A stretch of 64,000 nt of DNA, taken from positions 3,782,001 to 3,846,000 of the forward strand of contig NZ_CP034464.1 in assembly GCF_003955735.1 (NCBI RefSeq), written 5' to 3'. A program made the position numbers and the translations under genes. Positions 1 through 64,000 of the stretch are shown here, piece by piece (position 1 is the stretch's first letter; each line of letters opens with the position of its first letter). A model generated the notes under the pieces. That model had not been told where the DNA came from. It was given only the letters and a program-made list of their open reading frames with translations, and searched no databases. Origin of the DNA: Undibacterium parvum (lineage in GTDB: Bacteria; Pseudomonadota; Gammaproteobacteria; Burkholderiales; Burkholderiaceae_D).

Positions 1-1
1 T

Positions 2-1195
2 ATTATTGATACTGTAATTGATTTTTTATCTAATGGCGTCACAAGAGCGACTGGTTGGCAGGTGTTCGCTTTTACTATGCTGGTCACCCATATTACTATT
101 GCGAGTGTAACAATTTTTTTGCATCGCTGCCAAGCCCATCGTGCCCTGGAGTTGCATGCAATTCCAAGTCATTTTTTTAGATTTTGGCTATGGCTGACTA
201 CCGGGCAAGTTACCAAGGAGTGGGCTGCCATACATCGCAAACATCATGCAAAATGCGAGACTGAGGAGGATCCTCATAGCCCTGTAACGCGCGGTATTAA
301 AAAAGTATTGTTGGAAGGCGCTGAGTTATATCGTGCCGAGTCGAAAAATCTTGAAACCATGCAAAAATATGGTCATGGTACTCCCGATGACTGGATCGAG
401 CGAAAACTCTACACGGGGCGTAGCTGGATGGGAATCGTTCTTATGCTTTTCATCGATATTCTTTTATTTGGAGTGCTTGGAGTAAGCGTTTGGGCAGTTC
501 AGATGTTGTGGATTCCAGTAACCGCTGCCGGGATTATTAATGGTATCGGGCACTATTGGGGCTATCGCAATTATGATTGTGTTGACGCATCAACAAATAT
601 TGTTCCATTTGGGATATTGATTGGTGGCGAGGAGCTACATAATAATCATCATACATTTGGAACCTCCGCTAAGTTATCTTCGAAGTGGTATGAATTTGAT
701 ATCGGTTGGATGTATATTCGTTGCATGGAAATAATTGGTTTAGCAAAAGTTAGAAAATTGGCCCCTGAACCAAAATTTGCGGAAATCAAAGCGGTTATAG
801 ATATGGAAACTTTGCAGGCGGTTATCACAAATCGCTATGATGTAATGGCCAAATATACAAAGTCGTTGCGCAGAGCATGGCGCGATGAATTGGATCAGTT
901 AAGAGAAAAAGCGCTTTTTGAAGCCGGTTTTTTAAAGTCAGCAAAAAAGTTATTGCAGCGTGAACCGAGCAAGTTAGAGGCTCCACAAAAACAGCAATTG
1001 TCTGAATTGCTTGCCCATAGCAATGCGCTAAAAACTATGCATGAGATGCGCGTTGAGTTGGGCTTTATTTGGGAGCGCTCCACGGTTAGTCGCGAGCAAT
1101 TGGTTCAGCAATTGCAAGACTGGTGTGTTAGGGCAGAAGCATCAGGTATTCAAACCTTGCACGATTTTTCGCGTAGATTACGAAGTTACGCATAG
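2..1195 (+). CDS. Fatty acid desaturase (acyl-CoA delta-9 type), 5' end outside window
   Basis: This is an integral-membrane di-iron desaturase that introduces a cis double bond into fatty acyl chains. The open frame runs in from the left edge (first full codon at base 2), so the true start lies upstream and the GTG at 62 is only internal. Three histidine boxes are visible: HRCQAH at 122-139, HRKHH at 233-247 and HNNHH at 638-652, the HX4H/HXXHH/HXXHH pattern of the Ole1/DesC family. Hydrophobic stretches surround the boxes. The C-terminal third (from about base 760) is an unusually long, charged, probably helical tail that the catalytic core does not need. The gene is followed by an intrinsic terminator and appears to end its transcription unit. 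Confidence 0.9.
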   Translation: MIDTVIDFLSNGVTRATGWQVFAFTMLVTHITIASVTIFLHRCQAHRALELHAIPSHFFRFWLWLTTGQVTKEWAAIHRKHHAKCETEEDPHSPVTRGIKKVLLEGAELYRAESKNLETMQKYGHGTPDDWIERKLYTGRSWMGIVLMLFIDILLFGVLGVSVWAVQMLWIPVTAAGIINGIGHYWGYRNYDCVDASTNIVPFGILIGGEELHNNHHTFGTSAKLSSKWYEFDIGWMYIRCMEIIGLAKVRKLAPEPKFAEIKAVIDMETLQAVITNRYDVMAKYTKSLRRAWRDELDQLREKALFEAGFLKSAKKLLQREPSKLEAPQKQQLSELLAHSNALKTMHEMRVELGFIWERSTVSREQLVQQLQDWCVRAEASGIQTLHDFSRRLRSYA

Positions 1196-1217
1196 TGAAT
1201 TAAAATTTTGTATCAGT

Positions 1218-1246
1218 AATGGCGCCTTTCTGGCGCCATTTTTTTA
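1218..1246 (+). terminator. Intrinsic terminator of the desaturase gene
   Basis: A perfect 9-bp stem (AATGGCGCC / GGCGCCATT) with loop TTTCT is followed by a run of T. It lies 22 bases after the desaturase stop codon. Confidence 0.85.
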
Positions 1247-1330
1247 CTGGCTGGTCTACATGAGTATGCAAAACAATGATAAGTATTTCAATGTATGCTG
1301 AAATAAAGAGGCACTGAATAAATATAAAAA

Positions 1331-1357
1331 AACCCGCTAATCTAGCGGGTTTTTTGG
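1331..1357. terminator. Terminator downstream of rpmG, probably bidirectional
   Basis: The stem ACCCGCTA / TAGCGGGT has A/T tracts on both sides, so a U-run forms in either direction. It sits 14 bases past the rpmG stop codon on the minus strand. Confidence 0.8.
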
Positions 1358-1370
1358 GGGGAGCTAAGAT

Positions 1371-1538
1371 TTATTTAATCTTGGTTTCTTTGTAGATAAC
1401 ATGCTTACGAGCCTTAGGATCAAACTTCATGATCTCCATTTTTTCAGGCATAGTGCGCTTGTTTTTTGATGTAGTGTAGAAGTGACCTGTACCAGCAGTC
1501 GATTCTAATTTGATTTTGTCGCGACCAGATTTAGCCAT
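1371..1538 (-). CDS. rpmG: Ribosomal protein bL33
   Basis: The minus strand encodes 55 residues beginning [13 protein letters not shown] and ending KETKIK, the length and sequence type of bacterial L33 of the 50S subunit. The protein contains the typical [10 protein letters not shown] and [15 protein letters not shown] segments. It lacks the CXXC zinc pairs, so it is the zinc-free (C-) form. It lies 26 bases downstream of rpmB in the same direction, giving the standard rpmB-rpmG pair, and is closed by the hairpin at 1331-1357. Confidence 0.97.
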
Positions 1539-1564
1539 GATATTTTCCTAAAAATAGTTTCTGC

Positions 1565-1801
1565 TTAAACTTTTTCGCCGCGAGCACGCATGTCGACTAA
1601 AACGGCATCAATACCGATTTTGTCCACGATACGCAAGCCTGCGTTAGATAAACGAAGGGCTACCCAACGGTTCTCTGATTCGACGAAAAAGCGACGATTT
1701 TGCAGATTTGGCAAAAACCGACGTTTTGTTTTGTTGTTCGCATGGGAAACGTTGTTGCCAACCATTGGCCCCTTCCCAGTAACTTGGCAGACACGCGCCA
1801 T
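1565..1801 (-). CDS. rpmB: Ribosomal protein bL28
   Basis: This 78-residue basic protein begins [20 protein letters not shown], the signature N-terminus of L28, a component of the large ribosomal subunit. A good Shine-Dalgarno (AAGGAG) precedes the ATG. The promoter at 1841-1869 is close upstream, and rpmG follows directly, so the two form a bicistronic unit. Confidence 0.98.
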
Positions 1802-1840
1802 GTTCTACTCCTTAATGGTTTCCGAAATTGGAAAAATGAA

Positions 1841-1869
1841 AGTATAACTAAAATTCTATGAATTATCAA
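1841..1869 (-). promoter_or_regulatory. Sigma70-type promoter for rpmB-rpmG
   Basis: On the minus strand TTGATA (plus 1864-1869) and TATACT (plus 1841-1846) are separated by exactly 17 bases. Each box differs from consensus at one position. It is placed about 40 bases before the rpmB start. Confidence 0.75.
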
Positions 1870-1925
1870 TGACTTGCGAAAAACAATTGTGTCATTTGTA
1901 TTTTTAAAATTTAACAATTTAATTG

Positions 1926-2600
1926 TTAAATTTGCCCATGCTCTGCGAATGAGTAAACGTTTGGGTTCGCAATAATAAAATGATCAAGAACTCGAATATC
2001 AACCAAGGCTAATGCTTGTTTTAATGTGTTGGTTAGCGATAGATCGGCTTGGCTAGGTTCGCAAGAGCCAGAGGGGTGATTGTGAGCGAGTATGATGCTT
2101 GCAGCGTTATGTGAGAGTGCGGCTTTGACGACCTCTCTTGGATAGACGCTTGCATGGTTGAGTGTGCCGCGGAATAGTTCTTCTGTTCTAATCAGTCTGT
2201 TTTTTACATCTAAAAATAGTACAGCGAAGGATTCATGAGGCTTGCTTCCTATGAGTAGCTGGAGATAATTTTTTACGTTGTTTGGCGACGATAAATTCTC
2301 ACAAACCTGCAAGTCTTCTGATATAGCACGTTTCGCCAATTCTAAGACCGCATGTATTTGCGCATATTTTGCGTTGCCCAGTCCGTGTATTTTCGAAAAG
2401 TCAGTCATGCTCGCTGCGAATAATGCATTGAGCGAACCAAATTGGGCGAGCATATCTCGCCCTAAATCGACTGCGCTTTTTCCTTTGACGCCAACTCTTA
2501 AAAATACTGCGAGTAATTCTGCGTCCGATAGAGCACTGGCACCGTATTTAATGAGCCGTTCTCTTGGGCGTTGATCTGAAGGCCAGTCGCTTATACTCAT
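1926..2600 (-). CDS. radC: RadC/JAB-domain protein
   Basis: This 224-residue protein belongs to the RadC family (UPF0758), whose molecular role is still uncertain despite its name. The N-terminal half resembles a helix-hairpin-helix region (IHGLGNAKYAQIHAV near residues 71-85). The C-terminal half carries the JAB1/MPN-type metal site HNHPSG at 173-178 with the following aspartate at 186, giving the HxHx(10)D pattern. The length is normal for the family. It is transcribed divergently from fkpB. Confidence 0.92.
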   Translation of the reverse strand: MSISDWPSDQRPRERLIKYGASALSDAELLAVFLRVGVKGKSAVDLGRDMLAQFGSLNALFAASMTDFSKIHGLGNAKYAQIHAVLELAKRAISEDLQVCENLSSPNNVKNYLQLLIGSKPHESFAVLFLDVKNRLIRTEELFRGTLNHASVYPREVVKAALSHNAASIILAHNHPSGSCEPSQADLSLTNTLKQALALVDIRVLDHFIIANPNVYSFAEHGQI

Positions 2601-2695
2601 TTGATAGTCTCCAAATCAACAAGAAATACAAGATGCAATGATCTTCAGGGCCTAGCTGATTTACAATGGCGACTTAATCGAACTCACTCCAAATT

Positions 2696-3151
2696 ATGCC
2701 TCATTCAACCACGCCCGTAGTTACTTCCGATGCCTACCTGACTTTGCATTATCGCTTAGTTAGCAATGATGGCAATGAAATTATTAGCACTTTTAGTAAT
2801 AGCCCAGCCACCTTGCAGTTGGGCTCGGGACAATTAGCTCCCGAACTTGAGTCTGCTTTACTTGGTTTGGAGGAGGGTTCACATACCATACTTGAACTGG
2901 CTGCAGGAAATGCTTTTGGACCCAGAAACCCTGACTTAGTACAACAAGTTTCCTTGGAAACATTGCAAGAAAATTCTGTCTACGGCGAAAAATATGTTGT
3001 CGGTGATTTGGTTGAGTTTTCCGCGCCTGGTGGGGGGCAATTTGCAGGCATATTAAGGGCATTCAATGAGAGTGGTGCTTTGTTTGATTTCAATCATCCA
3101 TTGGCAGGCCAAGCAATTACCTTTGAAGTCAAAATTATAGGCATATTATAG
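2696..3151 (+). CDS. fkpB: FKBP-type peptidyl-prolyl isomerase, SlpA/FkpB type
   Basis: This cytoplasmic prolyl isomerase and chaperone has 151 residues. It starts with an FKBP half ([19 protein letters not shown]), followed by the inserted flap domain typical of SlyD/SlpA (roughly residues 70-125), and then returns to the FKBP fold ([18 protein letters not shown]), where NHPLAG is the family hallmark. The histidine-rich metal tail of SlyD is absent, which favours SlpA/FkpB. It lies 7 bases before ispH, the same pairing as in Escherichia coli, so the two are co-transcribed. Confidence 0.93.
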
Positions 3152-3158
3152 GATCGTT

Positions 3159-4124
3159 ATGAATAAGGAAATTTTGTTAGCCCAGCCTAGAGGTTTTTGC
3201 GCCGGAGTGGATAGAGCAATAGAAATCGTTGAGCGCGCGCTGCAGCAATTTGGCGCTCCTATTTATGTAAGGCATGAAATTGTTCACAATGCTTACGTAG
3301 TCAACGATTTGAAACAAAAAGGCGCGATTTTTATCGAAAATTTGGATGATGTTCCAACTGGGAATACTTTGATATTCTCGGCACATGGTGTTTCGCAATC
3401 CGTCCGGAACGAGGCGGAAAAAAGAGGGCTGACCATATTTGATGCCACTTGCCCTTTGGTAACTAAAGTTCATATTGAGGTCGCAAAAATGCGACGTGAA
3501 AATAGAGAAATTATCATGATTGGCCATCAGGGACATCCCGAGGTAGAGGGAACCATGGGGCAAAGTGAGGGGGGCATGTACCTGGTCGAGACGGTTGAAG
3601 ATGTAGCGACGCTGAAAGTGAAAAATCCTAAGCAGTTAGCTTATGTGACCCAGACTACATTGTCGGTCGATGATACTTTAGGAATTATATCTGCGTTGAA
3701 AAGTAAATTTCCCGATATTATTGAGCCCAAAAAAGGCGACATTTGTTATGCAACAACGAACCGTCAGGAGGCGGTTAAATTTATGGCCCCACAGGTGGAC
3801 TTGCTTATCGTAGTCGGTAGTGTCAATAGTTCAAACTCGAATCGTCTAAAAGAGGTGGGGCAAAAGATGGGCGTGAATTCTTTTATGGTAGATAAGGCTG
3901 AACAGATCGATCCAGAGTGGCTAGTAGGATGCGATCGTATTGGCGTTACTGCAGGAGCCTCTGCACCAGAGTTGTTGGTGCTGGAGGTCATAAACAGACT
4001 TAAAACCTTGGGTGTGAGAAGTGTGCGCACTTTAACTGGCACTGAGGAGAACGTCACATTCCCTATGCCTAAGGGTTTGAGCGGCATGAAGTCGTTGGAA
4101 AACACACCTATTCCATTAAAATAA
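3159..4124 (+). CDS. ispH: 4-hydroxy-3-methylbut-2-enyl diphosphate reductase
   Basis: IspH catalyses the last step of the MEP isoprenoid pathway, reducing HMBPP to IPP and DMAPP with an iron-sulfur cluster. The three conserved cluster cysteines are present at residues 14 ([10 protein letters not shown]), 98 (DATCPLV) and 196 ([10 protein letters not shown]). The catalytic-pocket motifs VRHEIVHN and SAHGVS are also intact. The 321-residue length is normal. It follows fkpB by 7 bases. Confidence 0.97.
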
Positions 4125-4315
4125 AAGTTTGTGGTTTTTGTTTATTCAATATTTTATTTCGTTTATTCATCGTTAGTATTGCGTTGCAGTTGATTTTGCA
4201 TAAATTCAGTTTCTTTTGTGTTATCAACGGTGACTATAGTAGTATAGGAATAGCTAGGCGCATATGCAGATTAGCTCTGTGGAATTGGCGCAGAGTTTCC
4301 ATTTTTATCACTAGC

Positions 4316-4345
4316 TTGACTGTCAGGTGTAGCAATAAATATTAT
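4316..4345 (+). promoter_or_regulatory. Probable promoter of the liv operon
   Basis: TTGACT (4316-4321) and TATTAT (4340-4345), each one base from consensus, are separated by 18 bases. A start near 4352 would give a transcript with a 230-base leader before livH that includes the small ORF at 4385-4441. Confidence 0.5.
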
Positions 4346-4384
4346 AAAAAAAACATTCAACGTTGTTGAGGGGGGAGTTCTATC

Positions 4385-4441
4385 ATGAGTTTTCATTGCG
4401 GCGTCAATGTTACAAATAGCACGTCATATCAAATAGGATAA
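4385..4441 (+). CDS. Possible 18-residue leader or small peptide ahead of livH
   Basis: An ATG follows the very strong Shine-Dalgarno GAGGGGGGAG with 7 bases between, and opens an 18-codon frame (MSFHCGVNVTNSTSYQIG) ending in TAA. It lies downstream of a promoter-like sequence and 140 bases before livH. It holds only two valines and one isoleucine, so it is not a classical branched-chain attenuator peptide, and no clear terminator follows it. It may be translated, but no function is known. Confidence 0.35.
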   Translation: MSFHCGVNVTNSTSYQIG

Positions 4442-4581
4442 ATGGCACACGCGTCCTTAGTCTGATAATAAAGTGGGCTAGCACCGTTTTCCTTATCTAA
4501 AATGATTTTTTGAATTACCTCTGCAGTCGTATGCCTTAGGCTTCAAAGAAATATTAATTCGTTCATAGAAAGAGACACGAC

Positions 4582-5511
4582 ATGGATACATTTATCCAAC
4601 AAATAATTAATGGTTTGGTACTGGGGAGTATGTATGCCTTAGTTGCTTTAGGGTACACAATGGTGTACGGCGTTTTGAATCTGATTAACTTTGCCCATGG
4701 TGATGTGTTAATGGTAGGCGCGATGGCTGGCTTAAGTATTCTTAAAGTATTACAAGTCATCGCTCCCGACCTGCCTGGTATCGTTAAACTAATTATCGCA
4801 ATTCTCGGTGCAATCCCTGTTTGTATTGCCGTGAATGTACTGATAGAACGGTTGGCATATCGGAAGTTGCGTAATGCGCCACGACTGGCACCTTTAATCA
4901 CAGCAATTGGCGTCTCTACCTTGGTGCAGACTTTCGCGATGATGATCTGGGGTCGTAGTCCGATTCCCTTCCCCGCGATTATGCCTTCGGTGCCCGTCGG
5001 TATTGGCGGTGCTGTGATTTCACAAACGCAAATCTTGTTGTTAGCACTGGCGACTTTGGCGATGGTAGGTTTGGTATTGTTGGTCGAGAAAACAAAAATG
5101 GGACGAGCCATGCGTGCTACCGCAGAAAACCCTAGAGTTGCAGGTTTGATGGGGGTCGATTCGAATAAGGTAATCGTCGCTACCTTTGCGATCGGTGCTG
5201 CGCTTGCTGCGATAGCAGGTGTTATGTGGGCTGCGAATTATTCTTCAGCACAATTTGCTATGGGTTTTTTACCTGGATTAAAAGCGTTCTCCGCCGCAGT
5301 ATTGGGAGGCATAGGGAATATTTATGGTGCTATGGTCGGAGGTATTCTTCTTGGGCTTATTGAAAGCCTGGGGGCTGGATATATAGGCGAATTAACTGGA
5401 GGTGTTCTTGGTAGTCATTATCAAGATATTTTTGCCTTCGTTGTATTGATTATTGTATTGACGCTACGTCCATCTGGAATTATGGGTGAACGTGTGGCTG
5501 ATCGTGCGTAA
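4582..5511 (+). CDS. livH: Branched-chain amino acid ABC transporter permease LivH
   Basis: This 309-residue inner-membrane permease is one of the two channel subunits for leucine/isoleucine/valine uptake. It begins MDTFIQQIINGLVLGSMYAL, a highly typical LivH N-terminus, and is hydrophobic throughout with about eight membrane spans. The cytoplasmic coupling motif is the segment MRATAENPRVAGLMGVD near residues 174-190. It is the first gene of livH-livM-livG-livF, with no substrate-binding protein gene adjacent. Confidence 0.96.
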   Translation: MDTFIQQIINGLVLGSMYALVALGYTMVYGVLNLINFAHGDVLMVGAMAGLSILKVLQVIAPDLPGIVKLIIAILGAIPVCIAVNVLIERLAYRKLRNAPRLAPLITAIGVSTLVQTFAMMIWGRSPIPFPAIMPSVPVGIGGAVISQTQILLLALATLAMVGLVLLVEKTKMGRAMRATAENPRVAGLMGVDSNKVIVATFAIGAALAAIAGVMWAANYSSAQFAMGFLPGLKAFSAAVLGGIGNIYGAMVGGILLGLIESLGAGYIGELTGGVLGSHYQDIFAFVVLIIVLTLRPSGIMGERVADRA

Positions 5512-5521
5512 GGGGAAAACA

Positions 5522-6712
5522 ATGTCTACTATGTTTGATGTAAAAAATAATCCGACGAAGGCCTATACCAGTTTTGCAGTAATGGGTATTTTGCTGGTCT
5601 TATTCCCTTTCGTAGCTGCAAATTTCGGAAATTCTTGGGTCCGGATCATTGATTTTGCCTTGCTCTATATTATGTTGGCACTCGGGCTTAATATCGTCGT
5701 CGGCTTCGCAGGCTTGCTCGATCTTGGGTATATCGCGTTTTATGCTGTCGGTGCTTATTTGGCTGCGTTACTTGGTTCACAGCAATTTGCGGTGGTACTT
5801 GAGTCGCTTGTGAATAATTATCCTGCCGTAGGAAATTTCCTGATTGTGCTTCTTGGTCCAGAAATAACACAAAATGGTATTCATTTGTCGGTTTGGTTCA
5901 TCGTTCCTTTAGCGGCGGCTTTGGCCGGGTTGTTCGGTGCTCTCTTAGGTGCTCCAACCTTAAAGCTGCGTGGCGATTACCTAGCAATTGTCACTTTGGG
6001 TTTTGGTGAAATTATTCGCATTTTTATGAATAACTTAAACTCACCAATCAACTTTACAAATGGTCCTCAGGGTATCAACATGATCGACCCTATTCGTATT
6101 TTTGGTGTCTCTTTGGGCGGTGAGCCTGGATCAAATGCGACTGTGGTTTTAGGCGGTTTTAGTATGCCTTCTGTCAATGCCTATTACTTTTTGTTCTTAG
6201 CTCTGTGTATCGCAATCGTGATTATTTCGCTGCGATTGCAAGACTCTCGACTTGGGCGCGCATGGGTGGCTATTCGCGAAGACGAAATTGCAGCTAAGGC
6301 GATGGGTATTAATACGCGCAATATGAAATTGTTGGCGTTTTCTATGGGCGCATCCTTTGGTGGTATTTCAGGGGCAATGTTTGCCTCATTTCAAGGATTT
6401 GTATCCCCTGAGTCGTTCTCGCTAATGGAATCAATCGTTATTTTGGCGATGGTGGTACTTGGAGGTATCGGTCATATACCGGGAGTCATACTCGGGGCAG
6501 TATTATTAGCTGCGTTGCCGGAAGTATTGCGGCATGTCGTGGAACCGGTGCAAATGCTCATATTCGGAAAAATTTGGGTAGAGGCGGAAGTATTGCGCCA
6601 GTTACTGTACGGATTTGCAATGGTCGCAATTATGTTGAATCGCCCAGCAGGTTTATGGCCGGCACCAAAACATGAAGACAGAATGACCACTACCAATGAT
6701 GCCGCGGCATAA
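5522..6712 (+). CDS. livM: Branched-chain amino acid ABC transporter permease LivM
   Basis: This second permease of the system has 396 residues. The ATG at 5522 is chosen over the in-frame GTG at 5486 because AGGGGAAA lies just before it and the GTG overlaps the end of livH. The core contains the LivM hallmarks LGLNIVVGFAGLLDLGYIAFYAVGAY (split across residues about 46-72) and a coupling segment WVAIREDEIAAKAMGIN. The C-terminus is cytoplasmic and hydrophilic. It sits 10 bases after livH and 11 before livG. Confidence 0.95.
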   Translation: MSTMFDVKNNPTKAYTSFAVMGILLVLFPFVAANFGNSWVRIIDFALLYIMLALGLNIVVGFAGLLDLGYIAFYAVGAYLAALLGSQQFAVVLESLVNNYPAVGNFLIVLLGPEITQNGIHLSVWFIVPLAAALAGLFGALLGAPTLKLRGDYLAIVTLGFGEIIRIFMNNLNSPINFTNGPQGINMIDPIRIFGVSLGGEPGSNATVVLGGFSMPSVNAYYFLFLALCIAIVIISLRLQDSRLGRAWVAIREDEIAAKAMGINTRNMKLLAFSMGASFGGISGAMFASFQGFVSPESFSLMESIVILAMVVLGGIGHIPGVILGAVLLAALPEVLRHVVEPVQMLIFGKIWVEAEVLRQLLYGFAMVAIMLNRPAGLWPAPKHEDRMTTTNDAAA

Positions 6713-6723
6713 GGAATAGGGAT

Positions 6724-7494
6724 ATGACTCAACAAACTATTTTAAAAATTGAGGGCGCCAATAAACGATTTGGCGGCCTCCAGGCTTTGTCCAATGTGGG
6801 CATCAATATTAAGCAAGGTCAAATTTACGGCTTGATCGGACCTAATGGCGCTGGTAAAACGACGTTTTTCAACGTCATCACTGGCTTATATCAACCGGAT
6901 ACCGGCACTTTCGAGCTGGCAGGTAAACCTTATTCGCCATCTGCGCCGCATGAAGTAGCGAAAGCGGGGATCGCCAGGACATTTCAAAATATCAGACTTT
7001 TTGGTGAAATGACGGCCTTGGAAAATGTCATGGTTGGGCGGCATATTCGCACTCATCAAGGTGTATTCGGTGCCGTTTTTAGAAGCGCTGCAGCGCGTAA
7101 AGAAGAGGCCGAAATTCGGATTCGCGCTCAGGAATTGTTGGATTTCGTAGGAATCGGACAATTTGCTGACCGCACCTCTAAGTTTTTGTCTTATGGCGAT
7201 CAGCGTAGACTAGAAATTGCTCGCGCATTGGCAACCGACCCGAAATTACTGGCGCTCGATGAGCCTGCCGCAGGGATGAATGCAACCGAAAAATTGGCCT
7301 TGCGTGAGTTACTTGTGAAAATTAAGGCCGAAGGGAAAACAATTTTACTTATTGAGCATGATGTCAAATTGATGATGGGCTTGTGTGATCGTATAACCGT
7401 GCTTGATTATGGTAAGCCAATCGCGGAGGGCGTACCAGCCGAGATTCAAAAAAATCCAGCGGTTATTGAGGCATATTTGGGAGGTGGCCACTAA
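6724..7494 (+). CDS. livG: Branched-chain amino acid ABC transporter ATP-binding protein LivG
   Basis: This 256-residue ATPase powers the LivHM channel together with LivF. The Walker A motif GPNGAGKTT is at residues 39-47. The Q-loop region ARTFQNIRLF follows, then the signature LSYGDQRRLEIARAL, the LivG variant with Tyr in place of Gly, then Walker B LLALDEPAAGM and the switch histidine in LIEHDVKLMM. Its stop codon overlaps the livF start by one base (TAATG), so the two ATPases are translationally coupled. Confidence 0.97.
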   Translation: MTQQTILKIEGANKRFGGLQALSNVGINIKQGQIYGLIGPNGAGKTTFFNVITGLYQPDTGTFELAGKPYSPSAPHEVAKAGIARTFQNIRLFGEMTALENVMVGRHIRTHQGVFGAVFRSAAARKEEAEIRIRAQELLDFVGIGQFADRTSKFLSYGDQRRLEIARALATDPKLLALDEPAAGMNATEKLALRELLVKIKAEGKTILLIEHDVKLMMGLCDRITVLDYGKPIAEGVPAEIQKNPAVIEAYLGGGH

Positions 7495-8219
7495 TGGTTG
7501 AAAATGTATTGAGAGTGAGCAATCTCAAAGTTGCTTATGGTGGTATCAAAGCTGTTAAAGGCATTGATCTCGAAGTTAATAAAGGTGAATTAATTACCTT
7601 GATTGGCGCCAACGGCGCAGGAAAAACGACGACGCTGAAAGCGATTACCGGTACTTTGCCTGACTGTAAAGTCGAAGGCGATATTATTTACAACGGTAAA
7701 TCTATTAAGGGCAGCAACTCCTTTAATCTGGTAAATGATCAGCTAGCCATGGTTCCAGAGGGGCGTGGGGTATTTACCCGTATGACGATTCAAGAAAACT
7801 TGATGATGGGTGCGTTTACTCGCAACGATAAGGCCGGCATTAATGCCGACATCGAAAAATGGTTCTCTGTTTTTCCTCGTCTGAAAGAACGTGCTGCGCA
7901 ATTGGCTGGAACTTTGTCCGGTGGTGAGCAGCAAATGCTGGCAATGGCCAGGGCTTTAATGAGCCACCCCAAATTACTCCTGCTCGATGAGCCGTCTATG
8001 GGTTTGTCTCCTATCATGGTCGAGAAGATTTTTGAAGTGGTGCGCACTGTTTCAGCAGAAGGCGTAACGATCCTGTTGGTCGAGCAAAATGCTAAGCTGG
8101 CTTTGCAAGCTGCAAATCGGGCTTATGTGATGGATTCCGGTCTCATTACCATGAGTGGTGACGCAAAAGACATGCTCAATGATCCGAAAGTACAAGCGGC
8201 ATATTTGGGTGAAGCCTGA
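7494..8219 (+). CDS. livF: Branched-chain amino acid ABC transporter ATP-binding protein LivF
   Basis: This 241-residue second ATPase is the last gene of the liv operon. It has Walker A GANGAGKTT (38-46), the Q-loop segment LAMVPEGRGVF specific to LivF, signature LSGGEQQMLAMARAL, Walker B LLLLDEPSMGL and switch LLVEQNAK. The start overlaps the livG stop by one base. The intrinsic terminator at 8236-8267 closes the operon. Confidence 0.97.
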   Translation: MVENVLRVSNLKVAYGGIKAVKGIDLEVNKGELITLIGANGAGKTTTLKAITGTLPDCKVEGDIIYNGKSIKGSNSFNLVNDQLAMVPEGRGVFTRMTIQENLMMGAFTRNDKAGINADIEKWFSVFPRLKERAAQLAGTLSGGEQQMLAMARALMSHPKLLLLDEPSMGLSPIMVEKIFEVVRTVSAEGVTILLVEQNAKLALQAANRAYVMDSGLITMSGDAKDMLNDPKVQAAYLGEA

Positions 8220-8235
8220 GTATTAAGTCTGACCA

Positions 8236-8267
8236 GAAAAAAGCCTCGAAACATCGAGGCTTTTTTT
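8236..8267. terminator. Bidirectional terminator between livF and the phasin gene
   Basis: The stem AAGCCTCGA / TCGAGGCTT has loop AACA, an A-run on the left and a T-run on the right. It can serve livF on plus and the convergent phasin gene on minus. Confidence 0.9.
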
Positions 8268-8294
8268 ATTTTTTATATATAAAAATCAATACTA

Positions 8295-8864
8295 TTATTT
8301 CTTAGCTGGGAGACGAGCGACTTCTTTCGAGCCGGCTTGTGACATTTGACTAGCCACAGAACTCAGATTTTCTTCCAAGGATTCTACTGCTTGCTTGGTC
8401 GTCTTGGTGAGTTGGTCATAACTAGCGTTTGCATTACCTATCACTGTTTTTAGCATGGCAACGACATTTTGTGAGCCAGCAGGGGCATTTTTTGTGACAT
8501 CTTCAAATAGCGACATGACCTTGCTACTTGTTTCCGTTATTTGAGTTTCGGCTGTGCGTGTTAGCTCGGCCTGAGTGCTCGTTACGATGCTTGCTAAATG
8601 ACGAACATACGACAAGGCTTTTTCGGCCGCAGGTTGGGCGTAAGTAGATGACAATTGAAAAAATTCTTGACTGTCTTTTGCCGCCATCAATTGCTTAGTA
8701 AAGTTGGCAGATTCTTCCATAGAGGTTTTTCCTACTGTCATATTTAATTCTACAAATTTCTCTATGCCCTCAAAGGTTTTTCCGGTCAGGGTTGTGAGCA
8801 AGGCAAGTTGAGCATCGATGTTTGCTTTCGTTGCGTTGGAAAACTGTTCAGGTACTGAAAACAT
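8295..8864 (-). CDS. phaP: Phasin family protein (polyhydroxyalkanoate granule-associated)
   Basis: This 189-residue protein coats polyhydroxybutyrate granules and controls their number and size. It is almost entirely helical, with the family start MFSVPEQFSNATKANIDAQLALLTTLTGKTFEGIEKFVELN (residues 1-41), followed by amphipathic heptad-like stretches and a lysine-rich end (ARLPAKK). There is no signal peptide, which suits a cytoplasmic granule protein. A strong ribosome binding site (AGGAG) precedes the ATG. The start of phbB at the right end of the window fits a PHB-making organism. The symbol is by family only; several phasin paralogues are usual. Confidence 0.9.
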   Translation of the reverse strand: MFSVPEQFSNATKANIDAQLALLTTLTGKTFEGIEKFVELNMTVGKTSMEESANFTKQLMAAKDSQEFFQLSSTYAQPAAEKALSYVRHLASIVTSTQAELTRTAETQITETSSKVMSLFEDVTKNAPAGSQNVVAMLKTVIGNANASYDQLTKTTKQAVESLEENLSSVASQMSQAGSKEVARLPAKK

Positions 8865-9322
8865 GGAATTCTCCTAAAAGATGTTGAAGTGAGTAGAGAC
8901 GGTAGTGCAGAGGAAATTGTGCATTGCAATACTAATTATTTTATCTTGGATATTGGATAAGTCAAGGTAAAATTTGTGCGTTGCAGCATGGTAATTTATT
9001 AAGGATATATGGGCAAAGCCCGCACCCCTTTCTCCTTAATTTGGTAATTATGTCTATGCAATATGACAATGGTATTAAATTATTGGTTTGCAGCAGACGG
9101 GCGTTAAAATTTAGAGCTTTATTGTTTTCACTGTCATTCGCAAAATTAAAAATAATATTTTGATACTGGTTTGTTTGCTCTAAGCTCACAGATAAGAAAA
9201 ACTTAAGAAAAAGATAAAGAATCTTAATGAGGTTTATGCGCTAAGTCTTTAATTCTCTTGCGAAATTTTGTGGTTTTGCTACACTGAATTAATTAAATAT
9301 ATTTTTGTACAGGGAGCAATTG
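8865..9322. other. Intergenic region between phasin and PBP7 genes
   Basis: This AT-rich, 458-base divergent region has no gene I can support. It contains an inverted repeat ATTAAGGA (8998-9005) / TCCTTAAT (9033-9040) enclosing a GGGC-AAA-GCCC hairpin (9011-9021), and a promoter-like pair near 9258-9285 for the following gene. The phasin promoter must also be here but I cannot place it. Confidence 0.4.
9258..9285 (+). promoter_or_regulatory. Possible promoter of the PBP7-type gene
   Basis: TTGCGA (9258-9263) and TACACT (9280-9285) have a 16-base spacer. Both boxes match consensus only partly. They lie about 40 bases before the start codon at 9323. Confidence 0.35.
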
Positions 9323-10342
9323 ATGACGAAAGTTTTCCGTCGGGTATTACTTATCATTGCGACTGCAATTTTGCCCGCGGCCTTGGCTGTTGCCGCGACC
9401 ACCGACTCTCATAAACCGTCACAAAAAAAACACGTGACCCACAAGAGCGTCAAAGCGGAGAGCGGTCGCTTGGTGAAACGTACTATTGTCGTCCATGGAA
9501 AACGTCGGGTCGTGTATGAACGTTTAGCGGTGGTGCGCCCAGTCGCAGAGCATCCATCGGCGGGTGATATTGCTGGATTGAAATCGTCACAAGACCCGCT
9601 GGCTTTGCAATCAAATGTTGCTTTTGTGGTCGATCAGTCCAGTTCCAAAGTATTGTTCGAAAAAAACTCGAATGTTTCTTTACCAATAGCCTCAATTACC
9701 AAGCTAATGACCAGTTTGGTGGTGGTCGAGTCGAATCAGGACATGAATGAGATCATTGAAGTCACCACTGATGACTTGGATAAGGAAAAGGGTACCGGTT
9801 CGCGCCTGAAGATGGGGGCAAAGCTATCTCGCGCTGATATGCTGCATATCGCCTTGATGAGTTCGGAAAATCGTGCAGCTTCTGCTTTAGGGCGTAGTTA
9901 CGCCGGTGGCCTGCCGGCTTTTGTGCTTGCCATGAATGCCAAAGCAAAACAACTAGGTATGAATGACACGCACTATGTAGATTCATCAGGCTTGTCTAGC
10001 CAAAATGTGGCTAGTGCCCGTGATTTGGTGAAGCTTATCAATGCGGCATATCAACATCCACTGATCCGTGAATATTCCACTGATGCCAAATATGTAGTCA
10101 ATCCTGGTGGTAGGCCTATGCAGTACTCGACTACCAATCGCCTGATTGCCAGCCCAGACTGGGATATCGGTTTACAAAAAACGGGCTATATTTCGGAAGC
10201 GGGACGTTGCCTGGTGATGCAGGCGATGATAGAGGGGCGCGCTATCGTGATGGTCTTTCTAGATTCCAAAGGAAAATATTCACGTTTGGCGGATGCCGGC
10301 CGCATCCGAAAGTGGCTCGAGACCTTGAAGCCTCAGGCCTGA
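9323..10342 (+). CDS. pbpG: D-alanyl-D-alanine endopeptidase, PBP7/8 family
   Basis: This is a periplasmic serine peptidase of the S11 family that cuts D-Ala-mDAP cross-links during peptidoglycan remodelling. The ATG at 9323 is preferred because AGGGAG stands 6 bases before it. A cleavable signal peptide is visible at residues 1-25 (hydrophobic core LLIIATAILPAALAVA). A basic linker follows, then the penicillin-binding motifs: SxxK as SITK at 124-127, SxN as SEN at 181-183 and KTG at 286-288. The length of 339 residues and the lack of a C-terminal amphipathic anchor fit PBP7 rather than PBP5/6. It is convergent with glnE. Confidence 0.92.
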   Translation: MTKVFRRVLLIIATAILPAALAVAATTDSHKPSQKKHVTHKSVKAESGRLVKRTIVVHGKRRVVYERLAVVRPVAEHPSAGDIAGLKSSQDPLALQSNVAFVVDQSSSKVLFEKNSNVSLPIASITKLMTSLVVVESNQDMNEIIEVTTDDLDKEKGTGSRLKMGAKLSRADMLHIALMSSENRAASALGRSYAGGLPAFVLAMNAKAKQLGMNDTHYVDSSGLSSQNVASARDLVKLINAAYQHPLIREYSTDAKYVVNPGGRPMQYSTTNRLIASPDWDIGLQKTGYISEAGRCLVMQAMIEGRAIVMVFLDSKGKYSRLADAGRIRKWLETLKPQA

Positions 10343-10370
10343 TTCGGATGCTCTTGCAGCTATCTTTTTC

Positions 10371-13097
10371 TTAGGCTGTATGCGATATAAATAGGCTTGC
10401 CCATAAGCTGCTAGTGGCCAGCACTTCGCCGGCGATAATCTCTTTGGCTACCCTCGCTTTTTCTTCACCTTGCAAGCGTATGTTGTGCTGTAACTTGCGA
10501 AACACCCGATAGGCGTTGGCGCTTGCCAGTGCCATATCCGGATTAATTAAGCCTAAGTCTCCACAGCGTTTTAACAACGCGATGTTACCGATATTCGCCG
10601 TCAATTCAGGATATTGATGGGCATGCAGTAGCACCAGATATTGCACCATGAATTCGATATCTATCATGCCGCCTATATCATGTTTTAAATCAAATAAATC
10701 ACTGCGATTAAGATTCGCGTCACGCATTTTTTTGCGCATGTTCAGCACTTCTTCTTTTAACTTTATCGCCTCTCTTTTTTGTGTCAGCACTTGCGCCCGC
10801 GTGGCATCAAATTGTGCCTCTATCGGTGCATACCCGGCACAGTAGCGGGCGCGGGTCAGCGCCTGGTGCTCCCATAGCCAAGCTGATTTTTCTTGATAGC
10901 GATTAAATGAACTCACCGTTGAGACCATCAGGCCGCTGGCGCCATCGGGTCTAAGCGCGATATCGATATCAAATAATATGCCTGCCGGCGTATGCGAAGT
11001 CATCCAGGTAATAAAGCGCTGGGCTAATTTCGCATACGATGCTGGTGCGTCTTGATGATCATCATCGTACAAAAAAATGACGTCCAGATCCGAGGCGTAA
11101 CTGAGTTCTTTGCCGCCCAGTTTTCCGTAGGCAATCACCGCGAATTGCGGTATCTCGCGATGCCTGCTGGCGATGGTCTGCCACGCAGCAGTCAGCGTTG
11201 CTGCAACCACGATGTCAGCCAATTTCGATAAGGCATCGGCCAAATGTTCTACGCTTAGCTCGCCTTCTAGATCTTGCGCCAGCAAACGAAATAGCTGCGC
11301 ATGATGCATCTCTCTAAGTGTTTCCATTTGGCGCTCAGTATCGCCTTGTTGCTGCTCTAATTGCTGTTGTAAATTTCTAGTAAACAGTTCCCAGTCTGGC
11401 AATTGATGTAGCGCCGATTCATCCAGTAATTCATCGAGCAAAATAGGGTGGCGACTTAGGAATTTTGCCGCCCAATCGCTAGCCGCGAACATCCGAATCA
11501 CCCTTTGCAAGGCATGCGGGTATTCGGTCAATAGCGACAGATAGGCAGTACGTCTGGCAATTGCCTCCATAAAGTCTAGCAGGCGTAGCAGCGTGGCTAA
11601 TTGTCCATCGGCCTGGCGCGCTATCATCGTTAACGCACTGTTAATGAGAGCCATCATTTTGTTGCGACTAGTCTCAGACAGCGATTGCAATCTGGGGGAT
11701 TGCCAAGTGATCAGCAATCTCTGCGCGGCTTCTTTGGACTCAGTAAACCCCAGCGCAAGTAGATGGGCCTCTATGCTTTCACTATCATCTTGTTCGTTCA
11801 GGGTGGGCGTTACCGCGCCGTCGACTGCCTGTTCTTTTTTATCTTTGAAAATTGCATCAAATTGCTCTGCGACGAATTGTCTAATGAGGTTTAATTGCGC
11901 CAGTAGTTCAGCTGTCGATGCGCAATTCATCATCTGAGCAATAATTTCCTGGTCCTCTTCCTTGACTGGAAAGGTGTGGGTTTGCGCATCATCAAGATAC
12001 TGCAGGCGATGTTCTACATTGCGTAAAAACGTATATGCCTCTAGCAATTGCTGGACTATGCCCGGCTCAAGTATGCTTTTTTTTGCCAGTGTTTGTAGCG
12101 TAATTCGGGTCGATCTATCGCGTAGTTCAAGCTCTCTGCCACCGCGTATCAGTTGAAATACCTGACTCAGAAATTCAATTTCACGTATCCCGCCGCGCCC
12201 CAGTTTGACGTTATTTCCGCGTTCGGGATGACGCGTTTCCTGGCGTACCACTTCAGCGCGAATTTGTCCGTGCATGGTGCGCAGGGAATCGATCACGCCG
12301 TAATCGAGATAGCGGCGGTAGATGAAGGGATGGACGATTTTTTCCAGGGCAGCGATCTGTTCTGGCTTGCCAGTCAAGGCCCTAGCCTTTACCCAGGCAT
12401 AGCGCTCCCATTCTCGGCCTTGGATCAAAAAATATTCTTCTACCATCGCGAAGCTGGCAACCAAGGGACCGGATGCGCCATTTGGACGCAATGCCATATC
12501 AACCCTAAAGCTGAAACCGTCTTCGGTTATTTCGGCGATCGCGGCGATCAGCTTCTTGCCTAAGCGGCTAAAAAATTCATGGTTGGATAAGGGGCGCTGT
12601 TGCTCAGTGCTGGTGCGCGTCTCGCCGTCTTCGGAGTAACAAAAAATCAAATCGATATCCGAGGATACATTGAGTTCTCGTCCGCCTAATTTTCCCATCC
12701 CGAGTACGATCAATTCCTGCAACTCGCCCGACTCTTCGCCTATCGGCTGTCCGTGTAAGGCGATCATTTCTTGCATCAGCGCTTGTAAATGGGTTTGCAC
12801 TGCAAAATCGGCGAAGTCACTGATCGCGCTGATGACTTCATTGAGATCGAGTTGTCCGTTCAGATCGCGGCTAATCAGGCTGGCCATCAATAAATTACGC
12901 AAGCGTCGCATCGTGCTATTGAGCGAGGCTCCGGCCAGGATTTTATTTTGTAAAATCTGCGCGAAAAGCTCAGCGCTCAAGGATAATCGTGATATATCTT
13001 CCAGCTCAGAAATTCGAGACGGATCGGCTTGCAGCCATCGCTCAAGAAAGCGCGACAAATGAGGGCGGGGGGGCGTGCTGGTGCTAGGCGTGGTCAT
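10371..13097 (-). CDS. glnE: Bifunctional glutamine synthetase adenylyltransferase/adenylyl-removing enzyme
   Basis: GlnE adds AMP to, or removes it from, glutamine synthetase in response to PII and glutamine, so it tunes nitrogen assimilation. It is 908 residues long, close to the 946 of E. coli. Two nucleotidyltransferase domains are evident. The N-terminal (adenylyl-removing) one has GMGKLGG at 133-139 and the metal site SDIDL at 146-150. The C-terminal (adenylylating) one has AYGKLGGKELSYASDLDVIF at roughly residues 635-655. GlnD-type helical regions lie between and after them. It is divergent from yhdP, as in many Burkholderiales. Confidence 0.97.
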   Translation of the reverse strand: MTTPSTSTPPRPHLSRFLERWLQADPSRISELEDISRLSLSAELFAQILQNKILAGASLNSTMRRLRNLLMASLISRDLNGQLDLNEVISAISDFADFAVQTHLQALMQEMIALHGQPIGEESGELQELIVLGMGKLGGRELNVSSDIDLIFCYSEDGETRTSTEQQRPLSNHEFFSRLGKKLIAAIAEITEDGFSFRVDMALRPNGASGPLVASFAMVEEYFLIQGREWERYAWVKARALTGKPEQIAALEKIVHPFIYRRYLDYGVIDSLRTMHGQIRAEVVRQETRHPERGNNVKLGRGGIREIEFLSQVFQLIRGGRELELRDRSTRITLQTLAKKSILEPGIVQQLLEAYTFLRNVEHRLQYLDDAQTHTFPVKEEDQEIIAQMMNCASTAELLAQLNLIRQFVAEQFDAIFKDKKEQAVDGAVTPTLNEQDDSESIEAHLLALGFTESKEAAQRLLITWQSPRLQSLSETSRNKMMALINSALTMIARQADGQLATLLRLLDFMEAIARRTAYLSLLTEYPHALQRVIRMFAASDWAAKFLSRHPILLDELLDESALHQLPDWELFTRNLQQQLEQQQGDTERQMETLREMHHAQLFRLLAQDLEGELSVEHLADALSKLADIVVAATLTAAWQTIASRHREIPQFAVIAYGKLGGKELSYASDLDVIFLYDDDHQDAPASYAKLAQRFITWMTSHTPAGILFDIDIALRPDGASGLMVSTVSSFNRYQEKSAWLWEHQALTRARYCAGYAPIEAQFDATRAQVLTQKREAIKLKEEVLNMRKKMRDANLNRSDLFDLKHDIGGMIDIEFMVQYLVLLHAHQYPELTANIGNIALLKRCGDLGLINPDMALASANAYRVFRKLQHNIRLQGEEKARVAKEIIAGEVLATSSLWASLFISHTA

Positions 13098-13177
13098 GGT
13101 GTGAGTCTCTGCGGTTTGCGATGTTTTCTGAACCAGGTACGCGGTTCATAGCGATCGCTCTATTATCTGTAGTTTTT

Positions 13178-13198
13178 ATATACTCGGGTGGAGTATAT
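13178..13198. promoter_or_regulatory. Perfect palindrome in the glnE-yhdP divergent region
   Basis: ATATACTC (13178-13185) and GAGTATAT (13191-13198) flank a five-base centre. Eight-base perfect arms between divergent genes resemble an operator. A second imperfect hairpin (GCGCA...TGCGC) follows within 35 bases. No regulator can be named. Confidence 0.35.
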
Positions 13199-13257
13199 TT
13201 TGAAAGCGCATATAGAATGTGCGCATATCGTGATTTTTTGTTGGGAATTAGGAGAGT

Positions 13258-13338
13258 ATGTTGTTTTTGCCTGTTTTGATGGAAAAAATTTTAATCGCAT
13301 GGCCGATTTTCCTCCCTACTTTTACGCTTGATGTCTGA
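13258..13338 (+). CDS. Possible 26-residue hydrophobic peptide coupled to yhdP
   Basis: The frame opens at an ATG three bases after AGGAG (13250-13254) and ends with a TGA at 13336-13338. That stop overlaps the yhdP start ATG (13331) in another frame. The peptide is very hydrophobic (LFLPVLMEKILIAWPIFLP core) and could span a membrane once. yhdP itself has no recognisable ribosome binding site, so translation of this frame may feed ribosomes to it. The Shine-Dalgarno spacing is short, and no homologue is known to me. Confidence 0.4.
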   Translation: MLFLPVLMEKILIAWPIFLPTFTLDV

Positions 13339-16300
13339 GCCAGATCCATCTCGGAAATCTAAGCCTAGACACAAAGTGCTACGCTTCTTCCATCTTTCGT
13401 GCCGCTCTCTGAGTGGCGCTTGCTTTCGCCTATTGCGCATCCTGCTGAAACTGCTGGTGCTCGCGTATTTCCTGTTTTGCACGCTTTTTCTCACTTTACG
13501 CTATGCGGTCTTGCCTAATGTTGCCAGCTATAAGTCTGATATAGAACTCATGGCAAGTAAAGCAATTGGACGAAAACTCAGTATCTCTAATTTAACCGCG
13601 TCCTGGCAAGGCTTAAATCCCCGGTTTATCCTCAATAACGTGGTGATTCTCGATCAGCAAGGACGTAGCGCCTTAGTGCTGCCAAGTGTCAACGCCACGC
13701 TGTCTTGGTGGTCGCTGGCGGTAGCGGATTTACGCTTTCGAAAAATTGAAATTATTCAGCCTAGTATAGACTTGCGCCGGGATACAGCCGGGCAGATTTT
13801 TGTTGCGGGGTTTTTAGTCGATAGCCAAAAAGAGAGTGATGGAACCGGTCTCGATTGGCTGTTAGCACAACGCGAAATTGTGATACGTCAGGGTGCGCTC
13901 AATTGGAACGATCAAGCGCGCGCTGCGCCAGAGTTAAATTTAAGGGGCGTGAATTTTCTTTTAAATAATCAATGGGGGCATCATAAATTCGCCTTGAAGG
14001 CACGCTCGGGTTTAAGTTTAGCGGCCGCACTGGATCTTCGGGGTGACTTTAAGCATCCGGCGTTTACCCGCAAAAAAACCGATGTATTGGCCTGGTCAGG
14101 GGAACTCTATGCTGATTTGCAACAGGCTGATTTGTCTGGCTTGAAAACTTATCTGAGTATGCCTGTCGACCTGCAAACCGGGCGCGGCGAGCTGCGTTCC
14201 TGGGCGCGTTTTGAAACCGGGCGCGTCACTGACTTTACTGCCGATCTTAGCCTGACTGATGTATTCGGTCGACTTGGTAAGGATTTGCCGGCGCTGGATA
14301 TGGCTCAGGTGAGCGGTCGCCTAGTGGCATTGGAAAAATCTGCGCTCGGTAGAAAATATTTACCTGCTCTGTTCGGGCAAGCCGGGCATAGTATTTCGCT
14401 AGTCAATTTTTCTATGCTGACCCGAGCAGGTTTGCGCTTCCCCGCCACGACCATTAGCGAGAGTTTTATCCCTGCGCAAAAAGACCAGGCAGAAAAAATT
14501 GAACTGCATGCGACACATTTAGATTTGGCCGCACTGGCGCAATTTGCCGAGCACTTACCGCTGCCACGCGATCAACGCCAACTGTTGGCCGATCTGGCCC
14601 CGCGCGGTCAGCTTAAAGACTTTAGCGCGCGTTGGCAGGGCGTCTATCCAAATATTTCGTCCTACCAGCTGAAGGGGCAATTTCTTAATTTGGCGCTGCA
14701 GCCGCAAGCGGCACAAGCGGCACGTGCCAAGTCAGCAACTAGCCCGGAAAAAGCCGCGACGCCTGCAATACCCGGGTTTGAAAATATCTCCGGCAGGCTC
14801 GATGCAAATGAAAAGGGCGGCGATTTTACGCTTAATTCTAGCGACGTCGTTTTGCAGTTGCCCGGTGTGTTTGTAAATCCACTCATGATCTTTGATAAAT
14901 TGTCCATGCAGGCGATGTGGCAATTCGAAGGCACGGACAAGTTCCGTTTTCAAGTGAGTAAAATGGACTTTCAGCAGGCGGGAATGAAGGCCACATTTTC
15001 AGCTAAGCACAGTATGAGCACGCCAAAAGGACAGGTAGAAGCCAAGCACGAGATCGATATTTCCGGGAAGTTTAGTGGTTTTGATTTGAAACAGTTAGAT
15101 CGCTATATCCCTATTCAAACACCGGACGATCTGCGGCATTGGCTAACGACGGCGATCTTGGATGGCCGGGCCGATGATGTCAGTGTCAGAATTAAGGGCG
15201 ATGCCGCGGCTTTTCCTTTTAATGCTATGGCCGGAAAAGTGCCAGAAAAGACAGAATTTTTGGTGAAAGGTAAGCTGCTCGATGGCACACTCAATTTTGC
15301 TCCAGCGCATCTTTCTGACGACGGAAAAGCGCCGCTGTGGCCGATTATCGAGAAGATAGATGGGAGCTTTGTTTTCGATCGTGCGCGCATGGAAATTCGC
15401 GGCGACACGGCAAAAACATTGACAGCTGAGCTGCTTAAAGTAAAGGCCGTTATTCCTGATTTGTTAAGCCATAACGCGATTTTGAATATCGAAGGCAATG
15501 TCAGTTCGGCTTTACAGACCATGCTGCAGTATGTGAATGCCAGCCCGGTTGATGGCTGGTTGGGACATTTTTTACAGGAAAGTAAGGCCAGTGGCAACGC
15601 GCAGTTGAAACTTGGTTTGCAATTACCTCTGAACCATTTGATTGAGTCGAAAGTGCAAGGTGCTTTGCAATTTTCAAATAACGAAGCCCTCTTGCAAGCG
15701 AGCATACCGCTCATTTCAGGAGTGAACGGCAGACTCGATTTTAATGAAAAAGGACTGACACTCAATAGCTTAAAGGGCAGTCTCCTTGGTGGTAACGTCA
15801 TCGCTAACGGTGGCACTCAAAAAGATGGAAATATTCGGATTAAGCTAGATGGCCTGGCGACTGCCGAGGGTTTGCGTAAAAATTTTCCAGAGCCGTTCGC
15901 CGAAAGGTTGTTAAGCCGAGTTGGTGGGGCAGCCCGGTATACTGCACAAGTAAATGTCAAAAAACACCAGCCTGAATTGATCATAGACTCTACATTGCAA
16001 GGTCTGAGTCTGAATTTCCCTGCGCCCTTAAGAAAAAACCAGGGCGAGCTGCTGCCTTTGCATTTCTCTATGAGCCCGCTACAGGCTAGCAATGCGGCAG
16101 TCTTACGTGATGAACTGCGTCTGAGTCTGGGATCGGCAATCGCCGCTCGTTATCAAAGACAAAAAGCAGACGAGAGAAATGCGACATGGCAGGTGCTACG
16201 CGGCGGGGTAGCGGTGAATGCCGCGCTGCCAGAGCCGGAGAGTGGTTTAAGTGTGAACGTCGACTTTAAGTCTTTGAATGTAGACGAGTGGCGGAATGTG

Positions 16301-17485
16301 GTCTCGAGTAACGCCGGGCAAGCCAACACTAATCTTAGTGGCGCTGCCGAGCAAGATTTTTCACCCTATGTCGTACCCAATGTGCTGGCGGTGAGAACCG
16401 CTGAGCTGCACATCATGGGGAAAACTCTCGATACAGTCGTGCTTGGCGCTTCGCATCAGGGCGGTGTCTGGCAGGCGAATATCGACTCTAGTCAAATATC
16501 AGGATTTCTTAGCTTTATTGAGGCAAGCAATGCCGCAACGGGGGGGGCGCTAAGCGCCAGGTTGAGTCGTTTGACTATTCCGGCTTCTGCAGCTTCTGAG
16601 GTGACTGAGTTGATCGAGGGTAAAAAGTCGACTGCACCATTACCCTCACTGGATATCTTTGCCGAAAATTTTGAGCTATTAAATAGAAAACTCGGACAGT
16701 TAGAATTGGTTGCAAGCAATGCGCCGACACCAAGCGGTCGTGAATGGCGCATCAAAAAGCTCGCTTTGAAAAACGCGGATGCAGAATTGAAAGCTTCAGG
16801 TAAGTGGTCGAATCGCAGCGGTGACAGCATTAGCGACCTGAACTATGTGTTGGAGATCGAAGACGCTGGGAAATTACTCGATAGGTTTGGTTTTGTTAGT
16901 GTCATGCGCGGTGGTCGCGGTAAATTGGAGGGCGATATCCGTTGGAATGGCTTACCGTACGCCATGGATGTACCCAGCATGAATGGTCAGATTCGGCTCG
17001 ATCTTGCCAGTGGACAGTTTTTGAAAGTCGATCCTGGCGCTGCTAAACTGTTGGGTGTCTTGAGTATGCAATCTTTATCGCGCCGTTTTAGTTTGGATTT
17101 TAGAGATGTTTTTTCCGAGGGCTTCGCTTTTGATGGCATTACCGGCATGGCAAAAATTGGCCAGGGCGTCGCCCGCACCGATAACCTCAAGATGCGTAGC
17201 GTTAACGCGACAGTGTTACTCGATGGCAGTGCGGATATCGCGAAAGAGACCCAGGACATGCATGTTGCAGTCATACCAGAGATTAACGCAGGCGCTGCTT
17301 CGGTCGTGTATGCCTTGGCGGTCAATCCTGTGATCGGTCTTGGGACTTTTCTCGCCCAGCTATTTTTACGCGAACCCTTAGCGCGCGCCTTTACCTACGA
17401 ATATCAGATTACAGGGCCATGGAAAGATCCCCATGTGAGTAAGATAGGTGGCCGGGAAAATCAAAGTCCAGCGACCAAACCCTAA
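13331..17485 (+). CDS. yhdP: YhdP family (AsmA-like) protein
   Basis: This very large protein of 1384 residues has a single membrane anchor near residues 33-57, preceded by a basic N-terminus, and a long periplasmic part rich in beta structure. Such proteins form hydrophobic grooves that move phospholipid between inner and outer membrane; YhdP of E. coli is one of the AsmA-like set. Recognisable features are the DUF3971-type region in the middle and the AsmA-like C-terminus (GRGKLEGDIRWNG, MQSLSRRFSLDFRDVFSEGF, near residues 1195-1265). The ATG at 13331 is used rather than the TTG just before it. Start efficiency may depend on the small overlapping frame upstream. It lies 52 bases before the amidase gene and is probably co-transcribed with it. 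Confidence 0.92.
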   Translation: MSEPDPSRKSKPRHKVLRFFHLSCRSLSGACFRLLRILLKLLVLAYFLFCTLFLTLRYAVLPNVASYKSDIELMASKAIGRKLSISNLTASWQGLNPRFILNNVVILDQQGRSALVLPSVNATLSWWSLAVADLRFRKIEIIQPSIDLRRDTAGQIFVAGFLVDSQKESDGTGLDWLLAQREIVIRQGALNWNDQARAAPELNLRGVNFLLNNQWGHHKFALKARSGLSLAAALDLRGDFKHPAFTRKKTDVLAWSGELYADLQQADLSGLKTYLSMPVDLQTGRGELRSWARFETGRVTDFTADLSLTDVFGRLGKDLPALDMAQVSGRLVALEKSALGRKYLPALFGQAGHSISLVNFSMLTRAGLRFPATTISESFIPAQKDQAEKIELHATHLDLAALAQFAEHLPLPRDQRQLLADLAPRGQLKDFSARWQGVYPNISSYQLKGQFLNLALQPQAAQAARAKSATSPEKAATPAIPGFENISGRLDANEKGGDFTLNSSDVVLQLPGVFVNPLMIFDKLSMQAMWQFEGTDKFRFQVSKMDFQQAGMKATFSAKHSMSTPKGQVEAKHEIDISGKFSGFDLKQLDRYIPIQTPDDLRHWLTTAILDGRADDVSVRIKGDAAAFPFNAMAGKVPEKTEFLVKGKLLDGTLNFAPAHLSDDGKAPLWPIIEKIDGSFVFDRARMEIRGDTAKTLTAELLKVKAVIPDLLSHNAILNIEGNVSSALQTMLQYVNASPVDGWLGHFLQESKASGNAQLKLGLQLPLNHLIESKVQGALQFSNNEALLQASIPLISGVNGRLDFNEKGLTLNSLKGSLLGGNVIANGGTQKDGNIRIKLDGLATAEGLRKNFPEPFAERLLSRVGGAARYTAQVNVKKHQPELIIDSTLQGLSLNFPAPLRKNQGELLPLHFSMSPLQASNAAVLRDELRLSLGSAIAARYQRQKADERNATWQVLRGGVAVNAALPEPESGLSVNVDFKSLNVDEWRNVVSSNAGQANTNLSGAAEQDFSPYVVPNVLAVRTAELHIMGKTLDTVVLGASHQGGVWQANIDSSQISGFLSFIEASNAATGGALSARLSRLTIPASAASEVTELIEGKKSTAPLPSLDIFAENFELLNRKLGQLELVASNAPTPSGREWRIKKLALKNADAELKASGKWSNRSGDSISDLNYVLEIEDAGKLLDRFGFVSVMRGGRGKLEGDIRWNGLPYAMDVPSMNGQIRLDLASGQFLKVDPGAAKLLGVLSMQSLSRRFSLDFRDVFSEGFAFDGITGMAKIGQGVARTDNLKMRSVNATVLLDGSADIAKETQDMHVAVIPEINAGAASVVYALAVNPVIGLGTFLAQLFLREPLARAFTYEYQITGPWKDPHVSKIGGRENQSPATKP

Positions 17486-17537
17486 ATTGCGTGAAGTAGT
17501 TAATTAAATAGTGGATGAATTTTTAGACAGGTGAACT

Positions 17538-18335
17538 ATGCGAGTAGCAGCGATACAAATGGTTTCAACAGAAAGCCTGGCTCAGAATATGGTGACGGCC
17601 GCTTCCTTATTGCAAAAAGCGCGCGACACAGGAGCTCAATTATTACTACTGCCTGAATATTGGCCGCAAATGGGCTTGCAAGAGACCGATAAACTGACTA
17701 TCGCCGAGCCTCTTGGTCACGGTGTGATTCAGGGTTTTTTGTCTGGCACGGCGCGCCGTTTGGGTGCTTGGATCATAGGCGGTACGCTTCCTTTGATCTC
17801 ATCAGAAGAAAATAAGGTGCTCAATACCAGCTTGGTCTACAACCCTCAGGGGGAGGCGGTCGCGCACTATGACAAAATCCATCTGTTTGGATTTAGTAAA
17901 GGCAGCGAGTCGTATGAGGAGTCCAGAACCATCGTGGCTGGCGATGAGGTGGCTACTTTTGAGACTGATCTAGGCAAGGTTGGCCTGTCAATCTGCTACG
18001 ATTTGCGCTTCCCGGAACTGTTTCGGCACATGGGTGTATGTACTTTGATCGTCGTACCTGCGGCTTTTACTCACACCACGGGACAGGCGCACTGGGAAAT
18101 ATTATTGCGCGCCCGAGCCATAGAAAACCAGTGTTACGTGTTGGCTGCGGCACAAGGTGGCTTGCATACCAATGGTCGACGCACATGGGGGCATAGTATG
18201 TTGATCGACCCCTGGGGTAAAATCGTCGATGTATTGTCCGATGGTGAGGGCGTCGTCAGCGGTGAGCTTGATATGGCTCTGTTGCAGGGGATACGCGAAA
18301 ATCTACCGGCCTTAAAACACCGAAAACTTGTTTGA
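17538..18335 (+). CDS. Carbon-nitrogen hydrolase (Nit-type amidase)
   Basis: This 265-residue cytosolic nitrilase-superfamily enzyme is probably a deaminated-glutathione amidase or omega-amidase-like repair enzyme. The Glu-Lys-Cys triad is visible: E40 (LLLPEYW), K113 (YDKIHLF) and C153 (SICYDLRFPELF). The segment YDLRFPELFR is characteristic of the Nit1/NitFhit branch. The exact substrate cannot be read from the sequence. It lies between yhdP and tldD in the same direction, a common betaproteobacterial arrangement. Confidence 0.88.
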   Translation: MRVAAIQMVSTESLAQNMVTAASLLQKARDTGAQLLLLPEYWPQMGLQETDKLTIAEPLGHGVIQGFLSGTARRLGAWIIGGTLPLISSEENKVLNTSLVYNPQGEAVAHYDKIHLFGFSKGSESYEESRTIVAGDEVATFETDLGKVGLSICYDLRFPELFRHMGVCTLIVVPAAFTHTTGQAHWEILLRARAIENQCYVLAAAQGGLHTNGRRTWGHSMLIDPWGKIVDVLSDGEGVVSGELDMALLQGIRENLPALKHRKLV

Positions 18336-18450
18336 TCCCTACGTGGCGGCCAGATGATCTACAATTCGAAGATACCGACATAAATTGAGGCTAATAATTT
18401 AGCTTTTGCGCCTCTTGCGCGATGTTCCGCCCCATTTCTATAGATAGCAT

Positions 18451-19911
18451 ATGAAACTATTTGACTCAAATCTGCAGCATCTCGCGATCGCCCGAGATAT
18501 ATTACTTACCCCATTTGGCTTGGACGAGGCTAAATTACAAAAAGCCTTGGGCTCGATGTTTACGCATAGGATTGATTATGCGGATCTGTATTTTCAGTTT
18601 ACCAAAAATGAGGGTTGGAGTTTAGAAGAGGGCATAGTAAAAACCGGAAGTTTTTCGATAGATCAAGGGGTAGGCGTGCGCGCTATCTCTGGTGATAAAA
18701 CTGCTTTTTCCTATTCTGATGAAATTTCTGAAATTGCCTTGCTGGAGGCCGCCAAAGCCACTCGCACCATCGCCCGTCAAGGCTCTGGCAAGGTAAAAGT
18801 AGCATCGCAAATGCAAGCACGTGCCAGTCAGGCGCTGTTTCTGAAAAACGATCCTTTAGCTTCACTTGATGCGACCGAAAAAGTGAGTTTGTTAGAGCGG
18901 CTGGAAAAAATAGCCAGAGCTAAAGATCCGCGTGTAGTGCAAGTCATGGCCGGTTTGGCGGGTGAGTATGACGTTATTCTGGTAGCTCGTAGCGACGGCA
19001 TAATGGCGGCCGATATCCGCCCGCTGGTTCGGGTTTCCGTCACTGTCATTGTAGAGCAAGACGGTCGTCGTGAAATGGGTTCTAGCGGTGGCGGTGGACG
19101 CTACGACTACTCTTATTTTTCCGATGCTTTATTGGCGCAATATGCTGATGAGGCTGTGAAGTCGGCTTTAGTCAATCTCGATGCAAGGCCGGCACCGGCT
19201 GGTCCGATGACGGTGGTGCTAGGTTCCGGTTGGCCTGGCATTCTTTTACATGAAGCGATCGGTCATGGTCTGGAAGGCGATTTTAATCGTAAAGGATCAA
19301 GTACTTTTTCCGGACGCATCGGTGACCGCGTTGCCGCCAAAGGCGTTACTGTGGTGGATGATGGCACACTCGCTAATCGTCGCGGATCTCTGAATATCGA
19401 CGATGAGGGCAATCCTACTCAATGCACCACCTTGATCGAGGACGGTATTTTGAAGGGCTATATTCAGGATACGATGAATGCCCGTCTGATGAAAATGCCG
19501 GTGACTGGCAATGCACGACGTGAATCTTTCGCCCATCTGCCTATGCCGCGTATGACCAATACCTATATGCTGGCGGGCGATAAAGATCCTCAGGAGATTT
19601 TGGCCTCGGTAAAAAATGGTCTTTACGCGGTTAATTTTGGCGGTGGTCAGGTCGATATCACGAATGGGAAATTCGTTTTCTCAGCCAGCGAAGCGTATAT
19701 GATAGAAGACGGTAAAGTGACGTATCCGGTCAAAGGCGCGACCTTGATTGGCAATGGTCCGGACGTCTTGAATCGTGTCTCTATGATAGGTAACGATATG
19801 CGTCTCGATCCTGGTGTCGGTGTCTGCGGTAAGGAAGGACAGAGTGTGCCGGTAGGTGTGGGCCAACCTACCTTGCGTATTGACGGTTTGGTGGTTGGCG
19901 GAACCGCATAG
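18451..19911 (+). CDS. tldD: Metalloprotease TldD
   Basis: TldD acts with TldE/PmbA as a zinc-dependent peptidase that processes modified peptides and antitoxins. The protein has 486 residues with the family zinc site HEAIGH at 267-272 followed by [13 protein letters not shown] glycine-rich C-terminal domain ends in the conserved [17 protein letters not shown]. The partner tldE/pmbA is not in the window. The 115-base gap before it holds no clear terminator. Confidence 0.97.
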
Positions 19912-19968
19912 CAACATTGGCAAGATCATGATTTTCGTCAGGAAACAGAATAAAATAAAACAAAAGCC

Positions 19969-19998
19969 TTGCCAAGCCACGTAAAATATTGTTATAGT
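19969..19998 (+). promoter_or_regulatory. Probable promoter of the aroG leader
   Basis: TTGCCA (19969-19974) and TATAGT (19993-19998) each differ from consensus at one base, with an 18-base spacer. Transcription would begin near 20005, about 20 bases before the leader-peptide ATG. Confidence 0.6.
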
Positions 19999-20025
19999 CA
20001 ATGCATCTGATTTGAAAAGTTCGCC

Positions 20026-20097
20026 ATGACACACGCACGATTTTACTTTTATTTTTATTTTAGCTATTCCAACCCCAAGGCGGTGGAGAAGCGGTAA
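20026..20097 (+). CDS. Phe/Tyr-rich leader peptide of aroG (putative attenuator)
   Basis: This 23-codon frame contains the run F-Y-F-Y-F-Y-F at codons 6-12, with a further Tyr at codon 14: four Phe and four Tyr in all. It ends at TAA, 36 bases before an intrinsic terminator stem, and the next gene is the DAHP synthase aroG. This is the classic layout of ribosome-mediated attenuation: shortage of charged tRNA-Phe or tRNA-Tyr stalls the ribosome and prevents termination. GGCGG at 20079-20083, inside the peptide frame, is complementary to CCGCC at 20141-20145 in the terminator, giving a simple antiterminator candidate. The ribosome binding site is weak (GAAAAG). No homologue was looked up. Confidence 0.8.
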   Translation: MTHARFYFYFYFSYSNPKAVEKR

Positions 20098-20133
20098 GTT
20101 CACGTAAAAGCAAGATCCGAACATATCAAATCT

Positions 20134-20166
20134 AAAAAATCCGCCAGCACTGGCGGATTTTTTTTT
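20134..20166 (+). terminator. Attenuator terminator upstream of aroG
   Basis: The stem AATCCGCCA / TGGCGGATT, extended by A/T pairs, has loop GCAC and is followed by nine T. It lies between the leader peptide and aroG, so unless it is suppressed it would stop transcription before the structural gene. Confidence 0.9.
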
Positions 20167-20252
20167 GCCTTATTAATTTAGATTTCAGTATTTATTTTTG
20201 TAAATTTTTATTCAACCTTAATCAAGAATTTTAACCATAAAGCGGGAAAAAC

Positions 20253-21314
20253 ATGCAACGCACCGACGATTTACGCATACGGGAAATGAAGGAACTGCTG
20301 CCGCCATCGCATCTGATACGCGAATTTGCCTGTTCTGAAAAGGCATCTGAAACGGCGTCCGGTGCCAGAACCGCGCTACACCGTATTTTGCATGCACAAG
20401 ACGACAGGGTCATGGTGGTGATCGGACCTTGCTCGATACACGATACCAAGGCAGCCATGGAATATGCGCACAAACTGGTAGAGCAGCGTGAACGTTTTTC
20501 CGGTGAATTGGAAATCGTCATGCGTGTGTATTTTGAAAAACCACGCACTACCGTGGGTTGGAAGGGCTTGATCAATGATCCGTATATGGACAATAGCTTT
20601 CGCATCAATGACGGCTTAAGGATAGCGCGTGAATTGCTACTCAATATCAATGAGTTGGGTCTACCTGCCGGCACTGAGTACCTAGACGTGATCAGCCCGC
20701 AATACATTGCCGATCTGATTAGCTGGGGTGCCATCGGGGCCCGAACCACTGAATCGCAAGTGCATAGAGAGCTCGCTTCCGGGCTGTCCTGCCCGGTTGG
20801 TTTTAAGAACGGCACCGATGGTAACGTCAAGATCGCAGTGGACGCGATCAAGGCCGCATCGCAACCGCATCACTTTTTATCAGTGACCAAGGGCGGGCAT
20901 TCGGCGATTGTTTCTACCAATGGCAATGAAGATTGCCACATCATTTTGCGTGGCGGTAAGACGCCTAATTATGATGCTGTCAGTGTTGATGCAGCGTGTA
21001 AAGACATTGCCTCCAATGGCCTTGCTTCGCGCCTGATGATAGATGCATCGCATGCGAATAGCTCTAAAAATCCAGCCAATCAAATTCCAGTGTGTGCCGA
21101 TATCGCAGCGCAAATTGCGGGCGGCGACAACCGCATTGTGGGCGTGATGATAGAGTCGAATCTGGTAGCGGGACGTCAAGATCTGGTGCCTGGCAAGGAC
21201 CTGGTCTACGGCATGTCGGTGACGGATGGCTGCATCGCCTGGGATGAGAGTATCGCGGTGCTGGAAGGTTTGGCCGATGCGGTTAAACAGCGCAGACTTA
21301 AACAGACAGAATAG
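20253..21314 (+). CDS. aroG: 3-deoxy-7-phosphoheptulonate synthase (DAHP synthase), AroG type I
   Basis: The enzyme condenses phosphoenolpyruvate and erythrose 4-phosphate, the committed step of the shikimate pathway to Phe, Tyr and Trp. It has 353 residues and is a class I alpha DAHP synthase, with the conserved segments VVIGPCSIHD, RVYFEKPRTTVGWKG, KNGTDGN and MIDASHANSSK. The leader peptide upstream codes for Phe and Tyr, which suggests that the gene is controlled by those end products at transcription. The N-terminus resembles the Phe- or Tyr-sensitive isozymes, but which effector binds cannot be decided by eye. It is followed by a strong terminator. Confidence 0.96.
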   Translation: MQRTDDLRIREMKELLPPSHLIREFACSEKASETASGARTALHRILHAQDDRVMVVIGPCSIHDTKAAMEYAHKLVEQRERFSGELEIVMRVYFEKPRTTVGWKGLINDPYMDNSFRINDGLRIARELLLNINELGLPAGTEYLDVISPQYIADLISWGAIGARTTESQVHRELASGLSCPVGFKNGTDGNVKIAVDAIKAASQPHHFLSVTKGGHSAIVSTNGNEDCHIILRGGKTPNYDAVSVDAACKDIASNGLASRLMIDASHANSSKNPANQIPVCADIAAQIAGGDNRIVGVMIESNLVAGRQDLVPGKDLVYGMSVTDGCIAWDESIAVLEGLADAVKQRRLKQTE

Positions 21315-21340
21315 TCTGGATAAGTGGCGGTAGAATAAAA

Positions 21341-21383
21341 TTAAAGAGCCCCTAGGAGTAGAAAATTCCTAGCGGCTCTTTAA
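21341..21383. terminator. Long hairpin terminator after aroG
   Basis: The arms 21341-21357 and 21367-21383 pair over 17 bp with one C/C mismatch. The sequence is AT-flanked. It serves aroG and, from the other side, the convergent protease gene. Confidence 0.8.
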
Positions 21384-21425
21384 TGTGTTGTTGAGTGTAC
21401 TGCCTAGCGTGCTGTTTAGTGCGCG

Positions 21426-22058
21426 TTAAAAACGTTTGGTCAGTACCATTTGCTCACCGTTGCGGTTCATTTCCATGCGGTTTAAAAATGACATTCCCAA
21501 CAAAATACTTGTTAGCCCTTGTTCTTGCACCATGGCTTCGACTTGATTGAGTTCGACGTCGCCGATCTTGACCGAATCTAGTTGGACGATATACACCACC
21601 ACTTGGCCGTTGGCAGTGTTGGCGCGCCCCATTTTCCCAGTTTTATAATTGATACCTAAGCGTAGCGCTTCGGATGCTGGCATCGCGATTACACTCGCAC
21701 CGGTATCGACTAGCATACTCACGCTGCCGCCGTTGATGAGTCCTTTTGCCATAAAGTGACCGCGCGTATCGGCTTGCAAAGTGACGCTGGTATTCGCACT
21801 AGGCGCAGAACGGTGCACATACTGACCGATCGCCAAGACCTGACGCTTACCATTGACTTCTATGGTGGCATTGGTATTGTCGGCGGCGATTAATTTAGCG
21901 CCGTCAGCGATCACATTGCCGACCGCGTAGGTCTTGGGTGAACTGCCATTGACCACCAGCACCGCTTTGCCAGGGAATAATCCCACCACATCGATGGTAG
22001 CGGCATGGGCCGAGAATACCAGTCCGGACAGGCACAGCAAGCTGCAAAGTATTCTCAT
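21426..22058 (-). CDS. Retropepsin-like aspartic protease, exported
   Basis: This 210-residue protein has a clear signal peptide (MRILCSLLCLSGLVFSAHA, residues 1-19). The start at 22058 is chosen because longer in-frame extensions would bury the signal sequence and overlap yajQ. A C-terminal clan-AA domain carries the catalytic triplet LVDTGAS with Asp118-Thr-Gly120 and a second typical segment ILLGMSFLNRMEM. The family (TIGR02281-like) is a single-domain retropepsin that would work as a dimer, probably in the periplasm. Its substrates are unknown. It lies 13 bases after yajQ in the same direction. Confidence 0.85.
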   Translation of the reverse strand: MRILCSLLCLSGLVFSAHAATIDVVGLFPGKAVLVVNGSSPKTYAVGNVIADGAKLIAADNTNATIEVNGKRQVLAIGQYVHRSAPSANTSVTLQADTRGHFMAKGLINGGSVSMLVDTGASVIAMPASEALRLGINYKTGKMGRANTANGQVVVYIVQLDSVKIGDVELNQVEAMVQEQGLTSILLGMSFLNRMEMNRNGEQMVLTKRF

Positions 22059-22071
22059 GGCAGACTTTAGC

Positions 22072-22563
22072 TTAGTCGCGGAAGTTGTTAAATTCCAGTG
22101 GCAAATCTTTGATTTCTTTGCGCAGCATCGCCATCGCCTCTTGCAAATCATCGCGCTTGGCACCAGTCACACGCACCGCATCGCCTTGTATGCTCGCTTG
22201 TACCTTGAGCTTACTGTCCTTGATGGTCTTGACGATTTTTTTTGCATCGTCACTTTCTATCCCGTTCTTGATCTTGATGACTTGCTTGACCTTGTCGCCG
22301 CCGATTTTCTCTACCTTGCCTTTGTCGAGAAAACGTACATCAACGCCGCGCTTGCCCATGGTTTGGGTTACTTCTATCATGATCTGTTCGAGGTGAAACT
22401 CGGAATCGCCAAAAATTGTGACTTCGCGTTCTTTTTCCTTCAGTTCAACTTTGGCGCTGGTACCTTTTAAGTCAAAGCGATTGGTGACCACTTTGTTGGT
22501 CTGCACAATCGCATTTTTAACTTCGTCCATATTCGCTTCAGAGACGGTATCAAAAGAGGGCAT
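22072..22563 (-). CDS. yajQ: YajQ family nucleotide-binding protein
   Basis: This 163-residue protein begins [21 protein letters not shown], the standard YajQ N-terminus, and ends [12 protein letters not shown]. It is a two-domain ferredoxin-like fold protein; members bind nucleotides and some bind cyclic di-GMP and modulate transcription factors. Several c-di-GMP proteins are encoded elsewhere in the window (31404-34160 and 53927-58291), so a signalling role is possible but unproven. Confidence 0.95.
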
Positions 22564-22640
22564 GTTTATTCCTTGGTAATTAAATCTAAATTAATTGAAT
22601 TGACGACTATGGACGTATTTTAACAAAAGCCAGCACTAAC

Positions 22641-22664
22641 TTCGCGTCTATTCGCGTCTATAAT
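22641..22664 (+). promoter_or_regulatory. Tandem repeat and -10 box directly before murB
   Basis: TTCGCGTCTA occurs twice in tandem (22641-22650, 22651-22660), and the second copy runs into a perfect TATAAT at 22659-22664. A start seven bases on would lie only about three bases before the murB ATG, so the transcript could be nearly leaderless. No good -35 box or ribosome binding site is present. Confidence 0.4.
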
Positions 22665-22673
22665 TCTGCCACT

Positions 22674-23702
22674 ATGAATACGCCACTTTCCCTACAAAAA
22701 AATATTTCCCTGCTCAAACTCAATAGCTTTGGCATCGCGGCGCAAGCTTTGGCATTTTTGCGCATTGAGAACGAACAGCAATTGACACAGATCAGAGCAG
22801 ACGCACAACTGGCCGCCATGCCCAGATTAATACTTGGCGGTGGCAGCAATCTGGTGCTCTCTGACAAGCTCGATGCGTTGGTGCTGCAGATTGCCATGAT
22901 GGGCAAGCAGATCGTGGCTGAGGATAATGAGTTTGTGTTTGTTTCTGCGGCAGCGGGCGAGACGTGGCATGAGTTTGTCTTGTGGACTCTGCAAGAGGGC
23001 TTGGGCGGAATGGAAAATCTTTCATTGATACCAGGAACAGTTGGTGCCGCGCCTATACAAAATATCGGCGCTTATGGTGTTGAGATGCAGGATTATTTCC
23101 ATCACCTGACGGCGTTTGATTTTCTCACCGGGGAGGTCGTCACGCTGGATAAACAGGCCTGCCAGTTCAGTTACCGCGACAGTATTTTCAAGCATGACTA
23201 CCGTGACAGAATGGTGATTTTGAACGTGGTTTTTGCCTTGCCCAAAATATGGCAGCCGCGTTTGAACTATGGCGATGTGGCGCAAAGCCTAGTGGCGCAA
23301 GGCATTTCTGCCCCAGCTCCAAAAGACATCAGCGAGGCTATCATCGCTATCCGCCGTAGCAAATTGCCGGATCCTGCGGAGATCGGCAATGCCGGGAGTT
23401 TTTTCAAGAACCCTATCGTTAGCGCCGAGCTGCGCGACTCCTTACTGACGCAGTATCCAGCCATGGTCAGCTATGCGCAAACCGACGGTGGCTATAAGCT
23501 GGCGGCAGGCTGGCTGATAGAGCAAACCGGCTGGAAGGGGAAAGCCCTGGGGAAGGTCGGCGTGTATCACAAGCAGGCGCTGGTGCTAGTCAATCTCGGT
23601 GGCGCAACAGGCGCAGAAGTACGTCAGTTGGCGCAGCAGATACAAGCCGATGTGAAGGCAAAATTTGGTGTGCGACTGGAAGTGGAACCGGTTTTTGCCT
23701 GA
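22674..23702 (+). CDS. murB: UDP-N-acetylmuramate dehydrogenase
   Basis: MurB reduces UDP-GlcNAc-enolpyruvate to UDP-MurNAc with NADPH and FAD in peptidoglycan precursor synthesis. The 342 residues match the long type I (E. coli) form. The FAD-binding segment LILGGGSNLVLSDK, the pocket LIPGTVGAAPIQNIGAYG and the catalytic-serine region NAGSFFKNP are intact. It is divergent from yajQ across 110 bases; the ATG shows no Shine-Dalgarno. Confidence 0.97.
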   Translation: MNTPLSLQKNISLLKLNSFGIAAQALAFLRIENEQQLTQIRADAQLAAMPRLILGGGSNLVLSDKLDALVLQIAMMGKQIVAEDNEFVFVSAAAGETWHEFVLWTLQEGLGGMENLSLIPGTVGAAPIQNIGAYGVEMQDYFHHLTAFDFLTGEVVTLDKQACQFSYRDSIFKHDYRDRMVILNVVFALPKIWQPRLNYGDVAQSLVAQGISAPAPKDISEAIIAIRRSKLPDPAEIGNAGSFFKNPIVSAELRDSLLTQYPAMVSYAQTDGGYKLAAGWLIEQTGWKGKALGKVGVYHKQALVLVNLGGATGAEVRQLAQQIQADVKAKFGVRLEVEPVFA

Positions 23703-23839
23703 TCTGATTCGCGTGTATTCTCGAATACGCAATTAAGCAAGGTCAGTGCGCAAGCGATAGTTTGATTTTTATCCTGCCCTAGCGCGTCACTTCCGGGTAG
23801 CATGTGTTTTATCCTATCAATCCGTCAAAGGGCAATTTC

Positions 23840-24622
23840 ATGGGCAAGACCATTTTGATCACTGGTGCCGGCAGCGGCTTTGGGAAATTGGCGGCATTCG
23901 CCTTGGCACAACGCGGCCACTGTGTCATCGCCGCTACCTACGATCAGGCGCAGGCAGAAGCCTTACAAATCGAGGCAAGCGAAGCGGGCATTACGCTCAA
24001 CATCATCAAGCTCGATATCACTCGTGAAGAAGACCGGCGTCAACTGATCGGCAGCGGTATTGACGTGCTGGTCAATAACGCCGGTGTCGGTGAGTCCGGG
24101 CCACTGGCGGAAGTGCCTTTAGAGCGGATCCGCCGCACCTTTGAAACCAATGTGATCGGTAGTCTTGGCATGGTGCAACTGGCAGTGCCTGAGCTGATTA
24201 AGCGTGGCGGCGGCACTATCGTTTTTGTGACCTCGCTGGCAGGGCGTATGCCTATCCCTTTTCTGGCGCCGTACGGCATGAGCAAGTATGCGCTGGAAGT
24301 GGCCGGTGCCGATCTGGCAGTCGAGTTAAAACCTTTTAACATTGCGGTTTCGATGGTGGAGCCGGGTGCTTTTGCTACCGGCTTTAACGAAGCGCAGATC
24401 GCCACCAAATATAGTTGGATGGGGCCGGAGTCGATTTACCGCGATCAACAGGCATTTATAAAGAAAAACGAAAAGACGGTACTTGGGCTGCAAAGCGTCA
24501 AAATAGAAACAGTGATACAGACGCTGGTCAAGGTAGTCGAAGCGAAGCATCCCCGTCTGCGTTACGCCGTACCAAAGTGGCAGGGTGCCGGGATACAGTT
24601 ATTGCGTGCGTTTGGAATGTAA
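23840..24622 (+). CDS. Short-chain dehydrogenase/reductase
   Basis: This 260-residue NAD(P)-dependent oxidoreductase has a Rossmann fold. The start at 23840 is preferred over the in-frame 23804 because AAAGGG stands before it and the protein then begins just before the nucleotide motif TGAGSGFG (8-15). NNAG is at 79-82, the catalytic Ser is near 132, and Tyr145-xxx-Lys149 lies in YGMSK. The pattern fits classical SDRs; the substrate is unknown. It is followed by two repeat elements. Confidence 0.85.
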   Translation: MGKTILITGAGSGFGKLAAFALAQRGHCVIAATYDQAQAEALQIEASEAGITLNIIKLDITREEDRRQLIGSGIDVLVNNAGVGESGPLAEVPLERIRRTFETNVIGSLGMVQLAVPELIKRGGGTIVFVTSLAGRMPIPFLAPYGMSKYALEVAGADLAVELKPFNIAVSMVEPGAFATGFNEAQIATKYSWMGPESIYRDQQAFIKKNEKTVLGLQSVKIETVIQTLVKVVEAKHPRLRYAVPKWQGAGIQLLRAFGM

Positions 24623-24670
24623 GCCGAGTAAACCGCGACTCTGTTTTGAGAATTTTCCAAAGCAGAGTGC

Positions 24671-24726
24671 GCAGTATCCATGCGCCTTACAGGCCATTTT
24701 CATGCCAGAAGACGCATGGATGCTGC
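24671..24726. repeat. REP-like palindrome, first type
   Basis: GCAGTATCCATGCG (24671-24684) is repeated inverted as CGCATGGATGCTGC (24713-24726), 13 of 14 matching. The whole unit, including the loop words CCATTT and GCCAGAAG, is closely similar to the reverse complement of 41341-41402, so it is a dispersed family and not a chance hairpin. Confidence 0.7.
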
Positions 24727-24739
24727 GGATGCCAGTTTA

Positions 24740-24861
24740 GGGAACTTCTAAAAACCCGTTAATCGAAATGCAGCGCAAGGCGCAAACCGGAGCAATACGT
24801 CGGTATTGCGAGGATTTGCAACGCCGCGATGCGCCCGAGTATGGGTTTTTTAGAAGTTCCC
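24740..24861. mobile_element. Small palindromic element (MITE-like), 122 bp, with TTTA target duplication
   Basis: Terminal inverted repeats GGGAACTTCTAAAAACCC (24740-24757) and the matching end 24843-24861 enclose about 85 bases with an internal hairpin CAATAC/GTATTG. The element is flanked on both sides by TTTA (24736-24739 and 24862-24865). The right TTTA contains the stop codon of ppnP. It is too short to code for anything and would have to be mobilised in trans. Confidence 0.65.
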
Positions 24862-24862
24862 T

Positions 24863-25177
24863 TTAAATAAAATGGCAAACGTAATCCAAGGTTTCCAGTG
24901 TCTCGATATCGAAGCTGGAATTGGCTGGCACATTAAATTGCTGGCCGCCTTCATAGTTCGCCCAGGCCTGTTCGCCCTTGATGCGGATGCGGCATTTACC
25001 TGCATTTAATTCCATAATTTCTGCGGCGCCGGTATTAAATACCAGGCTAGACGGGAAGATCACGCCTATGGTCTTTTTGCTGCCATCGGCAAACAAGACG
25101 GTATGCGAAACGCATTTGCCGTCGAAGTAGATATTGGCTTGCTTGATGACGCTAACCTGGTCGAATTGTGTAGTCAT
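24863..25177 (-). CDS. ppnP: Pyrimidine/purine nucleoside phosphorylase
   Basis: This 104-residue protein is of the former DUF1255 family, now known as PpnP, a small cupin that phosphorolyses a broad range of nucleosides. The family segments [17 protein letters not shown] and [20 protein letters not shown] are recognisable, as is the C-terminal [18 protein letters not shown]. The TAA stop codon is part of the apparent TTTA target site of the neighbouring repeat element, so the 3' end has been hit exactly at its boundary without loss of coding sequence. Confidence 0.92.
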
Positions 25178-25207
25178 GATGAGTCAGTGTGGTGGAGGGA
25201 AAAAGGC

Positions 25208-25242
25208 AAAAAAACAGCCCGATGTCTTGCGAGATCGAGCCG
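25208..25242 (-). terminator. Terminator of argG
   Basis: On the minus strand a 9-bp stem (25215-25223 with 25234-25242, including G-U pairs) is followed by seven T. It lies 35 bases past the argG stop codon and before ppnP. Confidence 0.8.
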
Positions 25243-25276
25243 TTTTAAGTGAATACGAATAAATTGCTAAATAGCC

Positions 25277-26506
25277 TTAGCCGCGTTTAGCTTTGGCGTT
25301 GGCTGCAATGCGCATGCGCAGGGCATTTAACTTGATAAAGCCGCCGGCGTCGGCCTGGTTGTAAGCGCCGCCATCTTCGTCGAAAGTGGCGATCGTCATG
25401 TCGAACAGCGAATCCGTTTTTGAGTCGCGCGAGACGGTAATGACATTGCCTTTGTAGAGCTTCAGGCGAACCCAGCCGTTGACGTTCAGTTGGGTATGGT
25501 CGATCAGGGTTTGCAGAGCGACGCGCTCTGGTGCCCACCAGTAGCCGTTATAGATCAGGCTGGCGTAACGTGGCATCAGATCGTCTTTCAGATGGGCCAC
25601 TTCACGGTCTAAGGTAATCGATTCTATCGCACGGTGCGCGCGCAGCATGATGGTGCCGCCCGGGGTTTCGTAGCAACCGCGTGACTTCATGCCGACGTAA
25701 CGGTTTTCCACTAGATCCAGACGGCCGATGCCATGCTTGCCACCCAGTCGATTCAGTTCCGTGAGCACCGTGGCGGGTGACATACGCACGCCGTTCAGCG
25801 CAACGATATCGCCTTTTTCGTATTCGATATCGAGGTACTCTGGTGTATCCGGAGCTTGCTCAGGGCTGACCGTCCAGCGCCACATGCTTTCTTCGGCTTC
25901 GTTACTTGGGTTTTCTAGGTGACGGCCTTCAAAGCTGATGTGCAGCAGATTGGCGTCCATCGAGTAAGGCGCGCCGCCATTTTTATGCTTCTGGTCGATT
26001 TCTATGCCGGCGTCTTCTGCGTATTTCATCAGTTTTTCGCGTGACAATAAATCCCACTCACGCCATGGCGCGATGACTTTAACATTAGGCATCAAGGCAT
26101 AGGCACCGAGTTCAAAACGGACCTGATCATTGCCTTTGCCAGTCGCACCGTGCGAGATGGTATCGGCACCGGTGGCCTTGGCGATTTCGATCAGGCGCTT
26201 GGCGATCAAAGGACGGGCGATTGATGTACCTAACAGGTATTCGCCTTCATACACGGTGTTAGCGCGGAACATAGGAAAGACGAAGTCACGTACGAATTCT
26301 TCACGTACATCATCGATGAAAATATTCTCAGGCTTGATACCGAATTTCAGTGCTTTGGCGCGCGCCGGTTCGAGCTCTTCGCCCTGGCCGAGATCGGCGG
26401 TAAAGGTGATGATTTCACAGTTGTAATTATCTTGCAGCCATTTCAAAATGACTGAGGTATCTAAGCCGCCGGAATAGGCTAGCACTACTTTTTTGACGTC
26501 GCTCAT
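25277..26506 (-). CDS. argG: Argininosuccinate synthase
   Basis: ArgG joins citrulline and aspartate with ATP in the penultimate step of arginine synthesis. It has 409 residues with the N-type ATP pyrophosphatase P-loop SGGLDTS at 12-18 and the conserved blocks [14 protein letters not shown] and [19 protein letters not shown]. It is the last gene of the argD-argF-argG series on the minus strand, 72 bases after argF, and ends at its own terminator. Confidence 0.98.
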
Positions 26507-26578
26507 AATTCGCTTTCTGTTGGTTCTACGTTGTTTGAGTATTTTTATTGCGTTTTTGTTGCGTTCAAACGCAAGCCT

Positions 26579-27496
26579 TTATTCGGTGATCTTGCCGACT
26601 ACTAAAAATTCCAGCAGGGCTTTTTGTATATGCAGACGGTTTTCCGCTTCATCCCAGACTACCGATTGCGGTCCGTCGATGACGCCGGCCGAAACTTCTT
26701 CGCCGCGATGTGCCGGCAGACAGTGCATGAACAAGGCATCCGGATTGGCACGCGCCATCTTGGCTTCATCCACGATCCAGCCGTCGAAGGCGGCTAAACG
26801 AGCCTGATTCTCGGCCTCGTAGCCCATGCTGGTCCAGACATCGGTATTCACGACATCTACGCCTTCACAAGCATCCGATGGATTTTCAAAGACCGTGTAA
26901 TGGCTGGCCTCGGCAGTCACTAGCTCCATGGCTATGTCATAGCCTTTGGGCGTAGAAATATGCAGATGGAAGCCAAAGATAACGGCCGCCTGCAACCACG
27001 AATACAGCATATTGTTGGCGTCACCGATCCAGGCTACTTTCTTGCCAGCGATAGAGCCGCGGTGCTCGATATAGGTGAAGACATCGGCAAACACCTGACA
27101 TGGGTGATGTTGATTGGTCAGACCATTAATAACAGGCACACGCGAATTGGCAGCGAAGCGCTCTATCATTTCTTGTTCGAAGGTGCGGATCATGATGATG
27201 TCGCACATGCGCGAGATGACTTGGCCCGCATCTTCTACCGGCTCGCCGCGCCCTAGTTGGCTGTCGCGGGTGTTGAGGTAGATCGCTGCGCCGCCGAGTT
27301 GGTGCATGCCAGCCTCAAACGAGAGACGGGTACGGGTAGAATTTTTTTCAAAAATCATCACCAGCGTGCGATCCAGCAGCGGATGGTAGGGCTCGTAATT
27401 TTTAAATTTGCGCTTGATGATGCGCGCGCGTTCCATCACGTACTCGAATTCGGGAAGCGATAAATCGGAGAATTGTAAAAAGTGTCTGATAGCCAT
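26579..27496 (-). CDS. argF: Ornithine carbamoyltransferase
   Basis: The enzyme makes citrulline from ornithine and carbamoyl phosphate. STRTR at 53-57 binds carbamoyl phosphate, HPCQ at 131-134 and HCLP near residue 265 complete the active site, giving 305 residues from the ATG at 27496. A longer in-frame TTG start at 27514 lies within a hairpin and is less likely. No Shine-Dalgarno is visible at either start. It is placed between argD and argG. Confidence 0.96.
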   Translation of the reverse strand: MAIRHFLQFSDLSLPEFEYVMERARIIKRKFKNYEPYHPLLDRTLVMIFEKNSTRTRLSFEAGMHQLGGAAIYLNTRDSQLGRGEPVEDAGQVISRMCDIIMIRTFEQEMIERFAANSRVPVINGLTNQHHPCQVFADVFTYIEHRGSIAGKKVAWIGDANNMLYSWLQAAVIFGFHLHISTPKGYDIAMELVTAEASHYTVFENPSDACEGVDVVNTDVWTSMGYEAENQARLAAFDGWIVDEAKMARANPDALFMHCLPAHRGEEVSAGVIDGPQSVVWDEAENRLHIQKALLEFLVVGKITE

Positions 27497-27505
27497 AAAT
27501 AAAAT

Positions 27506-27532
27506 CGCTGACAAGAGGAAATTCTGTCAGCG
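27506..27532 (-). promoter_or_regulatory. Hairpin at the argF translation start
   Basis: CGCTGACA (27506-27513) pairs perfectly with TGTCAGCG (27525-27532), so an 8-bp hairpin in the mRNA occupies the place where the argF ribosome binding site should be. It may control translation. Confidence 0.45.
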
Positions 27533-27549
27533 CCTGTTATAACTGCTGA

Positions 27550-27555
27550 ATTATA
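27550..27555 (-). promoter_or_regulatory. Possible -10 box of an argF promoter
   Basis: A perfect TATAAT occurs on the minus strand between argD and argF and would start a transcript about 47 bases before argF. The -35 region is poor. Confidence 0.3.
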
Positions 27556-27624
27556 AGGGATTTAATAGAGCAAGCTGCATAAATTCTGAAAGCTTGCTTT
27601 TTCGCATCTAAAAGAGTGCCGTGC

Positions 27625-28827
27625 TTATTTTTTAATCTGTGTCATGATCTGTGTCAGTAAGCTGTCTAACATGCCCAGCATCAGATCAAGTTCTTCTATA
27701 CTGACATTCAAGGCTGGCATGAAACGCAATAAATCTGGCCGTGGCGAGTTTAGCAGTACGCCAAATGGCTGCATGTCACGTCCGGCCTCGACCAGCTTAG
27801 CGCCTATGTCTGAGCCTAATTTGAGGGCGCGCAATAAGCCTTCGCCGCGCTCGCCCTGCAAGCCGTGTTTTTCCGATAGTTTGAGCAAGGCTTTACTCAG
27901 ATAGTCAGATTTTTCTTTGACCGACGCCATGAAACCGGGTGCCAGTAATTCTTTTAGTACTGCAATACCGACGGCCGTAATTAAAGGATTGCCGTTGTAG
28001 GTACCGCCTTGGTCGCCAGGCACAAAACAAGCGACCGCTTCGCGGCATAACAGGGCAGCTAAAGGTACACCACCGCCTATGCCTTTACCCAACGTCATGA
28101 TGTCCGGTTCGATGTCTGATAACTGATAGGCAAACAATTCGCCGGTACGGCCCATGCCGGTTTGCACTTCGTCGACGATCAAGAGGATATTATGTTTTTT
28201 GGTCAGGGCGCGCAGGGCTTGCATGAATTCGCGGCTGGCCGGCAATACGCCGCCTTCGCCTTGTACCGGTTCGAGCATTACCGCAACAGTTTTATCCGTG
28301 ATCAGTTGTTCTACTGAGGCGATGTCGTTCAGGTCGGCTTTCGGGAAGCCTGTGACTTGCGGTGCAAAAATAGTATCCCAGCCCGGCTTGCCAGAGGCTG
28401 ACATAGTAGCCAAAGTGCGGCCATGGAAGCCATGATCAAAGGTGATGATTTCGTAAGCACCGGCTTTATTTAGCTGGCCCCATTTACGCGCCAGTTTAAT
28501 CGCGCCTTCATTTGCTTCGGCGCCGCTATTGGTAAAAAACACGCGGTCAAAGCAAGAGTTGGCAGTGAGCATGCTCGCCAATTCTATGGCAGGCGCGTTA
28601 TAAAAAGCAGGGGAGGGATTGAGTAATTTTTTCGATTGCGCAATTAGGGCATCTTGTATGCATTGCGGCGAATGGCCCAGGCAGTTGACCGCCCAGCCTT
28701 GCAGGAAATCGAGATAGCGTTTGCCATTGTGATCGCTCATCCACATGCCGCTGCCTTCGGTAAACACCAGCTCCGGGCGCGGTGTGATGTACATGAGTGC
28801 GTTCACGTTGTACTGACTGAATTCCAT
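27625..28827 (-). CDS. argD: Acetylornithine aminotransferase
   Basis: This PLP-dependent class III aminotransferase converts N-acetylglutamate semialdehyde to N-acetylornithine. Its 400 residues include the phosphate-binding [17 protein letters not shown], the cofactor aspartate in [15 protein letters not shown] and the Schiff-base lysine in [12 protein letters not shown]. Context with argF and argG supports ArgD over other class III members. A strong Shine-Dalgarno (AGGAG) precedes the ATG. The 280 bases upstream contain a terminator and a small frame with three arginine codons. Confidence 0.93.
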
Positions 28828-28889
28828 TTGTTGGCTCCTGAAAAAGCGGGGGGTGAGGTTGAATAAAAAATGAATACAAACTTGGATGT

Positions 28890-28921
28890 AAAAAAAGCCA
28901 CAGGTTTTTGTCCTGTGGCTT
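28890..28921 (-). terminator. Intrinsic terminator upstream of argD
   Basis: On the minus strand the 10-bp stem AAGCCACAGG / CCTGTGGCTT (28895-28904, 28912-28921) is followed by seven T. It stands about 65 bases before argD, so it either ends the upstream reductase transcript or acts as an attenuator of argD. Confidence 0.85.
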
Positions 28922-28959
28922 CTATTTGCGTTAAGCTTAATTTACTTAAGACTGCTTTT

Positions 28960-29049
28960 TTACGCGTAAGACTTCCCAGGCTCGATCTGCAAGCTACGGC
29001 GTCGGGCACTATTTGGGGAAAACATGTCGGTAAAAGAATTCATAAGCAT
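28960..29049 (-). CDS. Possible Arg-containing leader peptide of argD
   Basis: This minus-strand frame of 29 codons contains three consecutive arginine codons (CGA CGC CGT, peptide ARRRSLQIEPG) and stops 39 bases before the terminator that precedes argD. An internal ATG at 29043 would give 27 codons. No Shine-Dalgarno is visible, which weakens the case. The frame also lies directly after the reductase gene, so the terminator may simply belong to that gene. Confidence 0.35.
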   Translation of the reverse strand: MLMNSFTDMFSPNSARRRSLQIEPGKSYA

Positions 29050-29106
29050 AGTGTAAATCAGTTTTGGGTATTTTGCGCACTGCAGTATAAAATTTTGCAA
29101 AAAAAT

Positions 29107-30135
29107 TTACGCGCCTTGTAAATCTGCTTCTGAGGTAAACGAATCAGCGTAAAACTCATCTGCCGGCAATTGGCATTGTGCGATAAAGTCGCGTTTGGCC
29201 GAGTCGACTACGATAGGCGCGCCGCAGGCGTACACCTGATAGCCCGATAAATCGGCATAATCCGCCATCACCGCCTGATGTACGAAACCGCTGCGACCAC
29301 TCCACAGATCTTCTGGCAAAGCGTCGGAAATGACCGGCACGTAGTTAAAATTGCTGAGGCTGCTGGCCCATTCCTGACACAAGACATGCATGTACAAGTC
29401 CTGCGGTCTGCGGCCACCCCAGTACAGTGTCACCGGGCGGGTCGATTGTAGATCGATCAGATGTTCCATGAGCGCTTTGATAGGTGCGAATCCGGTACCG
29501 GATGCCAGCAGGATGATGGGCTTTTCCGTATCTTCACGTAGAAAGAAGCTACCCTGCGGACCTTCAAAGCGCAAAATGTCGCGTTCTTTCATGCTGGAAA
29601 ATACCTGATCGGTAAACACGCCACCCGGCATGTGACGCAGATGCAGCGTAATTTGCCCATCGATATGCGGTGCATTGGCCATGCTGTAGCTACGCCGCTT
29701 GCCGTCTTTCAACATGAATTCTATGTACTGTCCGGCGCGGTATTGCAGGCGCTCGTTGGCGGGTAATTGCAGGGCGATCAGCATCACGTCTTCTGAGAGT
29801 TTTTCCATCTTGGCGATGCGACTCGGCATTTTTTTGAGTGGGAATTCCTCACTGCCCTGGATTTCACGTATTTCTATGTTGACGTCTGAATGCGGAACGG
29901 CGCAGCAAAACAAGGCCGCTCCTTGCGCTTCTTCGGTATCGGATAAGGCTTTTTGCTGGTGGCTGCCATGTGTTACCTGACCGGCTATTACTTTGCCTTT
30001 GCAGGAGCCGCAAGCGCCGTTTTTGCAGCCGTAAGGCAGGCCGACCCCGGCGCGCAGGGCGGCAGCGAGGATGGTTTCGTCTGCATCGCAGCTAAATTGT
30101 CGGCCGCTAGGCGCCACAGTTACTTGAAAAGTCAT
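29107..30135 (-). CDS. 2Fe-2S/FAD/NAD oxidoreductase, CDP-6-deoxy-glucoseen reductase type
   Basis: This 342-residue flavoprotein reductase combines three modules. The plant-type ferredoxin domain (residues 1-90) has cysteines in CKNGACGSC and a fourth in FCCAVP. The FAD-binding barrel contains RSYSMAN near residue 145. The NAD-binding domain has LLASGTGFAPIKALMEHL. The same fusion is found in AscD and in the electron-transfer subunits of ring-hydroxylating and methane-type oxygenases; no partner oxygenase or sugar pathway is adjacent, so the electron acceptor is unknown. It is divergent from the epimerase-like gene. Confidence 0.88.
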   Translation of the reverse strand: MTFQVTVAPSGRQFSCDADETILAAALRAGVGLPYGCKNGACGSCKGKVIAGQVTHGSHQQKALSDTEEAQGAALFCCAVPHSDVNIEIREIQGSEEFPLKKMPSRIAKMEKLSEDVMLIALQLPANERLQYRAGQYIEFMLKDGKRRSYSMANAPHIDGQITLHLRHMPGGVFTDQVFSSMKERDILRFEGPQGSFFLREDTEKPIILLASGTGFAPIKALMEHLIDLQSTRPVTLYWGGRRPQDLYMHVLCQEWASSLSNFNYVPVISDALPEDLWSGRSGFVHQAVMADYADLSGYQVYACGAPIVVDSAKRDFIAQCQLPADEFYADSFTSEADLQGA

Positions 30136-30170
30136 ACAATTCCTGAAATAAAAAATCAGATAAAAATAAA

Positions 30171-31079
30171 ATGAAGCTATCTTGCATCAAACCATCTCAG
30201 CGCTTGGGAAAACCACGTTTGCTGATCATCGGCTGTGGCGACGTAGGCATGCGCCTGTTACCCCTACTGAAACAGCAGTTTCGTATCTTTGCCCTGACTA
30301 GTCAGCCCGAGCGGCATGCTGAATTACGCGCCGCTGGCGCTGTGCCTATCACCGCAAATCTGGATCAGCCGCATAGTTTGGCGCGTCTAGCTGGTTTAGC
30401 AAACTATGTCGTGCATCTGGCACCACCGCCAGCAACTGGTGACTCGGACCAGCGCACCCGAAATTTGATCGCCATTTTACCTGACAAGAGCCGCCTTGTT
30501 TATATCAGCACCACCGGTGTGTATGGAAACTGCGGTGCGCAGCCATTTGATGAGTGTCGTCCGGTCGCGGCAAATAATCCGCGCGCTAAGCGCCGGGTGG
30601 CTGCCGAGTGCTTATTGCGCGCATGGGCGGTGCGCAGTCTATCGAGCTTGTCTATCTTGCGGGTGCCAGGTATTTACGCCGCCGACCGCTTACCACTGGA
30701 GCGTCTGCGTAAAGGCACGCCAGCATTGTTAGCTGCCGAGGATGTGTATACCAATCATATCCATGCCGATGATTTGGCGATGCTGATCAAGCTGGCCTTG
30801 TTTCGCGCGGCACCGAATCGGGTTTACCACGCAGTTGACGATAGCGATCTGAAGATGGCGGCATATTTTGATTTGGTGGCGGATCATTTTCAGTTGCCAC
30901 GCCCGCCACGCTTAACGCGCACGGAACTGGCGCAGCAGATTTCTCCTATGTTGCTGTCGTTTATGTCTGAATCTCGGCGCATGCTGAACCGTCGCATCAA
31001 GCAAGAATTGGGTGCCCGACTTACTTACCCTAGTGTGTCGCAAGGCGTGCAGGCGGCGCTGAGCAAAAATCCAACATAA
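30171..31079 (+). CDS. NAD-dependent epimerase/dehydratase-like protein (YeeZ type)
   Basis: This 302-residue Rossmann-fold protein has the dinucleotide motif IIGCGDVGMRLLPLL near residues 19-33 and an extended-SDR-like segment RLVYISTTGVYGNCGAQPFDE. It resembles the YeeZ group, in which the usual YxxxK is replaced. A conserved Asn-His-Ile-His-Ala-Asp-Asp-Leu segment follows in the C-terminal half. The substrate is unknown. It starts only 35 bases from the divergent reductase gene. Confidence 0.8.
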   Translation: MKLSCIKPSQRLGKPRLLIIGCGDVGMRLLPLLKQQFRIFALTSQPERHAELRAAGAVPITANLDQPHSLARLAGLANYVVHLAPPPATGDSDQRTRNLIAILPDKSRLVYISTTGVYGNCGAQPFDECRPVAANNPRAKRRVAAECLLRAWAVRSLSSLSILRVPGIYAADRLPLERLRKGTPALLAAEDVYTNHIHADDLAMLIKLALFRAAPNRVYHAVDDSDLKMAAYFDLVADHFQLPRPPRLTRTELAQQISPMLLSFMSESRRMLNRRIKQELGARLTYPSVSQGVQAALSKNPT

Positions 31080-31403
31080 GACCTCCGAATGCACCCGGCC
31101 ACCACGCATATTCCATGCGGGTGTGCGGCTAGCTTGCTCGCTAAGCCACGCCCAGATTGGGTCTTGGCGTGGCGCACGAAAGACCACGAAACCGCAGCAG
31201 CGATTTTGAAAATCGACTGAGGTTTTTTGTTTCTTTGCGCAAATGTCTCTTTTATGTCGATCTGGGTTTCGATATAAAAATTCAATGTAATAAAATGTTA
31301 CTAAAAAGAACTCTTCATGTTAAATTGCTGCGGCAGCATGCTGATCTGAAAAAATTACGGCTCAAGGCCGGAAAATATAACAGTACAAAACCCAGGCTTA
31401 CCC
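31080..31403. other. Intergenic region between epimerase-like and HD-GYP genes
   Basis: This region contains a solitary arm of the second REP-like family (CGCATATTCCATGCGG at 31105-31120), a GCCACGCC/GGCGTGGC hairpin (31145-31152 with 31166-31173) and a terminator at 31192-31230. The rest, up to 31403, is AT-rich with no feature I can name. Confidence 0.6.
31192..31230 (+). terminator. Terminator downstream of the epimerase-like gene
   Basis: The hairpin CAG-CGATTTT / AAAATCG-A-CTG is followed by GGTTTTTTG. It would end the preceding plus-strand transcript. Confidence 0.65.
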
Positions 31404-34160
31404 ATGGAATTGTTCGCACTTAATCAAGATGTCCTCGCTCTGGAGTCCAGACTCGCCCTAATAGAGGGGAGTGCGCGACTCGATACCCTGATTGCTTTGG
31501 CCTGGGCTTTGCGTCAACGCGATTGTGAGGCAGCCTTGCGTTTAGTGGAGCAGGCCGAGGCCCTGTTGAATGATTACCTGATTGAAGATGCCAAGCTCCA
31601 AGGCGATTTAGCGCGTCTGTTGTTAATTAAAGGCGAAGTCAATTGGTTATTTGCCGATCTGGCTCAGGCCGAACAGCAGGCCATGTTAGCTATCAGTATT
31701 TTCGAGCGCTTAGGCAATCATATCGGTGCTGGTGATGCTAAGTGGCTGCTGGCATCGGTGTGGTTAGATCGCGGCGATGTGCAGCATCATGCCAAGTGGC
31801 TGGAGCTGGCCACGAACGATTATGCTCAGGCCGTTGATACTCAGCGGGTAGCCATCGCCCATGCGCGGGCTTTGCATTTTGCCGCGTTTCTGGATGCGCC
31901 TGGTACCAGTGCGCGGATTGCTGAATTGTTTGATCTGCAGCAGGAACAACCAGCTGCAGTGATGGCCTGGTTGGCCAGTGCGCTGGCGCTGGTGCCTAGT
32001 TTAAGCGGCGATCAGGTCACCGCTATCCGGGCGTATTCACAGGCTCACCTGGCAGCGCGCGACAGCGGCCAACTCAGACAGGCCATACTCAATGCCAGTA
32101 ATGGTGCGGATGCCTTCGCCACTTTGGGCGATCTGGATGCAGCATTAGAATGGGATGAACATGCGTTGGCCTTGGCACGCGGCACCGGCTGGCCCTCTAT
32201 GGTCGGCAACACCCTGATGCAAACTGGTAATGTGCTAAGGCTATTGGGGCGACGCGAAGAGGCTAAGGCGATCTTGTTGGAGGCGCAGTCCTCTATGCGT
32301 GAGTTGAGTAGTTCTAAATCCTACACCATGACTTTGCAGTATCTGGGCGATCTGGCGCTCGATTCCGGCGAGCCGCAGGCCGCGCTAGAGTATTTTCGCC
32401 AAGTCGAAGAGCGCATCACTAGTCTGGGCGAGCCATATTTTTTACTGCGTTGTTGGCGCGGTCAAGCCAATGCCCTGTGCCGTTTGGCGCAACCGCAAGA
32501 GGCTAGCGCCAAGGTCGCCGCCGCGTTCGTATTAGCCAGTCGTGAAGGTAGTGCCGACGAACAAATTAAGGCATTGCGGATTTATGCCGAGCTCTACCAT
32601 TTGCACCCTTTGCCAGCGCCAGAAGGCATGGCCAGTGCCAGCCCCAGTCTGCATTTTTTAAATCAGGCTTTGGCAGTTGCTGCAACGATTAATGGCTACA
32701 TCCTACCGAGTGAATTGCTTGATGAAGTCGCCAATGCCTATGCCCTGATCGGCAATTATCGGCTGGCCTACAGCTATTCTCAGTCAGCCGCAGCGGCGCG
32801 CGATAATAAACGCCTGGCCGATGCCGGCATCCGTGCGGTGGCGATGCAGGTGCGCCAGGAAACCGAGCGTGCCTACGCCTCGGCCAGATATCACCAGCAG
32901 CTCGCTATCAATGAGGCGAGTCGTGCCAGCTATCTGCAGGAAACCAATACCACCTTGGAAACCTTAGGTCTGATTGGCCGCGAGATGACCGCCAATCTGA
33001 ATAAAGAGGCGGTGTTCGCCACTTTTTATCGACATGTCAGGCAATTGCTGGACGTCGCTTCATTTTCGATTTCCTTACTCGATGAGGATGGCGTCACGCT
33101 CAAAGGCAGTTTTTGCATGGAGCACGAGCGCGCTCTGCTTTTGTCGGATTTTTCTGTGCATGATGAGAGCATCTATACCGCGCGCTGTGCGCGCGAAAGA
33201 CAAGAGATCTTAATCAATATCCGGCCTGATGAGGATTTGATTACGTCTAGCTGGATAGAAGGTAGTCTCGATACCCGCAGCCTATTGTTCGCCCCCTTGC
33301 TAGCAGGCGAGCGTTTGCTGGGGGTAATGTCGATACAATCGATACATACGCATGCCTATGCCGAGCGCGAAAGCGCGATCTTTCGTACCCTGTGCTCCTA
33401 CGCGGCGATCGCACTCGAAAATGCCGCGGCGTATGCAATGGTCGATAGCGCCCAGTTGCAAGCGAATGCTGCGTTACAAGAATTAGGTAAGGCCAGAGAG
33501 AAGTTGGCGGATCATGCCGAATGGCTGGCTGAAGAAGTGAGCAAGGCGACCGGCGAGATCACCCAGCGTGAGCGCGAAACGGTGTATCGCTTATCCAAGG
33601 CAGCCGAGTATCGTGACCGTGAGACCGGTGCGCATATTTTGCGCATGGCGCATTACTCAGAAATTATTGCCAAAGGCTTGGGCTTGTCGGTGGCAGATCG
33701 CGAGTTATTGTTAGAGGCTGCGCCCATGCATGATATAGGCAAGGTGGGAATCGCCGATCATATTTTGCTCAAGCCAAGAAGACTCGATGGCGAAGAGTTT
33801 GAGGTGATGAAGCAGCACGCCCTGTATGGCTACGAAATTTTGAAAGAAAGCTCATCGAAAGTGCTGCAGGCCGGCGCTGCGATCGCTCGCGGACATCATG
33901 AGAAATATGATGGCAGCGGTTATCCGTACGGTTTAAAGGGCCAGCAGATACCAATTTTTAGCCGCATCGTCGCGGTGGCCGATGTGTTTGATGCCTTAAC
34001 TTCGGAACGTCCGTATAAAAAAGCCTGGCCGCTGGAAGCCGCGGCCGACTATCTCAAAGCCAATAGCGGCTCACACTTTGACCCTGACTGTGTTTCCACC
34101 TTTTTCGATCACTGGGATGAGGTGCTGCATATCCGTGAACGCTTTCAGGATGAACATTGA
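31404..34160 (+). CDS. TPR-GAF-HD-GYP domain protein, probable cyclic di-GMP phosphodiesterase
   Basis: This 918-residue cytoplasmic signalling protein has no signal peptide or membrane span. Residues about 1-500 are helical repeats of tetratricopeptide type (for example GDLDAALEWDEHALALARG and ALEYFRQVEERI). A GAF domain follows at about 530-680 (LLDVASFSISLLDEDGV, SLLFAPLLAGERLLGVMSIQS), then a coiled coil, then an HD-GYP domain with HD at 776-777 in HDIGK, HH in RGHHEKYDGSGYP and GYP at 839-841. All metal ligands expected for c-di-GMP hydrolysis appear present. It is monocistronic between a terminator and a REP-like element. Confidence 0.9.
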   Translation: MELFALNQDVLALESRLALIEGSARLDTLIALAWALRQRDCEAALRLVEQAEALLNDYLIEDAKLQGDLARLLLIKGEVNWLFADLAQAEQQAMLAISIFERLGNHIGAGDAKWLLASVWLDRGDVQHHAKWLELATNDYAQAVDTQRVAIAHARALHFAAFLDAPGTSARIAELFDLQQEQPAAVMAWLASALALVPSLSGDQVTAIRAYSQAHLAARDSGQLRQAILNASNGADAFATLGDLDAALEWDEHALALARGTGWPSMVGNTLMQTGNVLRLLGRREEAKAILLEAQSSMRELSSSKSYTMTLQYLGDLALDSGEPQAALEYFRQVEERITSLGEPYFLLRCWRGQANALCRLAQPQEASAKVAAAFVLASREGSADEQIKALRIYAELYHLHPLPAPEGMASASPSLHFLNQALAVAATINGYILPSELLDEVANAYALIGNYRLAYSYSQSAAAARDNKRLADAGIRAVAMQVRQETERAYASARYHQQLAINEASRASYLQETNTTLETLGLIGREMTANLNKEAVFATFYRHVRQLLDVASFSISLLDEDGVTLKGSFCMEHERALLLSDFSVHDESIYTARCARERQEILINIRPDEDLITSSWIEGSLDTRSLLFAPLLAGERLLGVMSIQSIHTHAYAERESAIFRTLCSYAAIALENAAAYAMVDSAQLQANAALQELGKAREKLADHAEWLAEEVSKATGEITQRERETVYRLSKAAEYRDRETGAHILRMAHYSEIIAKGLGLSVADRELLLEAAPMHDIGKVGIADHILLKPRRLDGEEFEVMKQHALYGYEILKESSSKVLQAGAAIARGHHEKYDGSGYPYGLKGQQIPIFSRIVAVADVFDALTSERPYKKAWPLEAAADYLKANSGSHFDPDCVSTFFDHWDEVLHIRERFQDEH

Positions 34161-34188
34161 ATAGAATTTTTTGATGGCATGGCCCAAG

Positions 34189-34247
34189 GCGCATATCCCA
34201 TGCGGCTTGCAGGGCAGGCCGGCTGGCAAGGCGCATGGAATATGCGC
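34189..34247. repeat. REP-like palindrome, second type
   Basis: GCGCATATCCCATGCGGCTTGC (in two parts, 34189-34210) is matched by its inverse at 34226-34247 with two mismatches. It lies between convergent gene ends and can also act as a terminator-like hairpin. Related copies are at 31105-31120 (one arm) and 61115-61173. Confidence 0.7.
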
Positions 34248-34282
34248 GTCCGGCCTGCACCTGTTTTTTTCTGTGTGTCGCT

Positions 34283-36064
34283 TTACACCAAGGCCGAAGT
34301 CACTTTTAAAACTTCATCGGCGGTGGTGACACCCTCCAAAATTTTATACGCGCCAGCGATCCTTAAGGGCTTCATCTGATCCTTGATGCTTTGCTCTCTG
34401 AGTGCATTGATGTCGGATTCTTGTTTAATTAGTTTGCTAAAGGGTTGTGTCACGGTGAGTAATTCATACAGACCAACCCGGCCTTTAAAGCCAGTTTGAC
34501 GACAATCCGGGCAGCCTACAGGTCTATAAACTTTGGCCGGTTTCGCTATGCCCCATTCTTCGGTCAGGCTATACCACACGGTGTCGAGCATTTCGCCATC
34601 GTCGGATTTACACATCGGGCAAAGGGTACGCACCAGGCGCTGCGCCAGGATGCCTATGATGGTCGCTTCCAGTAGGTAATACGGGACGCCTAGTTCCAGC
34701 AGGCGCATGATGGCGGACGGCGCATCGTTGGTGTGCAAAGTGGACAGTACCAGATGCCCGGTCAGCGCCGCTTGTATCGCCATTTCAGCGGTTTGCAAGT
34801 CGCGGATCTCACCGACCATGATGATGTCGGGATCTTGCCGCATCAGGGCGCGCACCCCATCGGCAAAGCTCAGTCCAATATTGTGCTGTACCTGCATTTG
34901 GTTAAATGAGGCTTCCACCATTTCTATCGGGTCTTCGACGGTGCAGACATTCACTTCGGGGGTCGCCAATGCCTTCAGTGTGGTGTACAGCGTGGTGGTT
35001 TTGCCAGAGCCGGTCGGCCCGGTGACCAGGATAATGCCATGCGGTTTGCTGGTCAGATGATCCCAGCGCACCGCGTCCTCAATCGGGAAACCTAGTTCCG
35101 GCAAAGTTTTGACTACCACTTCCGGATCAAAGATACGCATCACCATTTTTTCGCCGAAGGCGGTAGGTAAGGTCGATAGGCGTAATTCGACTTCTACCCC
35201 GTCCTGAGTGACGGTTTTGATGCGGCCATCCTGGGGGCGACGTTTTTCGATGACGTCCATGCGTCCGAGTAGCTTGATCCTGGCCGTCATGGCGATCATC
35301 ACAGTAGCGGGCACTTGATACACCTGATGCAGCACGCCATCGATACGGAAGCGTATGGTGGCAAGATCGCGCTTAGGCTCCAGATGGATGTCCGAGGCGC
35401 GTTGATCGAAGGCGAATTGCCATAGCCAGTCGACGATGTTGATGATGTGCTGATCGTTGGCGTCGAGTTGCTTATTGGCCTTCCCGAGTTCCACCAATTG
35501 CTCGAAGTTATTGCGCAGTGCCAGATCTTTATTGCCGGCGCGCTTGGCGTCTTTGATCGATTTTGCCAGTGAAAAAAACTGGGTAATGTATTGGGCAATT
35601 TCGAGCGGATTGGCCAGCACCAGTTTGATTTCTTTGCGGCTGAGGCGGGCAATTTCTTCTACCCAGGTATTATTGTAGGGGTCAGTGGTGGCCACGGTGA
35701 CGCTAGTGGCGCCGGTCTCTACCGGTAGAATATTGAAGCGTGTGGCATAGGTCGATGACATCACATCGGCTACTTTTGCGAAATCAATCTTGAGCGGATC
35801 GATGCGGTAAAAAGGCAGATCGCATTTTTTGGCAGTCCATTCAGTCAACCAGTCCAGACTGAGCAATTGATGTGGCGCTAATTCCGAGTGCAGCTTGGTT
35901 TGTGCTACAGCAGTCAGTACATGCATGGTGGCCGGACCATTTCTTAAAATCACCTGGGCATTGGTAAATTCAAGTTTGGCGTTTTCTTTTTTGATGATGC
36001 CATCGCTCATCAACCAGGTAAATATCTGTTGTATGCTCAGTTGTTTTTGCAGAGATTTTGTCAT
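34283..36064 (-). CDS. GspE/PilB/PulE family secretion ATPase
   Basis: This 593-residue hexameric ATPase is of the type that drives type II secretion or type IV pilus assembly. The N-terminal MshEN-like region is followed by the ATPase core: Walker A GPTGSGKT at 349-356, Asp box, Walker B GEIRDLQTAEMAIQAALTGH and His box LSTLHTNDA. The zinc-binding tetracysteine is present as CPMC and CPDC near residues 490-530. No other secretion or pilin genes are nearby, so it is an orphan here; its partner machinery must be elsewhere. Confidence 0.92.
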   Translation of the reverse strand: MTKSLQKQLSIQQIFTWLMSDGIIKKENAKLEFTNAQVILRNGPATMHVLTAVAQTKLHSELAPHQLLSLDWLTEWTAKKCDLPFYRIDPLKIDFAKVADVMSSTYATRFNILPVETGATSVTVATTDPYNNTWVEEIARLSRKEIKLVLANPLEIAQYITQFFSLAKSIKDAKRAGNKDLALRNNFEQLVELGKANKQLDANDQHIINIVDWLWQFAFDQRASDIHLEPKRDLATIRFRIDGVLHQVYQVPATVMIAMTARIKLLGRMDVIEKRRPQDGRIKTVTQDGVEVELRLSTLPTAFGEKMVMRIFDPEVVVKTLPELGFPIEDAVRWDHLTSKPHGIILVTGPTGSGKTTTLYTTLKALATPEVNVCTVEDPIEMVEASFNQMQVQHNIGLSFADGVRALMRQDPDIIMVGEIRDLQTAEMAIQAALTGHLVLSTLHTNDAPSAIMRLLELGVPYYLLEATIIGILAQRLVRTLCPMCKSDDGEMLDTVWYSLTEEWGIAKPAKVYRPVGCPDCRQTGFKGRVGLYELLTVTQPFSKLIKQESDINALREQSIKDQMKPLRIAGAYKILEGVTTADEVLKVTSALV

Positions 36065-36114
36065 GCTTGCTCGATGCCGGTTGGACTACACTTGGTGCTT
36101 GCTGCGACTGGGCA

Positions 36115-36930
36115 TTAGCCTGGCTCGTTAGCGCTCTTTAATCCATCTACCCATGATTTTGCCGGTAGCTTAGTGCTTTCTTTGATGGCTTTTGCGCGTT
36201 CGAATAAACTGGGGAAATCCAGCTTGACTCTGGCTTTGAAGGCGATCGCCACCACATTACCATCGTGTACTTTAGGCAGGCAAAAAACGCTGCCAAAGAC
36301 AAAACGCATGGCCTTGATGTTTTTGGCGAAACTAGGATGATCGCCAAATAGATTGACAGTCAAGATGCCGTCGTCATTGAGGCAATCGGCGCAAGCCTGA
36401 TAGAACTCGGCGCTGTCGAGCACCGGACCGCGCGCGGTGGCGTCGTACAGGTCAACTTGTATGGAGTCGAATTTGTCGTGATTGTCTGGATTTTCGACAA
36501 ATGCCTGCGCATCCATTTCTATGACATTCAGACGTTCATCATTGGCTGGCAACTTAAACATGCTTTCGCAGATCATGATCACCGCCGGATTGAGGTCAAC
36601 TGCCGTGACATGCGCCTGTTCAAACTGGCGGTAGCAAAATTTGGTCATGGCGCCGGTGCCTAATCCCAATTGCAGGAGCTGTTTAGGCTCAGTGATAAAC
36701 AACATCCATGCCATCATCTGTTGCGCGTATTCGAGTTCCAGCCAGTCAGGTTTACGCAGACGCATTGCGCCTTGTACCCATTCCGTACCAAAATGCAGGA
36801 AGCGCACGCCATCTAGTTCAGACAGAGTGATGGGGGCAAATTTAATTTTGCGATTTTTAGTGATTGCCGCCGCTTTGGGGCCAGACCGGAAATTACCCTC
36901 GGCCTCTATGGATTTTCGTTTGATAAGCAT
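36115..36930 (-). CDS. Spermidine synthase-like methyltransferase-fold protein
   Basis: This 271-residue protein has the spermidine synthase fold: the segment LQLGLGTGAMTKFC for binding decarboxylated SAM, the acidic residue in VTAVDLNPAVI, and a catalytic-site-like VDLYDATARGPVLDSAEFYQ. It is related to the SpeE-like group without the usual N-terminal strand domain, so true polyamine synthase activity is uncertain. It is co-directional with the secretion ATPase, 50 bases upstream of it. Confidence 0.75.
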   Translation of the reverse strand: MLIKRKSIEAEGNFRSGPKAAAITKNRKIKFAPITLSELDGVRFLHFGTEWVQGAMRLRKPDWLELEYAQQMMAWMLFITEPKQLLQLGLGTGAMTKFCYRQFEQAHVTAVDLNPAVIMICESMFKLPANDERLNVIEMDAQAFVENPDNHDKFDSIQVDLYDATARGPVLDSAEFYQACADCLNDDGILTVNLFGDHPSFAKNIKAMRFVFGSVFCLPKVHDGNVVAIAFKARVKLDFPSLFERAKAIKESTKLPAKSWVDGLKSANEPG

Positions 36931-37002
36931 AGCGTCATTTTAACCAGCATCAGGCCCGACTAAAAGAGAATTAAGCAGGATTACAGTATTTACTTAGTTG
37001 CC

Positions 37003-37524
37003 TTAGTTGGCGGGGTTTTCAAGGATACGTTTCCAGTGTTGCAGTTTGTCTTCAAAGCGCATCTGGGCATAGGCGGGAGACGAGGAGGGTAGTTGTAGCG
37101 TGGTGTAGGCCATTTGCTCAAACTCGGTACGCATTTTGCCCGCCGTGTTGCCATTAAAGCAGAGTTTTCTGAGTTGAGGGTAGGCCAGTTGTAGGGCGCG
37201 AAAATCATTTGGCTGGCCTTGCCTGATAGCTGAGTCTAGGCTGCCTTGGCGCTGGCAGGCACCAAATACATCCCATAAACCTATGCCGTGAGTCAGCAGG
37301 CTTTGCAGGCGCTCCTGGTAAGTTAGATCGACTAGATTTTCCGCTAGTACGCCAGACATCAGGCGCCAGAACTGATTTTGTTTAAATGCGTAATACTGCT
37401 GGGCGCGCAATGAAGCCTCGCCCGGGAAACTGCCCAGTAGCAAGGTATGCGTTGCTAAGTTGATGACGGCAGGGAAGCCCTGCAATGGCATTACTTGGGT
37501 GAGTTGATGCTCTAGCTGAGCCAT
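37003..37524 (-). CDS. DNA-deoxyinosine (hypoxanthine) glycosylase, UDG family 6
   Basis: This 173-residue repair enzyme of the uracil-DNA glycosylase superfamily shows the first motif as LLGSFPGEASL, then a conserved YYAFKQNQFWRLMS, GIGLWDVF, and a C-terminal LPSSSPA. These match the family that removes deoxyinosine, similar to Mug. The full length is preserved. It stands alone, about 80 bases from a tRNA pair on the same strand. Confidence 0.85.
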   Translation of the reverse strand: MAQLEHQLTQVMPLQGFPAVINLATHTLLLGSFPGEASLRAQQYYAFKQNQFWRLMSGVLAENLVDLTYQERLQSLLTHGIGLWDVFGACQRQGSLDSAIRQGQPNDFRALQLAYPQLRKLCFNGNTAGKMRTEFEQMAYTTLQLPSSSPAYAQMRFEDKLQHWKRILENPAN

Positions 37525-37569
37525 GCGCTTATCCTTTGCCGCTTTTCGTCAAACTGTATTAGCGGAAAA

Positions 37570-37602
37570 CAAAAAAGCCTCGCATTTCTGCAAGGCTTTT
37601 TA
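37570..37602 (-). terminator. Terminator of the tRNA-Asn pair
   Basis: On the minus strand the hairpin arms GCCT/AGGC and GCA/TGC, with one mismatch, are followed by six T directly after the second tRNA. Confidence 0.75.
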
Positions 37603-37605
37603 TTT

Positions 37606-37681
37606 TGGCTCCCCGACCTGGACTCGAACCAGGGACCTGCGGATTAACAGTCCGTCGCTCTACCAACTGAGCTATCAGGGA
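37606..37681 (-). tRNA. tRNA-Asn (anticodon GTT)
   Basis: This 76-nt minus-strand gene includes an encoded CCA. The acceptor stem TCCCTGA pairs with the TCGGGGA strand, the anticodon loop CTGTTAA shows GTT, and the T-loop is GTTCGAGTC. It is identical to the copy at 37758-37833. Confidence 0.97.
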
Positions 37682-37757
37682 ATAGAAGAAATACACCTCT
37701 TCGTTAAACTATTTTCCAGTGATTTTGTTGCAAGTTCACTGGCTACTTCAAATTCTG

Positions 37758-37833
37758 TGGCTCCCCGACCTGGACTCGAACCAGGGACCTGCGGATTAAC
37801 AGTCCGTCGCTCTACCAACTGAGCTATCAGGGA
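37758..37833 (-). tRNA. tRNA-Asn (anticodon GTT), second identical copy
   Basis: The 76-nt sequence is identical to that at 37606-37681, with an encoded CCA. The two copies are 76 bases apart in the same direction and are probably one transcript. They lie 62 bases after the aminotransferase stop codon on the same strand. Confidence 0.97.
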
Positions 37834-37895
37834 ACAGAGACAAAGATTATATGCGTCCTTGCCCGTCTTGTCAAAAGCTTTTTGGTTTTACCCGC

Positions 37896-39110
37896 TTACA
37901 GAACCGCTGTAATCGCGTCAATCACGACATCGATATTGCGCTTGTTCAAGGCTGCGACACAGATACGGCCAGTGTCCACGGCATAAATAGAGTTGTTATC
38001 GCGCAGCTTTTCAACTTGTTCTTTTGTGAGGCCGGAGTAAGAGAACATGCCGCGTTGCTGGGTTACGAAATCAAAATTATGCGCAGGCGCTTTTTCTTTG
38101 AGTTTGCTGACGAAGGCCGCGCGCATCTCGCGTATTCGTATGCGCATGCCAGCCAATTCTTCTTCCCATAATTGGCGTAGTTCTGGTGTGGACAGCACGG
38201 TAGCCACTACCTGGCCACCGTGGATAGGTGGATTTGAGTAGTTAGTGCGGATCACGCGTTTGAGTTGCGACATGATGCGGGCTGCTTCTTCTGCGCTGGA
38301 GGCTGCAATGCTGAGCGCACCGACACGCTCGCCATACAGGGAGAACGATTTTGAGAATGAGTTGGAAACGAATAGCGCGCCTCCCGCTTCGGCAAAGCGA
38401 CGGACTACTTTACCATCGGCTTCGATACCGTCGCCAAAACCCTGGTAGGCCATATCGAGGAAAGGCACCAGACCACGCGTCGTCACGACTGCTATGACTT
38501 GCGTCCATTGATCGTCAGTCAGATCGGCACCTGTAGGATTGTGGCAGCAGGCGTGCAATAAAACGATGGAGCCGGCTGGCATGGTATTCAAGGCATTGAG
38601 CATGCCGCTAAAATTCACACCACGTGTCGACGCATCATAGTAAGGGTAGTTGTTGACCGTGAAACCGGCCGATTCAAACAGGGCGCGGTGATTTTCCCAG
38701 CTAGGGTCGCTGATCCACACTTGCGCATCTGGTGCGAAGCGCTTCAAAAAGTCCGCGCCCAGTTTTAATGCTCCAGTACCGCCGATGGCTTGTGCAGTAA
38801 TTGCACGCTTCTCTTGTACTACGGCGCTATCGGCACCAAATACCAGTTCTTGTACCGCTTTGTCGTAAGCGGCTAAGCCTTCGATAGGCAGATAGGTACG
38901 CGGAGCAAATTTTTCCATCAGGATGGCTTCGGCCTTCTTGACGCATTCCAGTAAAGGTACTTTGCCGTTGTCGTCATAATAAACGCCAACGCCCAGGTTG
39001 ACTTTGGCAGGATTCTGGTCGGCATTAAAGCCTTCCGTAATGCCAAGAATAGGGTCGCGAGGTGCCATGGTGATGGCGGAAAACAGGGGGGGGGTAGCGG
39101 GAGTGGTCAT
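37896..39110 (-). CDS. Aspartate/aromatic aminotransferase (class I)
   Basis: This 404-residue PLP enzyme of the AspC/TyrB type exchanges amino groups between aspartate or aromatic amino acids and 2-oxoglutarate. Conserved pieces are LFSAITMAPRDPILG at the start, VNLGVGVYYDDNGKVPLL, HACCHNPTGADLT, the cofactor region PFLDMAYQGFG and the lysine motif SNSFSKSFSLYGERVG. The ATG at 39110 is taken; the in-frame TTG at 39149 has no supporting signal. Whether aspartate or tyrosine is the main substrate cannot be read. It is divergent from uvrB. Confidence 0.92.
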   Translation of the reverse strand: MTTPATPPLFSAITMAPRDPILGITEGFNADQNPAKVNLGVGVYYDDNGKVPLLECVKKAEAILMEKFAPRTYLPIEGLAAYDKAVQELVFGADSAVVQEKRAITAQAIGGTGALKLGADFLKRFAPDAQVWISDPSWENHRALFESAGFTVNNYPYYDASTRGVNFSGMLNALNTMPAGSIVLLHACCHNPTGADLTDDQWTQVIAVVTTRGLVPFLDMAYQGFGDGIEADGKVVRRFAEAGGALFVSNSFSKSFSLYGERVGALSIAASSAEEAARIMSQLKRVIRTNYSNPPIHGGQVVATVLSTPELRQLWEEELAGMRIRIREMRAAFVSKLKEKAPAHNFDFVTQQRGMFSYSGLTKEQVEKLRDNNSIYAVDTGRICVAALNKRNIDVVIDAITAVL

Positions 39111-39222
39111 CGTGATAAACTGAAAAATTGTCTGCAAATTGCTAGGCAAGCCACAAACTTATGGTTGGAAGAAGAGTCAAAAGCTTTTTTCAGTCTACTA
39201 TTTTAACAAAGGTAAGCGGTAA

Positions 39223-41319
39223 ATGGCTGATTTAACACAGATATCGGGTGCGGCAGATGAGCCGAAGTTCGTTACTTTCCCGGATTCACCTTATCAATTA
39301 TGTCAATTATTTCCCCCTGCAGGAGATCAGCCGGCGGCGATTGCGCAACTGGTTGAGGGGATTAATGACGGCTTATTTTTCCAGACTTTGCTGGGTGTGA
39401 CGGGCTCTGGTAAAACCTATACGATGGCCAATGTAATCGCCCGTACCGGTCGACCGGCAATCATTTTCGCTCCAAATAAGACTTTGGCGGCGCAGTTATA
39501 TAGTGAATTTCGTGAGTTTTTTCCGCGCAACGCAGTCGAGTATTTCGTCAGTTACTACGATTACTACCAGCCGGAAGCGTATGTGCCGCAGCGTGATTTG
39601 TTCATTGAGAAAGACTCTGCGATCAATGAGCATATCGAGCAAATGCGTCTGTCTTGTACAAAATCACTGATGGAGCGACGTGATGTGATCATCGTGGCGA
39701 CGGTATCGGCGATTTACGGTATTGGTAATCCCAAGGAGTATCACAAGATGATACTGACCTTGCGCGCCAAGGATAAGGTCAGTCAGCGTGATTTGATCGC
39801 ACGCTTGATACAGATGCAATACACGCGCAATGAAATTGATTTTAGCCGCGGTACTTTCCGTGTACGTGGCGATACCATCGATATTTTCCCGGCCGAACAT
39901 GCTGAACTGGCACTACGGGTGGAGATGTTTGATGATGAGATCGAAAACTTGCAGCTGTTTGATCCGCTCACCGGGCGGGTTAAGCAAAAAATCCCCCGCT
40001 TTACGGTTTATCCAAGCTCACATTATGTGACTCCGCGTGAGACGGTATTGCGGGCAGTGGAGACTATCAAAATAGAGTTGCGTGAACGACTGGAGTTTTT
40101 CAGGCGCGAGAATAAGTTAATCGAAGAGCAGCGCATAGAGCAGCGCACCCGTTTCGATCTGGAAATGATGGCGGAGATTGGCTTTACTAAGGGCATAGAA
40201 AACTATTCGCGTCATTTGAGTGGTGCTTTGCCGGGTGAGCCGCCGCCAACCCTGGTCGATTATTTGCCGGCCGACGCCTTGATGTTTCTCGATGAGTCGC
40301 ATGTCTTGACTGGGCAATTGAATGCCATGTACAACGGCGACCGCTCGCGCAAAACCAATTTGGTGGATTACGGCTTTCGCCTGCCGTCGGCGCTGGATAA
40401 TCGTCCGCTTAAGTTTGAAGAGTTCGAGAGCAAGATGCGTCAGACTGTGTTTGTCTCGGCCACTCCGGCTGAATATGAACGAACTCACGCCGATCAGGTA
40501 GTCGAGCAGGTGGTCAGGCCGACCGGCCTGGTGGATCCGCGCATCGAGGTGCGGCCAGCGTTGACGCAGGTGGATGATCTGATGCAGGAAATTACTGCTA
40601 GAGTGAAGTTGCATGAGCGGGTCTTGGTGACTACCTTGACCAAGCGCATGTCGGAGCAGCTCACAGAATTTTTAAGTGATAACGGCATTAAAGTGCGCTA
40701 TCTGCATAGTGATATCGATACCGTAGAGCGGGTAGAAATTTTGCGCGATTTACGCCTCGGCACCTTCGACGTGCTGGTCGGGATTAATCTGTTGCGTGAG
40801 GGTTTGGATATTCCAGAGGTCTCGTTAGTGGCGATCCTTGATGCCGATAAAGAGGGGTTTTTACGCTCCGAGCGCAGCCTGATTCAAACCATAGGCCGGG
40901 CTGCGCGTAATCTCAACGGAACCGCGATTTTATATGCCGACCGGATTACCGATTCCATGCGACGTGCCATCGACGAAACCGAGCGAAGGCGGAATAAACA
41001 GATCGCGTTTAATCTGGAAAACAATATCACGCCTACCGGTATCAAGAAAAAGATCAAGGACATTATTGATGGTGTCTACAATCCGCAAGAGGCGCGCGAA
41101 GAATTAGCGGTAGCGCAAGAGCAGGCTAAGTACGAAATGATGAGTGAGAAGCAAATCAGTCGCGAAATTAAGAAGTTGGAAAAACTGATGATGGATCACG
41201 CCAAGAATCTGGAGTTTGAAAAGGCGGGTATGGTCAGGGATCAACTTGCGCATCTGAAGCAGCAGTTGTTTGGTGCGGATGGTAAGGATAATCTGGCGGC
41301 ACTGAGTGCAAGGCTTTAA
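39223..41319 (+). CDS. uvrB: Excinuclease ABC subunit UvrB
   Basis: UvrB is the damage-verification helicase of nucleotide excision repair. It has 698 residues with Walker A GVTGSGKT at 58-65, the beta-hairpin [14 protein letters not shown], the helicase motif DESHVL, the superfamily 2 motif IGRAARN, and a C-terminal UVR domain ([19 protein letters not shown]) that contacts UvrC. It has an N-terminal extension of about 19 residues over E. coli UvrB. I see no LexA-type operator (CTG-N10-CAG) before it. Confidence 0.98.
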
Positions 41320-41340
41320 TGGTGAAGCCTATTTATTAAA

Positions 41341-41402
41341 GCGCGTAATATACATGCGCCTTCTGGCTTGAAATGGTCCGGAAAGGCGCATGGATACTGT
41401 GT
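41341..41402. repeat. REP-like palindrome, first type, reverse orientation
   Basis: ATACATGCGCCTT (41350-41362) is inverted at 41383-41395. The unit is the reverse complement of the copy at 24671-24726, with shared loop words. It lies between the convergent uvrB and cation efflux genes. Confidence 0.65.
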
Positions 41403-41404
41403 AT

Positions 41405-41422
41405 GCGTTTTTAGAGGTTCTC
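41405..41422. repeat. Solitary degenerate end of the 122-bp element
   Basis: This 18-base stretch matches the right terminal repeat of the element at 24740-24861 at about 14 of 18 bases. It lies next to a first-type palindrome, as at 24671-24861, so it may be a decayed copy. Confidence 0.4.
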
Positions 41423-41435
41423 TTTTTACGTCGAA

Positions 41436-42359
41436 TTAATTTTCGCCGCCAACTTCTGGCTGTAGCGTGATGTGATCAATATTATGGGTCACGAGTAGCA
41501 TAGATTTCACGCTTTCCATGATGCGCGGCCATGCGCTGATGTCGTTGATTTCCAGATGCCCGATCAAGGCAGGATGGCCGGGCGACATCTCCCATATGTG
41601 TAAATCATGTACCGACAGTACGCCTGGTATGGCCTCGAGATCCTCGCCAATTTTGACATAGTCTATATGTTGTGGAACGCCTTCCATCAAGAAATGATAG
41701 GAGTCTGCCAGCACCCCAAAGGTGGACTTTAAAATCAATAATGAGACGAAGATAGACAGGATGGGGTCGACTTGCATCCAACCACTGAAGTAAATCACTG
41801 CGCCGGAAATGATCGCGGCAAGTGAACCGAGTAGGTCGCCCATCACATGGATTAGGGCGGCTTTGGTGTTGAGGCTATCTTTATCGTGTGAAAGTACCCA
41901 GGCTACTACGATGTTGATCGCCAGACCTATGCTGGCGACTAGCATGACGGTGCCACCTTGTACCGCCTGTGGGTGCGCTAAGCGCTGTACGGCTTCGTAA
42001 GAGATCCAGGCAATCACACCCAGCATAATTATGCCGTTGACGAAAGCGGCCAAAGCTTCCGCGCGACCGAAGCCAAAAGAGTTTTTTGCTGTGGGTGGTC
42101 GCTTTGCGATGGTCTGTGCCAGCAGGGCTAAGCCCAATGCGGCGGCGTCGGTCACCATGTGGCCGGCATCTGAAATCAGCGCCAGAGAATTTGACCAAAA
42201 TCCAAAAACGACTTCAACTACGGCAAAGCCCAGTGTCAGTATGAGTGCCCAAGCGAGTATGCTTTGACTACGATTCTCAAAATAGTGCTGATGCACGGCA
42301 TCACCTTGGCCGTGGGCGTGCAGGTGAGTGCTTTTTTCGGCTTGTGTTTTTGTTGGCAT
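41436..42359 (-). CDS. Cation diffusion facilitator family transporter (CzcD/ZitB type)
   Basis: This 307-residue inner-membrane metal/proton antiporter has six predicted membrane spans. It has a histidine-rich N-terminus (HLHAHGQGDAVHQH) and the metal site residues in LISDAGHMVTDA (span 2) and LIHVMGDLLGS (span 5), an HxxxD-type zinc site. A cytoplasmic C-terminal domain follows (GVLSVHDLHIWEMSPGH). Zinc export is the most likely role, though cobalt or cadmium cannot be excluded. Confidence 0.92.
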   Translation of the reverse strand: MPTKTQAEKSTHLHAHGQGDAVHQHYFENRSQSILAWALILTLGFAVVEVVFGFWSNSLALISDAGHMVTDAAALGLALLAQTIAKRPPTAKNSFGFGRAEALAAFVNGIIMLGVIAWISYEAVQRLAHPQAVQGGTVMLVASIGLAINIVVAWVLSHDKDSLNTKAALIHVMGDLLGSLAAIISGAVIYFSGWMQVDPILSIFVSLLILKSTFGVLADSYHFLMEGVPQHIDYVKIGEDLEAIPGVLSVHDLHIWEMSPGHPALIGHLEINDISAWPRIMESVKSMLLVTHNIDHITLQPEVGGEN

Positions 42360-42531
42360 GAGGGCGTTTCTTTAAAATTGGTGGCTTTGCAAATTGCGAT
42401 GGATGGGAGTGTAAATGATAGCTGCGAAGTTTGTGGAATACTCTGGGCGTTTCTGGCCTAAATAGCGGGGCGCAGGAAGACGTATTCTAAATGCTGAAAA
42501 ATCAGACGGAAACAAAAAAATTAGAAACGAC

Positions 42532-42560
42532 TTTACTATCTGGGCTTGGTTTGCTATAGT
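42532..42560 (+). promoter_or_regulatory. Promoter of tRNA-Val, probably also of the thrS operon
   Basis: TTTACT (42532-42537) and TATAGT (42555-42560) have a 17-base spacer, and the tRNA begins 12 bases after the -10. No terminator and no convincing promoter lies between the tRNA and the thrS leader peptide 45 bases further on. Confidence 0.6.
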
Positions 42561-42571
42561 GTTGGCTCTTC

Positions 42572-42648
42572 GGGCGGTTAGTTCAGCTGGTTAGAATACT
42601 TGGTCGACATCCAAGGGGTCGCAGATTCGAATTCTGCACCGCCCACCA
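42572..42648 (+). tRNA. tRNA-Val (anticodon GAC)
   Basis: The gene is 77 nt with an encoded CCA. The acceptor stem is GGGCGGT/ACCGCCC, the anticodon stem CTTGG/CCAAG encloses TCGACAT, and the T-loop is ATTCGAATT. It reads the codons GUC and GUU. Confidence 0.96.
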
Positions 42649-42692
42649 GAATTTAGGCAGTACCTTAGTTATATAAGAGCGAGAAAGGCATC

Positions 42693-42743
42693 ATGGTTAT
42701 GACACCGCGAACTACGATCACATTCCTTTGTGAGCGACGCTAG
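42693..42743 (+). CDS. Threonine-rich leader peptide of thrS (putative attenuator)
   Basis: This 16-residue frame, MVMTPRTTITFLCERR, has four threonine codons (ACA, ACT, ACG, ACA) within codons 4-10. It follows a good Shine-Dalgarno (GAAAGG) 5-6 bases before the ATG. An intrinsic terminator begins 32 bases after the stop, and the next gene is threonyl-tRNA synthetase. The frame therefore looks like a ribosome-mediated sensor of charged tRNA-Thr. GCUAG at the stop codon (42739-42743) is complementary to the terminator loop CUAGC (42785-42789). TCACA at 42718-42722 can pair locally with 42729-42733 or with 42771-42775. In E. coli, thrS is instead controlled by translational repression. Confidence 0.8.
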   Translation: MVMTPRTTITFLCERR

Positions 42744-42774
42744 TCGAGGTGTTTTTTCGTTTGTTGGTATTGTG

Positions 42775-42802
42775 AAAAACGCGGCTAGCCCGCGTTTTTT
42801 TT
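42775..42802 (+). terminator. Attenuator terminator upstream of thrS
   Basis: The stem ACGCGG/CCGCGT is extended by five A-U pairs, has loop CTAGC and is followed by eight T. A second copy of the right arm with its own T-run follows at 42806-42816 and could pair with the same left arm. Confidence 0.9.
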
Positions 42803-42861
42803 CGTCCGCGTTTTTTGTATTTGTTTAGATTTAATCACTCACCGATACACCATTACATAAT

Positions 42862-42876
42862 TCGGCAATCCTTGCC
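42862..42876 (+). promoter_or_regulatory. Small hairpin near the thrS ribosome binding site
   Basis: CGGCAA / TTGCCG with a three-base loop stands immediately before the GGAG Shine-Dalgarno of thrS. It may affect initiation. Confidence 0.35.
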
Positions 42877-42891
42877 GGCATGGAGATTAAG

Positions 42892-44799
42892 ATGATTTCA
42901 GTAAGATTGCCCGATGGTTCTCAACGTCAGTTTGATGAGCCTGTGACGGTGGCGCAGGTTGCCGCTAGTATTGGTGCTGGTTTGGCGAAAGCTGCTTTAG
43001 CTGGAAAAGTTGATGGTAAATTGGTTGATACCTCGTACCTTATCGCGGCGGATGCCGATTTGGCGATTATCACTGAAAAAGATGCGGATGGCCTGGAGGT
43101 TATACGCCACTCCACTGCACATTTGTTAGCGCATGCGGTGAAAGAGCTGTTCCCTGAGGCGCAAGTGACGATAGGGCCAGTCATCGAGAATGGGTTTTTC
43201 TATGACTTCTCGTATAAACGTCCGTTTACCCCTGAAGATTTGGTCATCATCGAAAAGAAAATGACCGAGTTGGCGAAAAAAGATGAGCAAGTTACCCGCA
43301 AGGTCTTGCCGCGCGATGAGGCGGTTGCCTATTTTAAATCGATAGGTGAAGCGTATAAGGCTGAGATTATTGAATCCATACCTGCGGATCAGGATGTCTC
43401 TTTATATACCGAGGGATCATTTACTGACTTGTGCCGCGGTCCGCATGTGCCATCGACTGGCAAACTAAAAGTCTTCAAGTTAATGAAGTTGGCTGGTGCC
43501 TACTGGCGCGGCGACTCCAAGAATGAAATGCTGCAACGCATTTACGGCACTGCGTTTGCGAAAAAAGAAGAGCAAGAAAATTATTTGCATATGCTGGAAG
43601 AGGCGGAGAAGCGCGATCACCGTAAATTAGGTAAAGCCTTGGACCTGTTTCATATGCAGGAGGAGGCGCCTGGTTTGGTGTTTTGGCACCCAAAAGGCTG
43701 GACTATCTGGCAGCAGGTTGAGCAATACATGCGTAAGGTGTATCAGGCTGGCGGTTATCAGGAAGTGAAAACGCCGCAGATTCTGGATCGTAGTTTGTGG
43801 GAAAAGACCGGGCATTGGGGTAATTACCGCGAAAATATGTTTGTGACCGAGTCAGAAACCCGCGTCTACGCGCTGAAGCCGATGAATTGCCCTGGTCACG
43901 TGCAGATTTTTAATACCGGTTTGCGCAGTTACCGCGAATTGCCTTTGCGCTTCGGTGAATTCGGCCAATGCCACCGCAATGAGACCTCGGGAGCCTTGCA
44001 TGGCATCATGCGGGTGCGCGGCTTTACCCAGGATGATGGACATATATTCTGTACGGATGAGCAAATTGCTGATGAGGTAACTTCCTTTCATCTTCAGGCA
44101 ATGAAGGTTTATGCCGATTTTGGTTTTGAAAATATTGCGATTAAGCTTGCCTTGCGTCCGGATAACCGGATTGGCTCTGATGAGGTTTGGGATAAGTCTG
44201 AGGATGCCTTGCGTTCGTCTTTGCGTCTATGCGGCGTGGCTTGGGAAGAGTTGCCGGGCGAGGGTGCGTTTTATGGTCCGAAGATTGAATATCATCTGAA
44301 AGATAGTCTGGGTCGTCAGTGGCAGGTCGGCACTATGCAGGTAGACTGGAATACTGCCGAGCGTCTTGATGGTACCTATATCGGCGAAGATAGCAGCAGA
44401 AAAACTCCAGTCATGTTGCATAGGGCTATCGTCGGCTCCATGGAGCGTTTCATAGGTATTTTGATAGAAAATTATGCGGGAGCCCTGCCTTTATGGTTGG
44501 CGCCAGTGCAAATTGCGGTCTTGAATATCTCGGAATCTCAGGCTGAATACACAGCACTTGTTGCAGAAAACCTGAGAAAACAAGGGTTTAGAGTGCACAT
44601 AGATTTGCGTAATGAGAAAATAACCTATAAAATACGCGAGCATTCAATACAAAAACTCCCTTATATCCTAGTTATTGGCGATAAGGAAAGAGATGCAAAC
44701 ACAGTGGCTGTGCGTACGCGTGGCAATCTAGATTTGGGTGTAATGACCCACGAAGCCTTGTTGGAACGTCTGAATAACGACGTGGCAAACAAAGTTTAA
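42892..44799 (+). CDS. thrS: Threonine-tRNA ligase
   Basis: ThrRS charges tRNA-Thr. The start at 42892 is chosen because GGAG (42882-42885) is correctly spaced before it, and [11 protein letters not shown] aligns with other ThrRS N-termini; the ATG at 42880 has no such site. Its 635 residues comprise a TGS domain (1-60), an editing domain with the [11 protein letters not shown] zinc motif, the class II core ([16 protein letters not shown]-like region, [14 protein letters not shown]) and an anticodon-binding domain at the end. It heads the translation operon and is preceded by a threonine leader-peptide attenuator. Confidence 0.97.
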
Positions 44800-44856
44800 T
44801 CAGATAAGTCAGCGAAATAGCACGGCCAATTTATTTATTTTTCGAAGGAAACTGCA

Positions 44857-45378
44857 ATAGCTACCGACAAGTCACATCGCATCAACGGTGAAATTACAGC
44901 GCTAGAAGTGCGCTTATCTGGCGTTGAGAACGAGCCTTTGGGCATCGTTAAACTGAGTGAAGCTCTTCGTCTATCAGAAGAATCGAATGTCGATTTGGTG
45001 GAGATCGCGCCGACTGCGCAGCCGCCTGTCTGTCGTTTGATGGATTACGGTAAGTTTAAATACCAAGAGCAAAAAAAGGCGCATGAAGCCAAGTTGAAGC
45101 AAAAAGTTATTCTGGTGAAGGAAGTGAAATTCCGTCCCGGCACTGATGATGGCGATTACAACATTAAGTTGCGTAATCTCACCAAATTCCTGGATGACGG
45201 CGATAAGACTAAAATTACCCTGCGTTTCCGTGGACGTGAAATGGCCCATCAAGATATCGGTATGCGTATGCTAGAACGTTTGAAGGCTGATCTTGAGCCT
45301 TACGGTCAGGTAGAGCAATTTCCTAAGATGGAGGGTCGTCAGATGGTGATGATTCTCTCTCCTAAGAAGAAGAAATAA
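44857..45378 (+). CDS. infC: Translation initiation factor IF-3, AUA start
   Basis: IF-3 binds the 30S subunit and checks start codons. The coding sequence is read from ATA at 44857-44859, placed 6 bases after GAAGGAA (44844-44850); this gives the family N-terminus [19 protein letters not shown] and 173 residues. A GTG at 44908 would remove the conserved RINGEI segment. The rest is typical ([42 protein letters not shown]). A rare AUA/AUU/AUC start makes infC sensitive to IF-3 itself, as in E. coli, where the start is AUU. Confidence 0.93.
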
Positions 45379-45527
45379 TTCAGAAGTAAATTCAGAATTT
45401 GAGAAAACTTCGTTGTAAAAAATAAAGTTTTCTTAATGGGTGATGAACTAGATTTCACACCCTCACTAAGTGAGAAGTAGGCATCCAAGTGCATCGTCAT
45501 TGTTGCCACCTACCATCATATAAAATT

Positions 45528-45553
45528 GGAGCTGTCGTTAAGACAGATGTGCT
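45528..45553 (+). promoter_or_regulatory. Split ribosome binding site of rpmI with an intervening hairpin
   Basis: GGAG (45528-45531) is 22 bases from the rpmI ATG. Between them CTGTC (45532-45536) and GACAG (45542-45546) form a hairpin. If folded, it brings GGAG to an effective 7-base spacing. No other Shine-Dalgarno is present. Confidence 0.55.
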
Positions 45554-45751
45554 ATGCCAAAAATGAAAACAAAGAGCTCTGCTAAGAAGCGCTTTCGTGT
45601 ACGTCCAGGTGGAACGATCAAATGTGGTCACGCTTTCAAGCGTCACATTTTGACAAAAAAGACCACTAAAAATAAACGCCAATTGCGCGGTATCACGAAC
45701 GTTAATGCAGCTGACACAGTATCCGTCATGCGCATGATGCCAAACGCTTAA
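45554..45751 (+). CDS. rpmI: Ribosomal protein bL35
   Basis: This 65-residue basic protein of the large subunit begins [16 protein letters not shown] and ends SVMRMMPNA, both typical. It lies between infC and rplT as in most bacteria. In E. coli, L20 represses rpmI translation through a structured leader. The hairpin at 45532-45546 may have a related role here, though this is inference. Confidence 0.98.
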
Positions 45752-45779
45752 CCTCATACTCATCTATTAAGGAGTTATT

Positions 45780-46139
45780 ATGCCTAGAGTAAAACGTGGG
45801 GTTACAGCTCGTGCCCGTCATAAGAAAGTTCTCGACTTAGCCAAAGGCTATCGTGGTCGTCGCAGTAAAGTATACCGTATTGCCAAGCAAGCAGTTATGC
45901 GCGCTGGTCAATATGCATACCGTGACCGTCGTAACAAAAAGCGTGTATTCCGCGCATTGTGGATTACCCGTATCAATGCAGCGTCACGTCAGCATGGCCT
46001 GACATACAGCGTATTCATGAATGGTCTGAAAAAAGCTTCTATCGAACTCGATCGTAAGGTCTTGGCTGATATGGCTGTGATGGACAAACCAGCATTTACT
46101 GCGATTGTAAATCAAGTCAAAGCTACACTGGCTGCTTAA
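45780..46139 (+). CDS. rplT: Ribosomal protein bL20
   Basis: This 119-residue, very basic protein starts [20 protein letters not shown], which is diagnostic of L20, an early 50S assembly protein and the known autoregulator of its operon. A strong Shine-Dalgarno (AAGGAG) precedes the ATG, and the gene is 28 bases from rpmI. Confidence 0.98.
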
Positions 46140-46150
46140 GCACGTGTTAG

Positions 46151-46179
46151 TTACGGATTCGCAAGTTGCGAATCCGTAA
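46151..46179. promoter_or_regulatory. Perfect 14-bp inverted repeat between rplT and pheS
   Basis: TTACGGATTCGCAA is followed, after one base, by its exact inverse. No T-run follows, so this is not a simple terminator. It could stabilise the rplT mRNA end or serve as a processing site. Confidence 0.6.
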
Positions 46180-46185
46180 GATGAG

Positions 46186-46223
46186 CGGGGCAGAGGTTGA
46201 TTCCTGTGCCCCGTTTTGTTTTT
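46186..46223 (+). terminator. Terminator or attenuator before pheS
   Basis: CGGGGCA (46186-46192) pairs with TGCCCCG (46207-46213), plus AGG/CCT inside one mismatch, and TTTTGTTTTT follows. It lies within the operon, so part of the transcription should stop before pheS. I see no Phe-rich leader frame in front of it. Confidence 0.65.
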
Positions 46224-46277
46224 GGTATGTCATTTCTAGCTTCCCGTAATCCCTTACCCTTCAATGGGAAAAATCGC

Positions 46278-47294
46278 ATGAATCCCTTAGATCATCTCGT
46301 AATTCAAGCGCGAGCAGACTTTTCTGCTGCCCAAGACGCCGCCGCTTTGGAAAATGCCAAAGCACTTTACCTTGGGAAAACTGGACAAATTACCGAGCAA
46401 ATGAAGCTCCTGGGTAAGCTTGCTCCAGATGAACGTAAAGCACAGGGAGCGATCATCAATGTCGTTAAAGAGCAAATTGAAAATGCTCTCAACGAATGCC
46501 GCGATGCTTTGGCAAATGCCCAAATGCAGACGCGACTCAATGCCGAAGCGATCGATGTTAGTTTGCCTGGACGTGGACGTGGCATGGGCGGCGTGCATCC
46601 GGTAATGCGTACTTGGCAGCGGGTGGAAGAGATTTTCCGATCTATCGGTTTTGCAGTGGCGGATGGCCCTGAAATCGAAAATGACTGGACCAATTTTACT
46701 GCTTTGAACAGCCCGGAGAATCATCCCGCTCGTTCCATGCAAGATACTTTTTATATAGAGGGCAATGATAGCTTCGGTAAGCCTTTGCTATTGCGTACCC
46801 ATACCAGCCCTATGCAGGTACGTTATGCGCGTATGCATCAACCTCCAATCAAGGTAATCGCACCCGGACGCACTTATCGCGTCGATAGCGATGCCACGCA
46901 CTCACCAATGTTTCATCAGGTTGAGGGCTTATGGATAGATGAAAATATTAGCTTCGCTGATTTGAAGGGCGTTTACCTTAATTTCGTAAAAGCTTTTTTT
47001 GAAACAGATGATTTGCAAGTGCGCTTCCGTCCGTCCTACTTTCCCTTCACGGAACCATCCGCCGAGATCGATATCGCTTTCGGCAGCGGTCCGCTAAAAG
47101 GCCGCTGGTTGGAGGTGTCAGGCTCTGGGCAAGTACATCCTTCAGTGATAAAAAATATGGGGCTAGACCCTGAAAAATATATAGGCTTTGCTTTTGGATC
47201 CGGCTTAGAGCGGCTCGCTATGTTGCGTTACGGGATCAGCGATTTACGTCTGTTCTACGAAGGTGATTTGCGTTTCTTGAAGCAATTTAACTAA
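46278..47294 (+). CDS. pheS: Phenylalanine-tRNA ligase alpha subunit
   Basis: PheS forms the catalytic core of the (alpha-beta)2 PheRS. The ATG at 46278 is chosen; the in-frame TTG at 46197 would extend across the terminator hairpin and is rejected. The protein has 338 residues, with an N-terminal coiled coil ([21 protein letters not shown]) and class II motifs: [36 protein letters not shown] and the final [18 protein letters not shown]. Confidence 0.97.
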
Positions 47295-47375
47295 AAATTT
47301 TTAATAGTGCGGAGATGCTTTGCTTCTCCCTCCAACGCTTACCTCGTACCTTAAGTACTTACTCACGGCTGAATT

Positions 47376-49802
47376 ATGCAATTCTCTGAAAACTGGCTAC
47401 GCACCATGGTTGATCCGAAGATGACTTCGGATGAATTGGCACATCTTTTAACGATGTCTGGATTGGAAGTTGAGGAGGTCGAAGAAGTTGCGCCTCCCTT
47501 TAATAATGTGGTGGTCGCAGAAATTCGCGAAATAGTGAAACACCCCGATGCCGACCGACTCAATGTTTGCCAGGTTGATGTCGGCACCGGCACTTTGTTG
47601 AACATCGTTTGCGGAGCTCCGAATGTACGGGTCGGCATGAAGGTTCCTTGTGCCATGGCGGGCGCTATTTTGCCGCCGGGTGCAGATGGCAAACCATTTG
47701 AGATTAAGGTCGGAAAACTGCGTGGTGTTGAATCGCAAGGTATGTTGTGCTCGGCGCGTGAGCTGAAATTGTCGGAAGAAAATGCCGGACTGATGGATCT
47801 TCCCGAAGATGCTCAGGTGGGGCAAAATTTCCGAGATTACTATCAGTTAAATGACCTTAAGTTCACGATTAAACTTACTCCGAATAAGGCTGATTGCCTG
47901 TCTGTTCTAGGCGTGGCGCGTGAAGTGTCGGCCCTAACAGGGACGCCGATGACGTTGCCGGAAGCGCACATCGTTGCCGTCAGCTTGCAAGATAAATTGC
48001 CTGTGAAAATATCTGCACCTGACTTGTGCGGCCGCTTTAGCGGACGCATTATTCGCGGAGTCAATGCGAAAGCCCCGACTCCGGACTGGATGAAACGGCG
48101 CTTGGAGCGTAGTGGCCAGCGTCCAATCTCTGCATTGGTCGATATCTCCAATTATGTGATGTTGGAAATGGGCCGTCCTAGCCATGTTTTTGATCTGGAC
48201 AAAATACATGGAGGACTGGAAGTGCGCTGGGGTAAAAGCGGTGAGTCTTTGAAGCTGCTCAATGGAAATGCGGTTGCCGTTGATGAGTGGATAGGCGTGA
48301 TTTCGGATGATAAGGAAATCGAATCACTGGCTGGTATCATGGGCGGCGACTCGACTGCGGTGAGCCTTGATACTCAGAATATTTATTTGGAAGCCGCTTT
48401 CTGGTGGCCGCAAGCAATACAAGGGCGCGCACGACGTTTGAATTTCTCAACTGATGCCGCGCATCGCTTCGAACGCGGGGTTGATTTCGCGACTACGGTA
48501 GAGCATTTGGAACGTATCACTAGCCTTATCGTGGAAATCTGTGGCGGTGCTGCACATGTAAAAGTCGGGCCTATCGATGATCACATCGTGAATTTGCCAT
48601 TACGCCCTGCTGTAAATATGAGAACGGCACGCGCGGTTAAAGTCATCGGGGTTGCTCTGAGCGACAGCCAAATTGCAGACATCTTTACTCGGTTGGGGCT
48701 GCAATTTACTCAAGAACCAGGGCTGTTCTCGGTGACTCCGCCATCTTATCGCTTCGATATAGAAATTGAAGAAGATTTGATCGAGGAGGTAGTGCGTGTG
48801 TATGGCTTTGAAAATATCCCATCTTTGCCGCCAGTCGCCGCGAATGCAATGCTGATTGAGCCGGAAAATCGTCGTTCTTTATTTACACTGCGTAGACAAA
48901 TTGCTGATCTTGATTACCAAGAAGTGATTAATTACAGCTTCGTGGAAGAGTCTTGGGAAAAAGATTTTTGTGCAAATGAAGCGCCAATAAAACTACAGAA
49001 CCCTATTTCCAGTCAGATGTGTGTCATGCGCACGAGTTTGATTGGAAGTTTGGTGGCTAATGCTCGATATAATTTAAATCGTAAAATTGGACGCGTAAGA
49101 ATTTTTGAAATTGCTGCCGTTTATTTGAAAAACGCAAATATCCCAGACGGTCCTTTGACTGTTGCCGGATACGATCAGCCGAAGCGACTCGCGTCTTTAT
49201 CGTATGGTCCTTATGCTGAAGAGCAATGGGGCCAGCCTAGTCGTAACGTCGATTTCTTCGATGTCAAAGCCGACTTAGAGGCACTGTTTGCGCCGAAAAT
49301 ACTGAGGTTCGTGAAGACTCCGCACGTCGCCTTGCATCCAGGTCGTTCCGCTCAGATTGAATGCGATGGACAAATCGTTGGTCTGATAGGTGAGTTACAT
49401 CCTCGCTTACAGCAAAAATATGATTTACCTTTAGCACCCGTGGTATTTGAAGTTGATGTTGCATCTTTGCAGAATGTAGTAGTTCCGGTTTATCAGGAAA
49501 CGTCTAAGTTTCAAGCTGTTAGTCGCGATCTTGCATTGGTGGTGAAACAGACCGTCGCCGCGCAGGAATTGCAGGATATATTTGCTGCGGAGTTGCTGCA
49601 AAACGAGGTGTGCAAAATTGTGCAAGCTATTGTTTTGTTTGATGAATATCGTGGCAAGGGCTTGGAGTCGGATGAAAAAAGTCTTGCTTTCCGTTTTAGC
49701 TTACAAGATACTCAGAGTACGCTTCAGGATGATAAAATTGATGCCGCCATGGCCGCGCTGATACTTGCCGCCAATAATAAAATAGGCGCCAGATTGCGTT
49801 AA
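47376..49802 (+). CDS. pheT: Phenylalanine-tRNA ligase beta subunit
   Basis: PheT has 808 residues, in the normal range. It starts [16 protein letters not shown] and includes the EMAP-like tRNA-binding domain (about 40-150), the B3/B4 editing region, the B5 domain, a catalytic-like core and the C-terminal FDX-ACB domain ([18 protein letters not shown] to the end). It lies 81 bases after pheS and is transcribed with it. Confidence 0.97.
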
Positions 49803-49820
49803 TCAATCAAAAGTCAGCAT

Positions 49821-49854
49821 GCAATGATCTGCACCCACATCTGTAGGTCATTGC
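49821..49854. promoter_or_regulatory. Hairpin between pheT and ihfA
   Basis: GCAATGATCTGCA (49821-49833) pairs with TGTAGGTCATTGC (49842-49854), 13 bp with two G-U pairs in RNA. No T-run follows. Its role is unknown. Confidence 0.45.
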
Positions 49855-49885
49855 CTTAATTATTTTAGCTAGCAGGAATAAAACA

Positions 49886-50299
49886 ATGAATGATGTGACT
49901 TCCGCTGAACTTCAGTCGGTGCTGGATGCAGATTTAAATCGAGCAATGCGTGAAGCGAAAGTGCGCTCGCAGGCCGAGAAAGAATTGCCAACGCTGACTA
50001 AGGCAGAGTTGGCTGAGCTCCTTTTTGAGCAAGTTGGCTTAAATAAACGTGAAGCCAAAGATATGGTGGAAACGTTTTTTTGCGAAATACGCGATGCACT
50101 AGAACGTGGTGAGGCCGTAAAATTATCCGGCTTCGGAAATTTTCAGTTGCGCGACAAGACACAGCGTCCGGGCCGCAATCCGAAAACCGGCGAAGAGATT
50201 GCCATTACGGCACGTCGGGTGGTGACCTTCCATGCCAGTCAAAAATTAAAAGGTATGGTTGATGATGTTAGTAGTCGTCCTATCTCACAATCTGCCTGA
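49886..50299 (+). CDS. ihfA: Integration host factor alpha subunit
   Basis: IHF alpha is a DNA-bending protein that pairs with IhfB. The core [36 protein letters not shown] (residues about 37-72) and the DNA-wrapping arm [12 protein letters not shown] are present. The protein has 137 residues, with an extra N-terminal segment of about 35 residues rich in Ala, Glu and Arg ahead of the usual start. Such tails are common in Burkholderiales. The ATG at 49886 has AGGAAT upstream. It is followed after 8 bases by the merR gene. Confidence 0.95.
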
Positions 50300-50307
50300 C
50301 TTTCCGT

Positions 50308-50676
50308 ATGAGCGAACTCAATCTAGACACTGCGGCCTTGCCACCGATACCGGCAAAGCGCTACTTCACTATCGGAGAAGTAAGCGATTTGTGCGGCGTT
50401 AAGCCGCATGTTTTGCGTTACTGGGAGCAGGAATTCACTCAACTAAAGCCGGTAAAACGACGCGGTAACCGACGTTACTATCAACATCATGAGGTCTTGT
50501 TGATACGACGTATCCGCGAACTTTTGTATGCGCAAGGTTTTACCATCAATGGCGCAAGAAATAAATTAAGCATGCCAAATAGCAACGCGCCGGCGGATCT
50601 TAGCGTTAAAGAACATGTGAGTTTAATTCAGATTAAAGAAGAGCTAATGTCTATCTTGTCGTTATTGAAGCCTTAA
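50308..50676 (+). CDS. MerR family transcriptional regulator
   Basis: This 122-residue regulator has the MerR-type winged helix at residues about 20-88: FTIGEVSDLCGVKPHVLRYWEQEF, then RRGNRRYYQHHEVLLIRRIRELL. There is no effector domain beyond a short C-terminal helix, as in the small MerR protein usually encoded after ihfA. Its targets are unknown. It is the last gene of the thrS operon. Confidence 0.93.
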   Translation: MSELNLDTAALPPIPAKRYFTIGEVSDLCGVKPHVLRYWEQEFTQLKPVKRRGNRRYYQHHEVLLIRRIRELLYAQGFTINGARNKLSMPNSNAPADLSVKEHVSLIQIKEELMSILSLLKP

Positions 50677-50834
50677 CCGCCAGCGTTTCCTGATTTACTC
50701 AAAACAAGTCAGTGCAAACTGCATCGTTTTCTAGATTGCATGTTCTAGTAAACGTTTTAAAAGCAGTAAATTCCAGATATAAAAAGCTAATTTGTTGTAT
50801 CCTATAGCATTGAAACAACGGCGTTAAGCCTATT

Positions 50835-51716
50835 ATGCAAGAGCACTCTCCTAAGGTCAGTACATCTGACCTTAAACCACACAGGTCATTGTTTGAACGA
50901 CTGACCGCCTTTATTTCTCCCGAACCTGAGAACCGCGCTGAATTGCTGGAAGTCCTGCATGACGCGCAAGAACGTAATCTGATCGATGCCGACGCTTTGG
51001 CAATGATAGAGGGCGTATTTCAGGTGTCTGACTTATCCGCCCGTGACATCATGATCCCGCGTTCGCAAATGGATGTGATCGATATTTCCAAGCCTATCTC
51101 TGAATGGATGCCGGAAGTATTGAGCACTGCGCATTCGCGTTTTCCTGCGGTCGATGGTGATAGAGATAAAGTCATCGGTATTTTATTGGCGAAAGATTTG
51201 CTACGCTATTATGCTGAAGACAGTTTTGATGTACGCGATATGTTGCGTACCGTGATCTATATTCCCGAATCTAAGCGTTTGAATATTTTGCTACGCGATT
51301 TTCGCGCCAACCGTAATCATATGGCGATGGTAGTCGATGAGTACGGCGGTATCGCTGGTTTGATTACGATAGAAGATGTCTTGGAGCAGATCGTTGGCGA
51401 CATCGAAGACGAGTACGACTTCGATGAGGAAGAAGATAATATTCTTGCGCTAGACAATAATGGTAACGGCAAACGATGGCGCATCAAGGGTCTGACCGAG
51501 ATTGACCAATTCAATCAAGTGCTGGCTACCGATTTAGCCGATGAAGATGTCGATACTATCGGTGGTTTAGTGAGCAATTTTCTGCAACGTGTACCGCATA
51601 AAGGCGATGCATTTGATATCGGTCAACTGCATTTTGAAGTCTTGCGTGCGGACGCAAGACAGGTGCAAATGTTGTTGGTTGAGAAGCGCAGTCTCGCTTA
51701 TTCGTCCGAAGTCTAG
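50835..51716 (+). CDS. corC: CorC/HlyC family CBS-domain protein
   Basis: This 293-residue cytoplasmic protein has two CBS domains (MIPRSQMDVIDISKPISEW from about residue 73, and VIYIPESKRLNILLRDFRANRNHMAMVVDEYGG region from about 139), followed by a C-terminal CorC_HlyC transporter-associated domain (GLVSNFLQRVPHKGD). It has been linked to magnesium and cobalt efflux. The membrane DUF21 part of larger homologues is absent. It precedes lnt by 12 bases, a conserved pairing. Confidence 0.94.
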   Translation: MQEHSPKVSTSDLKPHRSLFERLTAFISPEPENRAELLEVLHDAQERNLIDADALAMIEGVFQVSDLSARDIMIPRSQMDVIDISKPISEWMPEVLSTAHSRFPAVDGDRDKVIGILLAKDLLRYYAEDSFDVRDMLRTVIYIPESKRLNILLRDFRANRNHMAMVVDEYGGIAGLITIEDVLEQIVGDIEDEYDFDEEEDNILALDNNGNGKRWRIKGLTEIDQFNQVLATDLADEDVDTIGGLVSNFLQRVPHKGDAFDIGQLHFEVLRADARQVQMLLVEKRSLAYSSEV

Positions 51717-51728
51717 GTCGGTCGTCTA

Positions 51729-53309
51729 GTGAATTTTCTTGTTCAGCTAAGGCCAAATTTCTCGCGTTTTATTGGCTGGCGTTCCGCTATGCTGATGGCA
51801 TTCTTGGCCGGATGCCTTAAGGTTCTTTCTTTCGCGCCTTTTAAGCTCTGGCCACTGGAGTGCCTGAGCCTGGCCCTGCTTTTCTATTTAGCCTTGCGAC
51901 GCAGTGAAGATACTTCGCTGCGGATAGCCTTATTGGGTTGGAGTTACGGCTTTGGTGCCATGTTTTGCGGCATCAGTTGGCTGCTTATCCTGATGACGCG
52001 ATATAACGATTTGCCGGTTTGGCTGTCGCTCATAGGTTTGGCTTTACTGGCTAGTTACCTTGCAATTTTTGCTGCACTGGGGATGTTCCTTGCTAGCTAT
52101 CTGCAGAGGCGCTGGAAGCTCACTATTGTACTCGCTGCGATATTGGTTTTTCCTGCTACATGGGCAATCAGCGAGTGGCTGCGTGGCTGGGTCTTGTCGG
52201 GCTTTCCTTGGCTCGCTTCCGGCTATGCGCATACCTCAAGCCCGCTGGCGGGTTATGCGGCTGTTTTAGGCGTGTATGGAGTCGGCTGGATCAGCGCCAT
52301 GCTGGCTGCCGCATTGGCTTTGGTCGCGTTGCAGCCCAAAATATGGAAGAAAATGTTTGCACTGATCCTACTCTTGCTGCTTGCTGGTGCTGGCATGCTC
52401 CAGTATGTATGGACTCAGCCGCAGGGCCAGACTATCAGTGTACGTTTACTGCAAGGTAATGTTGATCAAAACCTGAAATTTGACATGCAGCATGTCAACG
52501 AATCGTTGCGCCTATATCACGATATGATCGTCGCAGCGCCTGCTGATTTGATCGCGACGCCAGAAACGGCATTGCCTCTGCCGTCATCACAACTACCTAT
52601 TGACTACCTACCTAGTTTGCAGGCATTTACACAAGTCAGTCATAGTGGTTTGTTACTAGGTTTAGTGACGCATGATGGTCCGAATCAATATTCAAATAGC
52701 GTGCTCGGGTTTGGTAGTGAATATCAGGCACAGGCATTTCGCTACGACAAACATCATCTGGTTCCTTTTGGCGAGTTTATTCCTTTTGGATTTCGCTGGT
52801 TTATCAATATGATGAAAATTCCTTTCGGCGAATTATCTACCAGAGCTGAGTTGCCGCAAGCGATGCAAATTAAAGATCAATATGTGTTACCGAACATCTG
52901 TTATGAAAGCTTGTTCGGTGAAGAAATTGCTCAACAATTACGCATGCAGTTAGTCGATAAAAAACCTGTCGCCAGCATCTTGCTGAACCTGTCGAACCTG
53001 GCTTGGTATGGTGACAGCATCGCGATACCGCAGCATTTGCAAATATCTCAGATGCGCAGCTTAGAGACTGGGCGACCTATGCTGCAAGCGACCAATACGG
53101 GGGCTACTGCGGTAATCAATGCAAAGGGGACGATTGTTGCTCAAATCGCCTCGCAGTCTAAAACCACCTTGAGTGCTCAAGTGCAGGGTATGGGAGGGAT
53201 TACACCCTATATTTCATATGGAAACACCAGCATCCTTGGTCTCGCTTCATTCTCCATCTTGCTGGCATTTCTATTGCGTGATCGCGCTACATCAGATCGA
53301 AAAAACTAA
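51729..53309 (+). CDS. lnt: Apolipoprotein N-acyltransferase
   Basis: Lnt adds the third acyl chain to lipoproteins in the inner membrane. The start is GTG at 51729. Its 526 residues contain about six to seven membrane spans in the N-terminal half, a periplasmic nitrilase domain and a final span. The Glu-Lys-Cys triad is visible in ATPETALPL, YDKHHLVPFGEFIPF and ICYESLFGEE. It is coupled to corC and meets the unknown gene convergently. Confidence 0.96.
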   Translation: MNFLVQLRPNFSRFIGWRSAMLMAFLAGCLKVLSFAPFKLWPLECLSLALLFYLALRRSEDTSLRIALLGWSYGFGAMFCGISWLLILMTRYNDLPVWLSLIGLALLASYLAIFAALGMFLASYLQRRWKLTIVLAAILVFPATWAISEWLRGWVLSGFPWLASGYAHTSSPLAGYAAVLGVYGVGWISAMLAAALALVALQPKIWKKMFALILLLLLAGAGMLQYVWTQPQGQTISVRLLQGNVDQNLKFDMQHVNESLRLYHDMIVAAPADLIATPETALPLPSSQLPIDYLPSLQAFTQVSHSGLLLGLVTHDGPNQYSNSVLGFGSEYQAQAFRYDKHHLVPFGEFIPFGFRWFINMMKIPFGELSTRAELPQAMQIKDQYVLPNICYESLFGEEIAQQLRMQLVDKKPVASILLNLSNLAWYGDSIAIPQHLQISQMRSLETGRPMLQATNTGATAVINAKGTIVAQIASQSKTTLSAQVQGMGGITPYISYGNTSILGLASFSILLAFLLRDRATSDRKN

Positions 53310-53326
53310 ATCAATAGAGTCGATTG

Positions 53327-53353
53327 GCTTGCCAACGGCTAAAGGTGGCAAGC
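53327..53353. terminator. Hairpin between lnt and the convergent unknown gene
   Basis: GCTTGCCA and TGGCAAGC form an 8-bp stem 17 bases after the lnt stop. There is no immediate T-run, so termination strength is uncertain. Confidence 0.45.
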
Positions 53354-53363
53354 ACGGAAAATT

Positions 53364-53738
53364 CTATTTTTGTTTGGTCGTATTTGTATCGATATCAAGC
53401 AGGCATTCACGGCCGCGTTCACTGATCTCGTTTAAACCGGAATCTGGATTGACGGTGATATGGCCTTTTTTTCCGAGAAAACTAGCCACTGTGGCAGATA
53501 TTACGACGCTAGGGTCATTGGCGATGGCGCGTAGGCCGTCTATACATTGTTTGATAAACAGAATTTGCTTGCCAGTATCGGTCAACTCCAAACCACCGTC
53601 TTTACGATGAGTCAGCAGTTTGATGCCAGTTAAACGCTTGGTGTTTCTTGCTACGCAAGCGCTCGGCCGGGCATTTCTTGGCAGTTTGCTGACTTGTTCC
53701 AATGCGTCGTATTCGTCTATGCTTAATTTATGGTTCAT
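53364..53738 (-). CDS. Small protein of unknown function, winged-helix-like repeats
   Basis: I do not recognise the family. The ATG at 53738 gives 124 residues; an in-frame TTG at 53750 is the alternative. Two segments look like the end of a winged helix: HRKDGGLELTDTGKQILF and DSGLNEISERGRECLLD. This suggests a tandem DNA-binding-like fold, but the recognition helices are not obvious. The charge is mixed, with no signal peptide or membrane span. It lies between lnt (convergent) and the large GGDEF/EAL gene on the same strand, separated by 190 bases. Confidence 0.65.
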   Translation of the reverse strand: MNHKLSIDEYDALEQVSKLPRNARPSACVARNTKRLTGIKLLTHRKDGGLELTDTGKQILFIKQCIDGLRAIANDPSVVISATVASFLGKKGHITVNPDSGLNEISERGRECLLDIDTNTTKQK

Positions 53739-53926
53739 TACTGCTTTCAAAAATGGTAGGTATCTGTATTGAGGTTTTTTCGGTGTCCAATCAATATTGG
53801 AAGTAAGGCTCGCAGCGAAGAATTTGACCGGAATATAACATAGGTAGGACGCTGACGAGTGGCTTGGCTTTCCCCTTATGCATACTTATCGCAAATTTTG
53901 CTGATTCTGCTCTGAATAAAAGGGGA

Positions 53927-56900
53927 CTATATCGATAAGCTAGTTTGGGTTTCCATAAGGTTTTCAAAATCAGCCAGTGGTAAGGGGCGACTGAATAAAT
54001 ATCCCTGATAGGCGTGACAACCTTGGTTCGCCAGATAACTTCTTTGTTCCTCTGTTTCCACACCTTCGGCGATCACCGTCAAACCTAAACTTTCAGATAG
54101 AGCAATAATCATTTTTGCAATTGCAGCGTCATTTGAGTCAAATAAAATATCTCTGACGAAAGTTTGATCTATTTTTAATTGGTCTAAGGGTAATTGCTTT
54201 AGATAAGCGAGGGAAGAATAACCGGTTCCAAAATCGTCTAAAGAAAAGCCTACGCCAATCTGCTTTAATAGACGCATTTTTACGATAAGTTCCTCGACAT
54301 TTTTTATCAGTAAATTCTCAGTCAGTTCAAGCTTGAGCAAGCCAGGATTTGCACCACTACGCTGTAAGGCGCCTTGTACTATAGCGACGAAATCAGCTTG
54401 ATGAAATTGCTTTGGACTCACATTGACGGCAATCGTCAATTGCGCCATGTTTGCTTGCATATTCCAGCGTGCTAATTGCTCGCAAGCCATATCTAGCGCC
54501 CATGTCCCCAAATTCAAAATTAAACCAGTTTGTTCGGCCAAGGGGATGAAATCGGCGGGAGCAACGATGCCGCGTAAGGGATGCTGCCAACGCATTAAGG
54601 CTTCCACTCCGCTAATGCTGCCATCGCTAGTGACCTGAGCTTGATAGTAAAGAAGGAATTGATTTTTTAGTATAGCTTCACGCAAGTCGGTTTCCAGCGA
54701 GGCGCGGGTGGCGACCGCAGACTGCATCTGAGGGTCGAAAAAACGTAGGGTGTTGCGACCGGATGCTTTGGCTTCATACATGGCAAGGTCGGCCCGCTTG
54801 AGCGGCTCGTCTATGCTCTCAGCGCGCTCGCCAAATAAAGTAATCCCTATACTCGGGGTGCTGCGGTGCTCGCAATTACCGAGATAATAAATCTGATTGA
54901 GTGCGTACAAAATTTTCTCGCCTACCGCTTCTGCTTGGCTTGCCGCATCCAAAGCACTTTCACTTAAATTCTCCAGCATGACAACAAACTCATCACCACC
55001 CAAACGTGCCACGGTGTCGCCCTCGCGTGTGCAATCCGCTAAACGGCTAGCCACCTGTTTGAGTAAAAGATCGCCCTTGTCATGCCCCATGGTGTCGTTA
55101 AGCGTCTTGAAATTATCCAGATCAACAAATAGTAAGGCTCCCTTGCGTTGATGTCGTGTGCCTGCCGCCAAGGCTTGCTCTAGTCTGTCGAGTAAGAGCC
55201 TGCGGTTCGGTAGGGCAGTGAGCGGATCATAAAACGCCAGATTTTTTATTTCATTCTCTGCGATTTTGCGGGTGGTGATGTCGATAAAACTTCCCACATA
55301 ATGGGTGGTAATACCGGCGCTATCTTTGACACCTGAGATGGTCAGCCATTCAGGAAATAGCTCGCCGCTCTTACGGCGATTCCAAATTTCCCCTTGCCAG
55401 GTTCCAGTACGCAGCATGCTGTCCGACATCGCTTCATAAAAAGCGTCATCATGTACGCCTGATTTGAGCAAGCGCGGAGTTTTCCCAACGATTTCGTCTG
55501 CCGGGTAGCCGGTAATCTCAGTAAATGCCCGATTAATGCGCAGGATAGTCCGCTCTGCATCCGTGACAAACATGCCTTCTTGGGATTCAAATGCGGTGGC
55601 TGCGATGCGCAAAGCCTGCTCATTTTTTTTGCGCTCACTGATATCATTCCATGCAACATAGACCGCCTCAGCACCATCGAAGATGATAGACGTTCCTTGC
55701 GCCTCGACGTCGATCGCTTGGCCATCTAACTGTAAAAACTTCATTTCCATCATGTTCGCTACTGTATGATTTTCCTTGATGTTTTTGATTCTAGAAAGCA
55801 CGATATGATGGAAGTCAGGATGAATGATGTCCAAAATAGGCCTGCCGACCAACTCTTCGGCGCGGGTTGCGCCTAGCATTTTGATGGCAGCTGGATTCAC
55901 ATAAATCAGGCGCCCATCTCTATGCACATTAATGCCTTCCGGTGACCATTCAACCAGTACGCGATGCCGTTCCTCACTCTCTTGCAGTGCGGCTAAAGTA
56001 CGTTTTCGCTTGGTAATGTCATGAATGAAGGTGTGGAAGGCGAGTTTGCCATCGTAAGTGATGGAGGTACTTTGCACTTCTGCGATCAAAGGCGTACCGT
56101 CCAGTTTTAACAATACTTCCTCCGTCATTGCTGTGCTGCTGCCATGCTTGGAGATGCTTTGAGCGCGCACATAAGCCATTTCATGAAAGTCGGGGTGCAG
56201 TAGATCGAGCACAGATCTGCTTAGCAACGCCTGTTCGCTATCAGCACCGAATAAGTGAATTGCCGCCGGATTCGCGTATTTTAGTTTGTTATCACTATGT
56301 ATGATAATCGCTTCGGGTGTCCATTCCACCAGCGCACGATGGCGCTCTTCGCTCTCTTGCAAAGCACTCTCTATACGCTTACGTTCAGTAATATCACGTG
56401 ACAGCACAATAAAGCTTGGCTCTTCGTTCTCGATGCGGGTTTTTCGCGCGACCGAGAGTTCGAACCATTTTTCACCGTGTTGTAAATTTAATGCAATTTG
56501 CTTTCCAGTTGAAAAGCCGATTTCATGCGCTTGCTGTAGCGCCGCCATGACGGTTGATGCAGCAGGTTCGGGAAGTACTTCGCTGATTAAATGTCCGATT
56601 AAGTCTTGTGGCGGTGCTGCCAATAAATCGACGCGTGGCGAATGATAGGATTGATAGCGACCGTCAAGTCCAAGCTCGAACAGCAAATCGGGAATTGCGT
56701 CTAGCGTCGCTTGTAGTTTGGCCTCGCTCCTTTGTTGTGCCTGTTGGATGCGTTTGCGTTCACTGATGTCACGAATTGTTCCTTGTATGATGAGGTGTCC
56801 ATTGACTTCCATGCGACTGAGTAAAACCTCGGCGATGAAGCTCTTCTTGCTGTCCAGGCGCAGATGTAAGCATTCAAACACGATCATGCCCTCTGACATC

Positions 56901-58291
56901 GCCTGCGCCACTCTTTGATTTGCTAGGCTGATCGAGTCTGTTCCGTCGGTCTGTTTGGCAGGCGAAAGATCGGAGATGTGTCTGGCTATAATTTCGTTGC
57001 GGTGGTGTGCGCCGAATAGCCTTAAGGCCGCGGGGTTGCAATCGATGATCGCGCCGTTTTCCAATAAGATTACGGCGTCGGCGGTGGCGTCAAAGAAGAT
57101 CAGATTACGTTTTTCGGATTTTTGTAGTTCCGCAGTACCCGCGGCAATGCGATCGGCCAGCGTGCTGTGGTCGCGTTGTATGCTGTCTGCCATGCTATTA
57201 AAGGCGTCAGATAGAGTGAGTAATTCACGGCTATCACTGGCTTGGCTGATCGCCCTGGCGTTTAGATCCCCTACGCCAAGTTGCTTGGCAGTGTCGGATA
57301 AGAGTAGCAATGGTCGCGTTAGTCTATGCGCCACCCAGCGTATCAATAGCAAGGACAGTAAAGTGAGGAGTAGTGCGCTGATGGCAAGCGCATTGAGGTT
57401 CTCTTTTAATGCCCCGAGCGCAGCTTCCTTGCTGGCATAGTGGACTAAGGTCCAGACTTGCGAACCGTTTAATTGCAAGCTGCGATAGACTTCCACCAGA
57501 TCTTTATCGCTGCCATCTTTGCCGGTCAAGGTACCTTCAAAACCTGCAGCTATTTGTGGGTTAAAGACGAATTTTTCTGGCCCCGTATAGGCGGGAAAGC
57601 GCGCCAGCAGTTTGCGATCTGGATCAAATAATAAACTGGTCTCTTGATTTGCGTAGTCCTTGCTTTCTTCCCGAAAACTTTCACCTATGAAATTTTGTAA
57701 ATCAAGAAACGCAATCAGCAGTCCTACCAATTTGCCGTTATGCTCACCATTATTGTCTTCCAGTCGGACCTGCCGGACTATACCTATCGCTGGTTTATTC
57801 TCGGGTCCGAGTAATTGTTCCACCATCTCGGATGCACCGATTTGCGCGGCGCGTTTGATCAAAGAAAGATCGTAAAACTGCCGACCGATATCGATAGCCT
57901 TGTCGCTGGCGCGTATGGTTCCACTCTCAGGATCGACTAAAAGTAAATGATTATAATGATCAGGGTGGGCTCTTTCTATGCGGTCAACCAAACGTTCGAA
58001 ATTATTTTGCAGATTACTATCTTGAGTTTCGAGTTGGCTCGCGAGTGAGCGACTTTCAGAGACGACTAAGATACTTCCTCTGCGTTCTCTGAGACTGTTG
58101 GAGATCCAGGCTCTTTGTAAGTCTGCCTTTACTTCCAGGATGTGGATAGCTTCAGTTAAGCGTTGATTGCGTGCGCCTACCCAGGCGATTTGAGGAAGTC
58201 CAAAATACCAGAGCATTAATAATAGCCAGATCGCGGCTAAAAATAAGATACCAAAATATCCCGCAATTCTGCTTGAAAAAGAAGTATTCAT
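53927..58291 (-). CDS. Membrane multi-PAS GGDEF/EAL protein (c-di-GMP cyclase/phosphodiesterase)
   Basis: This 1454-residue sensor begins at the ATG 58291, 13 bases after the binding-protein gene. In order it has a first span (about 11-30), a periplasmic Cache-like domain, a second span near 305-325, a HAMP linker, five PAS-type segments, GGDEF at 1098-1102 and EAL at 1230-1232. The inhibitory RxxD site (REGD) stands five residues before GGDEF. The EAL domain keeps DDFGTGYSSL and AEGVETEEQ, so both activities look possible. PAS copies three and four are near-duplicates, both starting QESEERH. A ligand bound by the co-encoded binding protein may be the signal. Confidence 0.92.
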   Translation of the reverse strand: MNTSFSSRIAGYFGILFLAAIWLLLMLWYFGLPQIAWVGARNQRLTEAIHILEVKADLQRAWISNSLRERRGSILVVSESRSLASQLETQDSNLQNNFERLVDRIERAHPDHYNHLLLVDPESGTIRASDKAIDIGRQFYDLSLIKRAAQIGASEMVEQLLGPENKPAIGIVRQVRLEDNNGEHNGKLVGLLIAFLDLQNFIGESFREESKDYANQETSLLFDPDRKLLARFPAYTGPEKFVFNPQIAAGFEGTLTGKDGSDKDLVEVYRSLQLNGSQVWTLVHYASKEAALGALKENLNALAISALLLTLLSLLLIRWVAHRLTRPLLLLSDTAKQLGVGDLNARAISQASDSRELLTLSDAFNSMADSIQRDHSTLADRIAAGTAELQKSEKRNLIFFDATADAVILLENGAIIDCNPAALRLFGAHHRNEIIARHISDLSPAKQTDGTDSISLANQRVAQAMSEGMIVFECLHLRLDSKKSFIAEVLLSRMEVNGHLIIQGTIRDISERKRIQQAQQRSEAKLQATLDAIPDLLFELGLDGRYQSYHSPRVDLLAAPPQDLIGHLISEVLPEPAASTVMAALQQAHEIGFSTGKQIALNLQHGEKWFELSVARKTRIENEEPSFIVLSRDITERKRIESALQESEERHRALVEWTPEAIIIHSDNKLKYANPAAIHLFGADSEQALLSRSVLDLLHPDFHEMAYVRAQSISKHGSSTAMTEEVLLKLDGTPLIAEVQSTSITYDGKLAFHTFIHDITKRKRTLAALQESEERHRVLVEWSPEGINVHRDGRLIYVNPAAIKMLGATRAEELVGRPILDIIHPDFHHIVLSRIKNIKENHTVANMMEMKFLQLDGQAIDVEAQGTSIIFDGAEAVYVAWNDISERKKNEQALRIAATAFESQEGMFVTDAERTILRINRAFTEITGYPADEIVGKTPRLLKSGVHDDAFYEAMSDSMLRTGTWQGEIWNRRKSGELFPEWLTISGVKDSAGITTHYVGSFIDITTRKIAENEIKNLAFYDPLTALPNRRLLLDRLEQALAAGTRHQRKGALLFVDLDNFKTLNDTMGHDKGDLLLKQVASRLADCTREGDTVARLGGDEFVVMLENLSESALDAASQAEAVGEKILYALNQIYYLGNCEHRSTPSIGITLFGERAESIDEPLKRADLAMYEAKASGRNTLRFFDPQMQSAVATRASLETDLREAILKNQFLLYYQAQVTSDGSISGVEALMRWQHPLRGIVAPADFIPLAEQTGLILNLGTWALDMACEQLARWNMQANMAQLTIAVNVSPKQFHQADFVAIVQGALQRSGANPGLLKLELTENLLIKNVEELIVKMRLLKQIGVGFSLDDFGTGYSSLAYLKQLPLDQLKIDQTFVRDILFDSNDAAIAKMIIALSESLGLTVIAEGVETEEQRSYLANQGCHAYQGYLFSRPLPLADFENLMETQTSLSI

Positions 58292-58304
58292 CAGCGTGTC
58301 GCGC

Positions 58305-59474
58305 TTACTCGCGGTAATCGTAGCGATTAACTTGAAACTTCTTTCGATCACTCATCACCGTGATGAGACCATCATAATTGAAGGCCTCCGCTAAATTCTG
58401 TTGGTTTGCCGATTTTGGAATTTTTCCTAAATTGGCTAAGAATAGAAATTCGGCATTGAGAGGCGGTGCGCTAGGATTTTTTAGTATGCTCGGTGCGGAA
58501 GGAATGTCGAGAATCTCACGTCTGGTAATACCGCTGATTTGTGCCACGCTCAGACTCGTGGATTTGCCAGAAAAAGCCTGCGCATCGGCCATCGCCCATG
58601 TTGCGGCCATCTCAAGATGTTGTTGCGAACGGCGCATCCATTCGATAGCGCGTAATAATCCTGCCACCAAATGTAAAGCAGCCTGGGGCGATTGTTTTAC
58701 AAATTCTTTTCCTATGACAAAATAATCGCTACTGATGCCACGAAAAGCAATATGGTTTTTTTCGCTCTGGCTTAAAGCCAGGGTGGGGCCTGGTTCCCAA
58801 GCAGCAAAGGCATCGATCTCGCCGCGCGCTAAGGCTTCTGGCATGGCGTCCACAGTTAAGGGACGCAGACTCACTTGAGTCTCGCTGATACCTGCCGAGG
58901 CCAGTCCCTGCAGCAAGGTATGGTGTGCACTTGATGCCTCCACATAGGCGATCCGTTTGCCGACCAGGTCACGTACTTGGCTGCTGTCTTTGGCGACGAT
59001 AGCGGTAAAGCTTTGCTTTACTAATCCGACTATCCAGACCTGTCCACTGGCAGCGCTCAGTATGGTGGGCATGTCACCCAATATGCCCGCTTCTAGGCGA
59101 CTATTCGCAAACAGCGTCAGCATGTCGGCACCGCGCATGAAGGGATAGGTCTTCAAACTCTGTTGACTCTGTTCTAAGGCTTTTTTTAGAATTTGATCAC
59201 GGCGCATCAGTGCACTGATCACACCGGCAGGGTAGCCTAGAGGTTGTATTCCAAGATCGATTCTGGTCGAGTCACTACTGCTGGCGTAGTTTGCAAAATA
59301 CTCTTCGGCGGCGAGTGCCGTGGGCGGGCTTAGCGCAAGTATGCTGGCGGCTGCCAGTAGCGCAAATTTCTGAGCCAGCAGAGCGGGAATGAGGATGCGA
59401 GAAAGCAGGCGTTTGGCATAGTTGGACACAGCGCGGTCGGCGTCATTGAGCAAGAACATGAATGGCAAAGTCAT
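58305..59474 (-). CDS. NitT/TauT-type periplasmic substrate-binding protein
   Basis: This 389-residue protein starts at 59474 after a GGGG ribosome binding site. A long N-terminal region of about 30 residues precedes a signal-like hydrophobic segment with cleavage after PPTALAA near residue 55. The mature part has the fold of sulfonate/nitrate/taurine binding proteins (NMT1/THI5-like): RIDLGIQPLGYPAGVISALM, GILGDMPTILSA, VGKRIAYVEASSAHHTLLQG, EIDAFAAWEPGPTLAL. No permease or ATPase is adjacent. It is the first gene of a pair with the GGDEF/EAL sensor, so it may act as a receptor and not in uptake. Confidence 0.85.
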   Translation of the reverse strand: MTLPFMFLLNDADRAVSNYAKRLLSRILIPALLAQKFALLAAASILALSPPTALAAEEYFANYASSSDSTRIDLGIQPLGYPAGVISALMRRDQILKKALEQSQQSLKTYPFMRGADMLTLFANSRLEAGILGDMPTILSAASGQVWIVGLVKQSFTAIVAKDSSQVRDLVGKRIAYVEASSAHHTLLQGLASAGISETQVSLRPLTVDAMPEALARGEIDAFAAWEPGPTLALSQSEKNHIAFRGISSDYFVIGKEFVKQSPQAALHLVAGLLRAIEWMRRSQQHLEMAATWAMADAQAFSGKSTSLSVAQISGITRREILDIPSAPSILKNPSAPPLNAEFLFLANLGKIPKSANQQNLAEAFNYDGLITVMSDRKKFQVNRYDYRE

Positions 59475-59944
59475 TGTGATCCCCAGGTGATCTTACAGAT
59501 GCTCGTCCAGCACTGCCTTTTAGGCGGGTTCAATCTAGGTATAAACTTGCTCGCTTAAGCCAAATACCTGAGGTCTGACAGGATAGAAACAAACGGCAAC
59601 ATGCTTTATTATCGAAGATGCAAAGTAATTTTTATCTTCGGTGCTTTACGCCAGCCTATTTCATCATTTGGACTTACGCAAAATTGTCCCAGCTAGGCGT
59701 GCCGCCGAAGACAGTACTTTAGTACGGCAAGGCGAGTGCAACGACGATGGGGCGGTTTTGCGTAAATCCTAATCTTAACAGATACCTAAATAGTCTAATC
59801 TAAACTAACTTAAATAGGGAATCTATGTATAAGAAAATATTATTGAAATGGCACATTATTTCAAGCGCGGCATGCAGCTCGCAGCATTTTTCAGGATTTT
59901 GCAGTCTTTTTACGTACAAATACTGCACTGGCTGTGGAATAAAC
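59475..59944. other. Intergenic region with a palindromic element
   Basis: This 470-base stretch lies between the divergently placed ends of the binding-protein gene (start side) and the Stealth gene (end side). It holds the 100-bp repeat at 59670-59769. A 50-odd-codon plus-strand frame near 59824 overlaps the Stealth gene end and has no support. I see nothing else. Confidence 0.6.
59670..59769. mobile_element. 100-bp palindromic repeat element (TTACGCAAAA ends)
   Basis: Terminal inverted repeats of 21 bases (59670-59690 and 59749-59769) share GGA-TTACGCAAAA with four differences. Inside are AGTAC/GTAC half-sites and a GGCAAGGCGAGTGCAACG segment. The plan (long inverted ends, short inner hairpin, then gc-agg-tgcaacg) parallels the element at 24740-24861. 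No target duplication is obvious. Confidence 0.65.
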
Positions 59945-61033
59945 CTAGTCGCGGTGGCGCTCAAAAGAAGAGGGCGTGGGTAGTAATTTCGCCAAAGTAT
60001 GTGAGATTTTCCGCAATTGTGGGGCATCATCCAAGGCATCGTCACTGGTGTCGTTAATGCAAAAGAAGGGAATGCGACCAAACTCATCGACCAGAGTCTG
60101 GAATTGTTGTTCTGCATCGCAAGCACCGCTGCTGATATACAAAGGCTCTAAATTTTGCTCGGCCGCACGTCCAGTGTGCAGCATCCAGCGTGGCACCAGG
60201 TCGGGCATTAAGGGCGGCACCTGCCATGAGCGAAACACGGTTTGCCGGACTTGTTGAAACAGCTCAGGCGCGGCCAATTCCAACTCGTGCAATACGCTCT
60301 TCAGCATAGGTCGGGGCGAGTGCGCAAAAATTCTTTGTGCATGCAAATAGTGCGGATAGCGCTGTGATAACCAATGTTTAGATAGGACCGAGGCGTTGAC
60401 CAGTGCGCTCTCATGCGCCTGCAATTGATCGTAATCGGGCACCCTGGTTTTTTCAGTAAACACCGCCAAGCCTTCGGAACCAAACCAAAGCTCAGGGTCG
60501 ACCTCGGCACCGAAAAAGACATCGTCATTGAGGTAGATAAAGCGTTCAGCCAGCCCCGGGATATGGTGCAGATACGATTCGATATGACCGGAATCAAACA
60601 CCGGTAAAGCTGCCGCCGGTATTAATTCGGCATGGTCGATCAGGCTCAGACGCGGATGCGTCTCCAGCCAAGCCGGGATCTGGCCATCGGTCACCAGATA
60701 GATGTGACCATGCTCAGGGTAAAATTTTTCTAGCGCGCGTAAATTAAAACGTAATTCATCATTGTCGCGATAACGTCCGGCGACATCACCGTGCACTGCC
60801 AAGTCTCTAGGCTGCGCGGCGCCGGAACGCTGCAGTGCCTGCTGGCGCTTATCCCGCCACACCGGATCAGCACCATTCACCCACAGATAGACGATATCGA
60901 TAGGCTCTTGCTGTTCGGGGAGCGCCAAGTTCTGGCAGGTGGGCGGTAGACGGGAATTCAATTGATGTTGTGGAAGATAATTTACTCGGTGCGCAGCGTA
61001 TGCCGCTGCGAACGGCAAGCTCAAGAGCCGCAA
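59945..61033 (-). CDS. Stealth family sugar-phosphate transferase
   Basis: This 362-residue protein is of the Stealth type (hexose-1-phosphate transferases for capsule or exopolysaccharide, related to GlcNAc-phosphotransferase). All conserved regions can be seen: CR1 IDIVYLWVNGADPVWRDKR, CR2 DNDELRFNLRALEKFYPEHG with HIPGLAERFIYLNDDVFFG, CR3 around HAQRIFAHSPRPML, and CR4 FFCINDT. The listed start is TTG, since no in-frame ATG precedes CR1; a hairpin (61034-61040 with 61046-61052) stands right before it, so the real start is uncertain. No other capsule genes are near. Confidence 0.82.
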   Translation of the reverse strand: MRLLSLPFAAAYAAHRVNYLPQHQLNSRLPPTCQNLALPEQQEPIDIVYLWVNGADPVWRDKRQQALQRSGAAQPRDLAVHGDVAGRYRDNDELRFNLRALEKFYPEHGHIYLVTDGQIPAWLETHPRLSLIDHAELIPAAALPVFDSGHIESYLHHIPGLAERFIYLNDDVFFGAEVDPELWFGSEGLAVFTEKTRVPDYDQLQAHESALVNASVLSKHWLSQRYPHYLHAQRIFAHSPRPMLKSVLHELELAAPELFQQVRQTVFRSWQVPPLMPDLVPRWMLHTGRAAEQNLEPLYISSGACDAEQQFQTLVDEFGRIPFFCINDTSDDALDDAPQLRKISHTLAKLLPTPSSFERHRD

Positions 61034-61114
61034 TTTACCATGTTTTGGTAAATCCTATCGAGCGCTGACTATTTGCCGCAGCTAGCTTCAAAATAAAACT
61101 ATGCATAGCCTGGC

Positions 61115-61173
61115 GCGCATATTCCATGCGGCTCTCCAGCCTGCCTGGCCTGCAGCCCGCATAGAATATGCGC
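61115..61173. repeat. REP-like palindrome, second type
   Basis: GCGCATATTCCATGCG (61115-61130) is inverted at 61158-61173 with one mismatch. It is related to the copies at 34189-34247 and 31105-31120 and lies between the Stealth gene and the uup terminator. Confidence 0.65.
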
Positions 61174-61227
61174 CTGCGGGTAGCTGGTGGGCGGTCGCGA
61201 CACTTAGGCTTATTGCTAGTGTTGAAA

Positions 61228-61266
61228 ATAAAACGCCTCACCGTTTTAAGCGGCGAGGCGTTTTTT
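61228..61266. terminator. Bidirectional terminator after uup
   Basis: The stem AAACGCCTC / GAGGCGTTT has an inner CCG/CGG pair and A/T tracts on both sides. It lies 31 bases past the uup stop codon on the minus strand. Confidence 0.85.
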
Positions 61267-61296
61267 GCTACTTTTTGACTACTCTTCGGCTGCTGT

Positions 61297-63207
61297 TTAG
61301 CCGCCCAGAATTTCCATTTTTTCCATCGCGCCCAGCAACAGATCATCCAGCGCAGCGTGGCGTTCGTTCATCTTCTTGATGTCGTCGGCTTTGCTTTTCT
61401 TGTACAGATCTTGATCTGCCAGACGGTCGGCAATATCTTTTTGCTCGGCTTCATAGCTGGCGATCAGGGCCGGCAATTCGTCGAACTCTCTTTGCTCTTT
61501 GTAGCTGAGTTTTTTCGCTTTAACGACGGCAGGAGCGGCCACGGCCGCCGCCGCTGTGGCTGCTGCTTTCTGCTCGGTCTTGCCTATCGCTGATTTGCTC
61601 GGCGCCGGGGCGCTGGTGCGGTATTTTTCCCAATCGGAATAACCACCGACGTATTCTTTCCAGTTGCCTTCGCCTTCCGAGGCGATCACTTGCGTGACGA
61701 CGTTGTCGAGGAAAGTTCTATCATGGCTGACCAGGAACACGGTGCCGTCATAGTTTTCCAGTAATTCTTCCAGCAATTCCAGGGTTTCGATATCCAGATC
61801 ATTGGTCGGTTCATCGAGTACCAGAACATTGGCTGGCTTGGCAAAAAGACGCGCCAGCAACAAGCGGTTACGCTCGCCACCGGACAATGATTTAACTGGT
61901 GAACGGGCGCGTTCCGGTGCGAACAGGAAGTCGCCCAGATAAGACATCACGTGCTTGCGCTGACCATTGACTTCTACCCAGTCACTACCCGGAGAAATGG
62001 TTTCTGCCAAACTGTCTTCATCATTAAGTTGACTACGCATCTGATCGAAGTAAGCGATCTGCAGCTTGGTACCTTGCTTGATGGTGCCGCTGTCTGGCTG
62101 GTCTTGACCGAGTATCAGTTTGAGCAGGGTGGTTTTACCGGCACCGTTGTGACCGATCAGACCGATCTTGTCGCCGCGCATGATGATGCTGGAGAAGTCG
62201 TTGATGATCTTCTTCTCGCCAAAGCTCTTGAAGACATTTTCCAACTCAGCCACGATCTTGCCCGAACGCTCGCCGGTGGTGACATCCAGACGTACCTGAC
62301 CTTGTTGCTCGCGACGTGCGCTACGCTCTACGCGCAGATGCTCGAGGCGCTTAACGCGGCCTTCATCACGCACGCGACGCGCTTTCACGCCTTTGCGTAT
62401 CCAGATTTCTTCTTGTGCCAAGAATTTATCAAACTTGGCCGCTTCGACTTCTTCCACTTCCAGTTGTTCTTCCTTGCGGATCTGGTAAGTGCTGAAGTTG
62501 CCCGGGAAAGAAGTGATCTTGCCGCGATCGAGTTCTATGATGCGGGTAGTGACGTTATCGAGGAAGCTACGATCATGGGTGATGAACAGGACGCTGCCTT
62601 TGAAATCGCGCAACAGACCTTCTAACCACAAGATCGATGAGAAATCCAGATGGTTGGTCGGCTCATCGAGCAGTAAAACATCGGGTGCGCTGACTAAGGC
62701 GCAGGCCAGCGCCACGCGCTTTTTCATACCGCCAGAGAGGGTGCTCATGACCGCATCTTTGGACAGGTTCAGCTTGTCTAAAGTCGTCTCTACCGTGTTA
62801 TTCAGGTTCCAGGCATCGGCCGCATCGATTTGCACCTGGATGTCGTGCATGCGCTCCATCAGGGCGTCGTCATTGTCGCCGCCGAACTGACCGGTGATCG
62901 CTTCATATTCCAGCAACAGCGCTGGCATTTCACCCAGACCAGAGGCTACTGCATCAAACACGGTTTGATCAGGATCGAATTGCGGCTCTTGCTCTACATA
63001 GGCAATCTTGATGCCTTGTTGCATCACCAGCAAACCATCATCGAGTTTGGAGGTGCCGGCAATAATTTTCAGCAAAGACGATTTGCCGGTACCATTGCGG
63101 CCGATCAAACCGACGCGTTCTGAGGTTTCGATAGAGAATTCTGCGTGGTCTAGCAGGGCGACGTGGCCAAATGCCAACTGAGCGTTACTGAGTGAAATGA
63201 CTGCCAT
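61297..63207 (-). CDS. uup: ABC-F family ATPase Uup
   Basis: This 636-residue soluble protein has two ABC domains in tandem. The first has Walker A GRNGTGKSS, signature LSGGMKKRVALACAL and Walker B LLLDEPTNHLD. The second has GHNGAGKTT, LSGGERNRLLLARL and VLDEPTNDLD. The linker between them (EEQLEVEEVEAAKFDKFL to VERSARREQQG) is the ABC-F arm that reaches the ribosome. An Ala/Lys-rich linker leads to a C-terminal coiled coil (from about residue 575), which identifies the Uup branch. Uup is tied to ribosome function and lowers transposon excision. Confidence 0.95.
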   Translation of the reverse strand: MAVISLSNAQLAFGHVALLDHAEFSIETSERVGLIGRNGTGKSSLLKIIAGTSKLDDGLLVMQQGIKIAYVEQEPQFDPDQTVFDAVASGLGEMPALLLEYEAITGQFGGDNDDALMERMHDIQVQIDAADAWNLNNTVETTLDKLNLSKDAVMSTLSGGMKKRVALACALVSAPDVLLLDEPTNHLDFSSILWLEGLLRDFKGSVLFITHDRSFLDNVTTRIIELDRGKITSFPGNFSTYQIRKEEQLEVEEVEAAKFDKFLAQEEIWIRKGVKARRVRDEGRVKRLEHLRVERSARREQQGQVRLDVTTGERSGKIVAELENVFKSFGEKKIINDFSSIIMRGDKIGLIGHNGAGKTTLLKLILGQDQPDSGTIKQGTKLQIAYFDQMRSQLNDEDSLAETISPGSDWVEVNGQRKHVMSYLGDFLFAPERARSPVKSLSGGERNRLLLARLFAKPANVLVLDEPTNDLDIETLELLEELLENYDGTVFLVSHDRTFLDNVVTQVIASEGEGNWKEYVGGYSDWEKYRTSAPAPSKSAIGKTEQKAAATAAAAVAAPAVVKAKKLSYKEQREFDELPALIASYEAEQKDIADRLADQDLYKKSKADDIKKMNERHAALDDLLLGAMEKMEILGG

Positions 63208-63362
63208 AAATACTTCTGTAGGGCTGAAAAGAGCCGATGCGGGGTAAATAAAAGGCGTATTGTACCGTAGCCAGCGATTCTTCTTAATTGATTGTTCGTG
63301 TTAGCTCATGTATTATTGCTGGCTTCGCAGAAAAAAGTGTCGTTTCGCTATTTTCCCCGCGT

Positions 63363-63437
63363 CTCTCCGTAGCACAATGGATAGTGCACATGCCTCCTAA
63401 GCGTGGGATACAAGTTCGATTCTTGTCGGAGGGACCA
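63363..63437 (+). tRNA. tRNA-Arg (anticodon CCT)
   Basis: The gene is 75 nt with an encoded CCA. The acceptor stem CTCTCCG pairs with CGGAGGG (one G-U), the anticodon loop is CTCCTAA, and the T-loop is GTTCGATTC. It reads the rare arginine codon AGG. Confidence 0.93.
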
Positions 63438-63856
63438 GCGATTTATTGCCATAAAAAATACGCACATGCTGGTTTGCCTACGTTGTTGCGTTTGACAGAG
63501 CCCCTTGATTCTTTATCGAACGAGGGGTTTTTTGTTGCCCGCGAGGTTTTCCACGCTCAAACGTCTGGTGCCTTGCTTGAAATTAATTTTCCCCGTTTTT
63601 GAGATTCCGCAAGCTGTCTGCTGATGCGGGCAGGGCAAAGCGCATCCAGCGATATAGAATTTAGAACAAATATACTCTTGCCCACGAAGTGCAGGAAACG
63701 CGCGAAAAGTCCAAAGGCGCGGCGCTTGATTCCCGGGCGTAATTGCGTATTCGCTTGTTTGAGTCTTTGGTGTTTTTGGTGTTTTTTGTGGAAAAGGTTT
63801 TGCCTTTGTGTAAATACGCAGTCTTTACCATCAGCTAGCCCAATAAAGGAAAGATT
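63438..63856. other. Intergenic region between tRNA-Arg and phbB
   Basis: This region contains a terminator-like hairpin at 63501-63543. The remainder, including a long T-rich stretch near 63765-63800, presumably holds the phbB promoter, which I cannot place. The open frames through it are out of frame with phbB and show no homology to known proteins. Confidence 0.5.
63501..63543 (+). terminator. Probable terminator downstream of tRNA-Arg
   Basis: CCCCT (63501-63505) pairs with AGGGG (63533-63537), followed by six T. The loop is long, so strength is uncertain. Confidence 0.5.
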
Positions 63857-64000
63857 ATGTCTCGTATCGCAATCGTCACAGGTGGAACCCGCGGTCTGGG
63901 CAAAGCGATTTCGCTGTCGCTGCAGGCGGCTGGTCATCAGGTCGCAGCCGTGTATCGCAATAACACCGAGGCGGCGCAGGCGTTTTCGCAAGTGAGCAAG
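63857..64000 (+). CDS. phbB: Acetoacetyl-CoA reductase, 3' end outside window
   Basis: The first 48 residues are present; the gene runs off the right edge. They start MSRIAIVTGGTRGLGKAIS, with the NADPH motif TGGTRGLG at residues 8-15 and AVYRNN after the second strand, typical of PhaB/PhbB, which makes (R)-3-hydroxybutyryl-CoA for polyhydroxybutyrate. A good Shine-Dalgarno (AAAGGA) stands 6 bases upstream. FabG is the main alternative. The phasin gene in this window supports PhbB. Confidence 0.85.
   Translation, partial: MSRIAIVTGGTRGLGKAISLSLQAAGHQVAAVYRNNTEAAQAFSQVSK

Follow-up and report, generated by a model that had tools for sequence, protein, structure and literature searches.

A probable threonine leader-peptide attenuator upstream of thrS in Undibacterium parvum and other Burkholderiales

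Comparative analysis of the DNA upstream of thrS in the window (the whole 64-kb stretch analysed here) suggests that thrS is probably controlled by a ribosome-mediated leader-peptide transcription attenuator that senses threonine supply. The preliminary description had proposed such a threonine leader for thrS, and the proposal gains support from conserved coding, a covarying terminator, pairing of leader strands with their own partners and an exclusive position before thrS. The frame, the selection for threonine, the terminator, the antiterminator and Shine-Dalgarno (SD)-side pairing and the position before thrS were each computed across the family of leaders. In the window, tRNA-Val (GAC) occupies 42572..42648 and is followed by the leader frame, an intrinsic terminator and thrS (42880..44799, a match to TIGR00418), which starts at the ATG at 42880 or at 42892, the latter with GGAG upstream. 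These features and those of the leader described below lie on the forward strand.

A 16-codon frame, MVMTPRTTITFLCERR, had been placed at 42693-42743 and is present there, the sequence reading ATG GTT ATG ACA CCG CGA ACT ACG ATC ACA TTC CTT TGT GAG CGA CGC TAG, with all four of the threonine codons named (ACA, ACT, ACG and ACA). The start at 42693 is in frame but seldom conserved: an ATG at the equivalent position, two codons earlier, is found in 23 of 106 distinct leaders, and relatives keep the second ATG, at 42699, which gives 14 codons. As judged from this conservation, the leader probably starts at 42699, two codons later than first given, and reads MTPRTTITFLCERR (42699..42743, with 42693 as an alternative in-frame start). 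Codon length is 10-16 in 111 of 113 leaders. The SD-like sequence GAGAAAGG (42681..42688), which had been called good, is present but of moderate strength; the leader ribosome site is purine-rich, and GAGAAAGG also falls within the 5' strand of the SD-side helix described below. SD-like 4-mers were discarded as evidence because the reversed control was equally high: they occur in 100/106 leaders, but likewise in 100/106 reversed upstream sequences (complement, 7), and are uninformative. A search of both strands of the 64 kb for short frames (8-18 codons) that have an SD-like site, contain four or more threonine codons and are followed by a terminator within 90 nt found only this frame, the two entries returned being nested starts of it, and there were no such frames in six two-base-block shuffles of the window. 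The fold of 42649-42822 is mildly unusual (z -1.87). The case for an attenuator rests on comparative evidence.

The terminator with eight T that had been described lies at 42775..42802, and thrS follows it as stated. The terminator has the form AAAAACGCGG-CTAGC-CCGCGTTTTT, with a 10-pair stem, the loop CTAGC and eight T. In a covariation analysis, 96.8% of cells were paired, 37 double changes were found and 0/500 shuffles were as good. A stock terminator scan missed the hairpin, probably because its stem extends into the A and T tracts, and a purpose-made scan detected it; since the stock scan misses a known hairpin, its silence elsewhere is weak evidence. The minimum-energy fold of the window's leader pairs the terminator arm with a second CCGCGTTTTTT copy at 42806-42816, downstream of the terminator.

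Within the genus, 36 genomes including that of the window were searched and thrS loci were fetched from 30. A frame with three or four threonine codons was kept in all 30 loci, and the terminator was kept too, so that the check on close relatives found neither of them lost. Among 80 named relatives, whose loci were kept by thrS similarity, 57 have the leader (61 rule matches minus four wrong ones, with L078 read by eye and L023 doubtful) and 23 do not. A pattern of 18 bases from the leader start, searched blind to thrS in 300 genomes of the order, had a single match in each of 35; the reversed pattern matched none of the 300, and thrS lay downstream of 30/30 fetched matches (the window's own included). 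A covariance model built from 50 leaders was used to search 399 genomes of the order, and thrS positions were located separately before they were compared with the model matches. All 77 best matches (E up to 2e-9, window's own excluded) lie 2-205 nt upstream of thrS on the same strand, 22 of them in genomes with a leader in the model and 55 in others. At E 0.01, 309 of the 399 genomes match the model; these were not counted as leaders because weak model matches are often ordinary terminators. No spread beyond the order was found in a sample of 274 genomes of the wider class, where seven had a match at 1e-7: three of these belong to the order, and tblastn, repeated with a positive control, found no thrS at the locus of the other four. 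When 24 further families of the order were inspected by eye, with one genome apiece, six had a clear leader (f3, f5, f6, f13, f22 and f23), three a possible one (f12, f15 and f19) and 15 to 18 none, the sequence of one locus (L219, f24) ending 54 nt before thrS. Other members of families f9, f19, f20 and f21 do carry the leader. In these samples the leader occurs across the order, and many lineages lack it.

The set of 113 leaders leaves out eight named loci, namely L131 (the window again), L129 and L130 (already in the set) and L029, L049, L053, L067 and L078 (wrong fallback matches), as well as loci whose frame had no stop in the first 25 codons or whose hairpin came ahead of the stop. L048, L069 and L023 were excluded from the later codon and pairing counts, and L068 also from the pairing tests on 57 representatives, which comprise 41 of an earlier 45 and 16 new ones. 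Some other loci were noted in passing. By eye, L049, L053, L058, L064, L079, L198 and L209 have a hairpin shortly before thrS with no recognised frame, placed after tRNA-Val or near a promoter-like box. L214 (genome G053) has a possible thrS leader before a terminator, SYSLLISETTNTRKL, with a GTG start and threonine codons outside any Arg-Thr core, and L210 (G049) has the frame MTGRTQV with CGA-ACA before thrS, where no terminator was seen and which is possibly a remnant. Genomes G154, G288 and G318 have a second ThrRS-like frame of 414-442 codons that matches residues 244-633 of the window's ThrRS at 47-49% identity and lacks the N-terminal part. One in-frame stop was flagged in the thrS match of each of G037, G087 and G421; these may be assembly errors.

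Codon counts indicate that threonine is selected codon by codon. Codon 5 is threonine in 87 of 88 distinct frames and codon 6 in 53 of 88 (ACG 23, ACC 12, ACA 11 and ACT 7). After codon 5, threonine accounts for 157/714 codons in frame (22%) compared with 7/626 (1%) and 52/626 (8%) in the shifted frames. Counting representatives only gave 60/328 versus 20/572 (Fisher p 2e-13), a value that is indicative, the sequences being related. Several divergent leaders have threonine runs, including MFRTTTTTGK, MQLNRTTTTS, MKHWRTTTTRYSHAS and MAFRTTTTGISTLA, and the 18 fetched divergent leaders without an MTP start have one to five threonines each. The number per leader ranges from one to six across the 106 distinct leaders, with four in 52, two in 19 and one in a single leader, and a further one-threonine leader was found in the family sample. 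These low-threonine leaders weaken a simple counting model. Of the 106 distinct leaders, 102 have an Arg-Thr core (CGA-ACT at 42708..42713 in the window), and 99 of these encode it as CGA-ACT or CGA-ACG. CGA makes up 3.5% of the arginine codons in thrS genes, and ACT 4.1% of the threonine codons in GC-rich loci. Pairing with GTTCG explains the near-invariant CGA-ACT in some lineages only, and it is otherwise unexplained. Two ideas were set aside on consideration alone: that TTCGAAC resembles a tRNA T-arm and that the invariant block is a promoter.

In the window, GCTAGTCG (42739..42746), which overlaps the leader stop codon, can pair with CGGCTAGC (42782..42789), which lies within the 5' arm and loop of the terminator. 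Because the register of this antiterminator differs between lineages, pairing was assessed by permuting partners. Over the 57 representatives, own partners paired at -13.63 kcal/mol versus -11.75 kcal/mol for swapped partners (z -6.2, 0/20000 permutations); the reversed-arm control was not flat (z -1.9, 634/20000). After stricter dereplication to n = 33, 19 and 9, z was -3.8, -4.0 and -2.2. Covariation in fixed columns was modest, the score being reached by 82/500 shuffles, the paired cells by 10 and the further pair types by 231, and the fixed-column model was rejected as too rigid, since the register moves between lineages. An antiterminator predicted to be exclusive with the terminator is thus supported family-wide and is stable to dereplication.

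A second helix is predicted between the strand running from -25 to the start codon (42676..42697 in the window) and the post-stop spacer (42743..42763), from duplex prediction and permutation tests. This SD-side (1:2) helix gave z -4.1 (0/20000), with a reversed control of z 0.1, and z -2.4, -2.9 and -2.6 after stricter dereplication to n = 33, 19 and 9. Near-perfect SD-side helices are found in the divergent leaders L187, L174 and L175. In the window's nearest group (nine representatives, thrS identity at least 79%) own partners were not preferred in the SD-side helix (z 0.3), and for the antiterminator z was only -2.0 (581/20000). In 49 of 57 leaders the antiterminator and the SD-side helix use some of the same bases, a degree of overlap being expected from the narrow search window. 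As a separate pairing strand, codons 2-6 were rejected: the signal was weak (z -1.5, 1464/20000; mean shuffle z -0.58, 27/42 below zero) and pairing was clear mainly where CGCGAAC meets GTTCGCG, as in L115, L117 and L075.

Transcripts truncated ahead of the terminator 3' arm were also folded with a ribosome masked at the threonine codons or at the stop. The mean probability that the terminator arm pairs upstream was 0.69 for a stalled ribosome, 0.51 for one at the stop and 0.49 for the free transcript, and the stalled value was higher than that at the stop in 48 of 57 leaders and than the free value in 49 of 57. The gain of stalled over free was 0.205, compared with 0.045 when the 5' part was shuffled (12 sets, highest 0.070); the gain over stop was less distinctive (0.184 versus 0.127 shuffled, highest 0.154). 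The window's own leader showed no switch in these folds (0.84 free, 0.85 stalled and 0.81 at stop), and in its full fold the SD strand is base-paired to the U-rich post-stop strand.

We infer that the frame is translated and propose the following mechanism for the attenuator. RNA polymerase, probably starting from the tRNA-Val promoter, would transcribe tRNA-Val and the leader, and a ribosome would initiate at the ATG at 42699. When charged tRNA-Thr is scarce, the ribosome would stall at threonine codons 5-8 and cover the SD-proximal strand; the strand that spans and follows the stop could then pair, as the antiterminator, with the 5' arm of the terminator, and thrS would be transcribed. When Thr-tRNA is plentiful, the ribosome would reach the stop and depart, and the SD-proximal strand could pair with the post-stop strand. 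The resulting SD-side helix would also hide the SD of the leader, the terminator would form and transcription would end before thrS. We further suggest, tentatively and as one possibility, that the device combines a one-shot sensor, a CGA-tuned stall and a terminator shared by tRNA-Val and the thrS leader. The post-stop strand, once transcribed, would hide the leader SD, so that only the first ribosome would read threonine on each transcript. The near-invariant rare arginine codon before the first sensing threonine codon could tune the stall, either by slow decoding or because CGA in the P site sensitises the ribosome to a hungry threonine codon. The same hairpin would serve as the 3' terminator of tRNA-Val, such that tRNA transcription would feed thrS.

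In an alternative arrangement, the hairpin is a mere tRNA-Val terminator, thrS has its own promoter downstream of the hairpin and the frame is incidental. Some loci are built as this would predict, with tRNA-Val and a hairpin but no frame before thrS in several lineages (L049, L198 and L209; by eye), and tRNA-Val is upstream in 81 of the 106 loci with enough sequence (not dereplicated). In 25 of the 106, however, no tRNA lies within 330 nt upstream (again not dereplicated) and the frame and terminator are still there; L021, L022 and L065 have a -10-like box near the leader instead (by eye) and keep both. Together with the threonine selection and the own-partner pairing, these loci make an incidental frame very unlikely, and the upstream tRNA-Val is common, yet no part of the device. 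The window itself has no promoter-like site between the terminator and thrS, the sole one predicted within 42350-42950 being that of tRNA-Val (TTTACT-17-TATAGT, 42532..42560, forward strand), a consensus match only, for which shuffles average 0.8. Because this is the only promoter-like site predicted upstream, co-transcription of tRNA-Val and the thrS leader in the window is likely. The mapped start listed for thrS in Cupriavidus metallidurans carries an RNA-gene tag, Rmet_R0015, in Table 2 of PMC9045368, which fits co-transcription with an upstream tRNA in that species and speaks against a separate origin of the thrS transcript.

The attenuator could also be translation-coupled and report how much translation or initiation the cell can sustain overall (ribosome traffic, the IF-3 level or translation stress, for instance), not threonine in particular. 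The SD is located in the competing helix, and initiation itself would therefore move the switch; infC, rpmI and rplT lie downstream of thrS, and leaders with one or two threonines exist. A general sensor would leave unaccounted for the position-by-position selection of threonine with all four of its codons used, the threonine runs in many (not all) leaders without an MTP start, and the finding that 77/77 best model matches precede the gene for the threonine enzyme; we consider it very unlikely.

It is also very unlikely that ThrRS binds the near-invariant block around the leader start and regulates its own leader, as at the thrS operator of E. coli: the nucleotide invariance of GTTATGACACCGCGAAC goes beyond the peptide requirement, as binding would predict, but divergent families lose the block and keep CGA-ACT, synonymous codons are used freely at position 6, which points to translation, and the element ends in a terminator, whereas the E. 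coli operator acts on translation. Autoregulation by E. coli ThrRS, the precedent for such binding, is known (noted in PMC2965389).

A comparison of the threonine attenuator with known systems gave no close match in Rfam, where no family was found at gathering and five weak matches, Thr_leader not among them, were obtained up to E 10; the T-box covariance model gave no match at gathering or up to E 10. T-box riboswitches also sense tRNA charging before synthetase genes in Firmicutes, but they read the tRNA directly. In E. coli, the gene cluster is likewise thrS-infC-rpmI-rplT-pheST-ihfA, and the pheST attenuator within it has the leader peptide PheM. That system shares leader-peptide attenuation of a synthetase gene in the same cluster with the one proposed here, but PheM precedes pheST and reads phenylalanine, whereas the present leader heads the cluster before thrS and reads threonine. 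The E. coli thrABC leader ThrL is alike in that threonine codons control an attenuator, and unlike in belonging to a biosynthetic operon. The E. coli thrS operator also places thrS under the tRNA-Thr system, but it is translational, acts by ThrRS binding and has no leader peptide.

Leader attenuators of other synthetase genes have been reported or predicted for trpS and leuS in Streptomyces, alongside pheST attenuation (passages of PMC1262725), for a hisS paralogue in Bacillus (a passage of PMC2965389) and for alaS, trpS, leuS and thrS in S. lividans (passages of PMC8079986). In the hisS, trpS, leuS and alaS leaders, too, a short frame containing the cognate amino acid precedes the synthetase gene; the amino acids and phyla are different. 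The nearest precedent is thrL of S. lividans, an 18-residue leader with two threonines that is a predicted attenuator of thrS in PMC8079986. It is similarly a short frame with threonine codons, but its peptide sequence is unrelated, its start is leaderless and it comes from another phylum; the passages of PMC8079986 on thrL describe one hairpin and no clear Rho-independent terminator, and give no comparative or structural support for it. The earlier statement that no description of such a leader was known thus has to yield to this prediction in S. lividans (PMC8079986) and holds for betaproteobacteria, for which no threonine leader at thrS was found among the matches listed in open-licence PMC papers. 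A threonine attenuator of thrS is, as far as searched, undescribed for betaproteobacteria, and the kind itself is known.

If the attenuator operates as proposed, many betaproteobacteria would have their own, apparently old, control of thrS, to be set alongside the operator of E. coli and the T-box. Its place in the gene cluster would differ from that of the phenylalanine leader which E. coli uses there. It would also provide comparative backing for threonine leaders at thrS, for which the one earlier prediction found is that in Streptomyces. Dozens of natural variants with one to six threonine codons and the unexplained CGA-ACT core are available, and this set could show the number and the neighbours of the control codons that an attenuator requires.

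The preliminary description had extended control by threonine supply to the whole translation operon, and this is doubtful. In the window, thrS is followed on the forward strand by infC (44857..45378), rpmI (45554..45751, named by eye from sequence and place), rplT (45780..46139), pheS (46278..47294), pheT (47376..49802) and ihfA (49886..50299, an open frame whose true start is probably further in). The pheS frame is open from the TTG at 46197, with a likely start at the ATG at 46278, and from 46197 on there is no stop in frame with pheS (the pheS frame alone being considered). Between pheT and ihfA lies a 13-pair terminator-like hairpin (49821-49854), and separate mapped starts are listed for infC, rpmI and ihfA of C. 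metallidurans in Table 2 of PMC9045368. A promoter-like site is also predicted before rpmI (45399-45428), although shuffled sequence yields such sites at least as often. Any effect of the leader beyond thrS would probably be uneven over the cluster. Two smaller features of the cluster were noted. In 44857-44907, the ATA at 44857 is a possible infC start, 17 codons before the first in-frame GTG at 44908, with a purine-rich stretch upstream; E. coli IF-3 likewise uses a non-standard start codon. The gap between infC and rpmI contains an inverted repeat, GAGAAAACTT / AAGTTTTCTT (45400-45436), which has no T-run and is possibly a ribosomal-protein control site.
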